From contig NC_091134.1 of assembly GCF_041381155.1 (NCBI RefSeq), positions 72,995,469-73,059,468 of the forward strand: a DNA stretch of 64,000 nt, written 5' to 3'. The position numbers and the translations under genes were made by a program. Position 1 is the first letter of the stretch. The number at the start of each line of letters is the position of its first letter. This document shows positions 1 through 64,000 of the stretch, piece by piece. The notes under the pieces are model-generated. The model was not told where the DNA came from, made no database searches, and saw nothing but the letters and a program-made list of their open reading frames with translations. This stretch comes from Argopecten irradians. Taxonomy: Eukaryota; Mollusca; Bivalvia; Pectinida; Pectinidae.

Positions 1-2733
1 TTTCTGCGGTCACTTTGTGAACGTAACTGTTATCCAAATTCGACATTTGTAATATCTATTGTCATTTACGAAAAATTCTGACGTAAATCTGGTCTGAAAT
101 ATTCAACATACCTCATACAGACTAAAATTGTGTAAGATATCAACATCAAAGTGTTTGAGATTTGGCGTCTCTCCGAAATCTTTCAAACTAGACATCGAAC
201 CATTTTACGTGGAACTTTTATTACTGTTGTGTTTGCGATTGCTTACATTCCTTAAACCTTTCCAACATTTGAAGTCTTAGATTATTATAAATAACCCCTT
301 ATGTAAAGAGAATTTACCTTAATTGACGAAATAGCGATTTATCATGGTTTACTGCAGAATGCAATACTAGACAATCACACCTTTTTCAACTCTACCTGAT
401 AACCACACGCCAAAATTATACATTTGCATTTGTATTGAATGTGTATAAGGGTAGCGAATTGCCTGAGAAGGTTATATATGACACTCTCAATCATTAGGTC
501 TACTTGGGGCAGCAAACATGCCTTTATAAAAACCGTATCAGTGATGGCACCAACAGCACCAAGGTAGACCTGTGATACATCGTTATAAAAACCGTATCAG
601 TGAGGGCACCAACAGCACCAAGATAGACCTGTGATACATCGTTAGGTATTGTATGTTACTCGTTTATAATAACAAATACGTAAAACACAGTAGTGGTGAA
701 ATGATACTCTAGGGACAATGAAAGGGAGAGTGATAAGTTTGTAACACTGATGCTTCACGATTCTGGTGGATAACAGATGAAATGTCGAGCTTTATATCAA
801 TACTGGTAAAGTGTATTTACTGCACTATATTAAAGTCTCAAACAAATTTGTTTTAGATTAATATATTCCTAGAATTTCAATTGTCTGTGTTTAATTTCCT
901 TTTCTGACATGCTGTTGATGTATGACATTTGAAATCTGATGGATGATAGAATTATTCGACATCTTTATAGTGATGAAATAATTAAAAACTGAAATTTGTG
1001 TCAAACAATTTTCATGCCGCGATCTTGATCTTTGGAGATTTTACCGTATTACAGTTTCAAATAAAAAAGAAATTTGTCTTAGAATACTAATAAAAACTTT
1101 AAATACCGAAAGTCGCTACAGACTTAGAGGTTCGAACTCTCGAATTGCTTCTTCTATCTGAATGATGAGGCTGTCATAGTTAAACGTTACCGATAAAATA
1201 AGAACATTTGTTTGAATATATCTAAAGTGATTTATCAAACAAGTTCTCTTTACGAATTCATTTCTCCTCATTGAGTGTCATTTTTGGTAAAACTAGCTGT
1301 ATAGTATTCCTTATGTGAGTAGCTTTCGTACATGTAGGTATATGTTTGTTTTCAAGTTCTACGCCCTTCTTAGCTTCAAAACATGTTACCATCTTCAATT
1401 ACCATTACTATTCATATAATTTAAAACAACACCAAAATAGAATAAGCTATTGTAGTTTGATTCCTTTGTCTTACGTAAATTTTTGTATTTCACTTTCGAC
1501 GACACGTATTAATGTTTTGGATGTTACTCATTTTGCTGAGCATTTATTCTACTTTTGTTCTTTGCTTCGTTAACGCGATTTTATATTTTGTTTAATTAAC
1601 CCGTCTTTTTCTGATGTTAAACCCTGATGATACGACTACGATAACCGACGATGTTGATGTTACGATGTCACGAATGACCATAAATGCCAGTCTGACCCCT
1701 GAGTATTTAAGCTTGTCACGTTGTCGTGTCGAAACGAATAGATGTCTGACCCACTACGTGCAATCATTACATACAATATAGATATAGCGATAACACGTAA
1801 ACACGCGATTAATACAGACCATTTTTGTAGCGAAGATCCCCGGGGTGTAATATTGTTAAGCAAACGCTTGTAAATAACTACGATGGCACCATTTCAAGCG
1901 TCAAAGTGATAAACACCAGATTTCTGAATCAAGACAATTATCTGGATATGTTAAAACAAATGTTGCGTTAGGATGATGTCTTATCTTCCCAATGGGAGAC
2001 TACATGATTTAGAGGGATATTACTGTTTATATAAACTAGCTGAATATCAGAAACGTGACAACGTCAGGAAAATTATTAAGCGCAGCATTTCAGATACGTT
2101 ACCTTGTAAACACGGACAGTAACCATGGGAACGATGGTTCTTACGTATTTAACTACTGGGATAATCTGATATGATTGCAAAATTGACTCTTAGAAATGCA
2201 ATAAATCCTTTATCTCTCTTCGATAAAAATATCGATGCAAATTATCTCCCGCCATTATTGGGAATCAACAACTTAGTTCGATCGACCTTCACATCTCTGC
2301 TGCTCATCAGAGATTAAAAGCAAGGCATCTATTTCATCAATGCTTCCTGTTCCTTAGTAGGATAAAGGCGGTTGATAAGCGACCTTACCCTAGTATTTGT
2401 TTTTAATTTAAAAAAAAAACTTTAGACAAATAACAATATGATCAATATGATATACTTTACAATCTAATTCTAGCTTCAAGTTAAGGACTATTCCTGTACA
2501 CTAATAAACGTCATGAACACTTGTAAATCGGCTTGTTGTTCATCAAGGTTGTATGCGTAACGCTAATTACACAAATATATGGTCATTTGGAATACAGAAT
2601 GACAACAAACCAGGCAATTAGAAATAAACAAATAAGCACTGTCACCAAGACAAGTCACATTTCATGTAATCACTTTGATTTTATTCATAATTATCTTTCC
2701 TTCTCAATAGCTTATATTCCTTTTTCTTTTTAG
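1..2733. other. Upstream flank/intron, no gene recognised
   Basis: This AT-rich stretch precedes the first recognised GPCR exon. I see no convincing exon, RNA gene or transposon. Because the first recognised exon starts in phase 1 and encodes TM6, the TM1-TM5 exons must lie upstream of the window or be unrecognised here, so much of this stretch is probably intron. The short open frames have no domain-like content. A 59-bp direct duplication at 524-641 is the only repeat noted. Confidence 0.5.
524..641. repeat. 59-bp tandem duplication (2 copies)
   Basis: Two adjacent copies start at about 524 and 583 and share the core CCAACAGCACCAAG. They differ at a few bases. No coding or regulatory role is evident. 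Confidence 0.8.
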
Positions 2734-2859
2734 TTGCAGTAGTGGTGGCTTTTTTTGTTTGCTGGGCACCTTTCCACGCCCAGAGACTCACATCTTTGTA
2801 CATAAAGACGTGGACTCCAGAGGAAATCGAGATACATAGTAAACTGTTCTACGTATCAG
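2734..2859 (+). CDS. Peptide GPCR, TM6 exon (neuromedin-U/CAPA-receptor-like)
   Basis: This internal exon belongs to a class A neuropeptide receptor, a plasma-membrane G-protein-coupled receptor. The acceptor follows a pyrimidine-rich tract ending TTTTTAG at 2733. The exon is 126 bp, phase 1 to phase 1. It encodes a hydrophobic TM6 with the motif CWAPFHAQRL, typical of the neuromedin-U/pyrokinin/CAPA receptor group, then an extracellular loop ending in YVS. It ends CAG at 2859 and the donor GTAGGT follows. Joined to 10379 it reads through in frame into TM7, which supports both splice sites. The last ~37 bases of this exon match the unit of the minisatellite that follows. An alternative acceptor at 2739 exists but fits TM6 less well. 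The ligand cannot be told from the sequence. Confidence 0.85.
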
Positions 2860-5217
2860 GTAGGTACATGGACATCGAGATATATGTAGTAAACTGTTCT
2901 ACGTATTAGGTAGGTGTAGGGACATCGAGCTAGTTAACTGTTCTACGTATCAGGTAGGTACAGGGACATCGAGATAGTTAAGTGTTCTACATATCAGGAA
3001 GGTACAGGGACATCGAGATGGAAAACTGTTCTACGTATCAGGTAGGAACAGGGACGTCGAGATAGTAAACTGATCTACGTATCAGGTAGGAACAGATACA
3101 TCGAGATAGTAAACAGTTCTACATATCAGGTAGGTACATAAACGAGATACTAATTTGGTCTACATATCAGGTAGGTACAAGGACATCGAGAAAGTACACT
3201 GTTCTACGTTTTAGGTAGGTACATGTACATGGACATCGAGACTGAAGAATGTTCTACGTATCATGTAGGTACAGGGAGATCGAAATAGTAAACTGGTCTA
3301 CGTATCAGATAGGAACAGGGACATCGAGATAGTAAACTGTTCTATGTATAAGGTAGGTACAGGGAGATCGAAATAGTAAACTGGTCTACGTATCAGGTAG
3401 GAACAGGGAGATCGAGATAGTAAAATGTTCTACGTATCAGGTAGGAACAGGGACATCGCGATAGTAAACCGTTCTATGTATCAGGTAGGTACAGGGACAT
3501 CGAGATAGTAAACTGATCTACGTATCAGGTAGGTACAGGGACATCAAGATAGTAGACTGTTCTACGTATCAGGTAGGAACAGGGACCTCGAGATAGTAAA
3601 CTGTTCTACGTATCATGTATGTACAGAGAGATCGAGATAGTTAACTGTTCTATGTATCAGGTAGGAACAGGGACGTCGAGGTAGTAAACTGTTCTACGTA
3701 TCAGGTAGGAGCAGGGACGTCGAAATAGCAAACTGTTCTACGTATCAGGTAGGGACAGGGACGTCGAGATAGAAAACAGTTCTACGTATCAGGTAGGTAC
3801 AGAGACATCGAGATAGTAAACTGTTCTACGTATTAGGTAGGAACAGGGACATCGAGATAGTAAACAGTTCTACGTATCAGGTAGGTACAGGGACGTCGAG
3901 ATAGTAAAGAGTTTCTACGTATCAGGTAGGAACAGGGACGTCGAAATAGTAAAGAGTTCTACGTATCAAATAGGAACAGGGACGTCGAGATAGTTAACTG
4001 TTCTACGTATCAGGTAGGAACAGGTTGTCGAGATAGTAAACAGTTCTACGTATTAGGTAGGTGTAGGGACATCGAGATAGTTAACTGTTCTACGTATCAG
4101 GTAGGTACATAGACGAGATAGTAAACTGGTCTACATATCAGGTAGGTACAAAGAAATCGAGAAAGTACACTGTTCTACGTTTTAGGTAGGTAAAGGACAT
4201 CGAGATAGTAAACTGTTCAGCGTTTAAGGTAGGTGCAGGGAGTTTGAGATAGTAAACTGGTCTACGTATCAGGTAGGAACAGGGACATCGAGATAGTAAA
4301 CTGTTCTATGTATCAGGTAGGAACAGGGACGTCGAGATAGTTGAACTGTTATACGTATCATGTAGGTACAGGGACATCGAGATTGTAAACTGTTCTACGT
4401 ATCAGGTAGGTACAGGGAGATCGAGATAGTAAACTGCACTACATATCATGTAGGTACAGGAACATCGAGATAGTAAATTGGTCTAAGTATCAGGTAGGAA
4501 CAGGGACATCGAGATAGTAAACAGTTTTACGTATCAGGTAGGTACAGGGACGTCGAGATAGTAAAGAGTTCTACGTATCAGGTAGGAACAGGGACGTCGA
4601 GATAGTTAACTGTTCTACGTATCAGGTAGGAACAGGTTGTCGAGATAGTAAACAGTTCTACTTATCGGGTAGGTACAGGGACATCGAGATAGTAAACTGT
4701 TCTACGTATTAGGTAGGTGTAGGGACATCGAGATAGTTAACTGTTCTACGTATCAGGTAGGTACATAGACGAGATAGTAAACTGGCCTACATATCAGGTA
4801 GGTACAAGGACATCGAGAAAGTACACTGTTCTACGTTTTAGGTAGGTAAAGGACATCGAGATAGTAAACTGTTCAGCGTTTAAGGTAGGTGCAGGGAGTT
4901 TGAGATAGTAAACTGGTCTACGTATCAGGTAGGAACAGGGACATCGAAATAGTAAACTGTTCTACGTAGCAGGTAGGAACGGGGACGTCGAGATAGTTGA
5001 ACTGTTTTACGTATCAGGTAGGAATAGGGACGTCGAGATAGTTGAACTGTTCTACGTATCAGATAGGTACATGGACATAGAGACTGAAGACTGGTATACG
5101 TTTCATGTAGGTAAAGGGAGATCGAGATAGTAAACTGGTCTACGTATCAGGTAGGAACAGGGACATCGAGATAGTAAACTGTTCTACGTATCAGGTAAGT
5201 ACAGGGACATCGCGATG
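2823..5217 (+). repeat. 44-bp minisatellite made of exon end plus splice donor
   Basis: About 54 tandem units of roughly 44 bp. The first unit overlaps the coding end of the TM6 exon. Each unit contains a copy of the last ~30 coding bases, the junction-like string CAGGTAGG and about ten intron bases. Units vary by substitution and small indels, and some donors are degraded (ATGTAGG). The final unit carries CAGGTAAGT at 5192-5200, a closer match to the metazoan donor consensus. Reading from the exon into the array meets a stop within about 17 codons, so read-through is not coding. A higher-order repeat is visible: a marked block near 4021 recurs near 4633. Confidence 0.93.
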
Positions 5218-5900
5218 CAAAGAAAAGCTCTGTAAATATTAGAGAAGACTTATTTATGGCGTCACTCCTTACAACACCTAAACCCGCCATGATTTTACCT
5301 TTTTTTGCTTGACATAACAAATTTTGGTATCTCACATCAATCGATAAATGTTGCCATTCCTGCTACGTATCTGCTGTAGCCATCCTGTAATGTGTTATGT
5401 CGTAGCCATCCTGTAATGCGCTGTAACCATCCTGCAATGTGTTATGTCGTAGCCATCCTATAATGTGTTGCTTCGGATACCGTCTCCTCCGACAGTGAAT
5501 AGTCTTGGAAGCCATTAGCGCCTAGCCGTCCTAAAACACGGACCTCAGAGTGATTTGTCTCCTTATCTCGGTGACGTAATGATTGGTGCCTAATATGGCT
5601 TGGTCATATTTTCGAACGATTACATACAGATTGACGTGACCAGAGTGTAAAATCAATGCGCTAAGTTACGTAAAAAGACACCGTCCTACGTCACACAAAT
5701 ACATTACCTCTTATACACAATATACACAATATAAACAATGACTTTCTCCCTCACATTTGTTTTAACAATGGGATTCTCAAACGATTTGGTGATACTGTAT
5801 GTGACTGAAATGTGCATCCTTAAGCGGATTTGGAAATGTGATTTGATATAGGTCGTCACCATCTATTTTTCATTGTCAACTGATCTGCTCGGTTTTTGTT
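5218..5900. other. GPCR intron segment with a short imperfect repeat
   Basis: Intronic DNA between the minisatellite and the first hairpin element. Positions ~5375-5470 hold three or four imperfect copies of a phrase built on GTAGCCATCCTGTAATGTG. Nothing else is recognised. Confidence 0.6.
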
Positions 5901-7242
5901 ATCCCCCGCCCAACGAAGTTGGCGGGGGATATACAAATGGGTTCCGTCCGTCCGTCCGTCCGTCCGTCCGTCCGTCCGTTTCCGCATCCGTCCGTCCGTC
6001 CGTACGAATGGTTTCCGGAGCATAACTCTTAAACCAGTAGAGGTATTTCCACGAAACTTCATAGACACATTGTTCTTATGGTCTAGTAGTGCCTTTTGCT
6101 ATTTTTAGGTTTTCATTTTTTTGCATTTTTTCCGTAACCATGGAAACATTGCTGAAAATATCATATTTTTGTACCAGGTTCGTTTCGGCAGCACAACTCT
6201 AAAACCAGCAGAGATATTTCCATGAAACTTCATAGACACATTGGTCTTATGGTCTAGTAGTACCTTTTGCTATTTTAAGGATTTCACTTTTTGTACTTTT
6301 TTCTGTAACCATGGAAACATTGCTGAAAATGGCAGATTTTTGTGTAAGAATCGTTTCCGGAGCACAACTCTAAAACCAGCAGAGATATTTCCATGAAACT
6401 TCATAGACACATTGTTCTTATGGTCTAGTAGTGCCTTTTGCTATTTTTAGGTTTTCATTTTTTGCACTTTTTCCGTAACCATGGAAACATTACTGAAAAT
6501 ATCATATTTTTGTACCAGGTTCGTTTCCGCAGCATAACTCTAAAACCGGTTGAGATATATGCACGGAACTCCATAGGCACATTAGTCTTATGGTCTAGTA
6601 GTGCCTTTTGCTATTTTAAGGTTTTCCCTTTTTGTACTTTTTTCTGTAACCATGGAAACATTGCTGAAAATGGCAGATTTTTGTGTAAGAATAGTTTCCG
6701 GAGCACAACTTTAAAACCAGCAGAGATGTTTCCATGAAACTTCATAGACACATTGTTCTTATAGTCTAGTAGTGCCTTTTGCAATTTTTAGGTTTTCACT
6801 TTTTGTGCCTTTTTCTGTAACCATAGAAGCATTGCTGAAAATATCATATTTTTGTATCAGGTTTATGTCCGGAGCATAACTCTAAAACCAGCATAGATAT
6901 TTCCATGAAACTTCAAAGACACATTCTTTTTATGGTCTAGTAGTACCTTTTGCTATTTTTAGGTTTTCATTTTTTGCACTTTTTCCGTTACCATGGAAAC
7001 ATTGCTGAAAATATCATGGTAAATGGTAAATGTTATTTTGCAAAACTCCACCCATCTTTGTGTATATAGGCTAATATAAATGTCAAGGCTGTATACCTGA
7101 TTCAACAATTGCAGCCCCGCTCTACTTGAATTATACTCCATCTTTCTTTGGCTCAACTTCCTTTTTCCTGTTTTTTTTTCATACACATCAATTCTCCACA
7201 ATCAAACTTACTTCAGCTTTGATATCTCCATTGGCGGGGGAT
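5901..7242 (+). mobile_element. CCCCCGCC-hairpin non-autonomous element, copy 1
   Basis: The element opens with a strong hairpin (ATCCCCCGCC pairing with GGCGGGGGAT, 5901-5930) and a run of CCGT tetranucleotides (~5944-6003). About six tandem sub-units of roughly 170 bp follow, each beginning near GTTTCCGGAGCA and ending near GCTGAAAAT. It closes with TTGGCGGGGGAT at 7231-7242, complementary to the opening arm. Open frames across the sub-units and the CCGT run are low-complexity by-products, not genes. No transposase is present, so it is probably mobilised in trans or is a satellite-like repeat. The exact right edge may extend ~20 bp, since flanking bases are shared with copy 3. Confidence 0.75.
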
Positions 7243-7527
7243 CTGAATGACTATGTCCTTGTTATGATTCAGAATAATTCCGAAAAGAAACATGGCAAGA
7301 TGAACGGCAACGATTAGAAAATTTTCATCAAACATCATACGAATTGAGAATACCTTAAATTGTTCGCACGTTCTTAATGTTCCGAAGGTACAAGAGATCG
7401 TTATGTCACTAATTGATGTTATATACTGAATACGATTTATTTTGAAACGCTATCGTAGGATTAATGAATTATTTTTATCAACGCAGATAATGATGTATTT
7501 TTCAGTTGATTAATAACTTCATTTTTT

Positions 7528-8268
7528 ATCCCCCGCCCAACGAAGTTGGCGGGGTATATACAAATGGGTTCCGTCCGTCCGTCCGTCCGTCTGTCCGTCC
7601 GTCCGTACGAATGGTTTCCGGAGCATAACTCTTAAACCAGTAGAGGTATTTCCACGAAACTTCATAGACACATTGTTCTTATGGTCTAGTAGTGCCTTTT
7701 GCTATTTTAAGGCTTTCATTTTTTTGCATTTTTTCCGTAACTATGGAAACATTGCTGAAAATATCATATTTTTGAACCAGGTTCGTTTCCGCAGCATAAC
7801 TCTAAAACCAGAAGAGATATTTCCACGAAACCTCATAGACACATTGGTCTTATGGTCTAGTAGTGCCTTTTACTATTTCAAGGTTTTCACTTTTTGTACT
7901 TTTTTGTTATCATGTAAACATTGCTGAAAATGGCAGATTTTTGTGTAAGAATCGTTTCTGGAGCACAACTCTAAAACCAGCAGAGATATTTCCATGAAAC
8001 TTCATAGACACATTGTTCTTATGGTCTAGTAGTGCCTTTTGCTATTTTAAGGTTTTCATTTTTTGCACTTTTTCCGTAACCATGGAAACATTGCTGAAAA
8101 TATCATATGTTTGTACCAGGTTCGTTTCCGGAGCACAACTCTAAAACCAGCAGAGATATTTCCATGAAACGTCATAGACACATTGTTCTTATGGTCTAGT
8201 AGTGCCTTTTGCTATTTATAGGTTTTCACTTTTTGTGCTTTTTTCTGTAACCATAGAAACATTGCTGA
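7528..8268 (+). mobile_element. CCCCCGCC-hairpin element, copy 2 (3' truncated)
   Basis: Same opening hairpin and CCGT run as copy 1, followed by about four ~170-bp sub-units. It stops abruptly at ~8268, where GPCR tail sequence begins. The truncation is the deletion breakpoint of the upstream tandem-duplication copy. Confidence 0.75.
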
Positions 8269-8434
8269 ACAGAGTATCGAGAGCCAGATGTTTTGTAAAC
8301 AATTCAGCAACGCTTCATATCAAGACATAGAGACCTTGAAACGACTACAGTGCTTCCGGGACGAATGTCATCTAAAATCGTTGGATTCTGTACCGGAAGT
8401 GATGGAAAGGGACGTCAATGTTAATTTCATATAA
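8269..8434 (+). pseudogene. Orphan copy of GPCR C-terminal tail
   Basis: Near-identical to 10791-10956, the last ~55 codons of the receptor, and followed to 8756 by a copy of its 3'UTR. The frame is still open and ends in TAA, but the copy has no acceptor, no TM7 and no start. It is joined directly to hairpin-element sequence. It lies inside the intron of the real gene on the same strand, so it would be spliced out. Few substitutions separate it from the parent, so the event looks recent. Confidence 0.85.
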
Positions 8435-9013
8435 ATATGTACAGATGCCGAGAGACACATCTCAGTTGACACTGCTCAATATTGACCTTTGTGGTGATTG
8501 GCTGTTATATAATTCTAAAGTGTAAAAACCATTGTACTGCTTTTATATATAGCAGCGTATACCAAAATTTCATATTACACGATTAGGATATGGTAATCAC
8601 CAGATGGATATGGTCATTGGTTGATGTTAAAAAAATGAAGTTTGTTTTAACAGTTGGTAAATTGTATGTTTGGAACGCAACACTATGACTACAAAGAAAA
8701 TGAAATTACGGTACTTATAGCTCAATCTAGTTGAATACTTAGACAATGATGAAATAAGAATAATTCCGAAAAGAAACATGGCAAGATGAACGGCAACGAT
8801 TAGAAAATTTTCATCAAACATCATACGAATTGAGAATACCTTAAATTGTTCGCACGTTCTTAATGTTCCGAAGGTACAAGAGATCGTTATGTCACTAATT
8901 GATGTTATATACTGAATACGATTTATTTTGAAACGCTATCGTAGGATTAATGAATTATTTTTATCAACGCAGATAATGATGTATTTTTCAGTTGATTAAT
9001 AACTTCATTTTTT

Positions 9014-10148
9014 ATCCCCCGCCCAACGAAGTTGGCGGGGGATATACAAATGGGTTCCGTCCGTCCGTCCGTCCGTCCGTCCGTACGAATGGTTTCCGGA
9101 GCATAACTCTTAAACCAGTAGAGGTATTTCCACGAAACTTCATAGACACATTGTTCTTATGGTCTAGTAGTGCCTTTTGCTATTTTTAGGCTTTCATTTT
9201 TTGCATTTTTTCCGTAACTATGGAAACATTGCTGAAAATATCATATTTTTGAACCAGGTTCGTTTCCGCAGCATAACTCTAAAACCAGAAGAGATATTTC
9301 CACGAAACCTCATAGACACATTGGTCTTATGGTCTAGTAGTGCCTTTTACTATTTCAAGGTTTTCACTTTTTGTACTTTTTTGTTATCATGGAAACATTG
9401 CTGAAAATGGCAGATTTTTGTGTAAGAATCGTTTCTGGAGCACAACTTTAAAACCAGCAGAGATATTTCCATGAAACTTCATTGACACATTGTTCTTATG
9501 GTCTAGTAGTGCCTTTTGCTATTTTTAGGTTTTCATTTTTTGCACTTTTTCCGTAACCATGGAAACATTGCTGAAAATATCATATTTTTGTACCAGGTTC
9601 GTTTCCGGAGCACAACTCTAAAAACAGCATAGATATTTCCATGAAACGTCATAGACACATTGTTCTTATGGTCTAGTAGTGCCTTTTGCTATTTATAGGT
9701 TTTCACTTTTTGTGCTTTTTTCTGTAACCATAGAAACATTGCTGAAAATATCATATTTTTGTAGCAGGTTCATTTCCGGAGCATAACTCTAAAACCAGCA
9801 GAGATATTTCCACGAAACTTCATAGACACATTTTTTTTATGGTCTAGTAGTACCTTTTGCTATTTTTAGGTTTTCATTTTTTACACTTTTTCCGTTACCA
9901 TGGAAACATTGCTGAAAATATCATGGTAAATGGTAAATGTTATTTTGCAAAACTCCACCCATCTTTGTGTATATAGGCTAATATAAATGTCAAGGCTGTA
10001 TACCTGATTCAACAATTGCAGCCCCGCTCTACTTGAATTATACTCCATTTTTCTTTAGCTCAACTTCCTTTTTCCTGGTTTTTTTTCATACACATAAGTC
10101 TCCACAATCAAACTTACTTCAGCTTTGATATCTCCATTGGCGAGGGAT
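9014..10148 (+). mobile_element. CCCCCGCC-hairpin element, copy 3
   Basis: Full-length relative of copy 1 with the opening hairpin at 9014-9043, a shorter CCGT run, about five ~170-bp sub-units, and an end motif TTGGCGAGGGAT at 10137-10148. The end motif carries one change from the perfect complement. Its left 740 bp are the tandem-duplication partner of copy 2. Confidence 0.75.
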
Positions 10149-10378
10149 CTGAATGACTCTGTCCTTGTTGCCATTATTCTTTAGCTCCTTTATTTACGTT
10201 AAATACATAACATTGTAACAACACTAATTTGTCAATAAAAGTAGACCTGGAAATATTGTAAACTTATAAATAACTTTATCTTGTAAGTTAAATAAATGTT
10301 TATAGTTCTGTGTTGAACATTTATCATTAACGTTATATAACAATGCAAATACTTATTGTTTTCTTTTCTGATTGACAG

Positions 10379-10956
10379 GTGTGCTTTATTTCCTCAGCTC
10401 CACCGTGAATCCCATCCTTTACAATGTCTTATCACGGAAATTCAGATATGCTTTCAAACGTACATTTTGTCGGTGCTGTCTTAACCTTGAGGCGTTCCCA
10501 ACGTTTTATAAACTGAAAGCAATTTTCATCAACAAGAATGAGCAGCAATCCACGACGCCCAGTGGTATGAGATATCTGTTCCCACAGAAACCAATAGTAT
10601 TGGACACATTCTACCAAAAACACAACCGACGTTTATCAAAGACAGAACACCCATTGAACCAAGGTTCAACAAAAGATACATTGTTAAAAGTTTCTACCGG
10701 GTGTGGGTCAAGTAGTGGTACGCATGCGCATTCTGACGGGCGTCTCCATTGCTTGTGTCGACACAAAAGTTGTTCGAGTCATCGGACGCGACAGAGTATC
10801 GAGAGCCAGATGTTTTGTAAACAATTCAGCAACGCTTCATACCAAGACATAGAGACCTTGAAACGACTACAGTGCTTCCGGGACGAATGTCATCTAAAAT
10901 CGTTTGACTCTGTACCGGAAGTGATGGAAAGGGACGTCAATGTTAATCTCATTTAA
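10379..10956 (+). CDS. Peptide GPCR, terminal exon (TM7 and cytoplasmic tail)
   Basis: Terminal exon of the receptor started at 2734. The acceptor TTGACAG ends at 10378. Entry is in phase 1, and the joined codon gives YVSG followed by VLYFLSS. It encodes TM7 with the conserved NPILYN (the NPxxY micro-switch of class A GPCRs) and a basic helix 8. A CRCC cysteine cluster follows, suited to palmitoylation, then a ~155-residue Ser/Thr/His/Cys-rich tail. The stop TAA is at 10954-10956. About 192 residues are encoded. The tail is long for this receptor group and would be intracellular. Assignment to the neuromedin-U/CAPA/pyrokinin group rests on the TM6 and TM7 motifs and could shift to a related peptide receptor. 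Confidence 0.88.
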
Positions 10957-11275
10957 ATATGTACAGATGCCGAGAGACACATCTCAGTTGACACTGCTCA
11001 ATATTGACCTTTGTGATGATTGGCTGTTATATAATTCTAAAGTGTAAAAAACCATTGTACTGCTTTTATATATAGCGGCGTATACCAAAATTTCATATTA
11101 CACGATTAGGATATGGTAATCACCAGATGGATATGGTCATTGGTTGATGTTAAAAAAATGAAGTTTGTTTTAACAGTTGGTAAATTGTATGTTTGGAACG
11201 CAACACTATGACTACAAAGAAAATGAAATTACGGTACTTATAGCTCAATCTAGTTGAATACTTAGACAATGATGA

Positions 11276-11281
11276 AATAAA
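11276..11281 (+). promoter_or_regulatory. Possible poly(A) signal of GPCR
   Basis: AATAAA lies ~320 bases after the receptor stop, at the edge of the duplicated block. The corresponding hexamer in the upstream copy is AATAAG (near 8753-8758). Other AATAAA-like strings follow, so this choice is tentative. Confidence 0.45.
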
Positions 11282-14200
11282 AATAAAAAGGATGTCATTA
11301 GAAAATAGATAGGTATAATTACAATTTATATGTGATTTATTCCATATCTACTTCATCTTCTTACATGTCTGAGTGAAATTAAAGCTAAATATTAATAACG
11401 AGTTTCGCTGAAATACTTTTCCCCTCAATATTATATCCAAAATGCGTAATATTACCGTTGTTTCATATCTTATCCGTCTATTTGTTATTATTTGTTTCTA
11501 TATTTGTTACAAATGTTTATGTGCGGGTATGATATATTGGAGGTATATAGATTTGGTACAGCAATAACTCACATATATATTTGAAATGTTGCAGTGCTCG
11601 TTTAAATCTATTGAACACAGATATCTAATTCGATACAAGTGCTTAAAGGAAAGTCGAATGTCATGTTTTAATTTTATGTAAATTATAGTTGTCTATTAAT
11701 TGTATAACTACTATGAATGACCTTTATGTTAATATTCCGTTTTATCCAATCCACAAACCGATTTTGTCATGGTTTTGTCGTACTGTATGTTCCACTGTAC
11801 ATTTCACAGTTTGTTTTGAATTATTTTCTGTTTCCAGCACAGATATTGATCCCACATCTGACATGTGTCTGAGTTACATGTGATATACCTGTAGAAAAAA
11901 AACACATTTGAGATAAAACTGCTTAGTTCAGCTGCTTTCGTATAGGATAAAGCTATATCGTAATTTCTTTCCCGGTGACATGCTTTTGGTCTAAATAATA
12001 TCTTTCTGCTGTAAATACATACAATATATACACCCCTGGACTATTTCATAGTAAAACTGGAGGCAACCGAATAGAACAGGTAATTTAGTCATTTGATGAA
12101 CATCAAACGAGCCATATAACGGTACACTGTGGTTGACTGTGTGGCTTTGATGTTAGGCGTCGCTCTCTCTGTAGTCTTCAAAAGAAATCTCTGCTAGCCT
12201 GTGATTGGTCAAATGTTTTCCGCTGAGCTGCATTCAATTTCACTATGAGATAGTCCAGGGGTGTAGAGATCGTAAGTGATCGGAACCCCTGGAATATCGA
12301 GGCTGCTGATACAACATACAGGCATACATACTGTACAGCTGTATAGATTTATCTAAAAATTAAAAGTTACCATGGCAAGTAAATATTTAGATAAGTTAAA
12401 GTTCAGTGGGGGTTTCCGTTTAGCATCAAAAACATTGTGATGCAATATTGCAAAATAAACCACACATATTTATAAAATGGGAGAAGGTTAGTTACTCTTT
12501 AACGCACAAAACTTAAGGCCATACATATCGACACTACAAAGTTTGTTTTCCTAGATATTACGAAGGGTTATCAATCGTAATCAAGAATAAGTTTTTTCAC
12601 TTTACAATGTAATATGTTTTTATTTTATTTTTACTTTTTTTCTTGAAAATATTTAACGTTATACCGATGATTTGGATCATGTCTTTTTAGTACTCAATGT
12701 GTTTTCTCAATTATAGATTCTTTGGTCTAGAGCCATCTCTATGTCCTGTTGTTTTTAACTTAAAGTATATCATGTAAAAACAGACAAATTATTCATATAG
12801 CTTCTGAAGTTGATACGTGTAGAAACTGGATTCGTTCTTTATATGTCATTAGCTACGTCCATTTCATTGTACCATGTTTTATTTATAAAAACAAGCTTTG
12901 CCTAAAATGTTATAAATCTCGCTTTCTAATACGTCCAAACATTTTATTTGCAATATATTGAAATATTCGACTCAGCATTTTTATATGCATTATATGATAG
13001 CATATTACATGTATATTATGCGGCAGCGAAGATAAACCAAAAGAACTCTATTACAAAGTATTGTTAGTGGAGCTTTCAAACTGTTTGCTAATTTCGGCAG
13101 TATATAATGAATTTATTTACATGTTAAATATTTTTTTATAATGTTGTTCGCTTGTAGATACGTTCGTGGAAATGTAAAGAGGACAAAATAAGTGAAAGTT
13201 TCCGCCAATAATTACAATAATTTACAACACTGTTCACATTATAAAGGTGTAACGGTTACTATGAAGATAGCCGTTTTGTAAAAATATCTGTTGTACATAA
13301 TGTTAGTGATGTTTGAGTTACAACACAAATCAGTTATATCGCACAAAGCTAGTCCTCTCGCCTTTTTATCTGGTATGAACATTTAAATTAATAAAGACAT
13401 CAAAGACATAAAATGTGAAAACAAATAACATAACAATATACGTTATATTAAGCTTCACGTTTAGTAAGACAAAACCTACTAAACATTCTGTATTTTTCTG
13501 TTCTTTAGAATCACATCAGCTATGCCTGCTATACCTTACAAATAGCGAGAAAACCAAGTCCTTTGATATTCAGGGTAAACTATAAATATTGTCAGCTAAG
13601 CCATTTTCACTATTATCGCTATATTCGGTGTATATTTAGTTTTAAAAGCGTTCTTGCTGGTCCTCAACATGACTAGAGGCCACGTATAATATCGGAATGG
13701 CGATGTAGTTTTAAAACTATCATTTACTAGGTCATCTTTTGCTTAATATTATTTATAGCAAGACTAGTACATTTATATACCGACTAAAAACAAACACATA
13801 CGATATCAGTCAAGTTCATTTATAGAGTAACGCTGTATTGATCAGCTACAAATAGGAGGTTTCAGGACAACACAATAATTAAATACTGGATGTCATAGTT
13901 ATGATCCTTCAATAAGTAGCATTTCATGCAAATGATTCGATAAGTTACACATATATAACACAAAGTATGGATTAGCCGTTACACTGGCTTATGAATTTAA
14001 ATATTCGACATTAAAGCTAATTGACCTTTGAACGGTGCTACAATATATAGTTATGCGTATATCATTATTGTGTTGATGATTTAATAAATTTTACAATTTT
14101 CCCTTTAATTTAATCTATGTTACTATTGGCATATTGATGTACATTTAACAATACGTGTTTATATGACTTTGTAGGCTTATATGTTTCTAACATTCCATGA

Positions 14201-17200
14201 TATTAAATGGCTGACAAGTTATGAGTATAAATTGAACTGTATTGTGAATTTAAACAGTATTATGGCATATTCACTATCTCATAACATTTCATAGTATGAA
14301 CATATTACATAATTATCTGCCCTTGATTGTTACGTCATATGATTACGAGTTTTCGGGGAAAACGACTAGTCTCGTAATCCCCGGGCTCTCTACGCCCATT
14401 CAGCTGGTCTCGTTCAGCGGCGGAAGTCTGGGAAATGCGAGACTAGGAAAACAGCATGATTTTGCAATCTTTCCCAGAGTTCATTGCTCTTCTTATTTAG
14501 TGAACCATGGGAGATTGGTGATTTTGCTCACGAACAAAAATGAAGTCACAATCGATACCTACCCACAGTAATAGAAAACTCTGTAGTATGTAAATACTCC
14601 ATTACTTTTGTTGCTATGTGCTACACATATTATGTCTTTTTATATTGCTTTGATAGATATACAATACACATCTGTAATTAAACTTCATTGGTGTATATGG
14701 ACTGTCCATTAACAGATATGTGCAGCACTATATTCTGAAAATGAAATGAAGTGAAAGTCTGTTTAAACGAAACTACTGCACAATGGAGTAACATTCGGTA
14801 AAGGAAGCAAATCCTGATTTATTTCCTTCATATTTGTGTAATAGCATATTGGTGTACAGAACAACTTGCACGGTTTTGTTGTATTGTTTTAAATAGTTTT
14901 GCCAGCTATACTCCGCTTTCTGTATATGTGGGTTAAATCTGCATAGTGCTATACGTTGTATAATGATTTATGTTACAAGTGTTAGAATTAAGGACTTCTG
15001 AAAGCCAATGACAATACTGACCACTAAAACAGATACGAATACCTAGTGACTTGCTCAAATAGTTGTGTGTGCGTGTGTGCGAACTATAAATGAATATACG
15101 CATCTTATCACAAGCAAACCAGTAACTTTGTAAAAATAAATAATGAATAAGTAAACACATTTCCGTCATAACCGCTACATTGTGACCCACTCTACATCAC
15201 TTTGTCCATATATAAACTTATGTTTTACAGTAAGTTTACACAATAAGTAAACAATAAGATAATTTAATTTGGTTAATTACATGTATATTGTATTGACAAT
15301 GTAACATGTATTTAACTTTTGGTGAAGCGGTCACAGAAAGCCAAAAGAAATTTTAAGCAGTGCAAATAAATTTTGATATTTTTGACAAAGTGTTGTTTTT
15401 CTTTGCTGTTGCTCAGAGTATGTTAACAACATAACGGTCTGAAAATAGACATCTCGCAATCTTCTCTTTGATACCGTATGGTCGAGAACTGCTCGAGCAT
15501 ATGTCTAATTCTAACAGTAATACACTATAGGAGACATGCCATTAGACATTCTTTTTATTCGTGAGTATTAAAGTTCAAGACATTAATTTAAAATGAAGTT
15601 CATGTGTATAATTATATCCAGTTACAATTATACGTCAGAATATGAACGTGGAATTAATTGGCGGTAACAGCACTTTACTAGAGTCATCTATATCTCGACA
15701 CCGATGTACTGGAACTCTATTTAAAATACTGTTGAATGTGTGATAATGAGATATCCTGCTTACATGCGTTCACTTCATATATATATATAGTATATGTCAA
15801 ATTGAAATCTTGATTTTGTACAGCTTTTTACAAGGTGCGATGATCACAACCACCTTTAGCAATTGTAAGAACGGATTCTAAGACTTCATATCCACAGTTT
15901 CCTCTTTTTTTCATAAATTAAATGTATGACACGACAAGTATATGAAATTGCGTTCAATCAGAGGAAGCTATTTTGTGCGAATCCACACTATTTAAGTCTA
16001 TGTAGAGACAACTGCGCATTGAATTGATTTTCCACACGCCAGCTCTAGGTCATCTACTAAGTCAGTAAAGCGAGTGTTACAGTTTTCGGTTACTAGAAAT
16101 CGCAAATAACCGTAACTATAGCGATATGATGAAGGAAATACTTGTTTTGTTTCGTTGACGTAACGTATTTATAAAGTCTAACAAGTGCCAGTGATTTATT
16201 TGATCACCTGTTAATTAGAATGTTGAACTTTTCCATAAACCACACTCTAAGGCACTGCTGTGCACCTCCTTTCGTGACGTTGTCCATGTCTGGTTGTTTT
16301 CTCCTAGCAACCATGGGGTAATACCTTACTATGTGAGAAAACATTCATCTTAGAAATAGGGCAAATAGCAACTATAGAGAAATGTGAGTTGTTTTTATAT
16401 TTGTCATTACGTATGACGTGGAGAATAGAATTTGACAAGGATCGTCATTGACAATTAATGACTATGTTCACCGATTTATTAAATACGAATGGAAAAAAAG
16501 TTAAAGATAGGATGTGATATTGTGAAGAATCATTGAAAAATTGAATATGTGGTGTTTTCATTATCATTACCCTGTCACGGGCATTAGAAAAGTGACTTGG
16601 CAATACACAAAATATATGTACGTCACACTGACTTCACGGACCACACAAACCTGGTGTTTATGTTCCAACCAAACAAACATTTTTGAACTCACAGTACTAT
16701 AAAATGACCACAGCGATCCTCACCCATCATGATATCATGGACTTTCTTGGACGTTCTCAAGTCTCTGAAATTTGACAAACACAGATGTTAAGTATAGGAG
16801 GAAAATGAAAACTATGGAATAGTCAAGATAATGAATTAATTGTTCGAAGGCCGTAATTATTGTTATAACACTCTTATGTACAAATGTAGATATATGCACA
16901 GATGTTAAAATAGATATAAAACTTAAGAATGAGGCTCGTTATTAAAAAAAAACAAAGAAGTCATTTTATAAGTCAATTTATCCCAAATATTGCCTATAAC
17001 TCAATAAATCATAATTACAATTTGTTAGAATGTTCTACTAATTTTGGCACAGCAAACTATTGTTTCTGGTCTTAAATATCATTTCTATTCATGTATTTCT
17101 ACGTCAACAAAATGGCGAAAAATTACTATTTATTAATAATTACAAAATCATCTTTTGATGAAAGATGCTCCACCGCCGACAGAGCATAAATGATACTCAT

Positions 17201-17559
17201 AACTTAAACAATAGTTGGTGTTTAATCGTGTATTAACACAAAAATAATATAAAATAATTTGTTTTGCTTTTGGTGCATACGCAATCAGCACTTCATTTTA
17301 TATAGAACATGGTGCCACTGAATTTTTTTCGGGATGCAATAAATTATTTTTGATATTTTTATCTTGAAATAAAATTAGAAGCTCAAACTTTTCAATGGTG
17401 GTAATGGTTTATAGTAAGTAACTTTTGTAACTGAATAAAAAGACTAATTCGTCTTCTCTTGCTTTTTATTGAGGAAAAATATTTATTTGTTAGCGATGGA
17501 GCATCTTTAAAAGTAAATTTAAATGTACTGATCATAACGTCGACCTAGAACACAATCGC
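11282..17559. other. Intergenic AT-rich DNA
   Basis: No exon is recognised in over 6 kb. It contains a MITE (12030-12264) and a locally GC-richer patch at ~14341-14460, inside a 92-codon open frame with no recognisable domain. The rest is simple AT-rich sequence with short, unsupported open frames. Confidence 0.6.
12030..12264. mobile_element. MITE-like element with 23-bp terminal inverted repeats
   Basis: The left end ACACCCCTGGACTATTTCAT (to 12052) is the reverse complement, with one mismatch, of the right end at 12242-12264. The length of ~235 bp, lack of coding capacity and inverted termini fit a non-autonomous DNA transposon. No clear target-site duplication was verified. Confidence 0.7.
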
Positions 17560-18185
17560 GCTAGAGGAAATCTGCTGATAAATACCAACAACGTCTAAAT
17601 GTCAGAGGAAATCTTATGATAAAAACTACATCTAGATATCAGAGGAAATCTGATGATAAGAAAGACGTCTAGATGTCAGGGTAAATCTGATGATAAAACG
17701 ACGTGTAAATGTCAGAGGAAATCTGATGATAAAATCAAGGTATAAATGTCAGAGGAAATTTGATGATAAAATCCAGGTATAAATGTCAGAGGAAATTTGA
17801 TGATACAATCCAGGTATAAATGTCAGAGGAAATTTGATGATAAAATCCAGGTATAAATGTCAGAGGAAATTTGATGATACAATCCAGGTATAAATGTCAG
17901 ATGAAATTTGATGATAAAATCCACGTATAAATGTCAGACGAATTATAATGATAAAAACGACGTATAGATGTAAGACGAAATATAATGATAAAAACCACCT
18001 ATAAATGTTAGACGAAATATAATGATAAAAACCACGTATAAATGTCAGAGAAAGTCTTATGATAAAAACCACGTATAAATGTCAGAGAAAGTCTTATGAT
18101 AAAAACCACGTATAAATGTCAGAGGAAATCTGATGATAAGAACCACGTATAAAGGTCAGAAAAAAATCTAATTGATAAAACCATG
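17560..18185. repeat. 37-bp minisatellite (~16 units)
   Basis: Tandem units share GATAAAA, a variable CCAGGTATAAATGTCAG core and GAGGAAATTTGAT. Units are well conserved in the middle (~17710-17930) and diverge towards both ends. The unit length is not a multiple of three, and the open frames here are chance. Confidence 0.85.
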
Positions 18186-20491
18186 TCTAAGTATAAGGTG
18201 AAATGTAAAAGGAAGAATAACTGTGTGATGTTTTCACTATGAATTGGTGAAGGGGCGATAACTAAGTGTTCTTTTGTATCATGTCCAAGTGAGTATGTTA
18301 AAAACTGCTTTGTGTCAGTCCATGGTATATGTTATAGAACTCTCCCCACATCCCCCCCAAACCTCCCTGTACTACATAGACAGCGTTGTTTGTTTTTGTA
18401 CTTACTTTCACCATTGCGTGCTAGTCAAAGGTGACTACATTTGGGATCTTAAGTTTCTTTTGATCCTTAACGACTTTCATCATATATATGCAGTAATTTT
18501 ATAAAATATATAGGATTACTAACACTCGTAAACTATGTTACATATTATAATGTAATGCACTTAAAGCATACTGTACCTAGCTGTCTTTGGATGCAATTTA
18601 TTCATGTGTTCAACTAAATATTTAGAATAACCGTAAAATGTAAGGCTCACATGCATTCGTCATCAATCTGGTTCATTTTGGACGCAGCATTATACTGCCA
18701 TGAAAGTTGTGTCATAAGAAACAAACCTCAGAATATCGGATATCAGAAACAGTCAAACACCATTGACTTCATGGTATAATTTTAATGTAGAACAAAGATC
18801 AATAGTACCTGCGGTGTCTTTTTCGATTTCTATTTCATGTATTCGTTTTGGTTCGTATGGGTAATCTGGCCTTGTTTGAAATTGTTTCTGAAAATGTAGG
18901 TAAGACAATCTCAACACCCAGCCGAAATAAGATCAAATGTAAGTTTCGATTTAAACTAAATATTTGTGGAAAAGGAAACAGAATTTTCTTAGAATCAGTC
19001 CAAGTATAAATAAATATATATATACACTTTTAATGACGTGCCCGACATAAATTGCATGGATGTTTTAACTGTTACTTTCTAATCGAACATTGTAGGTGGT
19101 TATTATGATATACATTTATTTAATTGAACTGAAAACAGCTACATCTGTGTGGATGAATAACTCTGAATGGTCGTTACTGATGAATCGATAATACGACACT
19201 AAGATAAGGAAAGAAGTGGCGATTCCTTTGATACAATTAACTCCACGCATCCAGTTGTCCCGTTACGACTACAATTATAATTGCCTGCATGCAGTTATAC
19301 CTGGTTATGCCTTATCAATTTGTACTTAACGCACATCTGTGTACTCCCATGTATCTGACAATTGATAATCGATCTATATTTCCCGTTTTCCTCCTTTCCC
19401 GTACACAAATATTTGAAACATTAGATGTATATACAGCAATTGGTATCGGCCATGGAAATGATAAAAATCATTTATGGATTTATTATACATATTTATGATA
19501 TTTTCTATAGATTTGTAACAATTGGACTAAACTATGCAAAAATTTCCCCTTTCGTCAGAAACTTTACTAAATATTACATTTTCCTCAGTGAAATATAAGG
19601 TTTTATGGTGAAAACATATTTGGTATTTTTCACCCGAGTGCAAATATCAATCTTTATGTTTTTACTCAATATTGACCAATCACAGCGTTTACAGTGGAAA
19701 CATCGTTCTGGCGGGAATACCTTCTTATAATAAAACCAACAATATAATAGTACACGCAGCTATACTTATTGGACCATAAATGTGCATTTGATTATTTTAT
19801 GTTAATTATCCCAAAGTGTGGAACTAAATTAGTAAGTGGGATTCAAAGAGGTAGTAAATAAGTATCATGCCGGATAGAAATACATGTACCAGTATCAGGA
19901 CAGTTGGTACATGTATTTCAATCCGACATGATACTTATTTACTACCTCTTTCACTCTCATTTACTAATTTAGTTCCATATATATGTGTAGAACTAGGACA
20001 GAGACATCAAATGTGATAAACAGATTATTACATTTTTCTTGTTGAATAGGAATTACATTTCATCTCTTGAGCTGAAAACTTTTATATTTTTCACTTGTAA
20101 AATATCAAAGTTTCCATCACACTCGATGAAATATAACAGTTATTCATCAAGGACTAAGGAATATCCTTCCTCTATATATTTTCATAATAAGACATTAAAT
20201 ACTGTATTCTATTCTGTTGTATTTTGCTTTTATTAAAATTCGTTTCTTTTGAAACGCAACCTGTTACGCCTTCATTGTAAATTGAATGTGTAGGAGTTCC
20301 CCACTCTGTCCGTGACTCAGAGTATTTACGCCAATACCGCCATATGTTTCTGTTTTGTGTTTTTATTGTCATTTTCCTATCTTGAAGATTTCTGTTGACG
20401 ATCTGTACGTATGGTCCACCGTAGGTTCAGGTAAGTCTATTTACACATACGACTATATACAGCGATAAGTGTTGATCTTGTCTCATTCACA
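18186..20491. other. Intergenic region upstream of ATP-grasp copy 1
   Basis: No gene is recognised before the start codon at 20492. The main structure is a fold-back element centred at ~19898. Sequences at ~19590-19660 and ~20035-20125 are loosely complementary and may be its outer arms. I could not define a promoter; no convincing TATA box is placed close to the ATG. Confidence 0.5.
19820..19976. mobile_element. Fold-back element, ~72-bp hairpin arms
   Basis: The left arm 19820-19891 is complementary to the right arm 19905-19976 with few mismatches, around a 13-base loop. Arm landmarks are GGAACTAAATTAGTAA on the left and TTACTAATTTAGTTCC on the right. It is non-coding and would form a very stable cruciform or RNA hairpin. 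It is probably a MITE or the core of a larger fold-back element. Confidence 0.8.
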
Positions 20492-20626
20492 ATGGCTGGG
20501 ATGGAGGTCACACACTACCCTGACCAAGTCAGGGACAACTTGTCAGGCAAGACTGTCCTGGTCATCGGGTCAAGCAGAAGTGGAGCCAGGTCCGTGTGGG
20601 ATATTTTTAAAGACGCAAAGATTAAG
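20492..20626 (+). CDS. Carnosine-synthase-like ATP-grasp ligase copy 1, exon 1
   Basis: First coding exon of copy 1: 45 codons from ATG at 20492 to AAG at 20626, with donor GTAATT. The reading MEVTHYPDQVRDNLSGKTVL then a VIGSSRSGARSVWDIF stretch matches exon 1 of copies 2 and 3 in length and pattern. Copies 2 and 3 share the hydrophobic strand and Ser/Gly turn (TILVIGTSNSG). Phase is 0 at the junction. The start is chosen because the homologous start in the other copies is conserved; ATG at 20501 is an alternative. The gene is probably non-functional as assembled, because exon 2 carries a stop. Confidence 0.8.
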
Positions 20627-21737
20627 GTAATTTTTTAACAATAAATATCATTTTACAAGACGAGTTGGATATTCCTCAGTGGAACCACTTGTGGTGAAAG
20701 AGTGATGTAAAACAATCTCATCAATTAGATTTCCATAACTGCTTGTATCCGGTAAAGATATTTTGACGCGTAAACTGTGAAAAACATTTTAAGACATAAG
20801 ATTAAAAATAAGTAGTTACCAATAAATTAGATTGTCTTGGTCGAATATAGTCAAGATTTTGCTTGCTTTGAAAAAATATATTTGTAGTTAACCATTGATG
20901 TCACTTTTTTAAAATTCCTTCGGATATGAAAAAGATAATTGTTTGTAAACTGTGTGAGTCCGCGTAACGTTTTCTCACAAAAGTTTGCAGACAATATTTT
21001 ATCATAACCCGATGAAATAGGAAAAAAGATTTGACGAAATAGAATACATTTTGATATTCGATTCCATTGGTTTTCCAATGGATTATTTTTGCATTTTTTA
21101 TTTTTTCAATGTTTATATTGTGACGTCACGATAACGTCGGGCTTTCGCACAATTTTCGGAATTTATTTTTTCATAGTGGTATGAAAAAGAACAGGCCAAT
21201 CAGAAAGCCAGATTTGATATTAAAACAAGGTAAAATTAATTCTACGAGTATAAAGCCACATAGCTATATGGAATGGGCTATATGGTAATCTCTTTAATGG
21301 TTTGATGCAATTAGTATACGACCTCCTATAACGGTACAGATCGAGAGTTGTCGGAGAAGCCAGTCTACGTTTGACAGTCCAATGCGTAATTATTTAGTCG
21401 CAGATATAACAAACATATGCTTCAAAACAAAATTTCTCAATTTATATTTTGTGAGAATTGAACGTACCATTTCAGGTCTATTTAATCAATAATACATCAT
21501 TTAAAGCAGTCTATATCATAACGTAGGTACCAAAGATCAAATGTCAGTTAAACGTCTTTACCAGTCAAACTTACTTGTACAACAATAGTTGAACATATAA
21601 GGGGTTATTTAACGCCAGAAATGAATTGCATTGCTATCTCAAAATAATCGCTAGGGAATGAATAAATCTAAAGTAGCATACAAGGCTTTTAATTGTTATT
21701 GACATTGTCTTTTTAGAACCATCGTTAATATTTACAG
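20627..21737 (+). other. Intron 1 of ATP-grasp copy 1
   Basis: A 1.1-kb GT-AG intron. I see no gene in it. The sequence around 21120-21200, with CGTCACGATAACGTCGG, resembles the palindromic ends of fold-back repeats, but no second terminus was found. Confidence 0.6.
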
Positions 21738-22961
21738 GTCATAATGGTAGCACACCGTACCTCGAACTACGGAGAAAGCAAGGTGGATACAACAATCTAC
21801 TATGACTATTACACCGACCAGTCCAGCCTTGATAAACACGCCATCAACATCATTGGACTTCTAGGAGATCGTGTAGGAGAAATTGACGGATGTTTTACCT
21901 TTACTGAGCCGGACACCCCCATCACGGCTGCCGTATGTCTGAAGCTTGGGCTCAGAGGAGTCCATCCGACAGCGGCATTGACAGTTCGGAGCAAGCAAAA
22001 GACATACGAAGCCCTCAGATCCAAAACAAGAAATACTGTTTACGATACAGAACAATTTTCACCTGAGTCTTATCGCATCCGAAATGTAAATGACATCAAG
22101 GAAGTTAAGCATATAAATTACCCAGCCATTCTAAAGCCTGAACATGACGCTGGTTCCTGGGGAGTGACAAAAGTAATGTCGGCAGAGGATTGCGTTTCTC
22201 ATTATAACAGATTACAAACTATGTTTGCATCGTCATCTCACGGGGAGACCTTTGGAAGGTCAATGGTTCTAATGGAGCTCCTAGACGGGCTATCCTACGA
22301 TGTCGACATGGTGATCTATGAAGGGGAACTCATGGCCGCCTTTATAACTGACATTGGTCTCTACGTTCCAGGCATGCTTAATGATACCACAACCTGCCAA
22401 CCTACCAATTTGTCGGGGGAACTTAAGGAACAGCTTATTACCGCTGCTCATCATTGCTTCTATAATGTCGGTTTACTAAATGGAGTTTTCAATGCAGAAT
22501 TCAAAAAGACAAGATCCGGTTTCAAACTGGTCGAAATTAATGGAAGAATAGGATGCTATCGTAGATGCATCGTCTACAAAACTACATATGGTGTTATCTT
22601 ATGGGAGATTGCAGCCGCTATCGCCTGTGGAATCAAGCCCTACTTTCCTAAAATTACTGTTTAATGTTTCGCTGTGGGAGCCTTCCTGTTCATTAGATAT
22701 CACGGGAAACAATTCCTCCAAAATGGTGTCAGGGATAAGCTGGTATCTTTGGCTGAGGCGAATGACATAATCTTAAATTTGAGAACTGAAGTCATAGACT
22801 TGGAGTGTGAGGATGAATATCAAAAACCGTTTTGCCATCTGATTGCTCTCAACAACACAAGCACCAAGTATGCAAGAGAAGCGCTTCTAAACATTTGTCA
22901 TAATCTCGGGCTGTTGTGTAGTGATTATGACATTGAGAGGTTCACAGAAATGTGGGCATGA
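21738..22961 (+). pseudogene. Carnosine-synthase-like ATP-grasp ligase copy 1, exon 2 with in-frame stop
   Basis: Acceptor TTTACAG ends at 21737. The frame continues from exon 1 in phase 0. Family features are PAILKPEHDAGSWGV (ATP-grasp Lys and Gly-rich loop), MELLDGLSYDVD and KLVEINGRIG (the metal-binding Glu/Asn motif). A TAA at 22662-22664 interrupts the frame where copies 2 and 3 read CGA (Arg). The same frame then continues without any shift for 98 more codons to TGA at 22961, keeping homology up to a final RFTEMWA. One nonsense codon is therefore the only visible lesion. It removes ~100 residues but leaves the ATP-grasp core. This may be a young pseudogene, a null allele or a base-call error. 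Copy 1 is clearly more diverged from copies 2 and 3 than they are from each other. Confidence 0.8.
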
Positions 22962-24950
22962 GGTTGTAAATATAATACTGTATTGTAAACCCAATATACA
23001 ATTATTCCAGAATATTTCTTATGTATATATTAAACAAATATCAATATTTATTTAAGAGCAGCTTCAGGTGGTAGTCTCACATACCCAATAAGGACTTTGT
23101 GCTATATGATTTAGACCCTTCTGCACCCCCAACCCCCCAAAAATTCCATTATTATTTCAACTAAGAGGTAAGTATCATTGTATTGAAATATTTAAAACTT
23201 CTCTTATACATTTTTGACATATTTTTGATAGGGATAGGGTTTCATGCAAGAAACAATTGAACTGACTTAACATTTACTGAGAATATGCAGACGATTAAAA
23301 TACATCTTTTGGAGAAATTAAAAGTTTGTTCAATGATGCTCTCTATGATTTCTAGAATAAAAACAAGGCTAACAATTATCAAATTTTCAAATTTGCTTAC
23401 TTTATGCATATTCCGGATGGCTACCACGGTAACTCCATCTACAATACCATGTGTGACGACATTACGAGGGCCACAAAGAGTCCAAACCATTCATAGTCGT
23501 GTCCATGTAGTTTACAATTCTTTATACTTTCAAGTAATATATTGCTATGCACGTTTATCAAGAAATTGATCATGTCAAGTTTTTTAAATGGATATTCAAA
23601 TTATGAAAATATATTATGTACATGAAAACACAACATTCGTGTGAGGTAAACTTTCCCATAAAAAAAATCTGAAACAAAAAATGTATATGTATAGTTTAAC
23701 AGGTGTGATTTATACCAATGCCTTTTAAATACTTAGTTTTTGTATTGGTGGTAATCAGGTAAAACCGATAGTTATGCATTTCTTACAAATCTTCACATAT
23801 ATAAATACAAATATATCACTATTATGATGTTGAATTGTTAAAGAAAAATATTATGATAACAGTTGATACATTTGATTTTATTCAGTCAATTATTAAGGAA
23901 ATTGAATTACGATTCATCAATAAAAACCATTTTAACACCATAAAAGCCTTTAATTTTCATTGATAAGGACTCCGGGTTATCTGCCATAATTTTATAACTA
24001 TATGTTTCCTGTTGATATATTACATAGATGTCATCTAATATTTCATCAATTTAACATATGTTTTTAACGTTAAAACAATGGAAGGTTGATGGAATTATTA
24101 ATGTTTATATTTCTATAACCTAATAGAGTATTTTTTTTCAAAATTTCAAACGGCCAAAATGCCAGAAAAGTCTTATTAAATTAAATCACGATCATTCAAA
24201 TGCTTGGGCAGTTTGAAGTAATCTGTAATTATTCAATCGTCAAACATAAGTTGTCTCCCTTGCCATGAAACTACATTCTAAAGCGAACAAGTTTTAAAAT
24301 ACATTTTGATAATATGAATTGAGGCTAAGTTTTGGAAGTGTGCAGCTACTGTGTACATAAAGACCTTATTAGTGAAGGAAATATTTACTCTTAAAGACTG
24401 AAATATAAAAATTATGTTCACGTATAACAGCAGTATTATAGGATAAGGGTCTGCGCCCGAATACAATGTTTTCGTATTATTTTCCGACCTGGAAATAATA
24501 ATTAATGTTGGATGTGCCGTAAGTATCATGATTATCATAGTGGTAGGTAAATCATGAAGAAAAAGAAGCATTTTGAGAATTATGATATTTACAATGCATT
24601 TTTTACTTTTACACGGACACAAAAAAAAAATCAAAATGAATTTATGCACTACTGCCAAACATTCTTTTACAGTGCAATGAAATGAGTAAATATGGTTAGA
24701 CCACGAAACTAAACTGTGGTCTACAACATACATAACAAGAACCAAAAACGTTTAATGTGCAAAATGTCAATGTTATGGTTAATATTGATAAGGTACCATG
24801 CATTTTTCTGTGACCTTCAATGGTTTTCACTACTTAATTCATCAAATCTTTTGATATTTAAAAGACAAAATTAACATGTCAAAATGTATGCCCAGACGTG
24901 GCACATATAAATTTAAGCTTTGATAGACCTGGACTGAATTGTTCTTTCCC
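22962..24950. other. Intergenic AT-rich DNA
   Basis: 3' flank of copy 1. No exon or element is recognised. A 155-codon open frame on the minus strand (24278-24745) has no domain signal and AT-driven composition, so it is treated as chance. Confidence 0.55.
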
Positions 24951-25005
24951 TAAGGGGCTGCGGTGGCCGAGTAGTTAGGATGTCTGGACATATTACCCCT
25001 CCACT
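24951..25005 (+). mobile_element. tRNA-like SINE head (fragment)
   Basis: GGTGGCCGAGTAGTTAGGAT matches a tRNA A-box region and closely resembles the head of the SINE at 43475-43695 (opposite strand). The B box and tail are absent. The fragment runs straight into the dispersed element at 25005. Confidence 0.6.
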
Positions 25006-25440
25006 CTTATTGTATGAGGGTAATGTTCCATTGTTCGTTTGTACAGTTCCATTGTATAAACGATGTAAAAGCCTGGCCATACTTACGCTGTTAGCCTACT
25101 ATAGAGTATCAAATAAATGAGGTGAGGAGATAGCAGTACGCTATAATAGGTTGTATCTTTTGAACAGCGAGAAATAGCGTTCCACATCTTCGTGTTATTA
25201 TATGCTTGACAAATATCTCAATGTAGCTTATTGTAAATAATGTATGTTACCACTTATAAATCAAGAAATGATGCTTGCTGGAATATATTTTGCACATAAA
25301 GTATCATTGTAAAAAATTAGATTCATTTCTTAAGAAAGTTTCAACCCTAAAGTAATATTATCTGTCATCCAATCGCTTAGAAAGCTTCAATCAGATTGGT
25401 CGGAATTTCCGACGAGACTAGCGAAGTAATCCACAGTATC
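25005..25440 (-). mobile_element. Dispersed element carrying an unexpanded 21-bp repeat seed
   Basis: The reverse complement of this block aligns along its length with 46187-46540. Shared landmarks are the TTCCGACGAGACTAGC end, the GATAGCAGTACGCTATAATA stretch and AAGCCTGGCCATACTTACGC. At 25006-25056 it contains only about two units of the ACAATGGAACAG-type repeat. These are bordered by the same GTATGAGGGTA edge that borders the far end of the 3.9-kb array at 50408. It is therefore the pre-expansion form. No coding capacity is seen. Confidence 0.8.
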
Positions 25441-28028
25441 AGACTACAAGCTAGTATAGGCTGATTACGTGTGTAACCGCTGATGTATCAACATATACCG
25501 CTATGTTATATTTGTTATTGTTATTTACGTATGTACTGGAAGAATCAACAATGAAAAAACATGTGAAATGTAACAATCTCCGGTTGTTCGGGTGATAAAA
25601 TATCAAATATACATGTACTTAAATCACAAGAAAACTTGTGTTATACATATCTGATTACGTTTAAAATATCGGAGAGATAACTCCACCTTTTTTTATTTTA
25701 CAATCATTTTGTTCCGTCACCTTTTCATTTAGTGATTAAAATATCTACTTGCATATACAGTTATTTTATTTGGTGCTAACATTATAACATGTTCTTTTAT
25801 TGGTATATTATTTAAATATGCCGTTATTTGTTTCTACATTATTTTATGTTTCGTTGTTACATGTATATTATTACCAATGTATGATTTTGCTTTACATTAT
25901 ATTATATTTCATTATATGATATAATATGACTTTTCCCCTTTCCCATGTGGGATAGTTGCCAGGTACTGACCGCTGGTCTGTAGTTTTTCACCGGGTACTC
26001 CGGTTTTCCTACACAAATAAACCTTGCACATATTTACATAACCCTGACTGTTAATAAGAAATTAAACTAATACAACCAAAAATCCAAGCTATGTCCCCTA
26101 GACTTCGCTGTCAGACAGGTCAGGGTAGTCATATTGGTCAATATTAAGTGATCTCTGGTAGGCAATTTAGTAATTACATTGTTATCATTGTTTTCTTTGT
26201 TGTTTACAATGACAAGCGGAAATGAAACTTGGACATTGTTTAGTACGTATTGAGTGTTGAGGACAAATCAGCGTCTGCTTCAAAACAAACATTTCCGTTT
26301 CAGCATTAACATAGTTGTATTCTTTTGGATACACATGTAATGTTGTTCATAAATTACCAACTCGTGGAAGACTATTTTTGATCTGCAAAAGTCGTTTAAA
26401 AAGGAATATCTCTAAAGTCTAGCAGAATACCTCGACCGATTCGGAGCCCTTCGTCTGATCCAATGTGGCATCATTTAACTAAAAGTCTTCATGCATTCTA
26501 TACATTGTCAAATTCCAATAGCCCTTTAACAAACGAAATTAGTCCCTTATGTTAATATGATATAGATACTGCAGCAACAACACATGTTCATCAGCTGATA
26601 GCATCATCTTAATACCAATAAACCCACATTTTCTATCAGTATTTACATACGTGGTATATCAACTGATGCAATATGGCTGTTGTCGGAACTATCAATGACG
26701 GACTGTGTAAAGTAACAAATTTCTTACTATAAATGAATCATAATGAAGTTTGATAGTAAGCTACATTGTATATCGTTATGTTGACATTCGAATATTATTA
26801 AAAGAAAGCGTGAACTTATGTTGATTTTAAAATAACAAAATCCCTGTTTATAGCAACATAAAAAAAATCATTTATTGTCTCTTTAAGTATATCCCGATCA
26901 TTTATGCTTTCAATAACACCGAGTATGTCTTTATCCGAATTTACATTGGTCACGAATTCAGCAATCGCGGTGTTCTCTCAATGTTCATGCTTCTAGGTAA
27001 TTTTAATTGCACACAGAATACAAACGGTTTTAGTAAACTATAAGTGGACCCCCTGGCCTGCAGTTAGGGTGTTACTTTTACCTGCTGTCCCATTGCATGA
27101 TCGTAAAATGGGACTAAGTTCGGATGACATGAATTCCATGGAACTCACAGTACTAAGAATTAAACATAGATATATATCTAACGTATTTACAGAATAGTGT
27201 CAACCTTGCTATTCGTTTAATAGATATAAGTAAGTTGAGATATTGTAATACTTACAATACACCTTAAAACCTACGGTCTAATGCGACGTTTCAAATCAAA
27301 GAGTTAGCTTATGAGCTTATATCCGGTTCTAAACTGAAGACTGGAAGACAAATATTTCTACCCCATTGGACAGAAATATTTGCACTTCCGGTGAAGGAGA
27401 TTTCTCTGTCTTACCCATGACAAGACACGCGTAGAAAATATTCGCGTGATACACCGGAAGGTGTAAAACGTCATATTCAAATCAAAATTAACCTGTGCAG
27501 TCCAATCAATTCAAGCTTGTGCTTCAAGCGTGTGCTGAACTTTGACCAAATGATTTTGATCAAAATTCACACAGTGGTAGCATATAGGAAAATATTACTA
27601 TCCTTCATATTCACATATAAAAGAGTCTTTTCTTACCCTATGATGTAGTTCTGACCTATCTCATGATACACACTCGTGTTGTACGCATGGCTATCCATAC
27701 AATACAACATTATGACGTCACGGAGTTATCAGCTGTCTATGAAGAGTATATTGCAGTATTTTGTAAAACGGTGAGATGTTACTAGGGAGACAGCTGTTGA
27801 TGCTGTGGCGCCATAAGTTTGTAGTACATGGGTAGCTATGCATGTATGATATAATCCCGTATGTATAATATCAACAGTTATTTTCCATATAACACTGGAT
27901 CCTTATAGACGTTTGTCTGTAGGATACGAATTACTTAAAGTAGTAAATATAGGACAAAGAAGCAATTCTTACAGTGTGGACAAAAGATTGTCGAATTTTC
28001 GAGGCGATCCGCCCCTTTGTCAAGACAC
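25441..28028. other. Intergenic DNA with SINE fragments
   Basis: No gene recognised. It holds a SINE tail (25936-26075) and a possible degraded tRNA-like head near 27046-27140 (CTGGCCTGCAGTTAGGGTG). The rest is AT-rich unique-looking sequence. Confidence 0.5.
25936..26075 (+). mobile_element. SINE tail fragment
   Basis: The segment carries AGTTGCCAGGTACTGACC, the GGTTTTCC block and AATAAACCTTGCAC, then CATAACCCTGACTGTTAATA. These correspond in order to the tail of the SINE at 43475-43695 read on the minus strand. The head is missing. Confidence 0.65.
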
Positions 28029-28093
28029 AAGAAGAACAAATAAAATTACATGTCCGTGGCTGTCCTCAACATGTAATTTTATTTGTTCTTCTT
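28029..28093. repeat. 25-bp perfect inverted repeat
   Basis: Arms 28029-28053 and 28069-28093 are exact reverse complements (core GAACAAATAAAATTACATGT) around a 15-base loop. The pair may be the end of a fold-back repeat. There is no long T-run after it, so it is not read as a terminator. Confidence 0.8.
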
Positions 28094-30075
28094 CATAAAA
28101 TGTCTGGAGTTATTCTTGCTATATTGCACTGTTGAACTATAAGAGTTAAATCATCTTTTTTACTTTTTTTTAATAAATATGTTATTCACAAATAAACCAA
28201 GTTAAAGTTCGACTGCTTTGCAGTCTTAAAATTTAATGGTAACTATTTTATTTAACAGCTATGATATGAAATCTCAAAGTCTAACATCTCATTCCTAATC
28301 TTTGTTTATTGGAATCTTTAAATCTTTGAAAAGGGAGCATGAAAGTTGTACTAACATTAAATAAATGAAAAGCCTGAATATAACTAGAATGACTGCTTGT
28401 TGCAATGTTAGAAAAGTTTTGATCACATTATTGCTTTCTTATCAAAATGCAAAAGAGATGGATTGAATACTATTTTCCCTTATGCTTGTTCACAGCGTTA
28501 CATTAGATAAACTGGATATACGGTTTAGTATTTGGTTTGTTAATATAATTGAATATTAAAAGTCTCAAATAAGTCCATTAATAACATTTCAACAATTTTT
28601 ATTGACACATAGATATTAAACATTGACGTATAGAAATATTCTCCCTAACATGGCTGTCAAGAAAAAGCTTTATCCTCGCCACTTTATCCTCGCCACTTTA
28701 TCCCCACTTTATCCTCGCCACTTTATCCTCGCCACTTTATATAATTGTGGTTTTCCTTTTTATTGCTGCTCGTATGGAACATTTGTAAATTACCAAATAA
28801 TGGATCCCATTTTTTCAATCAAACAGACAACCAGAAGACTGATTTCTCTTTTTAATACAGTTGAATTACTAGCTAGTGTCATCATCATTGTTTGAGTAAA
28901 CAAAATAAGTAAATGTAGCTTTACAGGTATACATTGTACATGTAATATGGTACATGTATATTAATGATTCATAAAATGAAAGGAAGACGAGCATATTTCT
29001 TTATTATATCTGCTGAATTATAACCTCTTTTCATTCTACAATGTACTGAGTACTCCCTATAATATACATCTGTATAAAGATACCTTATTCAAGCACCTAA
29101 TATCTTATCATGTGTTGTCACGCTGATATTTACACCAAAAACAACGCGTTTCATCGTATTGACATCGGTGACAAATGTGTCAAGCAATATATAGGAAGTG
29201 CCGTTTTTGTCAGGTGTTCCTTTCGTCATTGCAAAAATGCCGCTTACATCACTGAGAAATGCATATGGTCTATTGAAGCGTCATTTGTGTCCGGTTACCT
29301 TTTATCTTTTCAATGTAATATTTAATAAATTGTCAGTCTTAACTTTTTGAACATCTTTATTATATCAACTTGAGTGATTTACAAATAAAAAGGAATTATT
29401 TCAAACAGAACTTAATTATCCAGACCTGTAAGAATTATTACATAGTCTAGATAGTGTCCTGTTACATCTGGAGTGAAGGACAATCACATTAAATATTTTG
29501 AAGATATCAGATGTGGAACTATCTCTCGTTTAACAATATCCAACTTCGTGGGCTGTAATCTTAATATTTACACCATTTTGAAGAGAAAATATTAATTTCT
29601 GAATCTGTAATTTTGACCTACCTGTGATGTAACAGATTTTGCATGACACGGTGACCCTACTCTATGGATGCAAGCGCGGTGTGACCAAGCTTAACCAGGA
29701 AAATGACGTCCGAATCTGGACAGATTCAAGTCTGTTAGCGTAATTCGTTTTAATATTTTTTTCCGAAAAGGCGATGCTTGTTCAAGCGTTTTGCAACACG
29801 ACTATTCTGCACGATGGCGCGAATTGCTTATGAAACTAGACGTATACATTGCCATAGCATATTTATTATTGGAGATCATTATATGACTGATATCTTGCTG
29901 GAAAACCCGCCAGACTATAGCAGTCATTCGCTTTTTCAGAATAGATTTACCATGAATGCTTGTTCTACACTAAAATCTCGATAGATGCAAACCCTGCGTT
30001 ACCACGATTTTTCAGGAAGATGGCGCCCAAATCCCGAATTCAGGTCTGTTTCTGTCATTCTTTTTAATATTACTT
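28094..30075. other. Intergenic region with short tandem and diverged direct repeats
   Basis: No gene recognised. Positions 28672-28742 repeat a CCACTTTATCCTCG phrase about five times. Around 29655-29800 and 29975-30110 two diverged copies of one segment occur (shared GAATTC/GTCTGTT and GGCGATGCTTG-like blocks, ~320 bp apart). The second leads into the 660-bp tandem duplication. Confidence 0.55.
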
Positions 30076-31395
30076 CAACGGGTAATGCTTGCTGCACACC
30101 GAAAATTCGTCTGATTCAAGCGTTCTTGCTACATTGCTATCCTGCAAATTGGCGTGATTTGCATACGATTCTAACTGCTACGCCTCAAGGGGCGTAGCAA
30201 ATATAAACGGTGTGTAATAAATCTGTTATATAGCTGACACTCAACACGTCATATAATAAATATTTTGCAAAGAGCGTGTTTGCAGGGCTCATGTTGCATT
30301 TTGTATAATTAATTCCAAAACAAATATTCTCATGCATTTATGCATCTGATAAGCGTTCATCATACTTCTTGCAGACTACCGTATGTGTATAGAGTGATAT
30401 TCATAAGTGCATTGCATCACTGAAATGGAAATTATTTGTGGCAATATGGCCAATTATGGTATTGAAAATATACATCAATGTATCGAATATGTTAATAAAC
30501 ATAAATTTACTTAGATAACATAAAGGTACATACTATCATTAATATTTCAATATCCATCTTAGTCTATAGAGATCCACCTGTTGTCATCAGCAAATAAACC
30601 CAAAACGTTTATAACTATCAGCCTAAGAAAGAAAGACACAATCTCAGCAAAGAAGTTTCCTACAAAATGTCCACTCAGGTATACCCTGAACAGATGAAAC
30701 AGGCCCTGGAAGGAAGACTATCCCCGTTATTGGGACAACGGGCAATGCTTGTTGCACAACGAACATTCGTCTGATTCAAGCGTTCTTGCTACATTGCTAT
30801 CCTGCAAGAAGGCGTGATTTGCATACGATTCTGACTGCAATGCCTCAAGCGGCGTAGCAAATATAAACGGTGTGTAATAAATCTGTTAAATAGCTGAAAC
30901 TCAACACGTCATATAATAAATATCTTGCAAAGAGCGTGTTTGCAGGGCTTATGTTGCATTTTGTATAATTAATTCCAAAACAAATATTCTCATGCATTTA
31001 TGCATCTGATAAGCGTTCATCATACTTCTTGCAGACTACCGTATGTGTAAAGAGAGTTATCTATAAGTGCATTGCATCACTGAAATGGAAATTATTTGTG
31101 GCAATATGGCCAATTATGGTATTGAAAATATACATCAATGTATCGAATATGTTAATAAACATAAATTTACTTAGATAACATAAAGGTACATACTATCATT
31201 AATATTTCAATATTCATCTTAGTCTATAGAGATCCACCTGTTGTCATCAGCAAATAAACCCAAAACGTTTATAACTATCAGCCTAAGAAAGAAAGACACA
31301 ATCTCAGCAAAGAAGTTTCCTACAAAATGTCCATTCAGGTATACCCTGAACAGATGAGACAGGCCCTGGAAGGAAAGACTATCCTCGTTATTGGG
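30076..31395 (+). repeat. 660-bp tandem duplication of 5' region plus exon 1 of ATP-grasp copy 2
   Basis: Unit 1 (30076-30735) and unit 2 (30736-31395) are near-identical with a clean 660-bp offset. Each contains ~590 bp of upstream DNA, the 5' leader and the first ~23 codons of the gene. The breakpoint joins codons at ATTGGGACAA to a CAACGGGCAATG-type upstream sequence. Any promoter in this segment is therefore present twice, and only the downstream unit leads into a complete exon 1. Confidence 0.88.
30667..30735 (+). pseudogene. Orphan exon 1 fragment of the ATP-grasp gene
   Basis: ATG at 30667 starts the same peptide as exon 1 of copy 2 (YPEQM...QALEG). One A is missing in the GGAAAGACT run, shifting the frame. 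The exon breaks off at the duplication junction with no donor site. It is a by-product of the 660-bp tandem duplication. If transcribed it would yield an upstream out-of-frame ORF. Confidence 0.85.
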
Positions 31396-31452
31396 ACAAG
31401 CAATTCTGGCAACCGACTTATCTGGGACATTTTCACGGAGGTAAAACTTAAG
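31327..31452 (+). CDS. Carnosine-synthase-like ATP-grasp ligase copy 2, exon 1
   Basis: 42 codons from ATG 31327 to AAG 31452, donor GTGAGT, phase 0. It begins MSIQVYPEQMRQALEGKTIL and contains an N-terminal beta-strand and Ser/Gly loop (VIGTSNSG), consistent with the pre-ATP-grasp N-terminal fold. About 45 bp of leader before the ATG are shared with copy 3 (near 52277-52322), which supports this start. The intron is short (31453-31586). Confidence 0.85.
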
Positions 31453-31586
31453 GTGAGTTCCATACATGTAACGTTATATTTAGAATATTTATTGCATCAA
31501 TGGTCTTCAAGAATTAAATAATACAAAACTTCAAAAAACATCATTTTCCTTGATACATATACGACATTTTCCTTTTTAATTTCTAG

Positions 31587-32783
31587 GTCATTTTGGTGGC
31601 ACATACAGTTTATAGTGATGAACCGAACAAAGTGCACTCGCTCATCTGTTATGATTACAGTAACCAGTCCGATATAGATAGCCACGCAAACAACATTATC
31701 CAACTCCTCGGAGATCGACATATTGACGGATGTTTTACTTTTACCGAGGCGGATACACCAATAACAGCTGTCATATGTCAAAAACTGGGAGTCCGAGGAA
31801 TCCATCCGGATGCGGCCATGACTGTCCGGAGTAAGCATAACACGTATCAAATATTGAGACAAAACACTACTGATTGTCTGTATACCACGGAGATATATTC
31901 ACCAATATCATACCGCATTGGAACCGTGAGAGATATCAGTGATGCCAAGAAGATAACATATCCCGCCGTTCTCAAGCCCGAGTTTGATGTCGGGTCCTGG
32001 GGAGTTGTGAAAGTCACATCAAAAGACGACTGTCTCTCACAGATTAACAGACTACAGAGGAATTTCGATACATCTCGCTTAGGAGGGAAATTCGGAAAGT
32101 CTTTGGTTTTGATGGAGCTACTACAGGGTCTGTCTTACAATGTTGACGTTGTTATATACGACGGGGAGCTGATGATCGGCCTGATCACTGATGTTGGTTT
32201 GTACCTCCCGAACATGTTTGTGGACACCGCCACCTGTCAACCTTCTAGCTTGTCTGATGAACTACAGACAGAGCTCACCACGGCTGCCCACCAATGTTGT
32301 TGTAAGGTCGGATTAGTGAACGGAGTTTTTAACACCGAGTGGAAGATCACGGAGTCTGGTCCAAAGCTTGTCGAGATCAATGGAAGAATTGGCATGTATC
32401 GTCGAAGCATTGTCTACAAGACTACACATGGCGTCATTCTATGGGAGATTGCAGCTGCCATTGCATGTGGAATCAAACCGTCTTTTCCGGATATTTCTGT
32501 TCGAAGCTTTGCTGTGGGAGCCTACCTTTACACAAAATTTCACAGGGAACAATTTCTGAAAAAAGAAGTCATCCAAACACTGAAGTCATTGGCTAATGCA
32601 AAGGCCATCCTTCTAGAAATGTTCGAACTGAAAGATCTGAAACAAAATGAAGAGGAATTTCCTTTAAGTTTCTGTCATCTGGTTGCATTGAGTAATAAAG
32701 ATATCAAGCATGCAAGGCAAGCTTTGCTCGACCTCTATCGGGTTAATTCCAAAACAAATATTCTCATGCATTTATGCATCTGA
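31587..32783 (+). CDS. Carnosine-synthase-like ATP-grasp ligase copy 2, exon 2 (altered C-terminus)
   Basis: The acceptor TTTCTAG ends at 31586. With exon 1 the product is ~440 residues. By family it should ligate an amino acid to another amino acid or beta-alanine using ATP, in the cytosol; the real substrates are unknown. Visible motifs are FTFTEADTP, PAVLKPEFDVGSWG (with Val where copies 1 and 3 have Ala), MELLQGLSYNVDVV, CQPSSL and KLVEINGRIGMYRR. At 32743 a 66-bp insertion replaces the normal end. The frame runs 13 codons into it and stops at 32783. The former C-terminus (ending FTSLWA) remains out of use at 32809-32865. The catalytic core is complete, so the enzyme may still work; confidence in function is low. 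Confidence 0.8.
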   Translation, partial: VILVAHTVYSDEPNKVHSLICYDYSNQSDIDSHANNIIQLLGDRHIDGCFTFTEADTPITAVICQKLGVRGIHPDAAMTVRSKHNTYQILRQNTTDCLYTTEIYSPISYRIGTVRDISDAKKITYPAVLKPEFDVGSWGVVKVTSKDDCLSQINRLQRNFDTSRLGGKFGKSLVLMELLQGLSYNVDVVIYDGELMIGLITDVGLYLPNMFVDTATCQPSSLSDELQTELTTAAHQCCCKVGLVNGVFNTEWKITESGPKLVEINGRIGMYRRSIVYKTTHGVILWEIAAAIACGIKPSFPDISVRSFAVGAYLYTKFHREQFLKKEVIQTLKSLANAKAILLEMFELKDLKQNEEEFPLSFCHLVALSNKDIKHARQALLDLYRVNSKTNILMHLCI

Positions 32784-32808
32784 TAAGCGTTCACCATACT
32801 TCTTGCAG
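32743..32808 (+). other. 66-bp templated insertion in ATP-grasp copy 2
   Basis: It is identical except at one base to 30969-31034 (and to 30309-30374) in the tandemly duplicated 5' region of the same gene, in the same orientation. Four bases of the normal sequence (AAGC in copy 3) are replaced. It begins after CGG and ends in TTCTTGCAG, so it resembles a GT-AG intron (32742-32808). Removing it still leaves the reading frame two bases short. Confidence 0.85.
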
Positions 32809-34450
32809 TCTCGGGTTTACCGAAACAGAGTATGACATAGAAAAATTTACAAGTTTGTGGGCTTAATGTAAAATGAAACAAAAGGCGATAAATCCATAAA
32901 CCGTAAACTAATGTCAGTTTATGCCTTCCATCTGATTCATTCAATAATGATAATCATACGCTTTTGTTAACTGACTCTCTATATAAATAAAAATGAAGTA
33001 ATTTCGCTTATTGACCGGTCAATAGTTTGACTGTCGACCGGGATGGAACGTTTGCATGCGTTTATTGTTGACGTCATAATTAATTTTTGACGTCATAAAC
33101 CCTGGCGCGTCGGATCGACCCAAATATCGGTGTTCTTTTGGCGATAGTCTTTCTCACCAGAAGTTCAGTGATGAGTTTAAGATTGCGGTTCAGGTAACAA
33201 AACGGTTGTTTCATGCTATTTCAGTCAACAGTCAAAATTCTTTTCCTCGGTGTTGGTCCCAACACCTTGGGAAAGAGTTTTGACTGTTGACTGAAAAGGC
33301 ATGAAACAACTGTATACTGTTAATTCCCCGATATTGTAGTAAACAGAGACGTTTAACACAAGATATATGTCCATGTATATTTGATGTTTTTCCACCGAAA
33401 AACGGGAGATTGTTACATTTCAGAGGTTTTTAAATTTTTGTTTCTTGATGTAAATATATCATTTTAACACACATATCAAAGTGGTGAGACGTCGTCGGTT
33501 ACCAATGTAATCAGGCTTTACAGTTATCTGATTTGATTCATTCCTTAATATTAAGTCAGTTAGCTAAATATTTAAATACTTTACATGTATAACACAAAAA
33601 CATTTTTGACGCATGTTTATTTGGTGTTTTTTCTCAAGAACAACTCGAGATAAACGAAGCATACGTAAATTGAGGTTACACGCTGTTGTTTCCGGGGTTG
33701 ATGATGCGGCCTCCCTTAAGGTTTTGTGTTATATTTCCATAATAATCTATTCAATTTAATCTACTATAATATCATGTCTTCAAAATTCAGTAGCCACAGA
33801 GGGACTCTTTTATTCGATGAAATCATTATATTTTTATCTGCCAATCAGAAGCGACGTTATAGATGACGACGCCATTTTTATTTCTGTGTTGGCTGATATA
33901 GTACAATGGAAATGCTCGTTCAAAACCAGAATGACTTATCATAAACTATGTCGAATTTTAATATACATCTCCAATCGCTAATGCACATACTATTCCATAT
34001 TGTTGTTAGAATTTAAACCTCTCGAAATGTTTCAAAATTCAAATTGGTCACGACAATGGCGCTTTTAAAAGTAATTTGCGGAAGTAAGCCCACTACAAAA
34101 AGGCTCAAACTGTAAATCTTGAAATTTCACATGCTCGTAATTCATCTCCTATACAGTAATTGACGGGTCTAAACACATTGTTATGTACATACTGTAACAG
34201 GACTCCTTGAGCCATCGAAGTGTGATGTATATGTTAAGATTATTATCAAGATTCTTGGCTAAATTTGTTATCTACTTATAATGTAACTGCATGTTTGTTA
34301 ACTTATTTTTCATGTTTTTTCCACGTATTGTTTGACGACAAGTGGTACGCTGAAAGATGCAGTGTAGACTAACTGTTAACATGCTAATCTGCATAGCAGA
34401 CCAGATAGGAACTGCTCGAGATTGGAAAAGCAGACGTTACTGACCAATGT
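32809..34450 (+). repeat. 3' flank shared with ATP-grasp copy 3
   Basis: Blocks here recur in order after copy 3 at 59390-60360. Examples are GTCAGTTTATGCCTTCCATC (32911 and 59476), GAGACGTCGTCGGTTACC (33486 and 59656) and TTGACGGGTCTAAACACA (34161 and 60066). The duplicated unit therefore included ~1-1.5 kb of downstream DNA. The copy here is longer because of a ~350-bp hairpin insertion and other indels. Confidence 0.8.
32971..33323. mobile_element. Hairpin element inserted downstream of copy 2
   Basis: About 350 bp absent from the equivalent site after copy 3 (~59530). It is flanked by TGTTAA on both sides (32965-32970 and 33318-33323). Its right part (33203-33312) is a ~50-bp-arm hairpin around GGTGTTGGTCCCAACACC. 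The empty paralogous site and the direct repeat support a transposon-like insertion. Confidence 0.7.
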
Positions 34451-34860
34451 TTGATTGTATCCCTGATGGTAATATTTTCTTCAAAAAATTAACATTGGCT
34501 ATATCTTTAGATAATAATGGAGGATGAGCATATATTTATGCTAAAAATAACAGCAACATTGAACACAGATCGAACCTTAATCGAACAATCTTGAACTTAT
34601 TTGTACTGATATATATGCTTTTAGTATATTTTTCTTATTGTATGTATTTATAGACCTCCTAATATACTTTACTGTCTATCTCAAAATCAATCTGATCTTT
34701 TTCGTATATTGGTAATATACACATGACCAGTGTTTGTTTTACTGATATTCAACTCATCAAATCTCTGAACCATTTTTCTGTACTAAATCTATGCACCCTT
34801 CCCTTTTCCTACCAAACACTGTATAATACGTAACTCTTAGAAATCGGTACTGTCTTATTG
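34451..34860. other. AT-rich spacer before the large minisatellite
   Basis: Nothing recognised. It marks the point where similarity to the copy 3 flank fades and the 39/45-bp array begins. Confidence 0.6.
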
Positions 34861-37800
34861 CTTATGAGTTATATATGGAGACATTGTACTGTATCCACCC
34901 TTATAAGTTATATATGGAGACATTGTACTGTATCCACCCTTATAAGTTATATATGTAGACATTGTACTGTATCCACCCTTATAAGTTATATATGGAGACA
35001 TTGTACTTTTTCTGTATCCACCCTTATAAGTTATATATGGAGACATTGTACTGTATCCACCCTTATAAGTTATATATGGAGACATTGTACTTTTTCTGTA
35101 TCCACCCTTATAAGTTATATATGGAGACATTGTACTTTTTCTGTATCCACCCTTATGAGTTATATATGGAGACATTGTACTGTATCCACCCTTATAAGTT
35201 ATATATGGAGACATTGTACTTTTTCTGTATCCACCCTTATAAGTTATATATGGAGAAATTGTACTGTATCCACCCTTATAAGTTATATATGGAGACATTG
35301 TATTTTTTCTGTATCCACCCTTATAAGTTATATATGGAGACATTGTACTTTTTCTGTATCCACCCTTATAAGTTATATATGGAGACATTGTACTTTTTCT
35401 GTATCCACCATTATAAGTTATATATGGAGACATTGTACTTTTTCTGTATACACCATTATAAGTTATATATGGAGACATTGTACTTTTTCTGTATCCACCA
35501 TTATAAGTTATATATGGAGACATTGTACTGTATCCACCCTTATAAGTTATATATGGAGACATTGTACTTTTTCTGTATCCACCCTTATAAGTTATGTATG
35601 GAGACATTGTACTGTATCCACCCTTATAAGTTATATATGGAGACATTGTACTGTATCCACCCTTATAAGTTATATATGGAGACATTGTACTTTTTCTGTA
35701 TCCACCCTTATAAGTTATATATGGAGACATTGTACTTTTTCTGTATCCACCCTTATAAGTTATGTATGGAGACATTGTACTTTTTCTGTATCCACCCTTA
35801 TAAGTTATATATGGAGACATTGTACTGTATCCACCCTTAAAAGTTATATATGGAGACATTGTACTTTTTCTGTATCCACCCTTATAAGTTATATATGGAG
35901 ACATTGTACTGTATCCACCCTTATAAGTTATATATGGAGACATTGTACTTTTTCTGTATCCACCCTTATAAGTTATGTATGGAGACATTGTACTGTATCC
36001 ACCCTTATAAGTTATATATGGAGACATTGTACTGTATCCACCCTTATAAGTTATATATGGAGACATTGTACTGTATCCACCCTTATAAGTTATATATGGA
36101 GACATTGTACTTTTTCTGTATCCACCCTTATAAGTTATATATGGAGACATTGTACTGTATCCACCCTTATAAGTTATATATGGAGACATTGTACTGTATC
36201 CACCCTTATAAGTTATATATGGAGACATTGTACTTTTTCTGTATCCACCCTTATAAGTTATATATGGAGACATTGTACTGTATCCACCCTTATAAGTTAT
36301 ATATGGAGACATTGTACTTTTTCTGTATCCACCCTTATAAGTTATATATGGAGACATTGTACTTTTTCTGTATCCACCCTTATAAGTTATATATGGAGAC
36401 ATTGTACTTTTTCTGTATCCACCCTTATAAGTTATATATGGAGACATTGTACTTTTTCTGTATCCACCCTTATAAGTTATATATGGAGACATTGTACTGT
36501 ATCCACCCTTATAAGTTATATATGGAGACATTGTACTTTTTCTGTATCCACCCTTATAAGTTATATATGGAGACATTGTACTGTATCCACCCTTATAAGT
36601 TATATATGGAGACATTGTACTTTTTCTGTATCCACCCTTATAAGTTATATATGGAGACATTGTACTGTATCCACCCTTATAAGTTATATATGGAGACATT
36701 GTACTTTTTCTGTATCCACCCTTATAAGTTATATATGAGACATTGTACTGTATCCACCTTAATATCCACCCTTATAAGTTATATATGGAGACATTGTACT
36801 GTATCCACCATTATAAGTTATATATGGAGACATTGTACTTTTTCTGTATCCACCCTTATAAGTTATATATGGAGACATTGTACTGTATCCACCCTTATAA
36901 GTTATATATGGAGACATTGTATTGTTCACTTTTTTCTGTATCTGATCCACCCTTATAAGTTATATATGGAGACATTGTACTGTATCCACCCTTATAAGTT
37001 ATATATGGAGACATTGTATTTTTCTGTATCCACCCTTATAAGTTATATATGGAGACATTGTACTGTATCCACCATTATAAGTTATATATGGAGACATTGT
37101 ACTTTTTCTGTATCCACCCTTATAAGTTATATATGGAGACATTGTACTGTATCCACCCTTATAAGTTATATATGGAGACATTGTACTGTATCCACCTTAA
37201 AGTTATTTGAGACATGTACCTTTATTATTATGGAACATTGTATATCCACCCTTATAAGTTATATATGGAGACATTGTACTGTATCCACCCTTATAAGTTA
37301 TATATGGAGACATTGTACTGTATCCACCCTTATAAGTATAATACATGGAGACATTGTACTGTATCCACCCTTATAAGTTATATATGGAGACATTGTACTT
37401 TTTCTGTATCCACCCTTATAAGTTATATATGGAGACATTGTACTTTTTCTGTATCCACCCTTATAAGTTATATATGGAGACATTGTACTTTGTATCCACC
37501 CTTAAAGTTATATATGGAGACATTGTACTTTTTCTGTATCCACCCTTATAAGTTATATATGGAGACATTGTACTGTATCCACCCTTATAAGTTATATATG
37601 GAGACATTGTACTTTTTCTGTATCCACCCTTATAAGTTATATATGGAGACATTGTACTTTTTCTGTATCCACCCTTATAAGTTATATATGGAGACATTGT
37701 ACTGTATCCACCCTTATAAGTTATATATGGAGACATTGTACTTTTTCTGTATCCACCCTTATAAGTTATATATGGAGACATTGTACTGTATCCACCCTTA

Positions 37801-40800
37801 TAAGTTATATATGGAGACATTGTACTTTTTCTGTATCCACCCTTATAAGTTATATATGGAGACATTGTACTGTATCCACCCTTATAAGTTATATATGGAG
37901 ACATTGTACTGTATCCACCCTTATAAGTTATATATGGAGACATTGTACTGTATCCACCCTTATAAGTTATATATGGAGACATTGTACTTTTTCTGTATCC
38001 ACCCTTATAAGTTATATATGGAGACATTGTACTGTATCCACCCTTATAAGTTATATATGGAGACATTGTACTGTATCCACCCTTATAAGTTATATATGGA
38101 GACATTGTACTTTTTCTGTATCCACCCTTATAAGTTATATATGGAGACATTGTCTGTATCCACCTATAAGTTATATATGGAGACATTGTACTTATCCACC
38201 CTTATAAGTTATATATGGAGACATTGTACTTTTTCTGTATCCACCCTTATAAGTTATATATGGAGACATTGTACTTTTTCTGTATCCACCCTTATAAGTT
38301 ATATATGGAGACATTGTACTTTTTCTGTATCCACCCTTATAAGTTATATATGGAGACATTGTACTTTTTCTGTATCCACCCTTATAAGTTATATATGGAG
38401 ACATTGTACTTTTTCTGTATCCACCCTTATAAGTTATATATGGAGACATTGTACTTTTTCTGTATCCACCCTTATAAGTTATATATGGAGACATTGTACT
38501 TTTTCTGTATCCACCCTTATAAGTTATATATGGAGACATTGTACTTTTTCTGTATCCACCCTTATAAGTTATATATGGAACATTGTACTGTATCCACCCT
38601 TATAAGTTATATATGGAGACATTGTACTTTTTCTGTATCCACCCTTATAAGTTATATATGGAGACATTGTACTGTATCCACCCTTATAAGTTATATATGG
38701 AGACATTGTACTTTTTCTGTATCCACCCTTATAAGTTATATATGGAGACATTGTACTGTATCCACCCTTATAAGTTATATATGGAGACATTGTACTTTTT
38801 CTGTATCCACCCTTATAAGTTATATATGGAGACATTGTACTGTATCCACCCTTATAAGTTATATATGGAGACATTGTACTTTTTCTGTATCCACCCTTAT
38901 AAGTTATATATGGAGACATTGTACTGTATCCACCCTTATAAGTTATATATGGAGACATTGTACTGTATCCACCCTTATAAGTTATATATGGAGACATTGT
39001 ACTTTTTCTTTATCCACCCTTATAAGTTATATATGGAAACATTGTACTGTATCCACCCTTATAAGTTATATATGGAGACATTGTTTTACTGTATCCACCC
39101 TTATAAGTTATATATGGAGACATTGTACTGTATCCACCCTTATAAGTTATATATGGAGACATTGTCTGTATCCACCCTTATAAGTTATATATGGAGACAT
39201 TGTACTGTATCCACCCTTATAAGTTATATATGGAGACATTGTACACTGTATCCACCCTTATAAGTTATATATGGAGACATTTTACTGTATCCACCCTTAT
39301 AAGTTATATATGGAGACATTGTACTTTTTCTGTATCCACCCTTATAAGTTATATATGGAGACATTGTACTGTATCCACCCTTATAAGTTATATATGGAGA
39401 CATTGTACTTTTTCTGTATCCACCCTTATAAGTTATATATGGAGACATTGTACTTTTTCTGTATCCACCCTTATAAGTTATATATGGAGACATTGTACTT
39501 TTTCTGTATCCACCCTTATAAGTTATATATGGAGACATTGTACTTTTTCTGTATCCACCCTTATAAGTTATATATGGAGACATTGTACTTTTTCTGTATC
39601 CACCCTTATAAGTTATGTATGGAGACATTGTACTTTTTCTGTATCCACCCTTATAAGTTATATATGGAGACATTGTACTGTATCCACCCTTATAAGTTAT
39701 ATATGGAGACATTGTACTTTTTCTGTATCCACCCTTATAAGTTATATATGGAGACATTGTACTGTATCCACCATTATAAGTTATATATGGAGACATTGTA
39801 CTTTTTCTGTATCCACCCTTATAAGTTATATATGGAGACATTGTACTTTTTCTGTATCCACCCTTATAAGTTATATATGGAGACATTGTACTTTTTCTGT
39901 ATCCACCCTTATAAGTTATGTATGGAGACATTGTACTTTTTCTGTATCCACCCTTATAAGTTATATATGGAGACATTGTACTGTATCCACCCTTATAAGT
40001 TATATATGGAGACATTGTACTTTTTCTGTATCCACCCTTATAAGTTATATATGGAGACATTGTACTGTATCCACCATTATAAGTTATATATGGAGACATT
40101 GTACTTTTTCTGTATCCACCCTTATTAGTTATATATGTAGACATTGTACTGTATCCACCCTTATAAGTTATATATGGAGACATTGTACTGTATCCACCCT
40201 TATAAGTTATATATGGAGACATTGTACTGTATCCACCCTTATAAGTTATATATGGAGACATTGTACTTTTTCTGTATCCACCCTTATAAGTTATATATGG
40301 AGACATTGTACTGTATCCACCCTTATAAGTTATATATGGAGACATTGTACTGTATCCACCCTTATAAGTTATATATGGAGACATTGTACTGTATCCACCC
40401 TTATAAGTTATATATGGAGACATTGTACTATATCCACCCTTATAAGTTATATATGGAGACATTGTACTGTATCCACCCTTATAAGTTATATATGGAGACA
40501 TTGTACTTTTTCTGTATCCACCCTTATAAGTTATGTATGGAGACATTGTACTGTATCCACCCTTATAAGTTATATATGGAGACATTGTACTTTTTCTGTA
40601 TCCACCCTTATAAGTTATATATGGAGACATTGTACTTTTTCTGTATCCACCCTTATAAGTTATATATGGAGACATTGTACTGTATCCACCCTTATAAGTT
40701 ATATATGGAGACATTGTACTTTTTCTGTATCCACCCTTATAAGTTATATATGGAGACATTGTACTTTTTCTGTATCCACCCTTATAAGTTATATATGGAG

Positions 40801-41689
40801 ACATTGTACTTTTTCTGTATCCACCCTTATAAGTTATGTATGTAGACATTGTACTGTATCCACCCTTATAAGTTATGTATGGAGACATTGTACTGTATCC
40901 ACCCTTATAAGTTATATATGGAGACATTGTACTTTTTCTGTATCCACCCTTATAAGTTATATATGTAGACATTGTACTGTATCCACCCTTATAAGTTATA
41001 TATGGAGACATTGTACTTTTTCTGTATCCACCCTTATAAGTTATATATGGAGACATTGTACTTTTTCTGTATCCACCCTTATAAGTTATATATGGAGACA
41101 TTGTACTTTTTCTGTATCCACCCTTTTAAGTTATATATGGAGACATTGTACTTTTTCTGTATCCACCCTTATAAGTTATGTATGTAGACATTGTACTGTA
41201 TCCACCCTTATAAGTTATATATGTAGACATTGTACTGTATCCACCCTTATAAGTTATATATGGAGACATTGTACTTTTTCTGTATCCACCCTTATAAGTT
41301 ATATATGTAGACATTGTACTGTATCCACCCTTATAAGTTATATATGTAGACATTGTACTGTATCCACCCTTATAAGTTATATATGGAGACATTGTACTTT
41401 TTCTGTATCCACCCTTATAAGTTATATATGGAGACATTGTACTTTTTCTGTATCCACCCTTATAAGTTATATATGGAGACATTGTACTTTTTCTGTATCC
41501 ACCCTTATAAGTTATATATGGAGACATTGTACTTTTTCTGTATCCACCCTTATAAGTTATATATGGAGACATTGTACTTTTTCTGTATCCACCCTTATAA
41601 GTTATGTATGGAGACATTGTACTTTTTCTGTATCCACCATTATAAGTTATATATGGAGACATTGTACTTTTTCTGTATCCACCCTTATT
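34861..41689 (+). repeat. 6.8-kb minisatellite of alternating 39- and 45-bp units
   Basis: Roughly 160 units. The short unit is ATAAGTTATATATGGAGACA plus TTGTACTGTATCCACCCTT. The long unit differs by one TTTTTC insertion after TTGTAC. Point variants (GTATGG, GTAGAC, CACCATT, GAAATT) are scattered and shared between neighbours. Both lengths are multiples of three and the units lack stops in several frames. Open frames of several hundred codons therefore run on both strands (34855-36699 minus; 39191-41710 plus), encoding only 13- and 15-residue repeats. I treat these as by-products, not genes. Units are irregular at ~36735-37510 and ~38150-39270. Confidence 0.95.
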
Positions 41690-41782
41690 GTCATGTATAT
41701 TGTACTGTAACGTTATTGCATTGAATGATATCGTTTAAACCTAATGTATTACGGAATTGCTGGGACATTTTTATGATATTCT

Positions 41783-43138
41783 TTGGACAAGGTTTATGGA
41801 AACGAAACACAAGATCGATATAAGGAGTATGCTAAAGTCAGAAACCAAGTTAAATGGGAACTCCGGAAGGCAAAAAAGGAGATGGAAAAGGAGATTGCAC
41901 TTACCGCTAAACATCAACCTAAACGATTCTGGAAATATATAAATGCTAAGAGAAAAGTGAGATCGGGGATTTCGGACCTAAAGGGACTGAACGGAGATCA
42001 AACACAAGTAGCAACAAGTGATTTGGATAAGGCAGAAGTATTGGTTAATTTCTTCACCAGTGTATTTACTAAAGAACCTCCCGGGGAACTACTTCTGTTC
42101 ACAGCTAGACCTTTGAGTCAAGTATTTCAAGACATAACAATCAATGAAGATGTAATTAAGAAACTATTTTTCAATTTAGATACTAACAAATCACCAGGAC
42201 CCGACGGGATGCACCCGAAAGCCCTAAAAGAACTCCACGACGTTCTATGTACACCAATTTCGATAATCTTCAACAAATCCCTATCTGAAGGTAAACTACC
42301 CCAGTCTTGGAAGGACGCAAATATCACAGCCATATACAAAAAGGGTTCAAAAACCGATCCCGGAAACTACCGACCTGTCAGTCTCACCAGCGTCATCGTT
42401 AAAACAATGGAAACACCTATACGTGATAGTATAGTTCAACACATGCAACTGAATAATTTATTCAGCAAAAATCAGTTTGGATTTCTCCCCGGAAGATCAA
42501 CAACACTTCAAATGCTAATTGTCCTAGATGAGTGGACGCATATGCTGGATACGGGAGTAGAAATTGATGTCATCTATATGGATTTTATGAAAACGTTTGA
42601 CAAGGTACCCCATCGCCGTCTAATACACAAACTCTACAATTATGGAATCAGCACAAGAACTGTTAAATGGGTAGAAAATTTTCTAAGTGATAGACATCAA
42701 AAAGTGGTGGTAAACGGATCTGCATCTAATTTACAGCACATACTTAGCGGAATTCCCCGAGGAAGCGTTTTAGGACCTATTCTTTTTGTCCTCTATATTA
42801 ATGACATGCCAGAGAATACTGCTTCCTCATGTCCTCTATTCGCCGATGATACTAAATTATTCCGCAAAATAGGAAATGAAGAGGATCGGGAAATTCTACA
42901 AGCAGACCTGGATAATCTTCAAAAGTGGTCAGATGACTGGGGTCTAAAATTTCATCCGAATAAATGCAAGGTACTGCAAGTTAAGGGATCGCCAAATAAT
43001 AACAGAACATCTCGTCTCGCGAACCAATCTGGAGAAGTCATACTGGAAAAAATCGTCAGCGAAAAAGACATAGGAGTAACGGTAGATGACAATTTGGACT
43101 TTCGGACCCATATTCAAAATTCTATAAATAAAGCAAAC
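41783..43138 (+). mobile_element. Non-LTR retrotransposon reverse transcriptase (5'-truncated fragment 1)
   Basis: About 452 codons are open. They cover the linker before the RT and the RT domain: KSPGPDG (residues ~136-142), NYRPVSLTS, QFGFLPGRST, MDFMKTFDKVPHRRL, GIPRGSVLGP and the catalytic FADD box (~353-356), then KWSDDWGLKFHPNKCK. This is the jockey/CR1-like superfamily layout. The upstream endonuclease is missing; homology begins ~95 bp after the minisatellite. Similarity breaks at ~43139 just after HIQNSINKAN, where the frame runs on into a different element. The intact frame suggests fairly recent insertion, but the element is not complete. Confidence 0.85.
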
Positions 43139-44060
43139 TTCAATAACTTTACAATGAATAATCTAACTAACTTCAAACATCTTGGTCTCTTTTTTAATTC
43201 TATGGCTAATTGGTCAACTCATATCAATTTTATTTATGGAAAAGCACATAAAAGGCTAGATCACTCAGAACGCTGATTTACAAAATTGATAGAAGGTCTT
43301 CAAAGACTATATACTTTTTTATACAGCCTATTCTTAAATACGTGTATGCTAGTATCGCGGGGTCGAATTGTACCCAGACAGAATGTTACCTCTTGGAGTC
43401 AATTCAATTTGAAACAATACATATATCAACAGGTTGACGAAAGGGAATTTTGGGTTTAGTAATGTAACATCCGATAAACAGCCAGGGTCATGTAAGGACG
43501 TGCCAGGTTTATTGGTGGAGAAAAACCGGGAACCCTGAGAAAAACCACTGGCCGCTGGAGAACCCAGAGAAAAACCACCGACCAGTGGTCAGTTTTTGGC
43601 AACTGCCCCACAAGGGATACGAACTCGCGACCCCGAGATGGAGGGCTTGTGATAATATGTCGAGACATCTTAACCACTCGGCCACCCCGGCCCCTTAAGA
43701 AAGGGGAATAGTCATATTATATCATATAAGGAAATCGGTATTGTACCTCTCATTGAAAAAAGATATCTACATCAAAAAATTGCTTTTTTATAATATTTTC
43801 AACAATAACTGTCCGTACCATATCAAAAACCTGCTACGGTCATGTATTAACAGCAGTAACGACTATAATGTTCGCCATACTCATCCCTCAATTACACAAC
43901 AATAGTTTTTGTCCGTCTTTAATGTCAAAATGGATTTAGCCATCCTGTTCGTTTCCCTCTATGTCATCCATACGTGAAATTATTACAGATAATTCCCCAC
44001 TATGTCCGGAAGCATTTAAATATTCTGGCGAAAGACAAATAGATATTACATTAATTTAGT
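43139..44060 (+). mobile_element. Second non-LTR RT fragment (C-terminal part, decayed)
   Basis: In frame with fragment 1, the text changes to a HLG..W.THI..I..KAHKRL pattern. That pattern belongs to the region after the RT core and is also seen in the element at 56050-56150. Out-of-frame remnants follow: FIQPILKYVYASIAGSN and LLESIQFET at ~43310-43410. RT C-terminal-like text resumes after the SINE at ~43740-43960 (AFLYNIFNNNCPYHIKNLL). It is 5'-truncated, frameshifted and split by a SINE. Confidence 0.7.
43475..43695 (-). mobile_element. tRNA-derived SINE, minus strand
   Basis: Read on the minus strand it starts GGGGCCGGGGTGGCCGAG with an A-box-like GGCCGAGTGGTTA. The B-box-like GCGAGTTCGTATCCC follows ~50 bases on. 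The tail has two TGGTTTTTCTC blocks and AATAAACCTGGCACGTCC. This is the usual Pol III promoter layout of a tRNA-headed SINE. It splits the RT remnant, so it inserted later. Fragments of the same family lie at 24951-25005 and 25936-26075. Confidence 0.85.
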
Positions 44061-45000
44061 TAAGAAATCCGCTAGTATTCTAAATTATGGTGCAAATATA
44101 TACAACATATGTTTATATGGATATATTTATTGTATTTTTGTTATTTATATTGTAGCATGTGTAATTTTTATCGTATTATGTGTTATTTATATTGTATAGC
44201 TTGGTATTCATATATTGTATCTTTGATATTAATGTTATTAATATTAGTAATGTTATTCATATATATCAAAGATACTATGAAAAGATCAAATATATAATAT
44301 AAAAATGGAAACATTAGATTTGGAAAGCAAATTCCACAACACAAATAACAAAATATACTGTAAGACTATTATCACAGTATGTACTGAAAATGTAATCTGC
44401 ATCAAGTTGGATCATTACAAATGAAAAAAAGAAATCATTCAATTTAATTGACACTCTAGATACTTGTACCATGGCTATCATACATCAACAGCAGCAATGG
44501 GTCAAAACCTCGACTTTGAATGTTGCAATAAAAATGTTGCAAAAACAGTTGCATATACAGTAGAATATTACTACCTATAGCTATTTCAATACGGTTGGGT
44601 TGACAATATAATGCCATAATAAAGATAACGTTTAATTCAAACAGCCAAAGCATTTCGGAATATTTATAATGAAGTCAAAAATAATTCAGTGGGGAATGGT
44701 ACACTGTACCCATCAGACATTTTGGCGATCGGCGTACAACTTTCAGCGGATGCATTCTATTTTTTTAAGACTGCCTTTAATCTCATAGTATATGTTTACG
44801 AATTCTCAATGACAATATCTGCAATTCAGGTAAATGCATAAGCTCCATAGACTGTGTGTATAAACGAAATTTGTATCAATTTTAAAATGAACAGGAAATG
44901 ATGTGGATGTACGGACCTATATTAACTACGCGCCTGCTACAACATCATTTCATTTATTGTCCTCTCTTCAATAAACAATAATGGCACTGTGTGAAGGAAT

Positions 45001-45057
45001 AAAGAGTTATTATCTTGAGGGCGGAATTGTGCTTCGCCGTCGAGGCAATAACTCTTT
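45001..45057. repeat. Short hairpin with GC-rich core
   Basis: AAAGAGTTATT at 45001 pairs with AATAACTCTTT ending at 45057. Inner GAGGGCG and CGCCGTCGAG segments pair imperfectly. It is a compact fold-back sequence of unknown role. Confidence 0.7.
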
Positions 45058-45429
45058 CTAGAGAGACAATTCTAGATTTATCCAGACCCACAGGGACGTA
45101 GTTACTTAATCATTATACCAAACAGAATTACATTAAATCCATGAAATTGTTATACAAATTTAAAAGAAGCGATCTAAATATCTGGTAAAATAACTCATAA
45201 TGATGTTTCTTATTAACGTTACTGTTGCAAAAAATAAGCAACAGCATTGCCATTGTTGGTTGGCAATTGTATTACCATCTACCAATAAAATATTCAGAAG
45301 ATAGGTCATAAAGGTCATAATCCCACCATTGTCTATAGTTATGCATTGTCTAAGGTCGCATCATATAAAGACTAAAAAATGGCTATCTAGCACTATGTGA
45401 AGAGTTAAGTTCTTTTCTTGCTAAAACGT

Positions 45430-45645
45430 GGGAATTAAATCGCAAAAGTCTGGGCTGTAAGTAATCAAGGTTCGGAAGGAATCATCTACTTCAAAAACCG
45501 ATGTCGAAAAGGTTTTTAACAATTGTAAATAGTGAGCAAGGGAACGTAACTCAAAAGTCTTGATATGATAAATTGGACTACGTGAGAGATGATTATTTCT
45601 CAATTATGAAAATGTATAACTATGTAAAGTATCTACCAGAAACAT
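45430..45645 (+). repeat. Dispersed repeat, copy related to 50880-51060
   Basis: Segments AGTAATC...GGTT...GGAAGGAATC, CTACTTC and CAATTGTAAATAGTG recur in the same order at 50880-51060. That copy has GTAATCTAGGTTAAGGAAG and GTTGATAGTGCGCCAG. The copies flank the 21-bp minisatellite on both sides and are moderately diverged. Confidence 0.65.
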
Positions 45646-46137
45646 ATATAGAGAGAGATTGGCAACTCCTCCAATTTTACGATCAGCAGATGTACCTTTG
45701 TATGTGCTTAGGGTTTTTAGATAAACTCTTAAATAGTTGAATATAAAAGTATAAATTTGATATGTTGTAAAAGTTCAGTAATTTTCAGATGGTTTGAGTA
45801 CGATTTTGGATAGAAAAATAATATTTTAACATATTTATTAATAAAACAAAACTCACTTTCGGTTTTGAATGCCTGATTTTCGAAAAACCAGGTAAAATTG
45901 CTTATTTTCGTGCTTTCAAAAATCATGTTAAATAACATCAATCGGGAAAACTGATCACATCAAACCATGATATAATGTTTAAACTTTGTGTTGATCCAAA
46001 AATATCATGTTTAAAAGAATACACTTAAAAGTAGTTAGCCAAGGCAAAATGCTTATAAACCGGAGGTCCCTCTGCCTGTCAACAAAGACAAAGAAGGAGT
46101 TTCCAATCTCTATGTATATATGTTTCTGGTATCTACA
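45631..46137. mobile_element. ~500-bp element with ~40-bp terminal inverted repeats
   Basis: ATCTACCAGAAACATATATA at 45631 is matched by the reverse complement of 46096-46137 (ATATATGTTTCTGGTA-type end), continuing into AGATTGGCAACTCC versus its complement. It has no coding capacity. It is a likely MITE. Confidence 0.65.
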
Positions 46138-46186
46138 CCATAAAACAATGATGTGTGTGAATAATGTAAAGCATTAAAGTGGATTA

Positions 46187-46522
46187 CTTAGCTAGTCTCG
46201 TCGGAAATTCCGTTCAATCAGATTGAAGCTTTCTTAGCGTTTAAGATGAAAGATAATATTCCAAGGAACTAATTTGTTACAATGATACTTTATGCACAAA
46301 ATATATTCGAGAAAGCATCATTTCTTGATATATAATTTGTAACATAAATTATTAACAATAAGCCACGTCACACGAAGAGGGGGGGGGGGGGCTGTGAAAC
46401 GAAGAGGGGGGGGGGGGGCTGTGAAACGCTATGACACGCTGCTCAAAAGATACAACCTATTATAGCGTACTGCTATCTCCTCACCTATTAGCGTAAGTAT
46501 GGCCAGGCTTTTACATCAATTA
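46187..46522 (+). mobile_element. Dispersed element flanking the 21-bp array (inverted relative to 25 kb copy)
   Basis: Reverse-complementary to 25055-25440 over its length. Differences include a duplicated GTGAAACGAAGAG block with two runs of at least 12 G (~46379-46391 and ~46406-46418) absent from the 25-kb copy. It leads directly into the expanded repeat at 46523. Confidence 0.8.
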
Positions 46523-49500
46523 TACAATGGAACAGTACACAAGTACAATGGAGCAGTACACACGTACAATGGAACAGTACACACGTACAATGGAACAGTA
46601 CACACATACAATGGAACAGTACACACGAACAATGGAACAGTACACACGAACAATGGAACAGTACACACGTGCAATGGAACAGTACACACGTACAATTGAT
46701 CAGTACATATGTACAATGGAACAGTACACACGTACAATGGACCAGTACACACGTACAATGAACCAGTACACACGTACAATGGAACAGTGCACACATACAA
46801 TGGAACAGTACACATTTACAATGGAACAGTACAAACGTACAATGGAACAGTACACATTTACAATGGAACAGTACAAACGTACAATGGAACAGTACAAACG
46901 TACAATGGAACAGTAGACATTTACAATGGAACAGTACACACGTACAATGAACCAATACATATGAACAATGGAACAGTACACACGTACAATGAACCAATAA
47001 ATATGAACAATGGAACAGTACACACGTACAATGTACAATGGACCAGTACACACGTACAATGGACCAGTACACACGTACAATGGACCCGTACACAAGTACA
47101 ATTGAACAGTTCACACGTACAGTGGACCAGTACACACGTACAATAGAACAGTACACACGTACAATGGAACAGTAAACACGTACAATGGAACAGTACAAAC
47201 TTACAACGGAACAGTACACACGTACAATGGAACAGTACACACGTACAATGGAACAGTACACACGTACAATGGAACAGTACATATGTACAATGGAAAAGTA
47301 CATCCGTACAATAGAACAGTACACACGAACAGTGGAACAGTGTACACGTACAATGGAACAGTACACACTTACAATGGAACAGTTCACATGTACAATATAA
47401 CAGTACACACGTGCAATGGATCAGTACATATGTACCATGGAACAGTACACACGTACAATGGATCAGTACACACGTGCAATTGATCAGTACATATGTACAA
47501 TGGAACAGTACACACGTACAATGGACCAGTACACACGTACAATGGAACAGACACAAACACACGCAAATGGAACAGTGTACACATACAATGGAACAGTACA
47601 CACTTACAATGGAACAGTACACACGTACAATGGAACAGTACACACTTACAATGGAACAGTACAAACGTACAATGGAACAGTACACACTCAATGGAACAGT
47701 ACATACGAACATACACAGTACAATGGAACAGTACACAACGTACGAACAGTCAATGACAGAACAAGTACACACGTACAATGGAACAGTACACACGTACAAT
47801 TGACCAGTGCAGATGTACAATGGACCAGTACACACGTACAATGGACCAGTACATACGCACAATGGACCAGTACACACGTACAATGGACCAGTACACACGT
47901 GCAATGGAACAGTACACACGTACACTGGAAAAGTACACACGTACAATGGAACAGTACACACGTACAATGGAACAGTACACACGTACAATGGAACAGTACA
48001 CACGTATAATGGACCAGTACACACTTACAATGGACCAGTACACACGTACAATGGACCAGTACACACGTACAATGGAACAGTGCACACATACAATGGAACA
48101 GTACACATTTACAATGGAACAGTACAAACGTACAATGGAACAGTACACATTTACAATGGAACAGAGTACAAACGTACAATGGAACAGTACAAACGTACAA
48201 TGGAACAGTAGACATTTACAATGGAACAGTACACACGTACAATGAACCAATACATATGAACAATGGAACAGTACACACGTACAATGAACCAATAAATATG
48301 AACAATGGAACAGTACACACGTACAATGTACAATGGACCAGTACTCACGTACAATGGACCAGTACACACGTACAATGGACCCGTACACAAGTACAATTGA
48401 ACAGTTCACACGTACAGTGGACCAGTACACACGTACAATAGAACAGTACACACGTACAATGGAACAGTAAACACGTACAATGGAACAGTACAAACTTACA
48501 ACGGAACAGTACACACGTACAATGGAACAGTACACACGTACAATGGAACAGTACACACGTACAATGGAACAGTACATATGTACAATGGAAAAGTACATCC
48601 GTACAATAGAACAGTACACACGAACAGTGGAACAGTGTACACGTACAATGGAACTGTACACACTTACAATGGAACAGTACAAACGTACAATGGAACAGTA
48701 CACACTTACAATGGAACAGTACAAACGTACAATGGAACAGTACACACGTACAATGGAACAGTATACACGTACAATGGAACAGTTCACATGTACAATGTAA
48801 CAGTACACACGTGCAATGGATCAGTACATATGTACAATGGAACAGTACACACGTACAATGGATCAGTACACACGTGCAATTGATCAGTACATATGTACAA
48901 TGGAACAGTACACACGTAAAATGGACCAGTACACACGTACAATGGACCAGTACACACGCAAATGGAACAGTGTACACATACAATGGAACAGTACACACTT
49001 ACAATGGAACAGTACACACGTACAATGGAACAGTACACACTTACAATGGAACAGTACAAACGTACAATGGAACAGTACACACGTACAATGGAACAGTACA
49101 AACGTGCAATGGAACAGTACACACGTACAATGGACCAGTACACACGTACAATTGACCAGTGCATATGTACAATGGACCAGTACACACGTACAATGGAACA
49201 GTGCACACATACAATGGAACAGTACACATTTACAACGGAACAGTACAAACGTACAATGGAACAGTACACATTTACAATGGAACAGTACAAACGTACAATG
49301 GAACAGTACAAACGTACAATGGAACAATAGACATTTACAATGGAACAGTACACACGTACAATGAACCAATACATATGAACAATGGGACAGTACACACGTA
49401 CAATGAACCAATAAATATGAACAATGGAACAGTACACACGTACAATGTACAATGGACCAGTACACACGTACAATGGACCAGTACACACGTACAATGGACC

Positions 49501-50408
49501 CGTACACAAGTACAATTGAACAGTTCACACGTACAGTGGACCAGTACACACGTACAATAGAACAGTACACACGTACAATGGAACAGTAAACACGTACAAT
49601 GGAACAGTACAAACTTACAACGGAACAGTACACACGTACAATGGAACAGTACACACGTACAATGGAACAGTACACACGTACAATGGAACAGTACATATGT
49701 ACAATGGAAAAGTACATCCGTACAATAGAACAGTACACACGAACAGTTGAACAGTGTACATGTACAATGGAACAGTACACATGTACAATGTAACAGTACA
49801 CACGTGCAATGGATCAGTACATATGTACAATGGAACAGTACACACGTACAATGGATCAGTACACACGTGCAATTGATCAGTACATATGTACAATGGAACA
49901 GTACACACGTACAATGGACCAGTACACACGTACAATGGACCAGTACACACGCAAATGGAACAGTGTACACATACAATGGAACAGTACACACTTACAATGG
50001 AACAGTACACACGTACAATGGAACAGTACACACTTACAATGGAACAGTACAAACGTACAATGGAACAGTACACACGTACAATGGAACAGTACAAACGTGC
50101 AATGGAACAGTACACACGTACAATGGAACAGTACACACGTACAATTGACCAGTGCATATGTACAATGGACCAGTACACACGTACAATGGACCAGTACATA
50201 CGCACAATGGACCAGTACACACGTACAATGGACCAGTACACACGTACACTGGAACAGTACACACGTACACTGGAAAAGTACACACGTACAATGGAACAGT
50301 ACACACGTAAAATGGAACAGTACACACGTATAATGGACCAGTACACACGTACAATGGACCAGTACACACGTACAATGGACCAGTACACACGTACAATGGA
50401 ACAGTACC
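46523..50408 (+). repeat. 3.9-kb minisatellite with 21-bp unit
   Basis: About 185 tandem units of ACAATGGAACAGTACACACG plus T. Common variants are GGACCAG, GATCAG, TTTACAATGG, AAACGTACAATG and GAACAATGG. The unit is exactly seven codons without stops in most frames, so repetitive open frames occur on both strands (a MEQYTRT heptad on plus). They have no other sign of being genes. Distinctive blocks recur near 46948, 48244 and 49361, showing ~1.1-1.3-kb higher-order copies. A short irregular patch at ~47545-47760 breaks the period. The right edge GTACCCTCATACAATAA equals the edge of the unexpanded 25-kb copy. Confidence 0.95.
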
Positions 50409-52322
50409 CTCATACAATAAAACAGTGCAATCACAAATTAAATAGAAGACAAACACAAACTAAACATTTACTAAACTATTTTTAATTGAAAATATTCCAT
50501 TTTAATCAGATCATGCATTAAGATACTTTTCCAGACAGGAATATTAAAAATATTCGAATATAACGTAACTTCATATGAAGGTCCTAAGTTGACCAAGGAT
50601 TTAACATCAGAATTAAAGATATCTTATTAAAATAGAAACTCGGCATATTTTGTTGCCTCCTGCAAAACTGCCAAATGCCTTAAAACAACTAAAAACTTCT
50701 AACAGATAATTCCACAATAAAACAGAAAATTACCATTACCTAAATTGATCCAAAACTGATCAGTGAAAATGAACACTGGAACCGATGAACTGAAAATACT
50801 AAATTGAAAAACGCACAGTAGAAATGCAAAAACATTTTCAATCTAGCGCTAAATAAACGGGTGTGAACGGTGGATTATATAAACGATTTGTCTGTTAGTA
50901 ATCTAGGTTAAGGAAGAATTGTCTACTTCCCAAACTGATGTCAAAAACATTCCAACAGTTGTTGATAGTGCGCCAGAGAATGTCTTCATATCATAATTTG
51001 AACTAATTGGTTCTTAATAATGGAAACGTATAATCATATAAAGTATTCATTCAATCATATATTGTAAAAAAAATGAAACATCCAATAGTGCGCATTAGCG
51101 CACCATGATAGATATGCTAGAACGTCCAATGCATGTAACATACTAATGCGTGTCAAAAATATGACAACTAGTGCTTATATTTACATATATTTACATAAAC
51201 ACCTATATAGTCAACGGGAGGGGAGTTGCGTTCAAATTAGCGTAACCGTAATGACGTATGAATACAAACGCAGTGCAGGTTCGGACTACATCTAGTTCAC
51301 ACCTCGATAAAATTTTGCGTCATAATCTGACGGATTTCAAATTAAAAATAAAGAGTTTTGATTAGATCCAATTAAATATGTATTTGACAACAAAACAAAA
51401 GATGTGTTCATGCATTGTAACGGTAATAAACAACAAAATGAATTGCTGGTCGGGGCTACAACCGGTGGGCTTTCCTCAGGAATGTTCAGGGAATTCCATA
51501 GTTACGTCAGTATTTGTGTACTGTAGTCACTCATATCGCCTAAATATACAGAACATCTTATTGTCGGAGAACAATTCTGGGAGCGTCGAAGCGTTCATAC
51601 CACCTTTAACGCAATAAAAACACTGTTCAATCTTAATTTAGGTAGTCATTATGGTGTAAACAAAGAAAATCGATAACAAATAGAGAAACATATCAGCTTA
51701 TCATTTTGGCGGGAAAATCTGGGTGCCACTGGTGTGTTGTTATGGACACTGACTTAAATCCCTTGTTTTCGTGACCTCTTGAACATACATTTAGCTTAGT
51801 AGCGACATATAGGTACTATGCAGTGGTAATGCAAATACATATGTATACGTGTGTCACCAAATCAAAAATTGATGTAACAAAATGATAAAAGAAATTAATA
51901 CCGACACTTGAACGAAATGAAATGTTGATTAAAAAATGATATGTTTGTAAAATAAAATATTCATCAAACCATTATATATGCTGATAAGCCCTTAAATGAG
52001 CGTACAAATTCTTTATTATCGTTTGAATCACATGTGCGTTATTAATTCCATGAATTTAACGCAAATCAGATAAATAAAATAATCCAAAAACGTTTGTTAT
52101 ATCAATATCATTTAATTATACGGAAATAAAAATATACATATTGATATAAAAAATATTATGATCAAAATCAAGTTATTCAGATAACAGGTAATAACTATTT
52201 AGAAATAAGATATTCTGTCTGCTCGCATCACCAAGTAGATACTTGCTAGAAAAGGATAGATGGTTTAGCATCGTCTGGCTTAGAAAGAAAGACACAATCT
52301 CAGCAAAGAAGTTTCCTACAAA
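50409..52322. other. Intergenic region upstream of ATP-grasp copy 3
   Basis: Contains the dispersed repeat at 50880-51060. Otherwise AT-rich DNA with no recognised gene. Only the last ~45 bp (from ~52277) match the leader of copy 2. The upstream region of copy 2 is not shared, so copies 2 and 3 have different 5' flanks. Confidence 0.6.
50880..51060 (+). repeat. Dispersed repeat, partner of 45430-45645
   Basis: Same block order as at 45430-45645, including the end motif GTATAATCATATAAAGTAT versus GTATAACTATGTAAAGTAT. It lies ~470 bp beyond the 21-bp array. Confidence 0.65.
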
Positions 52323-52448
52323 ATGTCCATCCAGGCTTACCCTGAGCAGATGAGACAGGCCCTGGAAGGCAAGACTATCCTCGTTATTGGGACAAGCAAC
52401 TCTGGCTCCCGACTTATCTGGGACATTTTCACGGCGGTAAAACTTAAG
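52323..52448 (+). CDS. Carnosine-synthase-like ATP-grasp ligase copy 3, exon 1
   Basis: 42 codons from ATG 52323 to AAG 52448, donor GTGAGT, phase 0. It is nearly identical to exon 1 of copy 2 (differences such as QAYPEQ and SGSRL). The leader just before the ATG is also shared. The next exon is 5.8 kb away across an intron filled with repeats. The donor and reading frame are intact. Confidence 0.85.
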
Positions 52449-52459
52449 GTGAGTTCCAG

Positions 52460-52985
52460 CGTTAGTAACTCCTCTAGCCGTAAAGGTCTAGATCCGTCAA
52501 TGTATGCCATGGCGCGGCGTCCGTCGTCTGTCTCTACATATAAATCCCTACTTATCTTGGAGTTCTTCATGTTTTGTAACTATACTTGGCCAGAAATATC
52601 CTTGCAGGAAAAACGGAAATTGTATAATTTCATATTTGTTCTGAGATCCATGGGGCAGGTAGGGCGGGCTCCACATAGGAGTAAGTAATGATAAAGTCCT
52701 TTTAAATGACTTCTTGTAGATATACGGATGAATTGTACTAACAATATTTGGCAAAATGAAGTCCTGAAAATAGGGATTAGAATTTATGTAAGTCTTTGTG
52801 TAAAAGCCTTCTCCAATAAGGGTAAACATCAGGAAATTTGTAAATCGCCACTAGTCATAACGTTCGGTATGAATCTTAACCAAATTTGACAGAAATATCC
52901 TTGAGGAATTTTTAAATAATAGCTCTGACCCCGGGAGGTAGGGTCTAATAGGGAAATAAGAGTGGAATCTTTCAAATACTAAAAG
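52460..52985 (+). repeat. Degenerate dispersed repeat with internal duplication
   Basis: Starts with a GCCATGGCGCGGCGTCCGTC block. It contains two related segments ~320 bp apart, each with CAGAAATATCCTTG followed by a GGGGCAGGTAGGG or GGGAGGTAGGG motif. It is probably an eroded member of a repeat family with internal sub-repeats, like the CCGT elements at 5901. The 122-codon open frame from exon 1 into this region is not supported as coding. Confidence 0.5.
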
Positions 52986-53370
52986 AAAAAACATTTTCAT
53001 TTCAACAAATTTTATTGCAAAAAAAAATATGCAAATGGATTTGGCAACAGGCAAAGCCTATATTAGCCATCTCCAAACAAATCCGGTATAGTACAATTAT
53101 CAACAAAATATTTTAACATTTAACATTACATTATGAATGAATATTATTATTAGTGTATCTCCCCAACCTATCATAGTAGAAAAATCTAAAAAAATCTTTT
53201 AGTTTCAGATATATATTCTGATATGCATTGCAATCATTATGTATTTTTTTTCATCACAATTGTCACAACCATGCAGTAGATTTTTTGTGTTAAAATGCGA
53301 GTGGGGGATTTTAGAATTATGTATGTTGGTTCTGAGTGATGATCAAAAAACATTTTACCACTATTGGGAA
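52985..53370 (-). mobile_element. Non-LTR retrotransposon 3' end, minus strand
   Basis: Reverse complement of ~56850-57228. It shares the terminal TTTTATTGCAAAAAAAAATA region, the GGCAACAGGCAAAGCC block and GTGTATCTCCCCAACC. It is a 5'-truncated insertion of the same family as the plus-strand element 3 kb downstream. Confidence 0.8.
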
Positions 53371-53629
53371 CATTTCGTAAACAAAGCAGTTGACTGATAA
53401 GGGCTCACTGTTGAAATTTACATATACGAAATAATCGCGTCCTCTAGAAATATTAGTCGAAATGCATTCTATACACCAGTGAGCAACCAAAATAACAATT
53501 GTTTCTTAAATAAATTAACATATATGTATGTACTCTACAACAACAATTGAGAATCACAATGTGTGACTTACTAAAATTTTAAACAAATATTTTTTGTCTT
53601 TATATAAAAAATTCTTAATCCAATACTTG

Positions 53630-54100
53630 ATCACGAGGCCCAGTGGGCCTTAACGATCATCTGACTATTAATGTGTTCACTGTGATAGCGAATGAAGCTC
53701 GAGGTCAATTATGTGAACCGCCTTACATTTTAGTAGCCCTTCATTCCAGTAAGCTACAGGCACAATATCAGATATTGGGTTCCAATTACATGTAGTAGTT
53801 ATTTGTACGCAAGAAATGAAAAATATAATTATAAGCTCAAAAATGGTAATTTTTCAGCAAAGTTCTCATATTTGGCTTGACACAGTAAAAATGTTTCCCA
53901 ACAATAAATTATCAATCGTAATCAGTTATTTGATCTCTTGTCAATCAGTAAAAACAACAACAAAAATATGTGGAAATGCAAAAGAGAATTATTGTTATAC
54001 CATCATTTTGTTTACAAAACATCACCGGATAAGTACACAGGTCACATGACTGTTATTTCTCCCCAAACCACCGACACTACAGTATCCTGGTGTCTTAGAA
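53630..54100 (-). repeat. Dispersed repeat, inverted relative to 57310-57900
   Basis: Blocks such as GCTCAAAAATGGTAATTTTT, CATATTTGGCTTGACACAG, CAGTTATTTGATCTCTTG and CACTACAGTATCCTGGTGT occur as reverse complements at 57700-57315 in the expected order. The left end, GAGGCCCAGTGGGCCTTAAC, is palindromic and may be the element terminus. Confidence 0.7.
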
Positions 54101-55659
54101 TTTCCTGAATCTTAACAAATTTGAATTTAAAGTTGGCTGAATATCTAAGTGGGACTTCAAAATAATCCATTTTCATGTTCGAAATTTTGTAGACTAGTAG
54201 CGTCTCAAACTTGAATTATTACAGCAAAACGCCAACTTTTAGCTATATGGTATCAAATTAAAACTGAGGTAAGCCTGTCATTCCGTAAAAACCATGACAC
54301 TTTCCGAAACGTTTTGTGTCTCTTAAAATGAGCACATTCATTGTTATTTCATGTGTATAACGTAAGGAAATGTCAGATGGTTACCACAGTGTCACGTTTT
54401 TCTTTCACTGGTTCTTTGTCTTCGATAGCGATGCGCTGAAAAGCTGATGTGACATTACATTACCGGGTTACCATCGTGGTTCTAACTTGTCCAAGGCCAG
54501 AGTTTACATAAGAAACATCGGTTTCAGGGATATGGGAGCTCTTCCCCTGTTTCCAACCTAGTGATTCACATATCGTATGTGATGTTCCAGACTTTCCCGA
54601 CATGATGGACAAGACATCAGATCCACATGCGAATGATTGAGCTGGTTCTCCTTAATTCGTACCCACAGGGACCATAGATGACACAGGCGGATTCTTTGAG
54701 GTCATAAATGAGTTCCACTATTTGCCAAGTCTAGAAAGCACTGTAGAGAATTTTTTTCTGAAGAGTCATCAGTGGTATCTCTACCCATACACCAGATGTG
54801 ATACAACAAGTACCTTCAAGGGAGTGGGAAAATTCAGACCAATGTAAAACATTTAACATTTATGGACTCATTAATGACCTCGATGATATCAACTGTGCCA
54901 TTTATGGTCGCAGGAGGGTCCACCAAATTGATGAATGGTACTTTATACGAATTATGGAGCTATGTGCTAAGGAGAACCAAATCCACCATTCGAATAATGT
55001 GGATCTGGTGTATTTTCGTTTTTGCCGAAGAAGTCTGAAACAGCATATACGATATGTTGGAATCTGAGGGAGATCATACATCTCTGAACTTGTATGAACT
55101 CTGGCCATGATGGGTCATGAAAGATTAGGTCAGCACTGGTAATTGTAATGATATAACATATTATTAATTCCAGATATTTGGTTCGTTCCGGAAATATCTA
55201 TCAGCCATATGCTTCGATATTTAGGCTACGCCAAAGCACATGGTCAGATCTACCTGATGGACACCGCCATGCTGTAACTTTCTATAGTTAAAGTTGGTTA
55301 ATAAACCATTTGCTGAGAATGAACTTGATTCATCGATTGTTCTAGCAATGCAGTGTCACATCGGCTCATCGACATTGAAGACTCTAGCTTTCGACGAATT
55401 TGATACTGGTATCTCTATTACTCTGATTTGGACAACAAGCTACCAGACATGCCGAGTCTCTTCAGTGGATAGAGCAGTGAGGCGAGAAAGCACCCACAAT
55501 GATAATGTTATCATTGAGAACCAGTGAAAGAAACATGTGACATTGTAGTAACCATATGACATTTTGCTTAGGCTATGCATAGAAATAAACAATGAATGTG
55601 CTCATTTTCAAAGACACACACGTTCTAGAAACTGTTAATGATACTAAAGGAAACACAGA
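54101..55659. other. Unassigned intron segment, possibly decayed coding remnant
   Basis: Higher GC than its surroundings. Several moderately long open frames lie on both strands (54798-55067 plus; 54454-54610 minus), but I recognise no domain. It could be a decayed transposon gene or captured host sequence. No terminal repeats were found. Confidence 0.4.
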
Positions 55660-57228
55660 CTTAGCTTAGGTTACATTTGTTACGCCTTACTGATAGAAAG
55701 CAACGTGTTTTAACTGAAGGCATTTTCTCTACATTTAAAACTGTTAACGCTGGAGTCCCCCAGGGATCTGTCTTAGACCCTTTTTTATTTCTATTATATA
55801 TTAACGACATAACAAATATTGTTACTAGTGATTGCAAATTGTTTGCAGATGACACTTCGATTAGTGAAGTAATTGATAATTACCAAATCTATGCTGCCCA
55901 TACACTTTCACAAAATCTTTCGAATATAAGTACCTGGGCTCTGAAATGGGACATAAAGTTTAACCCCACTAAAACTGAATCATTAATATTTTCAAGGAAA
56001 CGAAACGCCATTCATCCCGATATATACTTTGACAATAACACGGTTCATACAGCTAGCACACATAGACATTTAGGAGATTTACTTTCTGACGATTGTAAAT
56101 GGACTCATCACATTGATTATGTATACCAGAAAGCATTTAAAAGGATAAATATTTTAAAAACATTAAAAAAAAAGAATGTCACGTAAAATTCTTTTAAACA
56201 TTTATAAAAGTTATATTTTACCTATTTTAGAATATGCTGATGTTTTATGGGATAACTATGCCGAACAATGTAAACTTCTGTTAGAGTCTGTCCACTTAGA
56301 AGCCGCTAGGATTATAACGGGATTGTGCAGAGGTACCTCCCATGATATACTTTATAAAGAACTAGCTTGGGAATCTCTCTCTGATCGGCGTCAAAAACAC
56401 AAACTTACTCTTATGTTTAAGATACTCCGTGGATTTGCTCCGCAGCATTTGATTGAAACTATACAACCATTTTTATATCAGCCTGAAAATGAGAGATATC
56501 CACTAAGGATGACAAGATATTTTAATATTCCTATGTGCAGAACTGCAAGTTACTATACTAGTTTTTTTTCCAAGTACCTTTGGAGAATTTAATTCTTTCG
56601 CTTTAAACTTTGACTTATCGAATGTTAATACTGTTGCACAATTTAAAACACTCCTTTTAACATTAATAAAATGGAACCTAATATAACAAATACCTTTATA
56701 AACAAAGGTTCTCGAATTATAAATATTACTCTGTGCCAGCTCAGAAATTCCTCTAGCAATCTAAATTCTGACCTATTTCGCGATCATTTGAGAGATTCTC
56801 CAATTTGTTCTTGTGGCCTTGGTAATGAAACAGCCGAACATTATCTTTTCATATGTCCTTTATTTAATGAACAAAGATCATCACTCAGAACCAACATACA
56901 TAATTATAATATCCCCAACTCGCATTTTAACACAAAAAAATCTACTGCATGGTTGTGACATTTGTGATGAAGAAAAAAATACATATTTATTGCAATGCAT
57001 ATTTGAATATATATCTGAAACTAAAAGATTTTTTTAGATTTTTCTACTATGATAGGTTGGGGAGAAACACTAATAATAATATTCATTTATAATGTAATGT
57101 TAAATGTTAAAATATTTTGTTGATAATTGTACTATACCGGATTTGTTTGGAGATGGCTAATATAGGCTTTGCCTGTTGCCAAATCCATTTGCATATTTTT
57201 TGCAATAAAATTTGTTGAAATGAAATTT
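55660..57228 (+). mobile_element. Non-LTR retrotransposon, 5'-truncated, frameshifted
   Basis: Begins inside the RT domain: NAGVPQGSVLDPFLFLLYIND, the CKLFADDTS catalytic box, ALKWDIKFNPTKTE and HLGDLLSDDCKWTHHIDYV (55677-56186). A frame change at an A-run (~56166-56174) leads to YKSYILPILEYADVLWDNYA and later RT C-terminal text (56176-56592). The third frame holds a zinc-knuckle-like CSCGLGNETAEHYLFICP (56671-56958). It ends with TTGCAATAAAATTTGTTG, an A/T-rich 3' end. It lies in the same strand sense as the host gene, within intron 1 of copy 3. Confidence 0.85.
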
Positions 57229-57309
57229 GCTACGCTATCAGTAGGTTCTGTCAACTTTACATTATTTTTTCTACTTATAAATCAATAATCAATACACTAG
57301 TTCAAGAAA

Positions 57310-57900
57310 ATATAATACACCAGGAAACTGTAGTGTCATCGGTTTAGAGTTCGAAAAATAGCATACGCACCCAGTGTTTTGTTATTTTTGTGGGTTAAAT
57401 CTAATGAGGATATAACAATAATTGTCTTTTGCATTTCTATATATTTTGTTTTTGTTGGTGTTTTACTGATTGATAGAGATCAAATAACTGATTACGAATA
57501 ATAACTTGCTGTTTGGAGATGGCGGCCATCTTGATGACGGAACTTATACAATGATAACATTGATTTTGTTGTTGTTATTTAAACTGATTGAAAAGTGGTC
57601 AAAGACTGTTAGAAATAAAAGTTTTGTGTTGGAAAACATTTTTGCTGCGTCAAACCAAATATGAAAAAAAATGCTGAAAATCACCATTTTTGAGCCTTTT
57701 TTCAAGTCCTGTGTAGAAATCACTACATATATTGGATTATTTGGTCCTGATATGTATTTGTTGTTTAATTGCGGTCATTTTGATATCTCATTTGTCTACT
57801 TCGGTTGAAAAATGTCAATGTTATGACTATTTTTCTTTTTTAGTGAAATTCCAGATGGCGGCCATCTTAATGACGTCATAACTGTAAATTATTTTTATTT
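57310..57900 (+). repeat. Dispersed repeat, inverted partner of 53630-54100
   Basis: See the partner at 53630-54100. This copy also contains two GATGGCGGCCATCTT motifs (~57520 and ~57853). It follows the RT element directly, whereas the minus copy is separated from its RT tail by ~260 bp. Confidence 0.65.
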
Positions 57901-57990
57901 ATGATCAGTGGGTCGTAAGGGTTAAGAATAATATCGGTTCGGAGGTTTGGGGGTGCATGTGGGACCCTCCTAGGTTTTTATTATTAACCA

Positions 57991-58119
57991 GGCCTCGATT
58001 TCTCGAAACTTAAGTGCAGACTTAAGTCAAAACTTAAGTTTTTCTCCTTATGCAACTTGTATGAAAATTTATGACTTAAGTCAGATTTTTACTAAATTTT
58101 CTTTCGAGAAATCAGGGCC
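57991..58119. mobile_element. 129-bp MITE-like hairpin before exon 2 of copy 3
   Basis: GGCCTCGATTTCTCGAAA at 57991 is the near-exact complement of TTTCGAGAAATCAGGGCC ending at 58119. Inner ACTTAAGT motifs add symmetry. It ends ~110 bp before the acceptor of exon 2. Confidence 0.8.
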
Positions 58120-58230
58120 AGAAGTCCTAAAACGGTTTATGGGCGGATCACGCTGACGATAACGGACGAAGTTAAAAGACTTTGAGTCCGATGACCTAAA
58201 AATAAATCACCTCACTTAATATATTTCCAG

Positions 58231-59445
58231 GTCATTTTGGTGGCACACACAGTTTATAGTGATGAACCGAACAAAGTTCACTCGCTCCTCTGGTATAATT
58301 ACAGTAACCAGTCCGATATAGATAGCCACGCAAACAACATTATCCAACTCCTCGGAGATCGACATATTGACGGATGTTTTACTTTTACCGAAGAGGATAC
58401 ACCAATAACAGCTGTCATATGTCAAAAACTGGGACTCCGAGGTTTCCATCCGGACGCGGCTATGACAGTTCGGAGTAAACATAACACGTATCAAATATTG
58501 AGACAAAACACTACTGATTGTCTGTATATCACGGAGAAATATTCACCAATATCATACCGCATTGGAACCGTGAGAGATATCAGTGATGCCAAGAAGATAA
58601 CATATCCCGCCGTTCTCAAGCCTGAGTTTGACGCTGGGTCCTGGGGAGTTGTGAAAGTTACATCAGAAGACGACTGTCTCTCACAGATTAACAGATTACA
58701 GAGGAGTTTCGATACATCTCGCTTAGGAGGGAAATTCGGAAAGTCTTTGGTTTTGATGGAGCTACTACAGGGTCTGTCTTACAATGTTGACGTTGTTATA
58801 TACGACGGGGAGCTGATGATCGGCCTGATCACTGATGTTGGTTTGTACCTCCCGAACATGTTTGTGGACACCGCCACCTGTCAACCTTCTAGCTTGTCTG
58901 ATGAACTACAGACAGATCTCACCACGGCTGCCCACCAATGTTGTTGTAAGGTCGGATTAGTGAACGGAGTTTTTAACACCGAGTGGAAGATCACGGAGTC
59001 TGGTCCAAAGCTTGTCGAGATCAATGGAAGAATTGGCATGTATCGTCGAAGCATTGTCTACAAGACTACACATGGCGTCATTCTATGGGAGATTGCAGCT
59101 GCCATTGCATGTGGAATCAAGCCGTCTTTTCCGGATATTTCTGTTCGAAGCTTTGCTGTGGGAGCCTACCTTTACACAAAATTTCACAGGGAACAATTTC
59201 TGAAAAAAGAAGTCATCCAAACACTGAAGTCATTGGCTAATGCAAAGGTCATTCTTCTAGAAATGTTCGAATTGAAAGATCTGAAACAAAATGAAGAGGA
59301 ATTTCCTTTAAGTTTCTGTCATCTGGTTGCTTTGAGCAATAAAGATATCAAGCATGCAAGGCAATCTTTGCTCGACCTCTATCGAAGCCTCGGGTTTGCA
59401 GAAACAGAGTATAACATAGAAAGATTTACAAGTTTGTGGGCTTAA
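58231..59445 (+). CDS. Carnosine-synthase-like ATP-grasp ligase copy 3, exon 2 (intact)
   Basis: The acceptor ATTTCCAG ends at 58230. With exon 1 it encodes ~446 residues, the only uninterrupted copy here. Family features are FTFTEEDTP (~93-101), PAVLKPEFDAGSWG (~168-180, ATP-grasp Lys and Gly-rich loop), MELLQGLSYNVDVVIYDGEL (~218-237), TATCQPSSL, and GVFNTEW and KLVEINGRIGMYRR (~302-315, metal-binding Glu and Asn). The end is ERFTSLWA then TAA. This pattern matches the C-terminal ATP-grasp half of carnosine synthase (ATP-dependent His plus beta-alanine ligation), but the protein is about half the vertebrate length. The true substrates are therefore unknown. The gene is expected to be cytosolic. 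Confidence 0.88.
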   Translation, partial: VILVAHTVYSDEPNKVHSLLWYNYSNQSDIDSHANNIIQLLGDRHIDGCFTFTEEDTPITAVICQKLGLRGFHPDAAMTVRSKHNTYQILRQNTTDCLYITEKYSPISYRIGTVRDISDAKKITYPAVLKPEFDAGSWGVVKVTSEDDCLSQINRLQRSFDTSRLGGKFGKSLVLMELLQGLSYNVDVVIYDGELMIGLITDVGLYLPNMFVDTATCQPSSLSDELQTDLTTAAHQCCCKVGLVNGVFNTEWKITESGPKLVEINGRIGMYRRSIVYKTTHGVILWEIAAAIACGIKPSFPDISVRSFAVGAYLYTKFHREQFLKKEVIQTLKSLANAKVILLEMFELKDLKQNEEEFPLSFCHLVALSNKDIKHARQSLLDLYRSLGFAETEYNIERFTSLWA

Positions 59446-60772
59446 TGTAAAAATACACAAAAGGCGTAAACTACTGTCAGTTTATGCCTTCCATCGGATT
59501 CATTCCATAATGATAAACATTCGCTACTGTTAACACTCCGATATTTTAGTAATCAGAGACGTTTAACACAATAACACGGGATATTGTTACACTTCAGAGG
59601 TTTTTAAATTTTTGTTGATGTACATTTATCATTTTAACACACATATGACAGTGGTGAGACGTCGTCGGTTACCAATGTAATCAGGCTTTACAGTTATCTG
59701 ATATAAACAGAGTGTACATAGTGGAGGTTAAACATTACGAGGGTGAGAATGCGACTTCACTTAGGGTTTTGTGTTATATTTCAATTATAATCTATTCAAA
59801 GTAATCTGTAGCATTCAATCTATTATAGGGTCCGATGAGGGACACCTTTTCCTATTTATTGCCTGATGAAGGATATGTTCAAACCTATGAAAACGCTCGT
59901 TCAAAACATGATTGAATTAATATGTTTTAATTAAATTTAATCTAGACCTATAAAAATACTTTATTTTTTTTAATTGGTCACATGAATGGCGCTTTTCAAA
60001 ATAATTTGCGGAAATAAACCAATACGAAAATTTTACATCTGTGAAATGTATCACATATTCAGTAATTGACGGGTCTAAACACATCGTTTTGTAAATACTG
60101 TAACGGGACTCCTTGAGCCATCGAATTGTGGTGTATATGTTGAGATTATTATGACACATTTGTGGTTAAATCTAACTACATGTTTGGTAAATAAATGCCA
60201 TTTCCATGCTTCCGCTTGTGTTGCTGAACGACATGTGATAAAACTAAAAAGTACAATGTACAGTGCAGAATAACTGTCTGCATGCCAATATGTAAAACAG
60301 ACGAGATAGAAACTGTTCGATTTCATATGGAAAAGCAGACGTGGCTGACCAAACACAAAGGCTCTATCCATCTTTGCTTGAATCTGCACCATTGGTTTTG
60401 CTTGAAGTAAAGCTAGCATTTTAAATGCTAAAAGATGCACTTTTAATTTCAAACACATTTTAGTTATTTTTTTTTATTAAAAATTTAAATCAAACCCTCC
60501 ATATTGAATGTACCAATTTTAATTTTGATGCACAAACGGAGGCTTCTGAATTACTTAAAATGTCACCCGAGGCTAGGCCGTTCTTCTTTTGTGTGTAACC
60601 ATAGCACATGTATCTCTCGTCCGTTGATGTACAATTACAGATTTTTATATCATGAAATTGTACCTAATATGCTGAAGTCCAGAAAGTGACTTTATTTCGT
60701 AGTGTCGTTTTATTTTCGTGTTATTTCCGGCGCATGCACATAAGTACTCCTCAAAGCATCATTAACAACAAG
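59446..60772. other. 3' flank of copy 3 and spacer
   Basis: To ~60360 this is the paralogous 3' flank shared with 32809-34450, lacking the hairpin insertion. From ~60360 to 60772 the sequence is unique-looking. The upstream of the next gene includes TTTCGTAGTGTCG and GCGCATGCAC just before the start, but no defined promoter was identified. Confidence 0.6.
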
Positions 60773-61137
60773 ATGGCGGCTTCCCGGAAATATTTAAAGA
60801 TGATTAAGAAAACAACTCTTCAGCAAATGTGTCTAAGTAAAGGGTTTGGCGTCAAGAAGAAAACCAAAGATGCTCTATAGATTTCTTGTTTACGAGTGGT
60901 GTGTCCGAGAAGAATATCACTCCAGTTGTCGACCAAAACACCAGTTTGACCGGACTCCATCCGAGACTGGATGGACGACCAACTTTGCCTCCTTTCCATC
61001 AGTGTGCATACAATTCGATACCATATCTGGAACTGCCCAGCCCTAGTTTTGAGGTAATATACACATTCATGATATCAAGATCCCGTGCTTTCTGTCCTTA
61101 CAGAGGGGTTGAGAATTTTAAAGGGTTTCTAAGGTAA
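60773..61137 (+). pseudogene. SWIM/YqaJ-type gene, 5' exon with frameshifts
   Basis: ATG at 60773 (AACAAGATGGCG) starts a basic SAP-like segment of 35 residues (TTLQQMCLSKGFGVKKKTKD) that hits TAG at 60878-60880. In another frame, text continues as DFLFTSGVSEKN and LTGLHPRLDGRPTLPPFHQC. It then reads SPSFEVIYTFMISRSRAF and CPYRGVENFKGF before TAA at 61135-61137. One missing base at ~60876 would join the two. Similar family-like text (TNGPEDTGISGF) follows at ~61160-61200 in yet another frame. I recognise the arrangement from large animal proteins with a SWIM zinc finger and a C-terminal YqaJ-type nuclease domain, but this is from memory of the family pattern. It could be a pseudogene or assembly errors. 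Confidence 0.6.
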
Positions 61138-61327
61138 CGTTGATCTATCGCTCTGCTGTACAAATGGGCCCGAGGACACCGGCATATCTGGTTTTATAGA
61201 TCATTCAATTCACTGACATACATGTTTTGTCATCCATACATTAATTTGGGATTGCATCTTACAAGTTGGTGTACATTGTATGTTTACACCTGTCAACTTC
61301 TAATATATAATGTGGACTGTAAACTTA

Positions 61328-61503
61328 CTGTAGTCGGACTATATCCCACAAATGCAGGCCTATAGGCCTATTAGACAAACCTGCATTTAGATGTTATATA
61401 GAGAGAATGATGTAATCTGACTGTAGTCAGATTATATCAAACAAATGTAGGCCTATAGGCATATTTGAAAAACCTGCATATAGATGTTATAAAGAGAATG
61501 ATG
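61328..61503. repeat. 93-bp direct duplication
   Basis: Copies begin at 61328 and 61421 with CTGTAGTC and run to GAGAATGATG. Each holds an AGGCCTATAGGC palindromic core. The copies differ at about ten positions. Confidence 0.8.
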
Positions 61504-61822
61504 GTTAGTGTCTTAAAATATCAGTTGTATTTTGGTGAGGATTAAGAAAGTCAAAAGTGGCGAGCTATTAAACCACAGTCCAAAATAACAAAAAGTATGT
61601 TTATAAAATCATATATTCATGATTTTCTAAGATCAGTAATGACATTATGTACATCAAAGGTTCGTGTTTGGCCTCCATGAAAAAGACAATTATACAGTAT
61701 ATTTATGCCTTATTACCAGCCCTAATGAAGGTCCTGTTTTGCAGTATGCCTTTTGCCTATTGGGTAAGAATTTCTACTCTTTAAGTAATTCATGTTAGTA
61801 ATACACGAATTATTAACTTCAC

Positions 61823-62279
61823 TGTTGATTACTACAGGGATGTAAGTGTTGATTACTACAGGGATGTCAGTATGTTGTGTTGTGATTACTACAGGAATGT
61901 CAGTATGTTGTGTTGTGATTACTACAGGGATGTCAGTATGTTGTGTTGTGATTACTACAGGGATGTAAGTATGTTGTGTTGTGATTACTACAGGGATGTA
62001 AGTATGTTGTGTTGTGATTACTACAGGGATGTAAGTATGTTGTGTTGTGATTACTACAGGGATGTCAGTATGTTGTGTTGTGATTACTACAGGGATGTAA
62101 GTATGTTGTGTTGTGATTACTACAGGGATGTCAGTATGTTGTGTTGTGATTACTACAGGGATGTCAGTATGTTGTGTTGTGATTACTACAGGGATGTAAG
62201 TATGTTGTGTTGTGATTACTACAGGGATGTCAGTATGTTGTGTTGTGATTACTACAGGGATGTTAGTATGTTGTGTTGC
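61823..62279 (+). repeat. 33-bp minisatellite (~13-14 units)
   Basis: The unit is GTGATTACTACAGGGATGTC plus AGTATGTTGTGTT, with mainly a C/A change in GATGTCAG versus GATGTAAG. Unit length is eleven codons, so one frame reads as a repeated MLCCDYYRDVS peptide for 145 codons. This is likely a by-product. Very high unit identity indicates recent expansion. Confidence 0.92.
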
Positions 62280-62465
62280 ATCTTTGTCACGTTTGTCGAA
62301 GAAAAATAATGATAATCAATGTTATAAGATGATTGGAATATTTTATATTCATTCAAATATATTTCTTTAAGATGAAGAAAATATAAATTGTTCAATGTAT
62401 TTTAATATACATTAATTATTTATATACTTCCATAGAATAATAATATTTTTCATTTTATAAATTAG

Positions 62466-62761
62466 CCCGGTCTTGCAGCCATATTGATGGCCTCCTGTTT
62501 ACCCTAAATGGTAAACACAGACAGACTCAGGAAGACAGCTGTACCTCAAAACTGTGTAAATGGGTGGTCCCGAGGAAAATTATTCAAGATCCTAGATCTG
62601 TGAGTCATATGACTTTTTTTCACGACCCCAACATGATAGAGAATCATCAGAACGGGCGACATCAATAAAGTTTGACCCTCGTCACCCAGAGGACCGAGAC
62701 ATTGATGGGCAATATATTTCTAATCAGCTCCAAGAGCTAAGTAAAATATTTCCCAGTATTG
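62466..62761 (+). pseudogene. SWIM/YqaJ-type gene, exon with zinc-finger second half (frameshifted)
   Basis: The acceptor ATAAATTAG ends at 62465. The exon opens RSCSHIDGLLFTLNG, which fits the C-x-H half of a SWIM zinc finger. It continues to SCTSKLCKWVVPRK, then reaches TAA at ~62665-62667. One frame over, family-like text resumes (SIKFDPRHPEDRDIDGQYIS) and runs to ELSKIFPSIG with donor GTATGT at 62762. The lesion is one frame change near 62655-62667. Phase 1 at the 3' end matches the next exon. Confidence 0.65.
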
Positions 62762-62960
62762 GTATGTCATTAAGATATATTCAATCTGTATTTTGTGCTA
62801 CATGAAAGTTTGGACTGCTATGTTATAGCCCTCCAAGTCAACCATATGAAATCTATTTGCTAACTATAGATTCTCAGAGAACTAAGTGGCGTCCTCTTGC
62901 ATGTACATGTATGTAATTAGGGAAACTATATTCATGAAATTTATTTTGATGAAATTCTAG

Positions 62961-63089
62961 GACTAACCCACTTATGGAACATCCCAGATGATGTACCAGA
63001 ACCAGAGGTTGCTGAAGAGGTCAGCGTCAGTTGCGAAGCTGATCCTTGTCAAAATGAAATGGGAGCCCTTGTGATTACACCAGGGACAG
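62961..63089 (+). CDS. SWIM/YqaJ-type gene, internal exon
   Basis: 129 bp between acceptor TTCTAG and donor GTAATG, phase 1 to phase 1. It encodes LTHLWNIPDDVPEPEVAEEV and an acidic stretch, then CEADPCQN and ALVITPGT. Open throughout and consistent in phase with its neighbours. It is a linker region between the SWIM and nuclease parts. Confidence 0.65.
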
Positions 63090-63648
63090 GTAATGCACAC
63101 ATCCTTAGAGAGCTTTAAACTTCATACTCTGCATGATGATAATTTGTAAGAATTTTCTATAAAATGTTCAGCGATGTATAAATTACATACGCGGACAATA
63201 TAACTTGTCAAAACTAGTCCTTGTTCAATATGTAACCTGTCTATTCTGGCTTAATTGTGTAGCTTTTTTGCGTTTTAATTTATAGTAATTAAATCTGTAT
63301 AATCTAGAAACCTGGCTATACTGATGTTTTTAAGTTTAGACAAGTTGTAATGTACATGTATTGAAGAAGACAACGTATTGTAATCCAAATTGGGAATTAC
63401 AACAAAGCGTGTAAATTGTGTTCATATATGTCAATTTTAATCAGCATAAGGTTAATCAACATACATAGAATAAACATACATCTGGCATGAAAACAATCTT
63501 TTATAAAATTAATTTACCTAAGTAAGTTTTACAAGTATATAATGTAACAGCATGTTTACAATCCATGCGTTTGCTTATGGAATTTAGTTGTTTACCTATG
63601 TACATAATGTAACTCACTAACAAACTGTAACTATATTAACTATTTCAG

Positions 63649-63744
63649 TTTTCTCCCTGACCATTGATGATGAAATGGGTAAGTTTATAGAGCAATCCAC
63701 CAGAGGACAGAGGAGTTGTCCGATGTGGATTGACTTGCACAAAG
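63649..63744 (+). CDS. SWIM/YqaJ-type gene, internal exon leading towards nuclease domain
   Basis: 96 bp, acceptor TATTTCAG, donor GTAGGC, phase 1 to phase 1. It reads FSLTIDDEMGKFIEQSTRGQ followed by RSCPMWIDLHK. In YqaJ-type proteins an E-x-T-R-x-Q ... W segment precedes the RIT(A/G)S start of the nuclease domain, so the catalytic exons probably lie just beyond the window. 63745-64000 shows no further exon. Confidence 0.7.
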
Positions 63745-64000
63745 GTAGGCCACCAGTTCTATCTTTTTGAAAAGTTCTGAAAGCCGGAATAATCCAAACA
63801 GCCTTATCAAACAGATTATCGAATGATCAGACCTCAGCAAGTGAGTACATATTGTAAAATATCAGTAATCTTAATAACGAAATTAAAGTTAGAACATACC
63901 CTTGATCTAAGGGTATGTTTGTCAAGTTAATTTCAACATGAATAATGTACATAAAACTGTAACATGTCCCCATTATTTTGTCAAATGGAGCTGCCAACCT

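Follow-up and report, generated by a model that had tools for sequence, protein, structure and literature searches.

A minisatellite that begins inside a scallop receptor exon carries about 50 copies of the exon's splice donor

A minisatellite with a 44-bp unit, found in the genome of the scallop Argopecten irradians, begins inside the TM6 exon of a GPCR gene and repeats the splice donor of that exon about 50 times in the intron that follows. We consider it probable, at roughly three chances in four, that this donor array is a tolerated by-product of the birth of a minisatellite at the TM6 donor and that the first donor is the one used. The repeat would have been born at the exon's donor and then spread into the intron, and it would hold some 50 donor copies because its unit contains the last bases of the exon together with the donor. 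The first donor would be used because the exon it defines is the shortest (126 nt) and follows a good acceptor, and the later donors would be used rarely if ever. Transcripts spliced from the later donors would end 16 residues after the VS at the exon end, without TM7, and would presumably be removed by nonsense-mediated decay. The array would persist because it is tolerated in an intron of 7.5 kb, in a genome very rich in minisatellites. Three parts of this account, the homology of the exon end to the unit, the exon as ancestor and, as a prediction, the single productive donor, are established by the sequence comparisons described below.

The window, by which we mean the whole stretch of 64,000 nucleotides that was analyzed, corresponds to C1:72995469-73059468 of a genome of 845.8 Mb in 1508 contigs. 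The gene lies on its + strand, with the TM6 exon (VAVVVAFFVCWAPFHAQRL...KLFYVS-G) at window positions 2734-2859 (126 nt), as judged from the reading frame and from homologues. The open frame of the TM3-TM5 exon lies ~25 kb upstream of the window (C1:72969566-72970189, in L012), and this exon ends in ATGTTAG/GTAAGT. The terminal exon, encoding TM7 (GVLYFLSSTVNPILYN) and the C-terminal tail, occupies 10379-10955 (+ strand) with TTGACAG just before it, and the intron between it and the TM6 exon is ~7.5 kb long. The exon start at 2734, the donor at 2860 and the acceptor from which the exon resumes at 10379, all of them placed by the initial annotation, fit both the frame and the homologues. TM1-TM2 of the gene were not located, and the three exons that we joined cover TM3-TM7. 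In a protein similarity search with these joined exons, for which the best 120 of 597 matches were listed, Mytilus galloprovincialis neuromedin U receptor 1 matched at 82% (100% of 256 aa, E 5.1e-139) and a pyrokinin-1 receptor-like record of Mizuhopecten yessoensis matched at 97% over 70%; precomputed Pfam annotation places PF00001 in the best matches, including the Mytilus receptor. By this similarity over TM3-TM7, the predicted product is a neuromedin U/CAPA/pyrokinin-type GPCR.

The same intron contains other repeated material. Several copies of a 170-bp tandem unit stand behind TCCG runs at 5895-10169, the end of the terminal exon, together with its 3' flank, is duplicated within the intron (8269-8763 versus 10791-11286, 98.2% over 496 bp), and a 999-bp stretch at 7271-8269 recurs at 8757-9746 (98.2%). 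Elsewhere in the window, three related long open frames at 21729-22661, 31587-32780 and 58195-59442, two of them nearly identical, have by eye an ATP-grasp-type look.

TRF delimited the minisatellite at 2836-5216, with a period of 44, 54.0 copies and 83% matches. A cyclic alignment started at the donor covered 2818-5221 in 55 rows, in which row 0 is the exon end, rows 1 to 53 are complete units and row 54 is a partial unit. A tandem array of short units (2860-5221, + strand; 53 complete units and a 27-base partial one) thus sits at the exon/intron boundary of the gene. When window positions 2700-2900 were compared with the genome by BLAST, at least 53 matches were returned (best E, 9.3e-14), consisting of the query itself, one paralogue and 51 places inside the array. 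Across 53 units the per-site difference from the majority was 9.5%, and neighboring units had no special mutual likeness, as in an old array in which homogenization has ended. The exception is the one clear later event in the array, a block duplication with an offset of 656 that pairs units 28 to 32 (4057-4272, + strand) with units 43 to 47 (4713-4928, + strand) at 0 to 2 differences per unit.

To score the donors, we calculated the duplex energy with the 5' end of the genome's own U1 (ATACTTACCTG, taken from L015, one of 42 U1 matches in the genome) and called a site strong at -10.7 kcal/mol or better with GT present. The authentic donor, CAG/GTAGGT (2860-2865, + strand), scored -13.2 kcal/mol, which was equaled by none of the 3762 GT sites outside the array on the + strand of the window. 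GT is kept at 50 of the 54 donor positions and lost at four, and strong U1 pairing was predicted at 44 of the 54, so that the initial description of about 50 near-copies of the authentic donor holds. The first donor is equaled or exceeded in predicted strength by 14 of the 53 downstream donors, the strongest being the last copy, CAG/GTAAGT (5195-5200, + strand; -13.5 kcal/mol). Exact CAGGTAGGT was found at 14/54 donor positions and CAGGTAGGA at 18/54, while CAGGTAAGT occurs at the last position (5195) only; the GTAAGT of this last unit may be either the old donor or a later change, two readings that cannot be told apart. We applied the same threshold to 38 arrays of at least five copies, 24 of them from the 200-kb background sample described below and 14 from the window and the preceding 60 kb, the TM6-exon array included. 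The TM6-exon array alone (1/38) had a strong donor in its unit; the donor content thus stems from the seed and not from the nature of minisatellites. U1 snRNA genes form a tandem cluster at C7:7837784-7877915, mostly ~1.2 kb apart.

The seed copy can be recognized at 2818-2859 (+ strand). This exon end covers 37 columns of the cyclic alignment and equals the consensus in 36 of them, apart from five extra bases (A and ATAC), and the last 24 bases of the exon match without a gap. Both the homology of the exon end to the unit and the claim that the unit carries the exon end with its donor and that the array begins inside the exon (the TRF start, 2836, falls within 2734-2859) were made in the initial annotation and are upheld by this alignment. 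At the ATAC site, ATAT and TG are present in unit 1 and extra bases are absent from all other units, as would be expected if a shortened copy had then been amplified; units 34, 49 and 50 carry a T at column 23. Because the residues of the exon are like those of its homologues, whereas the four bases are missing from the common unit, a loss that would break the frame, the exon is best read as the ancestor of the array and not as its late victim.

The boundary itself is the older structure. Ten of 13 aligned homologues, including those of Mytilus, Pinctada, Batillaria, Lottia and Haliotis, cross the junction without an insert; the remaining three (P0004, P0005 and P0010) stop before it, and P0004, the best named scallop record (Mizuhopecten), stops before the TM6 exon. 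Within the scallop's own genome, the exon protein matched itself, four further places strongly and one weakly. In one of the four strong paralogue matches, L039 (C1:35558509), the acceptor is the same and the donor, TCAG/GTGAGT, is in the same place, and the 259 bases read downstream of this donor contain no array. Three of the four strong matches lie in short open frames of 52 to 75 residues, as expected if an intron follows; the fourth, at C6:47830786, has an open frame of 230 residues around it, and the TM6-TM7 intron may be absent there. A protein search with the open frame of the exon gave 13 short open reading frame (ORF) matches, and in all eight that were read the similarity ends after SG; the next residue is K in five of these, as a GTAA donor would allow, and R, Q or T in one each. 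Among these 8 of the 13 matches a near relative's exon was not found, the best having 77% identity. Since L039 shares the boundary and 8/8 ORFs lose similarity at the same place, the boundary is taken to be older than the array. Growth by duplication across the boundary, as first proposed, is borne out by the exon-unit homology, the 10 homologues that bridge the junction and the array-free paralogue with the same boundary, which together support the view that a genuine exon/intron boundary seeded the array, which then grew across it. In the ORF P0126, which covers a homologous exon, a unit of ~23 residues that includes the first codons of the exon and an acceptor-like tract is repeated, which might reflect tandem repetition across the acceptor side of the exon.

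We joined each of the 54 donors to 10379 in silico. SGVLYF and TM7 were obtained with the first alone (1/54); the other 53 all gave the same 16-residue tail, GRYMDIEIYVVNCSTY, followed by a TAG stop at 2907-2909 (+ strand) that is in frame in every in silico transcript bypassing the first donor, and thus no downstream donor retained the reading frame. The suggestion that the array might supply alternative exon ends is therefore not supported as far as useful ends are concerned, because 53/53 downstream donors yield one truncated frame; in prediction these donors could lower the output of receptor or be silent, and they would make no alternative working receptors. Their common tail and stop, together with the 14 of 53 that are at least as strong as the first, would suit a switch in which downstream donors make a product without TM7 or cut the receptor level through decay. 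A single stop ahead of all downstream donors, however, makes a shared truncation possible without design, and the exons would lengthen, from 176 nt upwards; we regard such a switch as quite unlikely. Recursive splicing, in which TATCAG/GTAGGT of each unit would act as an acceptor and a new donor in a stepwise removal of the intron, fits the presence of AG before the junction in 47/54 units, but the preceding 20 bases hold a mean of 10.7 pyrimidines (maximum, 13), whereas the two real acceptors have 18 and 15. With unit acceptors this weak by their pyrimidine tracts, we rejected recursive splicing as very improbable. That the array or the exon is unreal, through an assembly artifact or as a pseudo-exon, is scarcely credible: array length can be wrong in an assembly, but the units are diverged and not collapsed copies, and exon, frame and splice sites agree with the homologues and with L039.

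The array might instead have been selected as a splice-site buffer or decoy, its many U1 sites loading U1 near the exon and either raising exon use or slowing splicing. Retention of the donor words, including GT at 50/54 positions, speaks for this. Among the 44 circular 5-mers, the donor core GTAGG is retained best whether changed cells (5 of 265), variant types or capped counts are compared (random-column P, 0.005 to 0.014 over the three counting ways, with and without seven duplicate-like units), and GT is kept in 49/53 units, compared with ~82% expected from (1-0.095)^2 (P 0.026 in a model with all columns equal and units independent). The full 9-base donor comes 4th to 7th of 44 when variant types or capped counts are used but is average by changed cells, 22 of the 44 windows lying at or below it and 27 of 44 after the seven units were dropped. 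The period since the array expanded is best read from mutations found in a single unit. Two such mutations fell in the five core columns, where 3.2 were expected (P 0.38; random-column tests, P 0.31 and 0.22), and at position +6, 22/53 units have a base other than T, usually A, making U1 pairing weaker. The evidence for constraint on the donor core is therefore mixed, with the retained words for it and the single-unit mutations against it, and it appears to lean to neutral; a selected buffer or decoy seems decidedly unlikely. A further idea, taken from single-unit folds at five sites, that the copied donors are shielded in hairpins failed under local folding with four window sizes. In local folding the first donor ranked 18 to 40 of 54 in unpairedness by hexamer and 28 to 47 by 9-mer.

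The genome is rich in tandem repeats. We sampled 20 pieces of 10 kb (200 kb) at round coordinates on C1 to C11 and found 49,011 of the 200,000 bases (24.5%) in arrays with a period of 10 or more, so that some arrays at exon boundaries are to be expected. Published scallop genomes are rich in them as well, being given as 21.7% and 11.3% tandem repeats in the relevant passages of PMC10225492 and PMC5700196. The 24 sampled arrays of five or more copies have units that total 1515 bp, ~1% of the non-array bases. If seeding were blind to boundaries, about 1 donor in 100 would lie inside a seed, and selection would remove many of these; one donor array is thus no great surprise here.

Tandem triples of AGGTAAGT with gaps of 10 to 40 bases gave 6231 matches on both strands of the genome, the highest of 12 words when counted by match and not by array; the 11 same-letter control words gave 807, 1625, 278, 2764, 2612, 1106, 1247, 1090, 814, 1774 and 2238. 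The looser AGGTRRGT gave 19,536 tandem-triple matches, versus 5056 for its reverse. Among the AGGTAAGT places listed, all but the first three lie within one stretch, C1:2890660-2897056. Counted singly, AGGTAAGT is ~2 times as frequent as the control mean in 324 kb (17 versus 8.5), and the control TGAATGGA is commoner still (23 in 324 kb) yet forms few triples. We treat this genome-wide excess as a lead only. Together with the retention of GTAGG and GT, it could hint at more than neutrality. It is quite unlikely that live splice donors were favored birth sites of minisatellites in this lineage, or that donor arrays were selected, so as to make a recurrent class that affects splice-site choice and includes the TM6-TM7 intron; the excess, if real when counted by array, would link minisatellite birth to exon boundaries. 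Two further arrays have AGGTAAGT in matched units, at C1:1099220-1100135, which also reads CTAACTAATACACTGTATTAGGTAAGT, and at C1:2890660-2897056.

The array is a natural competition experiment, with one predicted productive donor followed by ~50 copies in the same exonic context, and it offers a useful test of donor choice, most copies being equal or nearly equal to the first in predicted strength.

The minisatellite of the human gene IFI6 has a 12-bp unit that keeps the frame, so that its insertions are small. It runs counter to the initial statement that no element of this kind had been described: Turri, Cuin and Porter (1995, Nucleic Acids Res 23:1854) are cited for a minisatellite with multiple splice donors in IFI6 (6-16, G1P3), and a passage citing them states that two downstream repeat units provide splice donors, so that three mRNA species arise. 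In a limited search for further donor arrays, the relevant papers were those citing Turri et al. (1995). Both minisatellites offer one transcript several donors, those of the scallop array being predicted; in the passages on IFI6 the use of downstream donors is reported from RNA, whereas the scallop array is known from its sequence. The TM6-exon unit differs in being 44 bp long with ~26 to 30 coding bases, in breaking the frame, in leading to one common stop and in its larger number of copies. Intron gain by tandem duplication, as described in PMC4974935, likewise involves tandem duplication at a splice signal, but the TM6-TM7 intron predates the array, its boundary being shared by L039 and marked by the end of similarity after SG in 8/8 ORFs read of 13. 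The scallop minisatellites of PMC10225492 and PMC5700196 share the abundance of tandem repeats, although the passages concerned make no mention of splice-donor content. The TM6-exon array thus appears to resemble the IFI6 minisatellite in principle and to differ from it in unit length, coding content, frame and number.
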